From: Bacteroidales bacterium
GTDB lineage: Bacteria > Bacteroidota > Bacteroidia > Bacteroidales > WCHB1-69
Assembly: GCA_031272025.1 (NCBI GenBank)
Contig: JAISUP010000094.1
Span: 1 to 32,062 of the forward strand
Direction: 5' to 3'
Length of the DNA: 32,062 nt
A program made the translations under genes and the position numbers. Positions within the stretch are counted from its first letter, which is position 1; each line of letters opens with the position of its first letter. Below, piece by piece: positions 1 through 32,062 of this stretch. The notes beneath the pieces are model-generated. The model ran no database searches. It saw only the letters and a list, made by a program, of their open reading frames with translations, and was not told where the DNA came from.

Positions 1-473
1 AGTTCTACCAGTACAAACTCCATGTCTTCAATCTTTTCCTTTGGATTTTTGCGGTTGATGATCTCGTAGAGATGATAAAATTCTTCGGTCTCGTGGTCGA
101 AAATATCATTTATTAGCGCGAGGGCATAGACATTCTTGAGCATCGAATACTTGCCGGTTTCAAAATCCTGACGGGTGTATGCTTTCGATGCGTTGAAAAC
201 CATGCGTTTGACAAAACCTTCTGTCCAGTACATCTGCATTTCTACGAGAAACTGTCTGCCTGTGTTGTCTCGGCAACGGACATCAACTATTGAATTGCGC
301 TTCTGAATAGCATCGGTAGGCACCATTTCGGGCGGGAGATAACTAAGTTCAACTATCTGTTGGTCCGGGCGCAAAGGCATCAGGGCGTTGAGAAAACTCA
401 TCGCCAAATCAGGATTCTCTCCGAAAATCCGTTTGAAAACCAAGTCGCTACGAGGATCTAAATAACGTGTCAT
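1..473 (-). CDS. Rpn family recombination-promoting nuclease / putative transposase (5' part only)
   Basis: Partial gene: it starts at the ATG complementary to 471-473 and stays open to the left edge, giving 157 residues. The N-terminus (MTRYLDPRSDLVFKRIFGEN) and the following stretch ending in FLNALMPL are typical of the Rpn/PD-(D/E)XK 'transposase' family, which is very common in Bacteroidetes. The core motif is visible as a conserved Asp (SIVDVRC, near residue 75) followed by VEMQ (near 88-91), matching the family's D...E-x-Q catalytic pattern. Known relatives (E. coli RpnA) are DNA endonucleases that promote RecA-independent recombination; transposition by them is not established. It reads away from the neighbouring T9SS protein gene. 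The C-terminal part cannot be seen, so intactness is unknown. Confidence 0.85.
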   Translation of the reverse strand, partial: MTRYLDPRSDLVFKRIFGENPDLAMSFLNALMPLRPDQQIVELSYLPPEMVPTDAIQKRNSIVDVRCRDNTGRQFLVEMQMYWTEGFVKRMVFNASKAYTRQDFETGKYSMLKNVYALALINDIFDHETEEFYHLYEIINRKNPKEKIEDMEFVLVE

Positions 474-557
474 GTTAGCAAGATTTATGGTACAAAGATA
501 GCATAAAATTTTCAATTACACACAAACAAATAAAAAATTATTGACACAAAATACTGC

Positions 558-598
558 TAATCTTGAAAATCTTGTGAAAATCATGATGAGGCTGTCTT
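558..598. repeat. Copy of a dispersed AT-rich repeat plus a partial MITE end
   Basis: Bases 558-583 resemble the reverse complement of 3254-3287: the shared part (atc..gaaaatcttgt.aaaatc) matches at about 20 of 23 positions by eye. Immediately after it, 589-598 (gaggctgtct) is identical to the first ten bases of the terminal inverted repeat at 3511. It may therefore be a remnant of the same family of small mobile repeats. The rest of the gap between the Rpn gene and the next gene (474-710) holds AT-rich DNA, a terminator-like hairpin and a short tandem repeat. Confidence 0.4.
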
Positions 599-628
599 TC
601 TTTTTACCTTCATTCTTTTCTAAATTCT

Positions 629-665
629 AAAAAAAGGGCAACTCCCTTTCAAGAATCGCCCCTTT
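629..665 (-). terminator. Possible rho-independent terminator of the Omp28-like gene
   Basis: Read on the minus strand, an aaggggc arm and a gcccttt arm (one bulged G) flank an internal loop and are followed by a run of seven T. It lies about 45 bp beyond the stop codon at 711, where a terminator for that gene would be expected. Confidence 0.45.
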
Positions 666-672
666 GCTTTGA

Positions 673-703
673 TTAGTCTAATCACTAATCACTAATCACT
701 AAC
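673..703. repeat. Short tandem repeat next to the stop of the Omp28-like gene
   Basis: Three to four imperfect copies of a 7-mer (atcacta / accacta) lie just downstream of the stop codon at 711. No function is evident. Confidence 0.5.
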
Positions 704-710
704 CACTACT

Positions 711-2882
711 CTACTCCTTCACGAACTTCTTCATTACCGTACCCGCGGTGGTTTGTACCCGCAACAAGTACATGCCCGTGCTCAAAGTGCTCACGTCTAT
801 TGAATTGAGTGTTGACAATTGACCATTGACAATAATTCTGCCGGTAAGGTCAAAAATTTGCACATTTTGCAGGAGATCGCGGGGCAAGCCCGCGATGACG
901 ATGTGGTCTTTCGCGGGGTTGGGATATACCTGCAAATTTTTGGGAGAAATAGCGGCAATACCGGTACCATCCTCGGCAATGTTGGAGGCAATGTTGGAAC
1001 GAATAGCGCGATCCGAACAATTGTTTCCCGACACGATTTCTATTTGATAATGCACTTTGCCCGCGGGGGCGGTAACATCGGTAAAAGACGAGTGATACGA
1101 TGGTAAGGTTTTTATTAACTGCATGTTATTGTAACTATTACCGGTAACACGATAAATATTGTACGCGGTATATTCAACTCCCATGTAAGGGGTCCACTGC
1201 AAATTCCATGTATTGCCATCACCATGATTCACAACAAGATGCATGGTTTGATGCGCACTGTTGCTCATCCCCACCCAGTTCGCGGAATCGGCAAAAGCGC
1301 GAACAGAGTAACGGTAGGCTTGTGATTGGGCGTTGCTCGTGTTGTCCTCCCAAATATTACTGCTGCCCGCAGGGATGATAGCAATGGGGACTTCCTCGCG
1401 ATATACACGATACGGCACGGTAGTAGGAGCGTGTGTAAAGATAATCTTATTGTGATGATTCGTGTCGGCGGTAACCTCGCAAATACCAGGTGCCGCGAAA
1501 AACGCAACCCTGCTCGCGCTGCTTCCCGCGATAGATTGCACGATTATAACGCCTCGGCTGTCAACGATGTAATAAATTCCGGTACCCTCACTTGCGACAC
1601 ATTCAAAAGTATAACAATCCGTTAATGAAAATGTTGTAGTGTCTTTAACCTCTTCATAACTCACGAATCTACTCTCGCCAAGCAAGGTGTCGCCGACAGA
1701 ATTGTACAAATGCCACGTTGTCGTCATCCCGCTCGCGGTTGTTTTATAATACAATGCAAAAGGCGGTATCCCAACCAACAATTTCTCGCTCAAAGACTTT
1801 CTAACAGAAATGCTGTTTCCATTCATTTGCACTACGTGAACGTTTGTCGTTGACACTGTCCCGTCAAGAGGTAAATACGATGGGGTTAAAGCGATAGAAG
1901 TTGTGCCTCCCGATGGTAGATTTCCTGTCCATGTTTTTTGGTAAGATTCTCCATCTCGTTCAACAGAAAAAAGCAGTTGTGTTACGGGAGTAGTCCCCAT
2001 GTTTTTGACATCAACCACCGGGGTAGACATAACACATTGTTTTTCAGAATGTAATGAAAACATAACAGAACCTGCTGACTGGTTTGGATTTACCGTGATG
2101 CCGTTATAAATTTCTTGATGGTCTTTTGCCACGAAGACCACGCATTTTAAGTCAGCGAGCACCACGGGTTCGTTACTTATGGTTTCGGGGATAGAGTAAG
2201 TATACGTTTTGGTAAAAAAACTTCCTGCCGGGATAACCGGTTCTCCATCAACACTCAGCGATTCGCCCCATTGTCCGGTAATCATGTCGCGCAACACGTG
2301 ATTAAAAACATAAGGAGCACTGCCAAAATCACCTACAATATTGTCTTGCAAAAGCACGACATTCAAAAAGTTTTCGGCAGTCTCCGCGTTACCGGTGTAA
2401 TACACCTCCACGTTTACCGTGAGTGTGCGACTGCTTGTATCAATGCTGGCGGTAGCCCCAATATTTACACACGAAGGCATGCCGCGAACAAGGGTGCTTC
2501 CTTCTACCCAACTGCTCCTGTCTAACGCGGTATTGCTTAAGCCATCGAAAACATGCCGGTTAATCGTGCCAGCGGGCCAGCCGGTCATTCCCGTTTGATT
2601 AGCCAAGGCATTTCCCCAAGAAGTCAAGTATTTATTGGAATAAGAGCCTTGGTGTATGTTAATCAGGCAAAAATCAGGGTTAGATTCCAAAATACTCGTA
2701 CTAATCTCGTCCGCATGGGATTGATACACGAACTGTCCAGTACCTGCCGCGCCATTGTTCATGCAAAATGTTTCCAAAACCACGTTCCTGTTTTGAGGTG
2801 AGGTAAACACGAGGGTTTGAGATCTCACCACGTTCACGCTCAAGCCATAAAAGGCGAGCAAAATAAATAAAAACTTTCTCAT
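711..2882 (-). CDS. Secreted Omp28-related protein with type IX secretion C-terminal sorting domain
   Basis: 723 residues. An N-terminal signal peptide (residues 1-21, ending VVRSQ) routes it to the periplasm. Residues about 30-290 resemble the Omp28-related family of Bacteroidetes outer-membrane/adhesin proteins: NRNVVLETF near 31-39, LINIHQGSY near 74, TGWPAGTINRHVF near 100 and the LTVNVEVYYTGNA block near 155. The middle and later part (about 490-630) looks like fibronectin-type-III-like beta modules. The last ~75 residues are a type A T9SS sorting domain, from LQVYPNPAKDHIVI through GRIIVNGQ and GMYLLRVQT to the end MKKFVKE. It is thus probably exported by T9SS and cleaved and/or attached at the surface. 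The Cys-x-x-Cys-Pro motif usual in the Omp28 N-domain is missing; only Cys40 remains. Its exact role is unknown. Confidence 0.85.
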   Translation of the reverse strand: MRKFLFILLAFYGLSVNVVRSQTLVFTSPQNRNVVLETFCMNNGAAGTGQFVYQSHADEISTSILESNPDFCLINIHQGSYSNKYLTSWGNALANQTGMTGWPAGTINRHVFDGLSNTALDRSSWVEGSTLVRGMPSCVNIGATASIDTSSRTLTVNVEVYYTGNAETAENFLNVVLLQDNIVGDFGSAPYVFNHVLRDMITGQWGESLSVDGEPVIPAGSFFTKTYTYSIPETISNEPVVLADLKCVVFVAKDHQEIYNGITVNPNQSAGSVMFSLHSEKQCVMSTPVVDVKNMGTTPVTQLLFSVERDGESYQKTWTGNLPSGGTTSIALTPSYLPLDGTVSTTNVHVVQMNGNSISVRKSLSEKLLVGIPPFALYYKTTASGMTTTWHLYNSVGDTLLGESRFVSYEEVKDTTTFSLTDCYTFECVASEGTGIYYIVDSRGVIIVQSIAGSSASRVAFFAAPGICEVTADTNHHNKIIFTHAPTTVPYRVYREEVPIAIIPAGSSNIWEDNTSNAQSQAYRYSVRAFADSANWVGMSNSAHQTMHLVVNHGDGNTWNLQWTPYMGVEYTAYNIYRVTGNSYNNMQLIKTLPSYHSSFTDVTAPAGKVHYQIEIVSGNNCSDRAIRSNIASNIAEDGTGIAAISPKNLQVYPNPAKDHIVIAGLPRDLLQNVQIFDLTGRIIVNGQLSTLNSIDVSTLSTGMYLLRVQTTAGTVMKKFVKE

Positions 2883-2936
2883 CTTTTGTTTAATTTTTTG
2901 GTTATTAATATATAAGGGTTATTTTTTAAAATTAGT

Positions 2937-2962
2937 ATTACACGCCAAAAAAAGCGTGTAAT
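2937..2962. promoter_or_regulatory. Perfect 9-bp inverted repeat upstream of the Omp28-like gene
   Basis: Arms attacacgc (2937-2945) and gcgtgtaat (2954-2962) are perfect complements around an A-rich 8-nt spacer, 55-80 bp upstream of the start codon at 2882. In a 5' leader this would form a hairpin; as DNA it could be an operator. With the A-rich loop and no T-run after it on the minus strand it does not look like a terminator. Confidence 0.4.
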
Positions 2963-3008
2963 GTATTTGGTAATAACAATTTTTTGTATATTACGCGCGA
3001 GAAGAAGA

Positions 3009-3040
<32 letters not shown>

Positions 3041-3191
3041 ACTTTTTTCGTTAACGGGGAGGGGTATTGCAAAAAAAGAATGCACAAAATGATGCGCGTA
3101 ACTTTTCATCGTTTCGCGCGTTGTTTTGCAAAAAATAATCAAATCATGTCCTTTCTTTTGCATCTTAGTTTTTTTTTCTAAAAAATCGGTG

Positions 3192-3199
3192 CAAAAATA
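3192..3199 (-). promoter_or_regulatory. Possible Bacteroidetes -7 element (TATTTTTG)
   Basis: On the minus strand this reads TATTTTTG, fitting TAnnTTTG. No TTG lies 19-20 bp upstream. If used for the gene starting at 2882 it would give a leader of about 300 nt containing the TG tract and the 9-bp inverted repeat. Confidence 0.3.
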
Positions 3200-3253
3200 G
3201 TACTTTTTTTTAATATATGTGGCATTGTTTGCCATTTTTTCTGTCTGAACCGC

Positions 3254-3287
3254 GATTTTTACAAGATTTTCTTGATTATCAGGATTA
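3254..3287. repeat. Dispersed AT-rich repeat (second copy, inverted)
   Basis: Its reverse complement (taatcctgataatcaagaaa followed by atcttgtaaaaatc) resembles 558-583. It marks the left border of the palindrome-rich island that runs to about 3775. From memory this word family is scattered through many Bacteroidales genomes, often near Rpn-type genes. Confidence 0.45.
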
Positions 3288-3293
3288 ATGCTG

Positions 3294-3775
3294 TCATTCC
3301 CGCGAAAGCGGGAATCCCCTACTTTTTCAGGGGATCGCGGGTCGAACCCGTGATGATTAGGCGTTGTTCATAAATAAACTAATCAATTTGTGAATTCCCT
3401 ACGGGAATTTTTCGGGAGGTTATTCATTTCTCTATTGATATGTAAAACCTACGGTTTATTTGCCCGTAGGGCATTCATATCAATAGAAAGACAATCAGCA
3501 CCCCCCTAAAGAGGCTGTCTCAAAAGCCCGTCATGGCGTCCCGTGCCGCGACACGGGATCTCTCCGCCATCTCCAGAGGACCGTCAAATGCTAAATGATT
3601 GTATATTAATCTTTAACGATTAGAAGGGGATTCCGGCTTTCGCCGGAATGACGCAGCTTTTCTACTTTTGAGACAGCCTCATTATGTTGGTAGAAATGCG
3701 TTTCTTTGCCCTTCTTGCCGTCCCGATAGGGACGGAATGTGTATTTGTTATTCACATTTTGTCCCTAACGGGACA
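3294..3775. repeat. Island of REP-like palindromes in a 1.1-kb gene-free gap
   Basis: No convincing gene lies in 2883-3995. From 3294 there are many GC-rich hairpins: attcccgc/gcgggaat with GAAA loop (3296-3315); atcccct/aggggat (3314-3335); a ~9-bp imperfect stem closing on gtcgaac (3334-3354); aattccc/gggaatt (3393-3409); a long stem tctattgatatg/catatcaataga enclosing cctacgg/ccgtagg (3431-3487); tcccgtg/cacggga (3539-3558); attccggc/gccggaat with TTTC loop (3630-3649); ccgtccc/gggacgg (3718-3735); and tgtccc/gggaca (3760-3775). They resemble REP/BIME-type extragenic palindromes. They may affect mRNA ends or DNA topology, or be remnants of RAYT/Rpn-mobilised repeats. The stretch 3776-3995 holds only a small ccgcgaagcgg hairpin near 3945. 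Confidence 0.75.
3511..3680. mobile_element. MITE-like element with perfect 16-bp terminal inverted repeats
   Basis: The left end gaggctgtctcaaaag (3511-3526) and the right end cttttgagacagcctc (3665-3680) are exact reverse complements 170 bp apart. The interior carries two of the GC-rich hairpins and no coding sequence. Ends of this type (GAG.CTGTCTCAAAAG) are familiar from transposase-encoding insertion sequences of Bacteroidetes, so this is most simply a non-autonomous element mobilised in trans. I see no clear target-site duplication: the flanks are ctaaa on the left and attat on the right. A ten-base piece of the same end occurs at 589-598. Confidence 0.65.
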
Positions 3776-3995
3776 TTTCAACCCCAAAGCACAAGTCCAT
3801 CGCCCAACTCTTTGACCAAAATTTTTGGGCTAAATCTGCGGGGGGAGGGGGGGCGCGTTGACGAAGTCAGTAGCAGCGTGATGACTTTATGGACGGACAG
3901 TAGTTATCTTTTGTAACACGAGTCTCACGAAGAAGACACGAAGACCGCGAAGCGGTTCGGACAATAAGGGTTTTCCTTCATTCTGGATTCTAAAT

Positions 3996-5936
3996 TTATT
4001 TTTCGGTAATGACAAATTCGGTACGGCGGTTGGTTGCTCGTCCTTCTTCGGTGAGATTGTCTTCTATGGGTTTACTCTCGCCATAGCCCTTATAAGTAAG
4101 GCGGTTGGCAACAATTCCTTGGCTAATCAAATAATCATACACGGACTTCGCACGCGCTTGCGACAATTGCAAATTGTAGGCATCGTTACCCACGTTATCG
4201 GTATGCCCCCCAATTTCAATGTGTAACGATTGATGGTGTTGCAGGTAAGTAACCAGGTTGTCAAGTTCGAGATAGGATTCTTGTTTAAGTTTACTTTCGT
4301 TAAAGTCGAAGAAAATATTACGTAGTACGAAGACATTACCTATATCCGCGGCTCGCAGGAAGATGTCTTTAAGAAAAGGATTGAGTTGAGAATACGAAGA
4401 TGGTATTTGAAAATTTTCGGAATAGAACGGGTAACGGGGGTGATTAACATGCAACATTAAGTTGTCCCCCGTGCGCAAACAGGCTAAAAATTCTCCGGTT
4501 TCAGGGTCGGAAAATGTAGATGTAAGTAATTGATTATCTTTTAAATCAATGATAGAGATATGAGCAGGTAGCGGTAAATGGCTGTCGGCATCACGGATTA
4601 TCCCTTTAATGTAAGTTACCGGAGTAGGTCGTAATCGCTCATCTAACTCAAAAGCATATAAGTCAATACCGCCATAGCCCCCTTCTTTATCGGAAGAGTA
4701 GTAAGCCGTGGTACCGGCGGCGTTAATCAGGATATTGATTTCATCGTTAGGGGTATTGATAGGGTATCCCATGTTCACGGGTTTCGACCACCCGTTTTCG
4801 CCATTTCGCACGGCATAGAAGATGTCTTTATTTCCCATACCGGGGTGCCCGTCAGACGCGAAATAGAGCGTTTGCCCGTCCGCGTGAATAAAAGGAGCGG
4901 CATCATCTTTTTTCGTGTTAATCATTGGTCCGAGATTGATGGGGGGGGAAAATTTGCCTTCATCAAGCATTTCTGTTTTCCATAAGTCAATGCCCCCGTA
5001 GCCGCCGGGACGGTTAGAAGCAAAATAAATGGTTTTTCCATCGGGGGCAATTGAAGGTTGCGATTCCCAATATTTGCTATTCACGGGTTCGCCAAAATTA
5101 CGGGGGCGCGACCACCGGTTGCCAATGCGCTTCGCCCAATACAAATCGCAACTGCCATAACCAAAATCGGTATTACACAACGTGTAAAAAAGATAACGAC
5201 CGTCAGGCGAGATAGTTTGTGCCCCTTCGTTATAGTGCGAATTGATAGGTGCCGGGATAAACTGTCGCGGTTGCCATTCCTGATTTTTTTTCACGCTCGA
5301 ATAAAAATCCTCTTCTGTCTGACAGAAAGGGCAAATGGTTTCCTCATCGCGTGGACGACGCACCGTGAATATCAGTTCTTGTTCATCGGCGGTGAGAGCG
5401 GCAAGGTACTCATCCCATTCCGAATTGATGTTAGCACCCAAGTTCACGGGATTAAAAATCACGGGATGTTTCATTGCCTCTATCCCGAAACGACAGGTGG
5501 CAATACCGTCTTCTACTTCTCCCCGAACCGAATAATCATTAGGTGCCAATTGAATATAAGTTTGAAAATGAGACAACGCCGAATCATAACGGGCACATTT
5601 CAATTCCTCGCATGCCGTGATAAAAAACAAGATGGGCTTGGGTCGATACATACACGCGATGGCTTTATTGTATGATTGGGCAGCAAGCACGGGTTGTAAA
5701 GAAATATTGTAAAGGTCGCCCTGTATCACGTGAGCCTCTCCATACGTGGTATCTATAGCAAATAAACGTTGCAAATATTTCTCTGCTTCTTGAAATTTTT
5801 TTGCCTCCAAAGATTTACGAGCCTTCGCCCCCAAATCAAGAACTTTTTTCGAAAGAGCAGGCGGCTGTGCAACCCCATGATTAAAAATCATGAACGCGAA
5901 AACCGTGAGTAAAAGATAAATAAAACGATGCCTCAT
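3996..5936 (-). CDS. PorE-like periplasmic/outer-membrane protein: TPR, PD40 beta-propeller, CRD and OmpA domain
   Basis: 646 residues from the ATG at 5936. The frame extends 38 codons further upstream, but those residues are not signal-like. A signal peptide covers residues 1-23 (cleavage near GVAQ-PP). TPR-like helices follow at ~30-150. Then come four PD40/WD40-like propeller motifs: SPDGRYLFY (243), APDGKTIYFASNRPGGYGG (297), HADGQTLYFASDG (351) and AAGTTAYYSSDKEGGYGG (406). A carboxypeptidase-regulatory-like domain lies at ~440-530. The OmpA C-terminal peptidoglycan-binding domain spans 537-646 (GHTDNVGNDAYN at 577, Asp580 and Arg595 as diaminopimelate contacts). This order is that of PorE (PG1058) of the Porphyromonas gingivalis T9SS. 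PorE is a lipoprotein, whereas no lipobox Cys is visible here, so a general TPR/OmpA paralogue is the alternative. Confidence 0.8.
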   Translation of the reverse strand: MRHRFIYLLLTVFAFMIFNHGVAQPPALSKKVLDLGAKARKSLEAKKFQEAEKYLQRLFAIDTTYGEAHVIQGDLYNISLQPVLAAQSYNKAIACMYRPKPILFFITACEELKCARYDSALSHFQTYIQLAPNDYSVRGEVEDGIATCRFGIEAMKHPVIFNPVNLGANINSEWDEYLAALTADEQELIFTVRRPRDEETICPFCQTEEDFYSSVKKNQEWQPRQFIPAPINSHYNEGAQTISPDGRYLFYTLCNTDFGYGSCDLYWAKRIGNRWSRPRNFGEPVNSKYWESQPSIAPDGKTIYFASNRPGGYGGIDLWKTEMLDEGKFSPPINLGPMINTKKDDAAPFIHADGQTLYFASDGHPGMGNKDIFYAVRNGENGWSKPVNMGYPINTPNDEINILINAAGTTAYYSSDKEGGYGGIDLYAFELDERLRPTPVTYIKGIIRDADSHLPLPAHISIIDLKDNQLLTSTFSDPETGEFLACLRTGDNLMLHVNHPRYPFYSENFQIPSSYSQLNPFLKDIFLRAADIGNVFVLRNIFFDFNESKLKQESYLELDNLVTYLQHHQSLHIEIGGHTDNVGNDAYNLQLSQARAKSVYDYLISQGIVANRLTYKGYGESKPIEDNLTEEGRATNRRTEFVITEK

Positions 5937-5971
5937 GACAGAGATTAAATATGACGTAACATTTTTTTTTG

Positions 5972-5979
5972 CAAATGTA
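5972..5979 (-). promoter_or_regulatory. -7 element (TACATTTG) for the PorE-like gene
   Basis: The minus-strand reading TACATTTG fits TAnnTTTG and sits 36-43 bp upstream of the ATG at 5936, giving a leader of about 30 nt. This placement also supports starting the gene at 5936 rather than at 6050, which would lie upstream of the promoter. Confidence 0.5.
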
Positions 5980-5991
5980 CAAAAAAAATAC

Positions 5992-6009
5992 ATGTATCGG
6001 TTGATACAT
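5992..6009. promoter_or_regulatory. Operator-like palindrome between divergent promoters
   Basis: Perfect arms atgtatc (5992-5998) and gatacat (6003-6009) around ggtt. The palindrome overlaps the TTG (-33 position) of the plus-strand promoter and lies just upstream of the minus-strand -7 element. A factor bound here could act on both the lipoprotein gene and the PorE-like gene. No specific regulator is recognised. Confidence 0.4.
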
Positions 6010-6030
6010 ACAAAAAAAATATTATCTTTG
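6001..6030 (+). promoter_or_regulatory. Bacteroidetes-type promoter of the lipoprotein gene
   Basis: TTG at 6001-6003 and TATCTTTG at 6023-6030 are separated by 19 bp, matching the known -33/-7 arrangement. Transcription would start near 6036, about 30 nt before the ATG at 6068. Confidence 0.7.
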
Positions 6031-6067
6031 CAACGTTTTTTTTTTAACATTTAAACAAGACATCATT

Positions 6068-7009
6068 ATGAGAAAATTATCTTTAGTATTATTGGCAGTA
6101 GGCGTTGCCGCCATGTTTGGGTCGTGCCAAAAAGAAGGTGTTTACAAACCCAAAAAAATGATTTCAAAAATTTACGAGGCTTCTACCCTTGACCAAAATA
6201 AGCCGGGCGAAAAACTGTTGTCGGAAACATGGACTTGGACAGACAAGCAGTTAACCCAAATCGCCTATGGCGAAAGTCAAGATCTTGTTGCCAAAATTAC
6301 CTACGATGACAAGAAAAGGATTAGCAAGGTTACAACCTCAGACGGGGAAACTATTGTCTTTACCTACGACGACAAAGAAAAACTGTTGACAACCATTGTT
6401 GCCACGAACAGTAACGTGAAACAAACCTACACCATTGAGCACAAGGATAAAGAAAAATTGATTAAGAAAATCACCATTAAGCAAGAGGTTTTGTCTGCAA
6501 CTACCGCCGCGAATGCAGCGAAAAACTCGGTTTTGTCTACCCACCTCGTGCAATCTTTCTTTCCCAATATAGATTTGCAAATACTCGAAACTGCCAAAAG
6601 TGCTTATTTGATCGGGAACTCAACCCTTACCAAAGAATTTTATTGGGATGGCGAGAATAATATCAATACAGAAGTACAAGAAGAGTTGCTCGAAAATTCT
6701 ACCGATCCCAAAAAATGTACCATTACTTATCAATATGATAAAGACGTGAAAGGGAAAAACCCGTTCTATCATAGTCTCTATTTTGCCGAGGAATTAGGTA
6801 CTTTCACGCTCACTAAAAATAACGTAACCAAAGCCGAGAAAATAGAAAGTGGCGTGGACGGCACGAAGACCACCATAACGAATACCTACACGTATGATGA
6901 CGATGAATTTCCGGTCAGTGTGAAAAGTGTACAAATTTTTCACACCCCTTACCAAAACCAAGATATTGCTACTTACATAGATACTTATTACGAGTATTTG
7001 GAAAAATAA
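6068..7009 (+). CDS. Putative lipoprotein with YD-like beta repeats
   Basis: 313 residues. The signal peptide ends in a lipobox (AAMFGSC, Cys20), predicting lipid anchoring after export. The mature part has several hairpin-like YD/RHS-type strands: ITYDDKKRISKV, FTYDDKEKLLTTI, YTIEHKDKEKLIKKI and, near the C-terminus, NTYTYDDDEFPVSV. This pattern resembles Bacteroidetes lipoproteins annotated with DUF4595-like domains, which have no established function. It is Lys- and Thr-rich. It has its own promoter, is divergent from the PorE-like gene and converges with tsaD, with only 10 bp between the ends. I do not recognise a specific role. Confidence 0.75.
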   Translation: MRKLSLVLLAVGVAAMFGSCQKEGVYKPKKMISKIYEASTLDQNKPGEKLLSETWTWTDKQLTQIAYGESQDLVAKITYDDKKRISKVTTSDGETIVFTYDDKEKLLTTIVATNSNVKQTYTIEHKDKEKLIKKITIKQEVLSATTAANAAKNSVLSTHLVQSFFPNIDLQILETAKSAYLIGNSTLTKEFYWDGENNINTEVQEELLENSTDPKKCTITYQYDKDVKGKNPFYHSLYFAEELGTFTLTKNNVTKAEKIESGVDGTKTTITNTYTYDDDEFPVSVKSVQIFHTPYQNQDIATYIDTYYEYLEK

Positions 7010-7019
7010 AGGGATTGTT

Positions 7020-8105
7020 TCATGAATTTTTTGAGGTAGCCTCTTTATCAATATCTTCGGGCATGAGCATTCGTGTATTCGCCCGCGTTGAAGCATAAGG
7101 CGAGGATTGAATGGTTGAAAAATCTTGTTTTTGATATTTCAGGTATCCACAAAGGGCAATCATCGCGGCATTATCTGTTGTGAGAGACAATGCCGGTAAA
7201 AACAATTTCCGGTGATATTGTGTAGCCAGTTGTTGCATGGTTTGTCGTAGCCCTTGGTTCGCCGAAACTCCACCCGACAAGGCGATGTCCATATCGGGAT
7301 ACTTTTGCAAGATTTCTTTTACTTTAACTGCCAAAGACATGACAATAGCATGCTGTATGGAAGCGGCAAGGTCGGCTAAGTTTTGCTTTATAAAAGAAGG
7401 ATTTTCTTTTATTTTGTCGCGAATAAAATAGAGAAAAGAAGTCTTCAATCCACTAAAACTATATTTTAACCCGGGCAAACGTGCCACGGCAAAAGAAAAG
7501 CGGTGAGGATTGCCTTCTTGTGCGAGTCTATCAATTTCAGGTCCTCCCGGATAAGGTAGTCCCAATATTTTTGCCGCTTTATCAAAGGCTTCACCGGCGG
7601 CATCGTCAATCGTACCTCCCAGTGTTTCCATATCAAAACTGTCGTTTACTTTAAGCAACAAAGTATGTCCCCCCGATACGGTAAGACACAAATAGGGAAA
7701 TGACGGTTTCGGGGTAGAGACATGGGGCAAATCGGCAAAAATGGATAAAACATGAGCCTGCAAATGATCTATTTCGAGAAGAGGAATTCCCAACCCGAAA
7801 GCGAAAGCCTTAGCAAAAGAACTGCCAACAAGTAATGACCCTAATAGACCCGGTCCGTTGGTATAGGCTACTGCCGACAATTGCTCTTTCCGAATCGCGG
7901 CTTTTTTTAGCGCGACATCTACCACGGGAATAATATTTTGCTGATGCGCTCGCGATGCCAATTCCGGCACCACTCCCCCGTATTCAGCATGTACCCTTTG
8001 TCCCGCGATTACATTAGACAATATACTCGTACCTTGTAATACAGCCGCAGAGGTATCATCACAGGAAGATTCTATCCCTAAAATATAAATCTGTTCTTTT
8101 TTCAT
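7020..8105 (-). CDS. tsaD: tRNA N6-adenosine threonylcarbamoyltransferase TsaD
   Basis: 361 residues, full family length. With TsaB and TsaE it transfers the threonylcarbamoyl group from TC-AMP to A37 of ANN-decoding tRNAs (t6A), in the cytoplasm. Hallmarks: the N-terminal ILGIESSCDDTSAAVL (8-23), GGVVPELASRAH (43-54), the metal-binding DHLQAH with His114 and His118, SGGHTLLL in the nucleotide-binding fold, IDDAAGEAFDKAAKILGLPYPGGP, and the late DNAAMIALCG with the final metal Asp. The family normally begins just before ILGIESSC, which supports the ATG at 8105. That ATG follows a -7 element by only four bases, so the transcript may be leaderless. tsaB and tsaE are not in the window. Confidence 0.97.
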   Translation of the reverse strand: MKKEQIYILGIESSCDDTSAAVLQGTSILSNVIAGQRVHAEYGGVVPELASRAHQQNIIPVVDVALKKAAIRKEQLSAVAYTNGPGLLGSLLVGSSFAKAFAFGLGIPLLEIDHLQAHVLSIFADLPHVSTPKPSFPYLCLTVSGGHTLLLKVNDSFDMETLGGTIDDAAGEAFDKAAKILGLPYPGGPEIDRLAQEGNPHRFSFAVARLPGLKYSFSGLKTSFLYFIRDKIKENPSFIKQNLADLAASIQHAIVMSLAVKVKEILQKYPDMDIALSGGVSANQGLRQTMQQLATQYHRKLFLPALSLTTDNAAMIALCGYLKYQKQDFSTIQSSPYASTRANTRMLMPEDIDKEATSKNS

Positions 8106-8109
8106 GATG

Positions 8110-8117
8110 CAAAAATA
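8110..8117 (-). promoter_or_regulatory. -7 element (TATTTTTG) immediately before tsaD
   Basis: The minus strand reads TATTTTTG-CATC-ATG. Only four bases separate the element from the start codon, implying a leaderless or nearly leaderless mRNA. No -33 TTG is seen. Confidence 0.5.
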
Positions 8118-8220
8118 AGACTTTTTTCTTTGATTCGTGTTTCATAATAAAACCGTTTTTTTTTCGTTTTCCTTTCTATTCTATTATTTGTAAAGACATT
8201 CACCAAAAACGAAGAAATAC

Positions 8221-11175
8221 ATGAGAAAAAAGGTTACGGGTTTATTGAGATATAAAATACTCTTTTTCTTTATATTATGGTTATTTTTATGGGGGAGGAC
8301 GGGAGTAATGGCATCTTCGGATTTGCATGTTACCGTACCGCCGCCACGCGAATGGGCGGTAGACAAACTGCATCAAATGACCCTTGATGAAAAAATAGCA
8401 CAATTGATGATGCTCTGTGTTCCGGCAAACTATCCTAAGGCAGACATGGAAAAGTTGGCATGGGTGGTTGAACGATATCACCCCGGTGGCGTGTGTGTTT
8501 TTCAAGGTTCTCCGGTTAGACAAGTGCAATGGGTCAACCGCTTACAGTCTATATCCCCGGTTCCGTTGTTAGTGGCGATAGATGGCGAATGGGGTCCTTC
8601 GATGCGCTTGGACAGTTGTCCCGTGTTCCCGCGACAGATGACTTTGGGAGCACTCCCTTCTACCGCCGACACCCTGATTTTTGACATGGGGGCAGAAATA
8701 GGTCGCGAATGTCGACTTCTGGGTATCCATCTCAATTTTGCCCCATGCGTAGATGTGAATAATAATGAGCGTAATCCCGTGATTCACAGTCGTTCGTTTG
8801 GGCAATTACCGCGAGAAGTTGCCCGAAAGGCAACCCTCTACATGCAGGGAATGCAGTCGCGAAACGTGGCAGCATGTGCCAAACATTTTCCCGGACACGG
8901 GGACACCGAAACCGATTCTCACCTCTCCCTACCCTCGATTCACAAAAGTAGAGCAGATTTAAATCAAACCGAATTACCACCTTTTAAGACATTGATAGCA
9001 GAAGGGGTAGAGATGGTCATGGTGTCGCATCTCAACGTGCCCGCCTTAGACACGAATGCAAACGCTATCGCCACGCTTTCCTATCCTATCATTACCCAAT
9101 TGTTGCGCGAAGATATGATGTATGACGGTTTAGTGATTACCGATGCAATGGGAATGAAGGGGTTGCGGACAGATTATCCCGCGGGCGGCGAAGCCGAAAT
9201 TCGGGCACTGCTTGCCGGCTGCGACATTCTTTTGTGTCCCGAAGACCTAACCGCGGTTATTCCCGCGATACGACAAGCCGTAGAAACCGGCATTTTACCC
9301 CAAGAATTGATTGACGAACGCTGCCTGCGAGTACTGCGGTTCAAGGCTTCCAAAGGATTAACCCGCTTCTCGCCTCTCCCCGTTGCTCATCTTTACGATA
9401 GCCTGAATACCCCTCACGCCAAAACCCTTATTCGCGAAATAAGCCAAAAAGCCATTACCTTACTTAAAAACGAACCGGGTATCTTGCCGCTACTTCCCGA
9501 CAGCAACACCGCTATCGCGGTCTTTGGGGGCAACATGGACTCCGCCGATTACTTGCCTATCACTAAAACTTACGGGCTACCTATCATAACCTTACCCCGT
9601 GTCATACCGGAAAAAGACACTCTTTTTTTGCAACAACTATCTAAATATAAACAAATTATTGCTATTGTACAAGGAAACCAAAATCCCAAAAATAACTTTG
9701 GCATTCATGCCGGTATTCCCGTACTTATTGATAAATTGGCAAAAAAAAGACAAGTAATATTATGTTGTTTCGCGTTGCCCTACGCCTTGTCGTGTTTTCA
9801 GTCATTGGAACAGATACCCGTGTGTGTCATGGGTTATCAAAGTACCCCCGATGCCTTGCGAGGCTGTTTAGACGCGCTCTTTGGCAAAATGCCTTTTGAA
9901 GGACATTTGCCGGTAAGCGTGCAAAAAATACCCTTCGGCACAGGAATACAAATCCATGCTAACAAAAAAACTCTTGTCCAAAATCTTAAAATATCTTCTA
10001 TCTCTCCTTTGTATGAAAAAAAAATAGATTCGTTAGTCAAAGACTGTATCGGGCAACGAATTTTTCCCGGCTGTCAAATTATTGCCATGCAAAAGGGCAA
10101 TATCGTTTTTTATGCCACCTACGGCAGTGCCACCTATGAAGATGAGAACGCCGTGAACGAGCAATCGCTTTACGACCTTGCTTCGCTCACCAAAGTAACA
10201 GCCGTGTTACCCGCTTTGATGAAACTATACGAAGCAGGCGAGTTTCAGTTGCATTCTCATATTGGGGACTTTTTGCCTTACCTTACAGAAACAGATAAAG
10301 CCGACTTGACTATCGCGGAACTGTTAACACATACCTCCGGGTTGCCCGCCTATATTCCTTTTTATAAAGAATTGGTGTCCAATAAAAAATGGCTAACCAA
10401 CTATTTAAGTTATGTTCAAACGGAACAATACACGATTCCGGTGGCAAAAGATTTGTACCTTGACAAGCATTTTCCCGACACGATAAGAAAAAGAATTGCT
10501 CATTGCAGGTTGGGTGATAAAGCATATAAATACAGTGATTTAGGTTTTATTTTGTTAAAAGACATGGTCGAGCGTTTGACGGGGCAGTCGTTGGAGAATT
10601 ACACGGAGCAACATTTTTATCGTCCTTTGGGCATGACACTCACGGGGTTCAATCCTTGGCGAAAAAACGATGAGTTGTTTAACGTGATGCCCACCGAGCA
10701 CGACACTTATTTTCGGATGCAGACTCTGCGGGGCTACGTGCACGACCAAACTGCCGCTTTATTTGGAGGGGTGTGTGGTCATGCAGGTTTGTTTTCCACG
10801 GCACACGAATTATCTGTCTTTTTCGAGATGCTACGACAAGGGGGCACCTACAAGGGGCACCGCTTCTTTGCCGAATCTACCGTTAAGAAATTTACCGCGA
10901 CCTATCCTTTACATCATTGCAAAAGACGTTCTCTCGGGTTCGACACGCCCAATTTTGAGCAAAAGAGTAGCATTTTGCCTCAATGTGCGAGCCGACATAC
11001 TTACGGGCATCAAGGGTTTACGGGGACAGTCGTGTGGTACGATCCTGACCAAGACCTGCTCTATATCTTCCTGTCTAACCGCGTGTATCCCGATGCCGAG
11101 CCTAACCGACTGTCGCGGGCACGCACCCGACTGCTTATTCATGAATGGATATATCAAGCCCTTAACGAGATGTAA
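8221..11175 (+). CDS. Secreted fusion of a GH3 (NagZ-like) beta-N-acetylhexosaminidase and a beta-lactamase-fold serine hydrolase
   Basis: 984 residues. An N-terminal hydrophobic signal (about 11-31) predicts export. Residues ~45-380 form a GH3 N-domain of NagZ type, with the KHFPGHGDTETDSH loop (221-234, His/Asp acid-base dyad) and the nucleophile Asp308 in VITDAMGM. A GH3 C-terminal-like linker follows (~400-590). Residues ~600-980 are a class-C beta-lactamase-like domain with SLTK (Ser655/Lys658), YSD (771-773, the Y-x-N position) and HQGFTG (930-935, the K-T-G position). NagZ-type enzymes remove GlcNAc from muropeptides, and the second fold is shared by esterases, D-aminopeptidases and penicillin-binding proteins. 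The likely joint role is peptidoglycan or amino-sugar turnover in the periplasm or at the surface. The same two-domain order is known in Bacteroidetes; the substrates of both halves here are inferred. Confidence 0.92.
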   Translation: MRKKVTGLLRYKILFFFILWLFLWGRTGVMASSDLHVTVPPPREWAVDKLHQMTLDEKIAQLMMLCVPANYPKADMEKLAWVVERYHPGGVCVFQGSPVRQVQWVNRLQSISPVPLLVAIDGEWGPSMRLDSCPVFPRQMTLGALPSTADTLIFDMGAEIGRECRLLGIHLNFAPCVDVNNNERNPVIHSRSFGQLPREVARKATLYMQGMQSRNVAACAKHFPGHGDTETDSHLSLPSIHKSRADLNQTELPPFKTLIAEGVEMVMVSHLNVPALDTNANAIATLSYPIITQLLREDMMYDGLVITDAMGMKGLRTDYPAGGEAEIRALLAGCDILLCPEDLTAVIPAIRQAVETGILPQELIDERCLRVLRFKASKGLTRFSPLPVAHLYDSLNTPHAKTLIREISQKAITLLKNEPGILPLLPDSNTAIAVFGGNMDSADYLPITKTYGLPIITLPRVIPEKDTLFLQQLSKYKQIIAIVQGNQNPKNNFGIHAGIPVLIDKLAKKRQVILCCFALPYALSCFQSLEQIPVCVMGYQSTPDALRGCLDALFGKMPFEGHLPVSVQKIPFGTGIQIHANKKTLVQNLKISSISPLYEKKIDSLVKDCIGQRIFPGCQIIAMQKGNIVFYATYGSATYEDENAVNEQSLYDLASLTKVTAVLPALMKLYEAGEFQLHSHIGDFLPYLTETDKADLTIAELLTHTSGLPAYIPFYKELVSNKKWLTNYLSYVQTEQYTIPVAKDLYLDKHFPDTIRKRIAHCRLGDKAYKYSDLGFILLKDMVERLTGQSLENYTEQHFYRPLGMTLTGFNPWRKNDELFNVMPTEHDTYFRMQTLRGYVHDQTAALFGGVCGHAGLFSTAHELSVFFEMLRQGGTYKGHRFFAESTVKKFTATYPLHHCKRRSLGFDTPNFEQKSSILPQCASRHTYGHQGFTGTVVWYDPDQDLLYIFLSNRVYPDAEPNRLSRARTRLLIHEWIYQALNEM

Positions 11176-11194
11176 TAAAAAACTTTACCTAAGG

Positions 11195-13612
11195 CTATGA
11201 AGACGAGGATTCAAGTTCCATTTTTCCAAAACGAAAAGTAATCCCTGCAGAAATAGAACGACTATTGTACTCCCGTGTACTGTAAGTGATATAATAAGGA
11301 TTATCGTTGCGAGAAAGCGTTCTGTTGGTGTTAAAAATGTCATTCACGTTAAGATAAACCGAAATTTTGCGGTTCATAAAGTCGGCACGTAACCCACTGT
11401 TGACCGCGAATCCGGGTTGTGTTTCTGTAAAAAGAGTCTTTGACTTAGAACGATAATGTGTAGAAGCGTGAATTTCAAGAATTTTCCATACTTTTGCCCA
11501 AAAATTCATGCTGCAATTATAAGTCAAATTTTGGGTTAAATGAGGATCTTCTCCTTCACGAAAGGTAGTAAGTGTTTCAGAATAATTGATGCCTCCGTGA
11601 AAACGAATATTCATGAAGGCTTGGAGGCGATAGGTTACACTCGCGTTACCCCCAACAAGAAAATATTTGCCCGAATTGACCGGATACGAATAAGTTACAA
11701 TACGGTCAAAATAGTCATCGTAACACACGTCCGTTAGTGTGTTTTGAATATCTGTGGTATTGCGATAGTAAGTAGATAGACCGATAGAACCAAATTTTTC
11801 GAAAAACTTATTCCACGACATGTCTATATTGTGAGTAAACGAAGGTTCTAAATTGGGATTGCCTGTCGAGAAACTTTCTTCGGCATAATACTTAAATGTA
11901 CTCCTGTTGTCAGCAGAAGGGAAACTCACCCTACGAGTATAACTGAGCGAAAAATTGTGCATGTTTTCGGTTCTATAACTCATATTCAGCGAAGGGTACA
12001 TGCCCCAATAACCCGTGCCGTTCACGTTATCTTCAGGAGAATTAAAAATATAAAGTTCTTGATAAACATATTCTCCGCGTACCCCTGCCTTAACCGTGAA
12101 ATTGCCAAATTTATGCTGTATGGTAAAATAGGATTCAAAGTCATACGAATCGCTTTTTAAATCTCTATAACGCGTACTATCAAGCATATATATCTCTTCT
12201 TTGAAAAGTGTATCTTTTCTGTTTTCGGTGATATTAGAAATATAAGTGCCCACTACCCCCAGCGCGATTTCTCCCTTGTCTTTATAGTAAGGCAACGAGT
12301 AGTCAAGCGAAGGGGCACACGTGATGCGGTGCGAATTTGTAGTTATTTTTTGATATTTATCTAATTGATGATGAGTAACGTATACTCTTTCGTCAGATGA
12401 AATCCCTGGAACGTAGCCCCCCATGCTGGCACTCATGTCTATAGAAATTTTATGTCCTTTTTTGTTGAATTTATGGTCGTAACTCGCCCCAAACCATCCG
12501 CCAATTGCTCCCGATTGCCCTTCATTGCTCACGTGATAAATAAAAGTGTCGGGATGACCAAAATATTCGCTTCGGCAAAAAATCTCGGTAGTTTTACTTT
12601 TGTTAAAATAGGGCCATGTACCGTACCAAGCCGTTACCTCGTTCATAGAATCTATTTGATACGAAGCATTTATCGATAAATGACCACCAAAACCGTCAGT
12701 TTTGCTCTCCCCATAATAATATTGATACGAAGATGTATCTTTATCACTGTTTTTCAACAAATTATATCCTCTATAATTGGATTTCCAAATAGAAAAACGA
12801 CCACTGCCGTAAATATTGAATGTCCATTTTTTATTTTTATAACTATATGAAATATATGGAGAGATATATGGTGCGGAGGAGGCATTCAGTCCAAAACTGA
12901 TAAAGTTGTCACGTTTGATACTGGTGCGGGTAATGATATTGATAATACCACCACTGCCTTTGGAACTGTATCGTGCAGAGGGAGCCGAGATAACCTCTAT
13001 TCGTTCTATGCTGTTGGCGGGCATTTGTTGTATATATGTTTTCAGGTTTTCGGCTTCAAGTCTTGAAGGCTTATCGTTAATCCAAATTTCCACGCTCGAC
13101 ACTCCCCTAAGGGTAATATTTCCTTCAATATCCACTTCTATGCCCGGTGCATTTTGCAGGGCATCTGCCAGGGTACCGGTTTGCACGCCGGGGTCTTCCG
13201 AAACATTATAAAATGTTTTTTCCCCGTCCATCATATATACCGGTTTTTTGCCGGTTACCGTAAACCCGGGCAAAGTAACCCGTCCCGTCCCCATCGCGAT
13301 GTTTCCCAAGTCAATTTCTTTTTCTGTACTTTTTACTGTAACTATTTGTAGTCGTGTAGGATAACCGGCATAAGAAACTTTGAGCAAGTAGTTGCCGATG
13401 CTCACGTAAGGCAACAAGAATTTCCCTTGTAAATCGGTGGTAGTTCCTTGTATCATACTGCTATCCGACACATTCAAAAGACTCACCACCGCGTAAAAAA
13501 GTTGGGCACGCGAAATGCTGTCGCTCACTGTCCCCGACAGCGTACAATTTTGAGCAGATATTTTACAACCCACAAAAAAAATCAAAGCAAAAAAAACTAT
13601 TCTCCGATACAT
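11195..13612 (-). CDS. TonB-dependent-receptor-like outer-membrane beta-barrel family protein
   Basis: 805 residues. The signal peptide (1-21) ends at SAQ. A carboxypeptidase-regulatory-like/CarbopepD_reg domain covers ~24-105 (SGTVSDSISRAQLFYAVV; LQGKFLLPYVSIGNYLLKV). A plug domain follows (~125-235: TLADALQNAPGIEVD, ITLRGVSSVEIWIND, IERIEVISAPSARY, SGGIINIIT). A long C-terminal barrel (OMP_b-brl family) ends in aromatic-rich strands such as ISAGITFRFGKME. No SusD partner or FecR/sigma gene is adjacent, so the ligand cannot be guessed. It sits 33 bp downstream of the DUF58 gene on the same strand with no obvious promoter between, suggesting co-transcription with moxR-DUF58. It converges with the GH3 fusion gene. 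Confidence 0.9.
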   Translation of the reverse strand: MYRRIVFFALIFFVGCKISAQNCTLSGTVSDSISRAQLFYAVVSLLNVSDSSMIQGTTTDLQGKFLLPYVSIGNYLLKVSYAGYPTRLQIVTVKSTEKEIDLGNIAMGTGRVTLPGFTVTGKKPVYMMDGEKTFYNVSEDPGVQTGTLADALQNAPGIEVDIEGNITLRGVSSVEIWINDKPSRLEAENLKTYIQQMPANSIERIEVISAPSARYSSKGSGGIINIITRTSIKRDNFISFGLNASSAPYISPYISYSYKNKKWTFNIYGSGRFSIWKSNYRGYNLLKNSDKDTSSYQYYYGESKTDGFGGHLSINASYQIDSMNEVTAWYGTWPYFNKSKTTEIFCRSEYFGHPDTFIYHVSNEGQSGAIGGWFGASYDHKFNKKGHKISIDMSASMGGYVPGISSDERVYVTHHQLDKYQKITTNSHRITCAPSLDYSLPYYKDKGEIALGVVGTYISNITENRKDTLFKEEIYMLDSTRYRDLKSDSYDFESYFTIQHKFGNFTVKAGVRGEYVYQELYIFNSPEDNVNGTGYWGMYPSLNMSYRTENMHNFSLSYTRRVSFPSADNRSTFKYYAEESFSTGNPNLEPSFTHNIDMSWNKFFEKFGSIGLSTYYRNTTDIQNTLTDVCYDDYFDRIVTYSYPVNSGKYFLVGGNASVTYRLQAFMNIRFHGGINYSETLTTFREGEDPHLTQNLTYNCSMNFWAKVWKILEIHASTHYRSKSKTLFTETQPGFAVNSGLRADFMNRKISVYLNVNDIFNTNRTLSRNDNPYYITYSTREYNSRSISAGITFRFGKMELESSSS

Positions 13613-13645
13613 TCGTTTTCATTAAAATCAGATACTACTTGTATT

Positions 13646-14506
13646 CTATCTACGGAATAAAGCAATTAACCCTTTCACGTAATCTTCGTCGGTGTAAAAA
13701 TGACCGGCATGGATACCCAATTTTTGCCACAGCGTATCGATGCCCGATTGTTGTTTTCGCCACCATTGTTCGTATGATTTTCTCACGACAGGGTCAGAAG
13801 TATCTACCAATAGTTGTTGTTGTGTTTCCGGATCATGCAGGTACATTAAACCGGTATCCGGCAATTGAAACTCTCCTTTATCTGCTATATTCAGGGCAAT
13901 CACATCGTGTTTGTTTGCCGCGATTTTTAAGGGTTGTTCAAAATCCGTGTTCAAAAAATCCGATAAGACGAAAGCCGTACAACGTTTTTTGATGGCATTC
14001 GTGAGGTAGCGGAAGGCTTCTCCTGCATTCGTGCGTGTAGATTCGGGTTCAAAAGTTAGTAAATCCATGATTACTCGCAAAATATGAGAACGTCCTTTCT
14101 TAGGAGGAATAAATTTTTCTACTTTATCGCTAAAAAAGATAACTCCTACTTTGTCGTTATTATGAATAGCAGAAAATGCCAATACTGCCGCGATTTCGGT
14201 AATCAATTCCGATTTCTCGCGGACTCGCGTACCAAAAAGATTAGAACCACTCACATCAATGAGTAACATCACTGTCAATTCTCGCTCTTCCTCAAAAATC
14301 TTAACATACGGGTGATTGAACCGGGCAGTAACATTCCAATCTATAAAACGCGTATCGTCTCCATAGTGATATTGTCTTACTTCGCTAAACGCCATCCCCA
14401 GTCCCTTAAATGCACTATGATACTCGCCGGAAAAAATCTGCTGCGACAACTTCCGCGTACGAATTTCTATTTTTCGAACTTTTTTTAATAACTCGTTGGC
14501 TTCCAT
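13646..14506 (-). CDS. DUF58 domain protein (vWA-like), partner of MoxR
   Basis: 286 residues. It carries the DUF58 signature: RKLSQQIFSGEYHSAFKGLG near 18-37, then YHYGDDTRFIDWNVTAR (46-62). A von Willebrand A-like core follows, with an intact MIDAS DVSGS (84-88) and a later conserved VLSDFL. Such proteins are encoded next to MoxR ATPases and are thought to be substrates or adaptors in envelope stress and metal-insertion chaperoning (the Bat/MoxR systems). It starts 54 bp after moxR on the same strand. The expected downstream batA/batB (vWA membrane proteins) and batD/batE genes are absent; a receptor gene follows instead. Confidence 0.92.
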   Translation of the reverse strand: MEANELLKKVRKIEIRTRKLSQQIFSGEYHSAFKGLGMAFSEVRQYHYGDDTRFIDWNVTARFNHPYVKIFEEERELTVMLLIDVSGSNLFGTRVREKSELITEIAAVLAFSAIHNNDKVGVIFFSDKVEKFIPPKKGRSHILRVIMDLLTFEPESTRTNAGEAFRYLTNAIKKRCTAFVLSDFLNTDFEQPLKIAANKHDVIALNIADKGEFQLPDTGLMYLHDPETQQQLLVDTSDPVVRKSYEQWWRKQQSGIDTLWQKLGIHAGHFYTDEDYVKGLIALFRR

Positions 14507-14560
14507 TTAAGTTTTGGATTAAAAAACACAGACCATTTCAACAGACATATTCCCGTGGAA

Positions 14561-15556
14561 CTACGGGACTTCTATCGTGTTTAGAATCTCGTTCACGATG
14601 TCGTCGGTATTGATATTTTCTGCTTCTGCTTCGTAGGTTAAACCGATACGGTGCCTGAGTACATCGTGACAGATTGCTCTAATATCTTCGGGGATCACGT
14701 AACCTCTACGTTTGATAAAAGCGTATGCTTGCGCGGCAAGGGCGAGATTGATTGTTGCTCTTGGCGATGCCCCATAACTAATCATGGACACGTATTTTTG
14801 CAATCCATATTCTGCCGGATAACGAGTCGCGAAGACAATGTCGGCAATGTAACCGGTAATTTTTTCATCAATATATACTTCTTTGACCACGCCACGGGCT
14901 TTTATAATATCTTCGGGATTAAGCACGGGCTTCGTTGCCGGTAAGGTTTCGGTAAGGTGCTGTTTTAAAATTTCCCGTTCTTCGAGTTTAGAAGGATATT
15001 GTATAACTACTTTTAACATAAACCGGTCTAATTGTGCTTCGGGCAACGGATAGGTCCCTTCTTGTTCAATAGGGTTTTGTGTTGCCATAACCAAAAAAGG
15101 CTCTTCCAAAGGATAGGTATGTTCGCCAATCGTAACTTGTCGCTCCTGCATGGCTTCGAGTAAAGCACTTTGTACTTTTGCCGGTGCACGGTTAATTTCA
15201 TCTGCCAAAATAAAATTAGCAAACAAAGGACCTTTCTTCACCATGAAATCTTCATTTTTCTGACTGTAAATCATGGTACCAATCAGGTCGGCGGGCAATA
15301 AATCAGGGGTGAATTGTACCCTGCTAAATTTTGCCCGGATACATTTTGCCAACGAGTTTATCGCGAGCGTTTTAGCAAGCCCCGGTACCCCTTCCAACAA
15401 AATATGCCCATTGGCAAGTAACCCCGTCAATAGCCGTTCTACCATGTGCTTTTGCCCAATGATGACCCTACCCATTTCCATGTTTATCAGATCAATAAAG
15501 GCACTTTCTCTTTGAATTTTTTCATTCAATTCCTTAATGTCGATAGCTCCGTTCAT
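14561..15556 (-). CDS. MoxR family AAA+ ATPase
   Basis: 331 residues, typical for the family. Walker A is GVPGLAKT (56-63) and Walker B is FILADE (115-120), followed by the MoxR signature INRAPAKVQSALLEAMQERQ. Sensor 1 is ATQNP and the arginine-finger region is PLPEAQLDRF. MoxR ATPases act as cytoplasmic chaperone-like remodelers with vWA/DUF58 partners. The first ATG (15556) is followed by family-like sequence from about residue 18, so a slightly later start is possible. It heads the minus-strand run moxR-DUF58-receptor and is divergent from the M20 gene, with 92 bp between. Confidence 0.95.
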   Translation of the reverse strand: MNGAIDIKELNEKIQRESAFIDLINMEMGRVIIGQKHMVERLLTGLLANGHILLEGVPGLAKTLAINSLAKCIRAKFSRVQFTPDLLPADLIGTMIYSQKNEDFMVKKGPLFANFILADEINRAPAKVQSALLEAMQERQVTIGEHTYPLEEPFLVMATQNPIEQEGTYPLPEAQLDRFMLKVVIQYPSKLEEREILKQHLTETLPATKPVLNPEDIIKARGVVKEVYIDEKITGYIADIVFATRYPAEYGLQKYVSMISYGASPRATINLALAAQAYAFIKRRGYVIPEDIRAICHDVLRHRIGLTYEAEAENINTDDIVNEILNTIEVP

Positions 15557-15631
15557 ACAATTTTTGTTTTTTATTTCGCGGTTATATAACGAAAAAAAGA
15601 AAAAAATGTTATACGAAGAAAAATTTTTTTG

Positions 15632-15639
15632 TACTTTTG
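15632..15639 (+). promoter_or_regulatory. -7 element (TACTTTTG) just before the M20 gene
   Basis: Fits TAnnTTTG and ends 9 bases before the ATG at 15649, predicting a leader of only a few nucleotides. No TTG is seen at the -33 position. It argues against the TTG codon at 15637, which lies inside the element, as a start. Confidence 0.5.
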
Positions 15640-15648
15640 CATTTTATC

Positions 15649-16908
15649 ATGACAAAAAACATTGTTTCTTTGAAAAATACATCTCTCCCCATCGAAATTC
15701 AAAACCAATTTATTTCATTGGAATTGAAAGAAAAAGTCCGTTTTTTGAGCAACTATTACTTCGAACAGGTTGTTCAATATCGGAGGCATATTCATCGTTA
15801 TCCCGATTTATCGGGACAGGAAGGGGCTACGGCATCTTTTGTGTGTCGGTGTTTACAAGATATGGGGTTGTCGGTTCAATATCCTGTGGCAGGACATGGG
15901 GTTGTAGCCTGCATAACCGGATTTTTACCCGGGAGACGATGCGTGGCTTTGCGAGCAGATATGGATGCGTTACCTTTGCAAGAACATACCGGTACCGACT
16001 ATGCCTCTTGTCGCCCCGGTATTATGCACGCCTGCGGGCACGATGCACATACCGCCATGCTCATAGGCTCCCTGCTTATTCTTAATACTTTGAAAAACAG
16101 TTTTGGGGGAACGATAAAGGCTATTTTTCAGCCTTCCGAAGAAGAATACGGGGGAGGGGCACCGGAAATGATCGAAGCAGGGATATTGCACAACCCTGAA
16201 GTAGATGTTATTTTTGGGCAGCACGTTACCCCCGGACTCTCCTCTAATTGTGTTGGATTTAGAGAGGGTGCTTTTATGGCTTCTACCGACGAAATTCATT
16301 TGACTATACACGGCAAAGGCGGTCACGCGGCATTGCCCGCCGAGACAATCAATCCCGTGCCCGCGGGGGTGGCTATAGTGCAAGGAATTCAAGATTTCGT
16401 GCAGACACACGCCCCAAAAGATACCCCTACCGTGCAAAATTTCGGCAAATTCATAGCAAACGGTCGGGCAAACCTTATTCCCGATACCGCCGAATTATCC
16501 GGCACTCTGAGAACCTTTGATGAAATATGGCGGGAAAAAGTATTGAACTATATCAACGCTTTCGCGCAAGAAACTGCTCGAAAAATGGGGTGTATTTGCG
16601 AGGTAGACATTCGTCGCGGCTACCCTGTTTTGTATAATTCACCCGAAGTTACCTCCCGGGCAAAAAAAGAAGCCGAAACGTATCTGGGGAAACACAACGT
16701 AACCGCGTTGCCCACACGCATGACCGCCGAAGATTTTGCCTATTTTTTGCAGGAAAAACAAGGAGTATTTTGGCGGTTAGGTAGCACGGGAGACAACAAA
16801 AACACTACTTTCCCTTTACACAATTCCCAATTCGATATTGATGAAAACGCGCTCAAAACCGGTATGGGTTTAATGGCATGGATTGCTTTGGCAGAATTGT
16901 GCAGGTAG
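15649..16908 (+). CDS. M20 family metallo-amidohydrolase (N-acyl-amino-acid / IAA-amino-acid hydrolase type)
   Basis: 419 residues from the ATG at 15649. The hydrolase fold and metal ligands of the M20D group are clear: RRHIHRYPDLSGQE (45-58), RADMDALPL (102-110), MHACGHDAH (126-134, Cys129 and His131), QPSEEEYGGG (161-170, catalytic and metal Glu), the GQHVTPGL His192, the dimerisation-domain GKGGHAALP, and late RMTAEDFAYFLQ. The family cleaves N-acyl groups (acetyl, hippuryl, auxin-like conjugates) from amino acids in the cytoplasm; no signal peptide is seen. The ~25 residues before the conserved part are longer than usual, so a later start is possible. It is followed 62 bp later by hutH, fitting an amino-acid catabolic pair. 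The exact substrate is unknown. Confidence 0.92.
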   Translation: MTKNIVSLKNTSLPIEIQNQFISLELKEKVRFLSNYYFEQVVQYRRHIHRYPDLSGQEGATASFVCRCLQDMGLSVQYPVAGHGVVACITGFLPGRRCVALRADMDALPLQEHTGTDYASCRPGIMHACGHDAHTAMLIGSLLILNTLKNSFGGTIKAIFQPSEEEYGGGAPEMIEAGILHNPEVDVIFGQHVTPGLSSNCVGFREGAFMASTDEIHLTIHGKGGHAALPAETINPVPAGVAIVQGIQDFVQTHAPKDTPTVQNFGKFIANGRANLIPDTAELSGTLRTFDEIWREKVLNYINAFAQETARKMGCICEVDIRRGYPVLYNSPEVTSRAKKEAETYLGKHNVTALPTRMTAEDFAYFLQEKQGVFWRLGSTGDNKNTTFPLHNSQFDIDENALKTGMGLMAWIALAELCR

Positions 16909-16932
16909 TTTACCTCATTGAAAAAAAAATCG

Positions 16933-16940
16933 TATTTTCG
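16933..16940 (+). promoter_or_regulatory. Possible -7 element (TATTTTCG) for hutH
   Basis: A one-mismatch fit to TAnnTTTG in the 62-bp gap before hutH, 30 bp upstream of its ATG. hutH could also be read through from the M20 gene. Confidence 0.35.
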
Positions 16941-16970
16941 CGACTGATAATAAATAAAAAATCGTATCAA

Positions 16971-18473
16971 ATGGAACATAGCATTAGTTTAGATTGGTTA
17001 ACTATTGAATTTGCCAATAAAATCATATATCCTAATAGTAAGTTATCGTGTTCTCCGGAAGTAGAGAACGCCGTTAAAACTTGTCGCGCGTATTTAGACA
17101 AAAAGGTAGCCGAGGACAAAACTCCGGTATATGGCATCACAACAGGTTTTGGTTCCCTTTGTAACCAAAATATTCCCGCGGACGATCTATCAACTTTGCA
17201 GCGCAACTTGGTGATTTCTCATGCTTGTGGGTTCGGGGACGAGGTGCCGGAAGATATAGTGAAAACCATGCTCTTATTAAAAATAAAGTCGCTTTCTTAT
17301 GGACATTCAGGGGTACAGTGGGAAACGATACAACGATTGGTACAATTTTTCAATCATGGGATTACACCGGTAATTTATACACAAGGTTCTTTGGGAGCAT
17401 CGGGAGATTTAGCCCCCTTAGCCCACTTGTCGTTACCTTTGTTGGGACTGGGCAAAGTTCGTTGGCAAGGTAACCGTTACGAATCACGCGAAATTAACGA
17501 AAAATTTGGGTGGGAACCACTTGAATTACAGTCAAAAGAAGGACTTGCCTTGCTCAATGGCACCCAATTCATGGGGGCTTATGGCGTGTGGTGTTGCGGA
17601 CAAGCACTCAGGCTCTTCTATTGGGCTAATATTATCTCCGCCATTTCATTAGACGCTTTCGATGGGTTGATAGCCCCGTTTCACCCCTTAATTTATAAAG
17701 TGAGAGGTCATAAAGGACAACAAGTTGTTGCCGACCTTTTCAATAAACTTTTACAGGGTTCAGGATTATGTCATCGAGCAAAGGCACACGTGCAAGATCC
17801 CTATTCTTTCCGGTGTATCCCACAAGTGCATGGGGCTATTTATGACACGATTTCTCACGCGCGAAAGGTCATAGAGCAAGAAATCAATTCGGTAACCGAT
17901 AATCCTACTATTTTCCCGGAAGAGGACTTGATCTTGTCGGCAGGCAATTTTCATGGAGAGCCGTTAGCATTAGTCATGGATTTCCTCGCGATGGCGGTGT
18001 CGGAATTAGGCAATATTTCCGAAAGACGAATCTATCAACTCATTTCCGGCAAACGCGGGTTGCCTCCCTTTTTAGTACAAAACCCCGGTCTTAATTCCGG
18101 TTTCATGATACCGCAATACACCGCAGCCTCTATCGTGAATCAAAACAAACTGCTCGCGAATCCTTGTTGTACAGATTCGATAGAATCATCGCAAGGACAA
18201 GAAGACCACGTGAGCATGGGTGCTAATTCCGCGACCAAACTATACACTATCGTCAAAAACACAGAAAAAATCCTTTCCATAGAACTGCTTAATGCCGCGC
18301 AAGCCATCGATTTTCGCCGTCCCTTACGTACCTCTCCTTATATAGAAAACCTTTTGGAGACTTACCGTGCCCACGTGCCCTTTGTAGAGAACGACGTTGA
18401 GATGCACGAACTTATGCGCACCTCACAACATTTTATACATCTATATGATAATAAAGAAGGTATTGAAAAATAA
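16971..18473 (+). CDS. hutH: Histidine ammonia-lyase
   Basis: 500 residues from the ATG at 16971; 31 further upstream in-frame codons are not family-like. It converts L-histidine to urocanate plus ammonia using the autocatalytic MIO cofactor. The MIO triad Ala-Ser-Gly is at 143-145 within GSLGASGDLAPLAHLS. YGITTGFGSL (54-63) carries the active-site Tyr, and NLVISHACG has the His84 typical of histidine rather than phenylalanine/tyrosine lyases. Other family blocks are LLNGTQFM, KAHVQDPYSFRCIPQVHGA, NSVTDNPTIFPE, GNFHGEPLAL, NPGLNSGFMIPQYTAASI and GQEDHVSMGAN. hutU, hutI and ftcD are not nearby. An arginase-fold protein of the kind often labelled formimidoylglutamase lies 1.6 kb away on the other strand. 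Confidence 0.95.
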   Translation: MEHSISLDWLTIEFANKIIYPNSKLSCSPEVENAVKTCRAYLDKKVAEDKTPVYGITTGFGSLCNQNIPADDLSTLQRNLVISHACGFGDEVPEDIVKTMLLLKIKSLSYGHSGVQWETIQRLVQFFNHGITPVIYTQGSLGASGDLAPLAHLSLPLLGLGKVRWQGNRYESREINEKFGWEPLELQSKEGLALLNGTQFMGAYGVWCCGQALRLFYWANIISAISLDAFDGLIAPFHPLIYKVRGHKGQQVVADLFNKLLQGSGLCHRAKAHVQDPYSFRCIPQVHGAIYDTISHARKVIEQEINSVTDNPTIFPEEDLILSAGNFHGEPLALVMDFLAMAVSELGNISERRIYQLISGKRGLPPFLVQNPGLNSGFMIPQYTAASIVNQNKLLANPCCTDSIESSQGQEDHVSMGANSATKLYTIVKNTEKILSIELLNAAQAIDFRRPLRTSPYIENLLETYRAHVPFVENDVEMHELMRTSQHFIHLYDNKEGIEK

Positions 18474-18501
18474 ATTTTTTAAAACGTTCGTGTGCGCGAT
18501 C

Positions 18502-19017
18502 ATGAAATCAACCACAGTTTTTCTCTTCCTGACAGTTATGGCTATCTCGTGTCTTTTCACCGTTCAATCTTGCCAAAAGACCGAATATCCCATAGAACCG
18601 GAAATTATTGAATGTATCTCGTTCGCGGAAGTCGTAGATCCACAAGATACTGCTTCTAAAAAAGGAAAACTCGTGTTCCTGTTTACAGATGGCGATGGCG
18701 ACATAGGCTTAAATCCCGAAGATACGCTCTATCCTTTCAACACGGGGTCGGAATACTATTACAATCTTTTTATTGATTATTACGAGCGACAAAATGGCAC
18801 TTTTGTAAAAGTAGATTTACCTGTGCCCATGTCTGCCCGTATCCCGCGCATGAGCAATCATACCCCCGAACCGATAGAGGTAAAACTGAGTATAGATATT
18901 TTTCTTGCCTCCAAACCCAAACACGATACGATATTTCTCTCTTTCTATCTTGTAGACAGAGAATTACACAAAAGCAACGTGATGGAGTCGCCCCTGTTGG
19001 TAAGAAATAGAGACTAA
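18502..19017 (+). CDS. Small putative lipoprotein with Asp-rich DGDGDIG motif
   Basis: 171 residues from the ATG at 18502, 28 bp after hutH. Earlier in-frame starts overlap hutH and give a poor signal. The signal peptide ends near VQSC (Cys24), with AISC (Cys17) as an alternative lipidation site. The mature part contains FTDGDGDIGLNPEDT, an Asp-rich, possibly calcium-binding loop found in many uncharacterised Bacteroidetes lipoproteins, followed by beta-rich sequence ending VMESPLLVRNRD. It may be co-transcribed with hutH. Its function is not recognised. It converges with serA. Confidence 0.75.
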   Translation: MKSTTVFLFLTVMAISCLFTVQSCQKTEYPIEPEIIECISFAEVVDPQDTASKKGKLVFLFTDGDGDIGLNPEDTLYPFNTGSEYYYNLFIDYYERQNGTFVKVDLPVPMSARIPRMSNHTPEPIEVKLSIDIFLASKPKHDTIFLSFYLVDRELHKSNVMESPLLVRNRD

Positions 19018-19026
19018 GATTTGGGG

Positions 19027-19947
19027 CTATTTGTTTACTTGAAAAGTGGTATCCCCGTTTTGGAAGAAGTTCACGATTTGTGTAGCGGCGGCAAGTCCGG
19101 CGTTAACGTTTGCCTCGGCGGTTTCTGCCCCCATTTTCTTGGGTGTACCAAAAAAGCGAGTGCCGAATTTCGCGAGAAAAACCTCTTTGTTGTCGGGTAG
19201 TATATCTGTCCCATATTTAAAATCAGCACGTTCTTCCATTATTTTGAGTAGGTCTTCTTCGTGAATGACTTCTTTACGTGCCGTGTTGATGAGGGTTGCA
19301 CCTTTGGGCATTCGCGACAGCAAATCATAACCGATAGATTTTTTTGTTTGCTCGTTAGCGGGGATATGCAGCGAGATATAGTGGCATGTGTTATAGAGTG
19401 TTTCTATATTATCAACGGGACAAACGCCGTCTTGTTTTATTTTTTCGGCGGGGACGAATGGGTCGAAGGCGAAGACTTCCATGCCTAACCCGCGGGCAGC
19501 CCATGCTACGCCACGTCCCACGTTCCCGTAAGCGTGAATTCCTAATTTTTTGCCCCGCAATTCGCTACCTGTACCGGGTTGAAATTGGTTGCGGGCGAGA
19601 TAAATCATCATGCCGATGGCTAATTCTGCCACGGCATTCGCGTTTTGCCCGGGCGTATTCATCGCTACGATACCCCGTGCTGTGCAAGCAGGCAAATCAA
19701 GGTTGTCGTAACCCGCCCCCGCGCGTACCACTATTTTTAAGTTCAGGGCGTTGGCAATCGCCATAGCCGTAACTTTATCAGAACGCACGATAAGCGCATC
19801 TTTGTCCGCGAGTTCCAAGGCAAAGACTTCCTCAGTGCCATATTTTTCTAACAGGGTTAAAGAATGACCCGCTTTTTCTACAATTTCGCGAATACCCTGA
19901 ATCGCCGCTTTCGCGAATGGTTTTTCCGTAGCAACTAATATTTTCAT
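19027..19947 (-). CDS. serA: D-3-phosphoglycerate dehydrogenase, short lysine-type (type IIIK-like)
   Basis: 306 residues without the C-terminal ACT domain. It is a D-2-hydroxyacid dehydrogenase oxidising 3-phosphoglycerate to 3-phosphohydroxypyruvate with NAD, the first step of serine synthesis. Features: VVRAGAGYDNLD (73-84), NTPGQNANAVAEL (97-109), the dinucleotide loop GIHAYGNVGR (136-145) with FDPF (161-164) as the NAD-selecting Asp, and the catalytic Arg in INTARKEV (220-227). At the usual catalytic His position the sequence is TPKKMGAETAEAN (268-280), so Lys270/271 replaces His. This is the lysine subtype known from Bacteroidales and from Entamoeba histolytica. serC is not adjacent. 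A -7-like element lies 40 bp upstream, and the arginase-fold gene precedes it on the same strand. Confidence 0.93.
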   Translation of the reverse strand: MKILVATEKPFAKAAIQGIREIVEKAGHSLTLLEKYGTEEVFALELADKDALIVRSDKVTAMAIANALNLKIVVRAGAGYDNLDLPACTARGIVAMNTPGQNANAVAELAIGMMIYLARNQFQPGTGSELRGKKLGIHAYGNVGRGVAWAARGLGMEVFAFDPFVPAEKIKQDGVCPVDNIETLYNTCHYISLHIPANEQTKKSIGYDLLSRMPKGATLINTARKEVIHEEDLLKIMEERADFKYGTDILPDNKEVFLAKFGTRFFGTPKKMGAETAEANVNAGLAAATQIVNFFQNGDTTFQVNK

Positions 19948-19986
19948 TTGTTATCTAAAATTTTGATAAAATACTTTTTTAAAATG

Positions 19987-19994
19987 CAAAAATA
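19987..19994 (-). promoter_or_regulatory. -7 element (TATTTTTG) for serA
   Basis: The minus strand reads TATTTTTG, ending 39 bp before the serA ATG, in the 82-bp gap after the arginase-fold gene. No -33 TTG is evident. Confidence 0.45.
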
Positions 19995-20029
19995 CGCGTT
20001 TTTTTTAGAAGGATATACTATTCTTTACT

Positions 20030-21217
20030 TCAGTTATTTAATTTATGAAAAGTATGCCACCATCTTTCCGGCACGATGTCGTTACAAGCCATGTCATAGT
20101 CGGCTTGCGAGCAAGGGAGAAAATAATTGCGATTGATATCTTTCTTTTTCTTGCTGACAACGGGTACGACTACCCACCAACGACCGGTAATTTTACTGCG
20201 ATAGAATACCAGTTCGTTCGTGGTGCCGGATACTTCCATGCTATATTTAACATATTGTCCTCGGTGGGAAAAAGAAGTGTCATTTTGCCGGAATATCACG
20301 CCTTCTATGAAATGCCATAAAATTTGGGCGAGGAGTTGAGAGGTTTGATTATTGCAGTCTAATGTAGGATCAAATTCAAATAGCCCGAAAGCCGAAAGCC
20401 GGTCGCTAAGCCCGGCGTAACGGGCAATACGGCACATCTCTTCCCCGTAAAATCCGTTGGGAGAGGCATGCGGGTTACCGGGAGCATCAGGACGGCGAAT
20501 CACCGATACATCTATGGCAACCATGTCTGCATCTCGTACCACCGGCTCTGCCTCTTCCAAATTCTGTCGCATAATACCAACCCGATAATGCTCGAAAAAA
20601 AGTTTGTCCATCAACAACACGGCTTCCGGACTATTGAAATAGGTTTGGTAGCCAATATTGGCAAAATTGAGCAGGTAGTTGGGCTTTCTCGTGATAATTT
20701 TGCTCAAATAATTAGTGGCATCGATTGGTTTTTGGTCATTGCCAATGTCAAAACGCGCATCTGCCAACACGAGATTCATCATTTTACACAACTTCTCATA
20801 GGCAAGGTAACAGGGAAATACAAGATCGTTGCTACCACCAAGCACTATAGGGATCATGTCGTTTTCGATACACCACGACACGATTTCTGACAAAATAGCA
20901 TAAGTGTCTTCTAGGGTATCCCCCGTGATTAAATTTCCTAAATCAATAATTTTAATTGACTTTTTCCAAACGTAGAGGCTATAAAATTGACGACGAATCT
21001 CGTCAGGTGCCAAAGAAGATGCCCTATTTTGAAAACTACCCCGTGCTTCGGGAATTCCCATGATGACTACACGTGTATCAGATACATTTAAAGATGTTTT
21101 CCCATCATAAAAATGCACGTGATGAAGTAGTACGCTTTGCTCGTAAATCCCGTGCGCGGGAGATATCTGTAAGGTAGCAAGATCCACCGGCTTAAAAGAA
21201 GGCAAAAAGTCCATCAT
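20030..21217 (-). CDS. Arginase/formimidoylglutamase-fold protein with altered metal site
   Basis: 395 residues. The ureohydrolase fold is recognisable: RVVIMGIPEARGS near 49-61, PIVLGGSND (123-131), LADARFDIG (151-159), MVAIDVSVIRRPDAPG (232-247) and FGLFEFDPTLDCNNQTSQLLA (277-297). In active arginases and HutG the corresponding motifs are GGDHS, DAHxDxR and SxDxDxxDP, which supply the two Mn ions. Here the GGDHS His, the DAH His and the second Asp of D-x-D are replaced (GGSND, DARFD, DVS). Flavobacterial relatives annotated as formimidoylglutamase share this style as I recall. Ureohydrolase activity is therefore doubtful; a regulatory, one-metal or new activity is possible. The start may be either of two consecutive ATG codons. 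Confidence 0.8.
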   Translation of the reverse strand: MMDFLPSFKPVDLATLQISPAHGIYEQSVLLHHVHFYDGKTSLNVSDTRVVIMGIPEARGSFQNRASSLAPDEIRRQFYSLYVWKKSIKIIDLGNLITGDTLEDTYAILSEIVSWCIENDMIPIVLGGSNDLVFPCYLAYEKLCKMMNLVLADARFDIGNDQKPIDATNYLSKIITRKPNYLLNFANIGYQTYFNSPEAVLLMDKLFFEHYRVGIMRQNLEEAEPVVRDADMVAIDVSVIRRPDAPGNPHASPNGFYGEEMCRIARYAGLSDRLSAFGLFEFDPTLDCNNQTSQLLAQILWHFIEGVIFRQNDTSFSHRGQYVKYSMEVSGTTNELVFYRSKITGRWWVVVPVVSKKKKDINRNYFLPCSQADYDMACNDIVPERWWHTFHKLNN

Positions 21218-21288
21218 GGCTTTAAAACTATCGTGATTATAAAATATTATTTAATGACTGAAAAAAATGTCTACTAAAAAACAAAATG

Positions 21289-21296
21289 CAAAAATA
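21289..21296 (-). promoter_or_regulatory. -7 element (TATTTTTG) for the arginase-fold gene
   Basis: The minus strand reads TATTTTTG, about 72 bp upstream of the ATG at 21217 and divergent from the PUR/parA promoter. Confidence 0.4.
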
Positions 21297-21341
21297 CATT
21301 TTATTTTTTAACAAGAAACAGAAAAAACTTTTCAGAGGATA

Positions 21342-21371
21342 TTGTCAATTCAAAAAAAACATGTACTTTCG
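21342..21371 (+). promoter_or_regulatory. Promoter of the PUR-parA-atp run
   Basis: TTG (21342-21344) and TACTTTCG (21364-21371) are 19 bp apart, matching the Bacteroidetes -33/-7 pattern with one mismatch (C for T in TTTG). The predicted leader to the ATG at 21413 is about 35 nt. Confidence 0.6.
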
Positions 21372-21412
21372 CGGGCTAACATTTTCAGAAAAAAATTAAA
21401 GCATCAAAGTTA

Positions 21413-21748
21413 ATGAGAGAGTTGGACAGACATGAAAAAAATGAGATCTTGTCGCGGGCAGTAAGAGCAGGAAAGCGTACTTACTTCTTCGATGTAAAGA
21501 AAACCGCCAAGAGCGAAGACAAGTATCTCACGATTACGGAGAGCAAACGCAAGTTTAATCCGGACGATGGGTCGTTCTTTTACGAGAAACATAAATTGTT
21601 TCTGTATAAAGAAGATTTTGACAAGTTTAAAAACGCGTTGTCGGCAATCCTTGATTTTATCGAAACAGGAAAAATGCCTGATGATAAACTTTTTGACAGG
21701 GAGGACGGACGGTTTTCGGAGGTTACTTTCGAAGACATCGACGCTTAG
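21413..21748 (+). CDS. PUR-alpha-like nucleic-acid-binding protein (DUF3276)
   Basis: 111 residues with a single PUR repeat covering most of the chain: SRAVRAGKRTYFFDVKKT near 14-31, YLTITESKRKF (38-48), then FFYEKHKLFLYKEDFDKF (55-72) and a helix FKNALSAILDFIETG. The tail is acidic. Bacterial PUR proteins form dimers that bind single-stranded or duplex DNA and RNA; the Borrelia homologue is a regulator. The gene is widespread in Bacteroidetes with no firm role. It has its own promoter and ends 12 bp before parA, so the two are probably one transcription unit. Confidence 0.88.
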   Translation: MRELDRHEKNEILSRAVRAGKRTYFFDVKKTAKSEDKYLTITESKRKFNPDDGSFFYEKHKLFLYKEDFDKFKNALSAILDFIETGKMPDDKLFDREDGRFSEVTFEDIDA

Positions 21749-21760
21749 CACGGAGGAGTT

Positions 21761-22588
21761 ATGGGGAATGGTGTAGAAGAAAGACATTTGGGCAAAGTCA
21801 TTGCCATCGTGAACCAAAAAGGAGGAGTTGGTAAAACGACTACCGCGGTGAACCTCGCGGCTGCATTGGGAATTTTAGAATATAAAACCCTGCTGTTAGA
21901 CGCGGACCCTCAGGCAAATGCAACCTCCGGGGTGGGGATAGACCAAGCAACGGTAGATAAAAGTATTTACGACGTTATCGCGGGACGTTGTTTTCTCGAA
22001 GATACGTTGTTACATACCGACACGCCGAATCTTGACCTCGTGCCCTCGCATATAGACCTCGTGGGTGCCGAAGTAGAAATGATAGAGTTAGACCGTCGCG
22101 AATACCGGCTCAAAGACGCTCTTTTACACGTGCGCGAAAATTACGATTTTATCGTGATAGATTGTGCTCCGTCTTTGGGACAAATCACGGTCAACGCGTT
22201 GGTAGCGGCAGACTCTGTTGTGGTACCGGTGCAATGCGAATACTTCGCGCTCGAAGGGCTTGGCAAACTGCTCAACACGATAAGATTAGTACAAGCCGGC
22301 ATGAACCCTGACCTCACGATTGAAGGAATTTTGCTTACCATGTACGACCCGCGTCTTAAATTGGCAAATGCCGTGGTAGAAGATGTGCGTTCACATTGCA
22401 AAAACTTAGTATTTAAAACGCTTATATCGAGAAATATTCGTCTAAGCGAAGCCCCAAGTTTTGGCAAACCTATTCTTTTGCACGACGTGGAATCCAAGGG
22501 GTCAATAAATCACCTTAACCTCGCGAAAGAAATCCTGGTCAAAAATGGGTTGTTACCCTCTAACGAAAATGCGGAAAAAGATGTGTAA
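21761..22588 (+). CDS. parA: ParA/Soj family chromosome-partitioning ATPase
   Basis: 275 residues. It has a deviant Walker A KGGVGKTT (20-27), LLLDADPQANATSG as the A'/switch region, FIVIDCAPSLGQ (Walker B) and VVPVQCEYFALEGLGKL. These are the signature of chromosomal Soj/ParA proteins, which oscillate on the nucleoid and segregate origins with ParB. The start is fixed by a strong Shine-Dalgarno (ggagg, 21752-21756) just before the ATG, uncommon in this phylum. parB, normally the next gene, is missing. Instead the start of atpB lies inside the last 20 bases of parA. I saw no parS-like 16-bp palindrome in the window. Confidence 0.93.
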   Translation: MGNGVEERHLGKVIAIVNQKGGVGKTTTAVNLAAALGILEYKTLLLDADPQANATSGVGIDQATVDKSIYDVIAGRCFLEDTLLHTDTPNLDLVPSHIDLVGAEVEMIELDRREYRLKDALLHVRENYDFIVIDCAPSLGQITVNALVAADSVVVPVQCEYFALEGLGKLLNTIRLVQAGMNPDLTIEGILLTMYDPRLKLANAVVEDVRSHCKNLVFKTLISRNIRLSEAPSFGKPILLHDVESKGSINHLNLAKEILVKNGLLPSNENAEKDV

Positions 22589-23768
22589 GAAAAAGATAAC
22601 GTGCCCCGCGTGGGCTTTCCCCATGATTTTAGTATTGCTGCTATTGAGCAGTTTTTCGCTGTCGGCTTCCGACAAGCCAACAGGTAAATTTGAACCCGGT
22701 TCGTTCATTATTGAACATGTGAGCGATGCCCATTCTTGGCATATTCTTACTTATAAAGAACATGATGTTTCTATTCCATTGCCGGTGATTTTGTACGATG
22801 ACGGCAAAGTGATATGTTTTTTGTCAAGCAAATTTGAGCATGGACACGCGGCATATCGTGGCTACGCGTTGGGATTTACCCGCGAAACGAAAGGAAAAAT
22901 TGTGAAATTAACAGGAAAACATGCCGGTTATAGTGGTGAGTTGCACGACAAAGAAGCCTTATCCGAAAGTGTAGACATTGAAAATATGCCTATTGATTTT
23001 TCCATCACCAAAAACGTGGTATCTTTGTTCGTGTCTATCTTTTTAATGATATGGATATTTCTTTACGTGGCAAAGCAATACAAAAATCGCCCGAACAAGG
23101 CACCTCACGGGTTACAGTCTTTTATAGAGATGATTATTGTTTTCGTGAGAGACGAGATCGCCCGCCCGTCAATTGGCGAAACACGCTATGTCAAATATTT
23201 GCCTTACCTGCTCACGTTGTTTTTCTTTATCTTGTTAAACAATCTCATGGGATTGATACCCTTTTTCCCTGGAGGGGCGAATCTTACGGGCAATTTAGCC
23301 GTTACCGGTATTCTCGCGCTCATTACTTTCATTCTCACGCTATGCTCGTCAAACAAAGGCTATTGGAAACACACGTTCAATACCCCCGGGGCACCGTGGT
23401 GGCTTAAAATACCCGTGCCTTTGCTCCCGACCATAGAGTTGGTAGGAGTACTCACCAAACCGGTAGTATTGGCAATTCGTCTTTTTGCCAACATTTTGGG
23501 TGGACATATTATCGTTATCGGGATCATTAGCCTTATTTTTATCATGGGGCAAAATGTGGCACCTGCAGCGGGATATGGTTTCTCGATAGTATCAATTTTC
23601 TTTTACTTGTTCATGGGGCTACTCGAAATGATTGTCGCTTTCGTGCAATCGTTGGTATTTACCTTGCTTTCGGCAATGTATATTGGAATGGCAAGAGAAG
23701 AATCTCATGAAGATAATCATATTGAAACAGAAGGGCATAGTGCAACATCGTTAAGTACAGAACTATAA
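22569..23768 (+). CDS. atpB: ATP synthase Fo subunit a
   Basis: 399 residues from the ATG at 22569 (another ATG at 22581). Both lie inside the 3' end of parA, which stops at 22588, suggesting translational coupling. A signal peptide (to about SLSASDKP) and a ~130-residue extracytoplasmic N-terminal extension are typical of Bacteroidetes AtpB. The core has the usual membrane helices, with the essential Arg304 in LAIRLFANILGGHI and the conserved ELVGVLTKPVVL before it. Subunit a provides the half-channels that carry protons to the c-ring in the inner membrane. It is followed by atpE after 55 bp. Confidence 0.95.
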   Translation: MRKKMCKKKITCPAWAFPMILVLLLLSSFSLSASDKPTGKFEPGSFIIEHVSDAHSWHILTYKEHDVSIPLPVILYDDGKVICFLSSKFEHGHAAYRGYALGFTRETKGKIVKLTGKHAGYSGELHDKEALSESVDIENMPIDFSITKNVVSLFVSIFLMIWIFLYVAKQYKNRPNKAPHGLQSFIEMIIVFVRDEIARPSIGETRYVKYLPYLLTLFFFILLNNLMGLIPFFPGGANLTGNLAVTGILALITFILTLCSSNKGYWKHTFNTPGAPWWLKIPVPLLPTIELVGVLTKPVVLAIRLFANILGGHIIVIGIISLIFIMGQNVAPAAGYGFSIVSIFFYLFMGLLEMIVAFVQSLVFTLLSAMYIGMAREESHEDNHIETEGHSATSLSTEL

Positions 23769-23817
23769 TTAAAAATATAATCAATAAAAATAATTAAAAA
23801 ATTAAACGTAAATCTAA

Positions 23818-24081
<264 letters not shown>

Positions 24082-24133
24082 TCCATACCCCAAATGTACA
24101 CGAACAACACGCTTGTGTATGAAGAGTGACGCG

Positions 24134-24213
24134 AAACAACCACGGGGTTTGTTTTTAATTTTTTTTCATTTTTCCCCGTGGTTGTAACGTGTTTAAAAAA
24201 ATGGTTGTTTTTT
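24134..24213 (+). promoter_or_regulatory. Two mutually exclusive hairpins between atpE and atpF
   Basis: acaaccacgggg (24136-24147) is the exact complement of ccccgtggttgt (24174-24185), a 12-bp stem with a T-rich 26-nt loop. The same left strand, aaacaacca (24134-24142), can also pair with tggttgttt (24202-24210), a 9-bp stem that ends in a run of six T like a terminator. The arrangement looks like an attenuator or an RNA-processing/stabilising element that could make more subunit c than subunit b. The folding is read by eye; the regulation is inferred. Confidence 0.5.
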
Positions 24214-24242
24214 AAGAGAATAATTATTAAAGTAAAAATATC

Positions 24243-24737
24243 ATGGAACTGATCACCCCTTCTTTCGGGTTAATATTTTGGATGTTGCTGGGTTTCGGCA
24301 TCTTGTTTTTTGTTTTGGCAAAATTCGCGTGGCCTGTTATCATTAAAATGCTTTCCGAGCGCGAAAAACATATAGAAGAACAATTGTCGGCGGCAAATTT
24401 AGTACGCGAAGACATGAGTCGTTTGCAGTCGGAACACCAAAGACTATTGGTAGAGGCAAAAGAAGAACGGGACAAAATTCTCGCCGATGCCCGCAAACTG
24501 CGCGAAAAACTCGCCGAAGAAACCAAAGCCAAAGCCAACGAGGAAGCCAACGCTATTATCGCGGAAGCCAAACAAGCTATTCATTTCGAAAAAATGAAAG
24601 CAATGGTTGAAATAAAAAACGAGATTGCCAATCTCTCTATCGAGATCGCGGAAAAAGTATTGCGACACGAACTCTCGGATAAAACACAACAAGAGACACT
24701 TGTATCGCGATGGATGCAAGAGGTAAATTTGAATTAA
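24243..24737 (+). CDS. atpF: ATP synthase Fo subunit b
   Basis: 164 residues. One N-terminal membrane helix (~8-34, PSFGLIFWMLLGFGILFFVL) is followed by a long charged coiled coil (LSEREKHIEEQLSAANLVRED... to the end), the peripheral stalk that holds F1 against subunit a. The later part, EIANLSIEIAEKVL, is the family's C-terminal signature. It is the last atp gene here: atpH, atpA, atpG, atpD and atpC do not follow, and a tRNA gene starts 66 bp later. The F1 genes must lie elsewhere in the genome. Confidence 0.95.
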   Translation: MELITPSFGLIFWMLLGFGILFFVLAKFAWPVIIKMLSEREKHIEEQLSAANLVREDMSRLQSEHQRLLVEAKEERDKILADARKLREKLAEETKAKANEEANAIIAEAKQAIHFEKMKAMVEIKNEIANLSIEIAEKVLRHELSDKTQQETLVSRWMQEVNLN

Positions 24738-24777
24738 AAAAAAACACAAGATCGCGTGCGCGAAACAAAAAAAGTTG

Positions 24778-24785
24778 TATCTTTG
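24778..24785 (+). promoter_or_regulatory. -7 element (TATCTTTG) of the tRNA gene
   Basis: A perfect TAnnTTTG, 18 bp before the tRNA. The -33 position has GTG rather than TTG. A small cacac/gtgtg inverted repeat lies between the element and the tRNA. Confidence 0.6.
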
Positions 24786-24803
24786 CACACTCATTGTGTG
24801 AGC

Positions 24804-24877
24804 GGTCCCTTAGCTCAGTTGGTTAGAGCATCTGACTCATAATCAGAGGGTCCTTGGTTCGATACCAAGAGGGACCA
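24804..24877 (+). tRNA. tRNA with CAT anticodon (Ile2 or elongator Met)
   Basis: 74 nt, full cloverleaf. Acceptor GGTCCCT pairs with AGGGACC. The D-arm is GCTC/GAGC. The anticodon stem TCTGA/TCAGA holds the loop CTCATAA, so the anticodon is CAT. The T-arm is CTTGG/CCAAG around TTCGATA. Discriminator is A; CCA is not encoded. Pairs C4-G69 and C5-G68 match those that lysidine synthase (TilS) recognises in tRNA-Ile2 of E. coli, and the acceptor resembles E. coli ileX, so tRNA-Ile2 (read as AUA after lysidine) is a serious alternative to tRNA-Met. It is not an initiator: the anticodon stem lacks the three G-C pairs. Confidence 0.95.
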
Positions 24878-24883
24878 CATGTA

Positions 24884-24920
24884 AGGTTGCCCCTAAAATC
24901 AATAAGGACAGCCTTTTTTT
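24884..24920 (+). terminator. Rho-independent terminator after the tRNA
   Basis: aggttgccc (24884-24892) pairs with ggacagcct (24906-24914), with one mismatch and one G-U pair, and leads into seven T (24914-24920). Confidence 0.65.
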
Positions 24921-24952
24921 ATATATCTATTATTCGTATACACGATTAAAAT

Positions 24953-26494
24953 ATGGGAGTCATTGTTAGACAAAGTATCAAAAGCACGTTGATAAACTAT
25001 TTGGGGTCTTTCATTGGATTTGTTACTACCTTTTTTATCATTACCCGTTATCTTACCCCGGCAGAGGTAGGTTTTGCCCGTGTGTTTTTTGATACGGCAT
25101 TCTTATTCGCGAGTTTGGCTCAGTTGGGAACAAGTGCTTCTGTTATGCGCTATTATCCGTATTTTAAAAATTCGGAAAAAAAAGACCACGGGTTTTTCTT
25201 CTGGACATTGCTCGTCCCTCTCGTGGGCTTTTTGCTGTTCCTTGTCGTTTTTTTCTTGTTTAAAGGTACTTTTATACATATTTTTTCAAAAAATGCCTCA
25301 TTGTTGGTCGACTATTACGACTACCTTGTACCCATGTCTTTTTTTCTGCTCTATATAGCAGTTTTCGAAACCAATTCTAACGTGTTGATGCGTATCGCTG
25401 TTCCCAAATTTATTAGAGAAGTGTTAGTGCGCGTACTCATGATATTGGTTTACCTGCTCTATGGGTTTAAGGTTATTTCGCTACGTCAATTCGTGATAGA
25501 CTATTGTGTCGTGTATCTCATCGCGTTAGTGTGCAATATCATTTATCAGTTTAAATTAAAAAAGGTATCTTTAAAGCCGGACATGTCAATTATCACGCCC
25601 CCTTTGCGTAAGGATTTTCTCTTTTACACCGGTTTTTTGGTAGTATCTTCCGTGAGTGGGTTAATTACCACAAGCATCAGTTCGCTTGCCGTAAGCGCGA
25701 AAATGAATCTTGACTACGCGGGGATACTCACGGTCGCGGGTTATATTGCAACTATCGTGGAAATTCCATATCGCTCGCTTTCTGCTATTGCCAGCCCCAA
25801 TATCTCTATTGCCATCAAAAATGACGACAAACAAACTGCCAATAACTTATGCCAATCTGTATCTTTGCACCAATTGTTAGCGGGTTCGCTTGTTTTTTAT
25901 GTTATATGGATCAATATTGATGTGATTTATCAAATTTTACCTAATGGCGACATCTATGCTGCCGGAAAATGGGCGGTACTCGCCATTTGTCTTTACCGAC
26001 TATTTAATTCGGTTTGTGGTATTGGACCTTCCGTGTTAGGGTATTCCCGTTATTATTACTTGACCCTTATCTTTACAATATTGCTTACTTGCTCTACTTT
26101 CGTATTTACTTTATGGTGGATTCCATATTGGGGCATCGTGGGTGCCGCTTTTGCTACTTTTGTCTCTTTTATTATTTATTACACGTCTCTTTTATGGGTA
26201 GTGAAACGAAAAATGGCAGTAACACCTTTTTCTTTTCCACAATTGAAAGTTGTGGGTCTCCTACTCGCGCTTTTCTTGCTCAACGCGGCATGGGAATATA
26301 GCCTAGCCCCCGTTTTCGCTAAATTGCCTTTGCAACCCTTTTGGTGCAATATCCTGAATAGATTGTCGTGTACATTGCTTATGCTCGTTATCGCCATCTT
26401 CGCGATTTATAAGATGAAAATATCAGAACAAGTAAACATGTTGATACGTAGAGGATTAAAAAAAACCGGTATCTCGATAGAAATCGGGAAATAA
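24953..26494 (+). CDS. Wzx/oligosaccharide flippase family polysaccharide exporter
   Basis: 513 residues, highly hydrophobic, with about 12-14 predicted membrane helices. The N-terminus (IKSTLINYLGSFIGFVTTFFI, then LTPAEVGFARVFF) is typical of the MOP-superfamily Polysacc_synt group. Members flip lipid-linked glycans (O-antigen, capsule, peptidoglycan-like) across the inner membrane. No glycosyltransferase gene is adjacent, so the glycan is unknown. It begins 32 bp after the tRNA terminator and is followed by yraN, which has its own -7 element. MurJ is an alternative but less likely given the N-terminus. Confidence 0.88.
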   Translation: MGVIVRQSIKSTLINYLGSFIGFVTTFFIITRYLTPAEVGFARVFFDTAFLFASLAQLGTSASVMRYYPYFKNSEKKDHGFFFWTLLVPLVGFLLFLVVFFLFKGTFIHIFSKNASLLVDYYDYLVPMSFFLLYIAVFETNSNVLMRIAVPKFIREVLVRVLMILVYLLYGFKVISLRQFVIDYCVVYLIALVCNIIYQFKLKKVSLKPDMSIITPPLRKDFLFYTGFLVVSSVSGLITTSISSLAVSAKMNLDYAGILTVAGYIATIVEIPYRSLSAIASPNISIAIKNDDKQTANNLCQSVSLHQLLAGSLVFYVIWINIDVIYQILPNGDIYAAGKWAVLAICLYRLFNSVCGIGPSVLGYSRYYYLTLIFTILLTCSTFVFTLWWIPYWGIVGAAFATFVSFIIYYTSLLWVVKRKMAVTPFSFPQLKVVGLLLALFLLNAAWEYSLAPVFAKLPLQPFWCNILNRLSCTLLMLVIAIFAIYKMKISEQVNMLIRRGLKKTGISIEIGK

Positions 26495-26518
26495 AAAATG
26501 TAGAATAAAAAAAATCGT

Positions 26519-26526
26519 TACCTTTG
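26519..26526 (+). promoter_or_regulatory. -7 element (TACCTTTG) for yraN
   Basis: A perfect TAnnTTTG, 46 bp upstream of the yraN ATG and 24 bp after the flippase stop codon. It may start the yraN-porV-ispF-miaB run. Confidence 0.5.
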
Positions 26527-26572
26527 CTACCCGAAATAAAATTTATAAATAACTTTAAATCAATAGACTATT

Positions 26573-26938
26573 ATGATGACAGGCAAACAAGAAACAGGAA
26601 AAAAAGGCGAGCAAATCGCGATGGATTTTTACCGGAAACAAGGGTATCGTTTGGTAGCAACCAACTGGCGTTATGGTCATTTGGAGGTAGATATCATTGT
26701 TGAAAATGACCAAACCATTGTTTTTTGCGAGGTAAAGACTCGAAGTTCGAGCATGGCAGGTAGCCCTGCAAACTTTGTGGATAACGCCAAACAACGACAT
26801 TTGATTCATGCCGCCGACCATTACGTGCAATGGAAAAGGGTAAACAAAGAGGTGCGTTTTGATATCATCGCTATCCTACTTACTCCTTTGGGCGATGAAT
26901 TAGAGCATATTGAAGGGGCTTTTTTGCCCGGTTGGTAA
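26573..26938 (+). CDS. YraN family (UPF0102) putative nuclease
   Basis: 121 residues. It has the PD-(D/E)XK-like core of the family: GEQIAMDFYRKQGYRLVATNW, then GHLEVDIIV (Glu38 and Asp40 as candidate metal ligands) and FCEVKTRS (Glu53 and Lys55 of the E-x-K). YraN proteins are small restriction-endonuclease-fold proteins, probably acting on DNA or RNA; their substrate is not established. Two ATG codons in tandem (26573 and 26576) are possible starts. It is followed 36 bp later by the secreted endo/exonuclease/phosphatase gene. Confidence 0.9.
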   Translation: MMTGKQETGKKGEQIAMDFYRKQGYRLVATNWRYGHLEVDIIVENDQTIVFCEVKTRSSSMAGSPANFVDNAKQRHLIHAADHYVQWKRVNKEVRFDIIAILLTPLGDELEHIEGAFLPGW

Positions 26939-26974
26939 CCCTTTTTGTCGTTTGCAAACTAAATATTTCTAAAT

Positions 26975-28045
26975 ATGAAGAAGTTATTGCTTTATGCAAG
27001 CATTGTTGTTGCTTTATGCCCATGCTTACACGCGCAGGAAGATAGCCTGTCATTCTCTATGCTCGTTTGTTTTTATAACACGGAAAATCTTTTTGACCCC
27101 GAGAACGACAGTTTAACTATGGACGAGGCATTTACCCCTGATGGGTTAAATCATTGGGGATACAAACGTTATTTTCACAAAATTAACGCGTTGGCAAAGG
27201 TCATTCTCGCGATGGGCGAGGGCAATCCGCCGACATTGATAGGACTTGCTGAAATAGAAAACGCCCGTGTCTTACAACATCTGTGCACCCGGTCCCCGCT
27301 CAAAAAATATGCTTACCGTTATGTTCATCACGATTCCCCTGACCGCAGGGGCATTGATGTCGCCCTGCTCTACCGTCCCGACAAGATAACGATTTTGCAA
27401 GAATTTTCTATCCCCGTGATTTTCCCTTTCGACCCGTCGTCACGTAATCGAGACATCTTATACACGGCAATACAATGCCCTTCGGGGGACACGTTACATC
27501 TCTTTGTGAATCATTGGACTTCGCGCTATGGAGGAGTAGGCGCGACCATTGCCAAACGAAATTATTATGCTTCGAGACTGCGGCAACAAGTGGATTCTAT
27601 CTTCTTTACACAACCCGATGCGGCAATTTGTATCGTGGGCGACTTCAACGACTACCCCTCCGACCCAAGTTTGCGCGACTCCTTGCGGGCATTAAACCCC
27701 CAAAAAACACCTAAGGAAAAAAAGGAACTCTTTAACCTTATGGATAATTTTTCGCCATGGAAAAACGAAGGCACCCACAAACAAGGAGCGTTTTGGGGCT
27801 GCTTAGACCAATGTATAGTATCTACTTCACTACTAACCCCTCGACACCCTTTGCAAATAGAAAATGGACAGGCAGAAATTTTTCGTGCCCCTTTTTTATT
27901 AGAAGATGATGAAAAATATGGGGGGAAAAAAGTGTACCGCACGTTCTTGGGACCTCGCTACATTGGCGGCTATTCCGACCATTTGCCCATTCGTGTAAAA
28001 ATAGTGGCAACGCCGCCACAAAATTCTTTTTTCGCCCCCGAATAA
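26975..28045 (+). CDS. Secreted endonuclease/exonuclease/phosphatase family protein
   Basis: 356 residues with a signal peptide (1-20, ending LHAQ). The EEP fold is shown by FYNTENLFD (33-41, metal-contact Asn/Glu), LAEIEN (91-96, catalytic Glu93), HHDSPDRRGIDVALLYR, NHWTSRYGG, VGDFNDYPSDPS (catalytic Asp-x-Asn) and the C-terminal YSDHLPIRVK (Asp/His). The family hydrolyses phosphodiester or phosphomonoester bonds in DNA, RNA or lipids. The substrate is unknown; a periplasmic or secreted nuclease is likely. It lies between yraN and porV. Confidence 0.92.
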   Translation: MKKLLLYASIVVALCPCLHAQEDSLSFSMLVCFYNTENLFDPENDSLTMDEAFTPDGLNHWGYKRYFHKINALAKVILAMGEGNPPTLIGLAEIENARVLQHLCTRSPLKKYAYRYVHHDSPDRRGIDVALLYRPDKITILQEFSIPVIFPFDPSSRNRDILYTAIQCPSGDTLHLFVNHWTSRYGGVGATIAKRNYYASRLRQQVDSIFFTQPDAAICIVGDFNDYPSDPSLRDSLRALNPQKTPKEKKELFNLMDNFSPWKNEGTHKQGAFWGCLDQCIVSTSLLTPRHPLQIENGQAEIFRAPFLLEDDEKYGGKKVYRTFLGPRYIGGYSDHLPIRVKIVATPPQNSFFAPE

Positions 28046-28087
28046 CCCGAAAATAAAAAAAGAATAAAATAAGTAAAATAAAATCTT

Positions 28088-28095
28088 TTTCTTTG
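28088..28095 (+). promoter_or_regulatory. Possible -7 element (TTTCTTTG) for porV
   Basis: One mismatch to TAnnTTTG, in the 82-bp gap before porV, 32 bp upstream of its ATG. Confidence 0.3.
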
Positions 28096-28127
28096 CGTTA
28101 TTATAACTGCATTTTTAAAATAAATTT

Positions 28128-29399
28128 ATGTTAAGAAAAAGTGTCATTGTATTTTTAGCGATAATATGCGGGACTTTACCGGTATTTTCGCAAGTAGTTT
28201 CAGGAACAAGTAGTGATTATTTGGGCAGGCGCAACACGATAACGAGTGCTGTACCCTTTTTACTTATCGCGCCCGATTCGCGGTCAGGAGCGATGGGCGA
28301 CATCGGTGCCGCGACCTCTGCCGATGTTATGTCGCAACACCACAATCCCGCCAAATACGTTTTTAGTCAAAATAAAGCAGGCGTTTCCATTTCTTATAGC
28401 CCTTGGCTCAAAGCCTTAGTCAACGATATTCATTTGCTTTACGTGGCAGGGTACTGGAAAATTACTGATATGGATGCCATATCCATGTCCTTGCGGTATT
28501 TTTCATTGGGCAATATTGATTTTACCGACATGTACGGGAATGCTATCATGTCGCACACTCCTAACGAATTCGCGATAGACATGAATTATTCGCGCAAATT
28601 GACAGATGTCCTATCTATGGCAATTACCCCCCGGTTGATATATTCCGACCTCACGGGGCGGCAATTTGCTTCGGGGGTAGAAACCAAAGCCGGGGTTGCC
28701 GGTGCCGCCGACTTATCTTTGTTCTACGAACAAGATTTTTCCAGCAAAACCCTCCGAAACCAAACCCTGCGAATAGGATTAAATATCTCCAATATCGGGA
28801 ATAAAATGTCTTACGCGACCGGAACCATGCGTAGAGACTTCATTAGTACTAACCTGAAACTAGGGTTAGGCTATAGTATGGATTTCGATGATTATAACCG
28901 ACTTACATTCGTGGGCGAGATCAACAAATTGCTTATCCCTACCCCACCGGTATACGCGGAAGATAGCACGGGACAAACCGTTTACGACGATGCAGGGAAT
29001 CCGGTTATCGCGGCAGGAAAAGATCCAAACGTGTCGGTAGCCCAAGGAATATTCCAGTCCTTTTACGATGCCCCCGGTGGTTTTGTGGAAGAAATGAGAG
29101 AATATAATTGGGCTTTGGGGATGGAATACGTGTATAGAGACTTGCTTGCCGTGCGTTTCGGCTATTTTAACGAAAGTAAATATAAAGGCGGTAGAAAATA
29201 TTTTACCATTGGTGCAGGTGTGAAATACAATATTTTAGGTATTGACGTGTCGTATCTTTTCGCGGTGAACCAAAACCACCCATTAGAAAATACCCTGCGC
29301 TTTACCCTCACTTTCGACTTTGCCTCTTTTAAGAGTTCTGAGATTAAAAATCAGGGCAAATTATTGAAAAATAGCGGTATTAGTAACCAAATCAGGTAG
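28128..29399 (+). CDS. porV: Type IX secretion system outer-membrane shuttle PorV
   Basis: 423 residues. A signal peptide (1-21, LPVFSQ) precedes an outer-membrane barrel of the PorV/FadL-like family. The N-terminal block ITSAVPFLLIAPDSRSGAMG, followed by DIGAATSADVMSQHHNPAK, is diagnostic of PorV (LptO), as are the later VEEMREYNWALGMEYVYRD and GGRKYFTIGAGVKY blocks. PorV collects cargo leaving the Sov channel by binding its C-terminal domain and delivers it to the PorU sortase complex. porU, often next to porV, is not present. The gene ends 7 bp before ispF and is probably co-transcribed with it. Confidence 0.95.
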   Translation: MLRKSVIVFLAIICGTLPVFSQVVSGTSSDYLGRRNTITSAVPFLLIAPDSRSGAMGDIGAATSADVMSQHHNPAKYVFSQNKAGVSISYSPWLKALVNDIHLLYVAGYWKITDMDAISMSLRYFSLGNIDFTDMYGNAIMSHTPNEFAIDMNYSRKLTDVLSMAITPRLIYSDLTGRQFASGVETKAGVAGAADLSLFYEQDFSSKTLRNQTLRIGLNISNIGNKMSYATGTMRRDFISTNLKLGLGYSMDFDDYNRLTFVGEINKLLIPTPPVYAEDSTGQTVYDDAGNPVIAAGKDPNVSVAQGIFQSFYDAPGGFVEEMREYNWALGMEYVYRDLLAVRFGYFNESKYKGGRKYFTIGAGVKYNILGIDVSYLFAVNQNHPLENTLRFTLTFDFASFKSSEIKNQGKLLKNSGISNQIR

Positions 29400-29406
29400 C
29401 GACATC

Positions 29407-29889
29407 ATGGATTATAGAGTTGGGACAGGGTATGATTCGCATCGGTTGGTGCAGGGACGTGCGCTCGTGCTTGGAGGAGTGCATATCCCCTTCGCGAAAG
29501 GTTGCCATGCCCATTCTGACGGAGATGCCGTAATTCATGCCTTGTGCGATGCCTTGTTGGGTGCCGCCGCTTTACCTGACATCGGACAACAATTCCCTGA
29601 CACAAACATGCTCTATCAAGACATCAGTAGCCTCACGCTCTTAGAAAAAACAGTGGCTCTATTACAAAAATCAGGTTGGCAAATCCATAATGCCGACCTG
29701 ACTATCGTGCTACAAGTCCCAAAATTAGCCCCCTATTTGCCCGCGATGAAACAACAACTATGCCCGTTGCTAAAAATTCCAGACACCGCGTTGTCTATAA
29801 AGGCTAAAACTAACGAATTCATGGGATTTACCGGTAGTAGTGAAGGAGTCGCCGCTATCGCGGTAGCGCTATTAGAAACAATACAATAA
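29407..29889 (+). CDS. ispF: 2-C-methyl-D-erythritol 2,4-cyclodiphosphate synthase
   Basis: 160 residues, standard length. It cyclises CDP-methylerythritol 2-phosphate to MEcPP in the MEP isoprenoid pathway, as a cytoplasmic trimer. Metal ligands are Asp10 and His12 (GYDSHRL) and His44 in HSDGDAVIHALCDALLGA; DIGQQFPDTN and the C-terminal IKAKTNEFMGFTGSSEG (substrate/CMP pocket) are present. The start is the first ATG, 7 bp after porV. No other MEP genes are in the window. Confidence 0.97.
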   Translation: MDYRVGTGYDSHRLVQGRALVLGGVHIPFAKGCHAHSDGDAVIHALCDALLGAAALPDIGQQFPDTNMLYQDISSLTLLEKTVALLQKSGWQIHNADLTIVLQVPKLAPYLPAMKQQLCPLLKIPDTALSIKAKTNEFMGFTGSSEGVAAIAVALLETIQ

Positions 29890-29923
29890 CATCTTTTTAT
29901 CTATTATTCAGTATCTTAACGAT

Positions 29924-31234
29924 ATGAAAAAATTATATATCGAAACCTATGGGTGCCAAATGAACGTTGCCGACAGCGAAGTTGTAGCCGCTATTTTGTC
30001 AGAAGAATATACCCTGACAAACACGATGCAAGAAGCTGACTTGTTACTCATCAACACGTGTTCGGTACGCGACCATGCCGAGCAACGTGTTCGAGCGCGA
30101 CTACGCGAACTTGCCGCGCTCAAAAAAGGCAATGCCTCCCTACTCATAGGTCTGTTAGGGTGCATGGCAGAACGAGTTAAAGAGGCTTTGCTTAACGAAG
30201 AAGAGGCACTCGACTTTATCGCGGGTCCGGATGCCTATCGCACGTTACCCCAATTGATTTCCCGTGCCCAAAATAGAGAAAATCCGTTCAATGTATTACT
30301 TTCTACACAAGAAACTTACGATGATATTTTACCCATTCGATACGACACCAACGGGGTGTCAGCATTCATCTCTATCACACGGGGGTGCAATAATTTTTGT
30401 ACCTATTGCGTAGTGCCCTACACCCGCGGTCGCGAACGTAGTCGCCCCCCGGAAACTATCTTGCACGAAGTGGAAGATCTCGCTAATAACGGCTACAAAG
30501 AACTAACTTTACTCGGTCAAAACGTAAATTCTTACTCTTGGAGAAATGACAAAGAAAACATGGATTTTCCTGACCTTATCGCGGCAGTAGCCTCTCATGT
30601 CCCTCACATACGCGTGCGTTTCGCTACCTCGCACCCCAAAGATATTTCCGACAAATTGCTACATACCATCGCCCGCTACCCTAATATCTGCAAACACATT
30701 CATCTGCCGGTACAAAGCGGTAGCGACAACATGCTCAACCGCATGAACCGGGGATATTCGCGCGAAAAATACCTGCAAAGAGTAGCACGTATCAAAGAAT
30801 TATTGCCACATTGTACTCTGAGCACGGATATTATCACGGGCTTTTGTGGAGAAACCGAAAAAGATCATCAAGATACACTAACGCTGATGGAAACCGTGGG
30901 CTATGCCTCTGCCTTCCTGTTCAAATATTCAGTAAGAGAAGGTACCCTTGCTGCCAAAAAATTTACCGATGACATACCCGAAAATGTGAAGGCTCGCCGT
31001 TTCAACGAAATCTTGACCCTACAACAACAACTGTCTTTAAATAGCAATTTAAAAGAAGTAGGAAAAACAGTGGAGGTATTGGTAGAAGGGACATCAAAAC
31101 GCTCGAACAAACAGTTGTTTGGCAGAACAAGTCAAAATAAAGTAGTCGTTTTTGACGGGGGAGATCGACAACCGGGAGACCTTGTCTTAGTAACGATTCA
31201 TCGGTGTACCGCGGCAACACTCATCGGAAAATGA
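29924..31234 (+). CDS. miaB: tRNA-2-methylthio-N6-dimethylallyladenosine synthase MiaB
   Basis: 436 residues. A radical-SAM methylthiotransferase that adds a methylthio group to i6A37 of tRNAs. The N-terminal UPF0004 domain binds one [4Fe-4S] cluster through Cys11, Cys46 and Cys80 (ETYGCQMN, NTCSVR, LGCMAE). The radical-SAM cluster is bound by Cys155, Cys159 and Cys162 (RGCNNFCTYCVVPYTRGRERS). A C-terminal TRAM domain covers about 373-436. YTRGRERSR and the absence of an N-terminal extension favour MiaB over MtaB or RimO. It follows ispF after 34 bp, in one run from porV. Confidence 0.96.
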   Translation: MKKLYIETYGCQMNVADSEVVAAILSEEYTLTNTMQEADLLLINTCSVRDHAEQRVRARLRELAALKKGNASLLIGLLGCMAERVKEALLNEEEALDFIAGPDAYRTLPQLISRAQNRENPFNVLLSTQETYDDILPIRYDTNGVSAFISITRGCNNFCTYCVVPYTRGRERSRPPETILHEVEDLANNGYKELTLLGQNVNSYSWRNDKENMDFPDLIAAVASHVPHIRVRFATSHPKDISDKLLHTIARYPNICKHIHLPVQSGSDNMLNRMNRGYSREKYLQRVARIKELLPHCTLSTDIITGFCGETEKDHQDTLTLMETVGYASAFLFKYSVREGTLAAKKFTDDIPENVKARRFNEILTLQQQLSLNSNLKEVGKTVEVLVEGTSKRSNKQLFGRTSQNKVVVFDGGDRQPGDLVLVTIHRCTAATLIGK

Positions 31235-31251
31235 AATTTAAAAAATTTTGC

Positions 31252-31259
31252 TATCTTTG
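31252..31259 (+). promoter_or_regulatory. -7 element (TATCTTTG) for the small T9SS cargo gene
   Basis: A perfect TAnnTTTG, 20 bp upstream of the ATG at 31280 and just after the miaB stop codon. The predicted leader is about 15-25 nt. Confidence 0.55.
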
Positions 31260-31279
31260 CAAATTCATTCATAAAAAAA

Positions 31280-31801
31280 ATGATTTATATGAAAACAAGT
31301 GTTTTAAAGAAATTCGGTGGGTTATCCGGAATTTGTTTTTTTCTTTTTTTGGGCACGATGCGTGGAGAAACTCCGGTCGTTATCTATCATGATAACGCGG
31401 ACACCTTGCAAATAGATTCCATATTTGTGCAAGAAAACGGAAAAATATATTTTGTCGGCAACGAGCTGTGGGTAGATGATGGGGTAAATGCCCCACATAC
31501 TTTTTTGGTTTCTAACATCCGGAAGATCATCACGGGAAATACAAAATCGCCTATGAAACTACCCGCGATAACCCAAACGTTACCGGCAAAGCCCCTACTT
31601 TATCCTAACCCTACCGAAAGGGTACTCCATTTAACCGGCACGGGCAATCTTCCGGTACAAATCACGATTTATTCTATGTTGGGACAACCTTTGCTCCGAC
31701 AAACGATATCTCCCGAAGAACCGATAGATATATCTTTCCTTTCTTCCGGTTATTATTTGCTGCAAACCCAAGGACACACGTTAAAATTCTGCAAACGATG
31801 A
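31280..31801 (+). CDS. Small T9SS sorting-domain protein
   Basis: 173 residues (ATG at 31280; a second ATG at 31289 gives a more usual signal peptide start, MKTSVLKK). The signal peptide runs to about LGTMRGE. A short middle domain (~30-95) has the pattern VVIYHDNADTLQIDSIFV ... FLVSNIRKIITGN, like the small 'L.dI.kI.F' leader domain seen on many minimal Bacteroidetes T9SS proteins. The last ~70 residues are a type A sorting domain: PLLYPNPTERVLHLTG, ITIYSMLGQPLL, DISFLSSGYYLLQTQG. Almost nothing but leader plus CTD is present, so its own activity is unclear; it is probably surface-exposed or released. It has its own promoter. Confidence 0.85.
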   Translation: MIYMKTSVLKKFGGLSGICFFLFLGTMRGETPVVIYHDNADTLQIDSIFVQENGKIYFVGNELWVDDGVNAPHTFLVSNIRKIITGNTKSPMKLPAITQTLPAKPLLYPNPTERVLHLTGTGNLPVQITIYSMLGQPLLRQTISPEEPIDISFLSSGYYLLQTQGHTLKFCKR

Positions 31802-31810
31802 GGTAATTTA

Positions 31811-32062
31811 TCATATACAATAGGGGTTAAACCTCATTGTTTCCAATTTAACCTCTCCAAGCGTCGTTACCGAAATCATCACTTCGGATTTTCCTTTCGG
31901 AACGTTTTTTAGCGCAACCACGCCGGTTCCGCGCCTTTCGCCGAGCAATTTCCCTCCGGCAAAAACTTTGATATAGGTAATATTTTCCAAGTCTTCGCCC
32001 GAAAAAGTCAAAGATTTTTCCTTGCCGGTAAAATTGATGTAGCGAAACCCGATTTCTGCATT
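31811..32062 (-). CDS. 3' end of an unidentified gene
   Basis: The last 83 codons of a minus-strand gene that starts beyond the right edge; the frame is open through 32062. The visible C-terminus is beta-rich (ITYIKVFAGGKLLGERRGTG, VALKNVPKGKSEVMISVTT, ends RFNPYCI) and looks like an immunoglobulin-like or other small beta-sandwich tail of a larger, perhaps secreted, protein. I do not recognise the family. It converges with the small T9SS gene, with 9 bp between the stop codons. Confidence 0.6.
   Translation of the reverse strand, partial: NAEIGFRYINFTGKEKSLTFSGEDLENITYIKVFAGGKLLGERRGTGVVALKNVPKGKSEVMISVTTLGEVKLETMRFNPYCI

Follow-up and report, generated by a model that had tools for sequence, protein, structure and literature searches.

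The closest described relative of the protein studied here is formimidoylglutamase (HutG; TIGR01227), for which structures from Bacillus subtilis (3m1r) and Trypanosoma cruzi (4myn and 2a0m) are available; the two share the arginase fold, and HutG is the nearest family by both sequence and structure. In 2015, Hai and colleagues reportedly described, in the words of the title, an arginase-like protein of T. brucei without the binuclear manganese cluster. It likewise represents an arginase fold that evolved without its metal cluster, but is eukaryotic. Metformin hydrolase has a metal-free subunit, MetCb (MfmB), which is an arginase-fold pseudoenzyme with at least three ligands replaced and adjoins its catalytic partner MetCa. 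According to the accessible text of PMC11271267, 3 to 5 of the 6 ligands are changed in MetCb homologues, and MetCa/MetCb pairs are reported from Proteobacteria, Actinomycetota, Acidobacteriota and Planctomycetota, a distribution that differs from the Bacteroidia-wide family described below. The last system of reference is the PorP-PorK-PorL-PorM-PorN (GldKLMN) operon of the type IX secretion motor (PMC5790014).

We analyzed an arginase-family gene in a 32,062-nt stretch of DNA from a Bacteroidales bacterium (contig JAISUP010000094.1; hereafter, the window). It differs from HutG in its apparently destroyed second metal site, its extra C-terminal module, the topA/gldKLMN neighborhood of its family and its sub-cut-off score with the HutG model. 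With three ligands changed, it falls in the range given for MetCb, which it also matches structurally; unlike MetCb, the Bacteroidia family has neither an adjacent nor an obligate partner. Genes of the family often lie directly before porP-gldKLMN or gldKLMN, although the accessible text of PMC5790014 does not describe such a gene as part of the motor operon, and the family is missing from many genomes with SprA. Taken together, the gene probably represents a pseudo-ureohydrolase kept throughout the class Bacteroidia, with a predicted non-hydrolytic, protein-binding role.

Table 1. Features of the probable pseudo-ureohydrolase gene in the window
Feature	Position	Strand	Remarks
Pseudo-ureohydrolase gene	20030..21217	-	395-aa ORF; second Met (21214) aligned with the start of most relatives
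GGSND motif, residues 127-131	20825..20839	-	N130 in place of the Mn_A histidine (H101); most relatives have Q
DARFD motif, residues 153-157	20747..20761	-	D153 and D157 retained; R155 in place of the Mn_B histidine (H126)
DVS motif, residues 236-238	20504..20512	-	D236 retained; S238 in place of the Mn_B aspartate (D234)
C-terminal module, residues 310-395	20033..20290	-	86 residues with four strands and two helices; not present in HutG or SpeB
RWW, residues 346-348	20174..20182	-	Clade hallmark
Residues 224-228	20534..20548	-	E224 and R228 clade-specific, each in 186/187 members; unconserved in HutG-like enzymes

The 395 codons of the ORF contain no internal stop. A sequence-only reading of this DNA had proposed that an arginase-fold protein lost its metal ligands at three motifs, GGSND, DARFD and DVS. 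All three motifs were present as claimed (Table 1), and the loss was real but only half complete, with three aspartates remaining. In the alignment to B. subtilis HutG, H101, H126 and D234 are replaced by N130, R155 and S238, whereas D124, D128 and D232 are retained as D153, D157 and D236, in a numbering that we take to be that of rat arginase. The set of a catalytic Mn-dependent ureohydrolase (H101, D124, H126, D128, D232 and D234) thus reads N, D, R, D, D and S. In arginase, the first metal site (Mn_A) presumably corresponds to the retained aspartates together with residue 130, and the second (Mn_B) presumably includes the replaced H126 and D234. Read in this way, the second site appears to be destroyed, and the first appears to be retained apart from its histidine.

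The protein matched the arginase family (PF00491) with 71.9 bits, well above the Pfam gathering score of 22 bits, but reached only 100 bits with the NCBIfam HutG model against a curated cut-off of 229.15 bits. The earlier suspicion of mis-annotation was borne out to the extent that the name formimidoylglutamase is unjustified. The best solved relatives by sequence were B. subtilis HutG and the agmatinase of Thermoplasma volcanium. The AlphaFold model (pLDDT 90.8, pTM 0.92) is predicted to have the arginase fold, as the first reading held, and superimposed on the T. cruzi formiminoglutamase (4myn) with a Z of 37.5 and an rmsd of 1.9 over 278 residues, and on B. subtilis HutG with a Z of 36.0. 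These structural matches indicate an intact fold with unshifted ligands. Shifted ligands were ruled out by the sequence alignment to HutG as well, the check that had been suggested against solved arginase-fold proteins.

Homologs were searched for in draws of genomes from the order, the phylum and the class. Family matches were found in 278 of the 296 Bacteroidia genomes of the class-wide draw; the 18 absences are an upper bound, as two of these genomes (G403 and G431) hold diverged homologs of 315 and 308 residues with the C-terminal module. Among Bacteroidales genomes, 44 of 59 gave matches and 43 were counted as members, leaving out G041, whose match was a canonical copy, and including G053, with a weak match, and G009, whose homolog of 372 residues carries the module. 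In the phylum draw, all of the listed matches that cover the C-terminal part belong to the class Bacteroidia, and those listed from the sister classes show the arginase part only. The group is thus conserved as the sequence-only reading supposed, but class-wide rather than phylum-wide, and its statement that flavobacterial proteins share the pattern was correct, for example, in Flagellimonas and Muricauda (loci L100 and L107).

Across the 187 clade members (effective number 114 at 70% identity), H126 and D234 were never retained together, and one of the two was retained in 13. By comparison, the 29 HutG-like rows that lack the C-terminal module, most of them from sister classes, all have both second-site ligands (L278 was dropped from the comparisons); all six ligands were present in 22 of these, Asn replaced the first histidine only in 6, and Asn replaced D128 only in 1. 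A change at the first histidine was thus also observed outside the clade, whereas loss of the second site was observed exclusively within it. Six HutG-like loci (L215, L223, L224, L228, L230 and L233), in which Asn replaces the first histidine ligand and the others are intact, may represent an intermediate state. Within the clade, 155 of the 187 members retain a set resembling the first site, with Q, N or H alongside the three Asp. Of the 178 members with the RWW module, 147 have Q at position 130, 12 have H and 9 have N. The three Asp columns were among the most conserved of the domain (8th to 17th percentile of entropy), the His-to-Gln column was moderately conserved (37th percentile) and the H126 column was among the most variable (94th percentile). 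In most members, conservation of the Asp box is too strong for a mere relic.

The C-terminal module and the genomic neighborhood are features that the earlier reading missed. The module residues F338, R346, W347, W348, C369 and Y374 were each present in 179 to 186 of the 187 members. In the arginase part, R212 was found in 183 of 187 members and is unconserved in HutG-like rows, and W301 was found in 186 of 187 members and in 9 of the 29 HutG-like rows. Where the Asp box is broken (19 members), E224, R228, W347 and C369 were each kept in 18 and W301 in all 19; the module persists even where the metal site has been erased, which suggests that the function outlasts that site. In five loci of the genera g98 and g62 (L202-L206), the metal site is wholly erased (NSISND) and LWY stands instead of RWW, and the gene is still near topA. 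Modeled alone, the module gave a pLDDT of 81 and a pTM of 0.67, and therefore a weak relative may have been missed. Searches with the module gave nothing worth naming in Pfam (best E 0.0019, in 1 of 28 members), no relative among PDB sequences at E below 0.38 and no Foldseek match in the PDB with E <= 0.001.

A tree of the group had been proposed as a check. Thinning by identity left 84 of 222 rows (53 family and 31 others) for tree building, and the careful tree omitted the ligand columns and dropped nine long rows. In it, the members with the pattern formed one clade beside the HutG-like enzymes (bootstrap/SH-aLRT 100/98), and the second-site state changed once; a quicker tree including the long rows recovered the same clade. 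These topologies show a single origin next to HutG-like enzymes, with the second metal site lost. In 25 close pairs, the median dN/dS was 0.048 (range 0.024-0.17), with 0.045 for the arginase part and 0.034 for the C-terminal part. The clade is held under strong purifying selection and is not a decayed gene. A pseudogene or a sequencing error was ruled out by this ratio and by the conservation, with the same positions replaced across relatives of many genera. A scan of the window protein against viral contigs gave no match, and carriage by phages is unsupported.

The neighborhood was examined in named loci, the 80 best-scoring of 582, which lean towards relatives of the window; three of them (L095, L097 and L112) were left out as the family ORF was missing in the neighborhood scan. 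In this sample of 77 from the best 80 of 582, topA was the adjacent upstream gene, in the same orientation, in 63 loci, with a median gap of 28 bp, and gldK was nearby in 28. A common order is miaB (on the opposite strand), topA, the pseudo-ureohydrolase gene, porP/sprF, gldK, gldL, gldM and gldN, where the names of neighbor clusters are our own reading of the sequences rather than database assignments. In the Tenacibaculum, Flagellimonas and Muricauda loci, the gene lies directly before gldK. Among the best-scoring loci of the order, phylum and class draws, whose fractions do not describe a random sample, topA preceded the gene by no more than 1.5 kb, on the same strand, in 26 of 30, 20 of 30 and 27 of 28, respectively, and gldK or porP was downstream in at least 14, 20 and 28 of 30. 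In Bacteroidales, the gene is linked to topA more widely than to gldK. None of these genes was found near HutG-like genes in 28 loci, within the 2.7-4 kb fetched, and the 13 loci of divergent members had topA in none and gldK/porP in one. In two loci from genomes scored as family-negative (L283:1468-3130 and L284:617-2231), a diverged homolog carrying the RWW module and the end of a second gene overlap; in L283, this second gene encodes a DUF4837 protein (118.9 bits), a possible partner.

The window itself departs from this arrangement. Neither topA nor gldK was found beside the gene or anywhere in the window, miaB being the sole match; the flanks are a 2-hydroxyacid dehydrogenase-like gene on one side and, on the other, a small gene and then a parA-like gene, recognized by eye. 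Elsewhere in the window (22545-26494, + strand), atpB and atpF appear to be followed at 24953 by a flippase-like gene instead of atpH/atpA (names by eye), and the ATP synthase operon looks split.

The genome of the window has both SprA and GldL. The gene for PorV, an outer-membrane protein of type IX secretion, was found in the same window (28128-29399, + strand, 476 bits), and two ORFs (711-2882 and 31280-31801) appear by eye to end in a type IX sorting domain. Of the 59 Bacteroidales genomes, 57 carry SprA, and of the 296 genomes of the class draw, 288 do. The pseudo-ureohydrolase family was missing from 14 of the 57 and 13 of the 288, respectively, with a hyper-diverged homolog in 2 of the latter 13. 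Conversely, three class genomes (G060, G542 and G401) had the family without SprA, with GldL only in G060; G060 and G542 belong to the same genus (g60) and are nearly complete, and both retain the family. Presence of the family and of SprA was associated in the class draw (275 with both, 3 with the family only, 13 with SprA only and 5 with neither; Fisher p 2e-5), but this p value is overstated, since only three families account for the five joint absences. As SprA-positive genomes without the family exist, the gene is not a universal core part of type IX secretion, and an accessory or regulatory role is preferred because genomes can lose the gene yet keep the system. The gliding lipoprotein GldD, found in 55 of 59 Bacteroidales genomes, does not track the losses of the family, and this link was rejected. 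A functional connection with type IX secretion or gliding may be plausible, and its support is positional.

A search lying mostly outside subscription journals found no published link of arginase or formimidoylglutamase to type IX secretion, gliding, gldK or topA. In the accessible literature on signature proteins and pseudoenzymes, PMC10981699 included, there was nothing on a Bacteroidia pseudo-ureohydrolase family. Among the 25 papers listed of 3,777 from a broader search, no formiminoglutamase term occurred, and one of them, PMC12635249, does not mention arginase, formimino or topA. PMC4755523, which came up for arginase and type IX secretion, mentions arginase as transposon cargo.

The first reading had left the choice between a pseudoenzyme and a different activity, and this remains the best description of the arginase-fold protein. 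The most conventional account, a working HutG of histidine degradation with unusual ligands, is very unlikely. It agrees with the closest enzyme family, with a hutH gene (histidine ammonia-lyase) at 16878-18473 (+ strand), 1.6 kb off, which scored 578.7 bits over a 539-bit cut-off, and with hutU (urocanate hydratase) on another contig of the same genome (G000); a PDB entry titled as an N114H variant of the T. cruzi formiminoglutamase fits Asn at the first histidine in that enzyme, and hutU is commoner in family-positive genomes (245/278 vs 11/18; Fisher p 0.005, kinship ignored). Set against this are the sub-cut-off HutG score, the loss of both second-site ligands and the 33 of 278 family-positive class genomes without hutU (by subtraction of listed rows). 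Moreover, three family-positive genomes (G086, G187 and G290) additionally encode a HutG-like protein with all six ligands intact; the two that were scored pass the HutG cut-off (L213 of G086, 261 bits; L212 of G187, 272 bits). A role in histidine degradation is disfavored by the score, the genomes without hutU and the co-resident copies. We consider it slightly less credible still that the protein is a pseudo-subunit that, like MetCb with MetCa, completes a catalytic ureohydrolase whose gene lies elsewhere. The top two Foldseek matches (8x3g_E and 8x3g_C) are metformin hydrolase chains, the length would fit MetCb, the number of changed ligands is similar and the genome of the window has one canonical ureohydrolase. 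That copy, however, is on another contig, no second arginase gene occurs among the ORFs of the window, and no canonical ureohydrolase was found in 15 of 43 family-positive Bacteroidales genomes, which disfavors an obligate catalytic partner.

A new single-metal enzyme, in which the first-site set would bind one Mg, Mn or Ca for a different reaction and the module would help to form the pocket, has more in its favor but is still unlikely. Besides the widely retained first-site set and the low entropy of the Asp columns, Glu281, which we take to occupy the place of arginase E277, is kept at a weighted frequency of 0.80. Several lineages, nevertheless, lost the set and kept the rest of the protein (the 19 members above), and the His-to-Gln column is only moderately conserved. 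Another account concerns the role rather than the pseudoenzyme state and overlaps with the explanation that we prefer: the position beside topA and gldKLMN may be an inherited accident and the role unrelated, for example, guanidine or polyamine sensing. We regard this as a real possibility, albeit short of an even chance. The losses track type IX secretion poorly, the topA link is the wider one in Bacteroidales and the gene persists where the neighborhood is broken, as in the window. On the other hand, adjacency to both topA and gldKLMN is held across many genera with short gaps, and it is found in the clade that lost the second site and acquired the module while being absent from the 28 HutG-like loci.

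A single-origin clade emerged beside the HutG-like enzymes, lost the second metal site and acquired the C-terminal RWW module together with the conserved charged and aromatic residues R212, E224, R228 and W301. Under the preferred reading as a non-hydrolytic, protein-binding pseudo-ureohydrolase, hydrolysis of formiminoglutamate, arginine and agmatine would have been given up, and the Asp box would be a single-metal or structural site at most. The protein would be cytoplasmic, with no signal peptide seen by eye, and might bind a partner through the RWW module and the neighboring charged helix. In the weakest step, this partner would come from the adjacent machinery, namely the type IX secretion/gliding motor (GldK-N) or else a process linked to TopA. 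The full proposal, a cytoplasmic regulator of the type IX motor, single-metal or metal-free, or a coupler of the operon and topoisomerase I, nearly class-wide, derived once from a HutG-like enzyme and acting through a module without recognized relatives, is tentative, and we hold it to be rather doubtful in this specific form.

Metal-free arginase-fold proteins as such were already known (accessible text of PMC11271267); new are the breadth of the family, its C-terminal module and its genomic setting. Named after its nearest family, the protein would pass as a histidine-degradation enzyme and be overlooked. The loss of its metal site can be traced from relatives still holding the site, and the gene offers a clear deletion target in a model gliding bacterium. 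Arginase-fold pseudoenzymes have been known from a few scattered cases, whereas here a whole bacterial class probably keeps one under strong selection, often in the operon of a rotary secretion motor.
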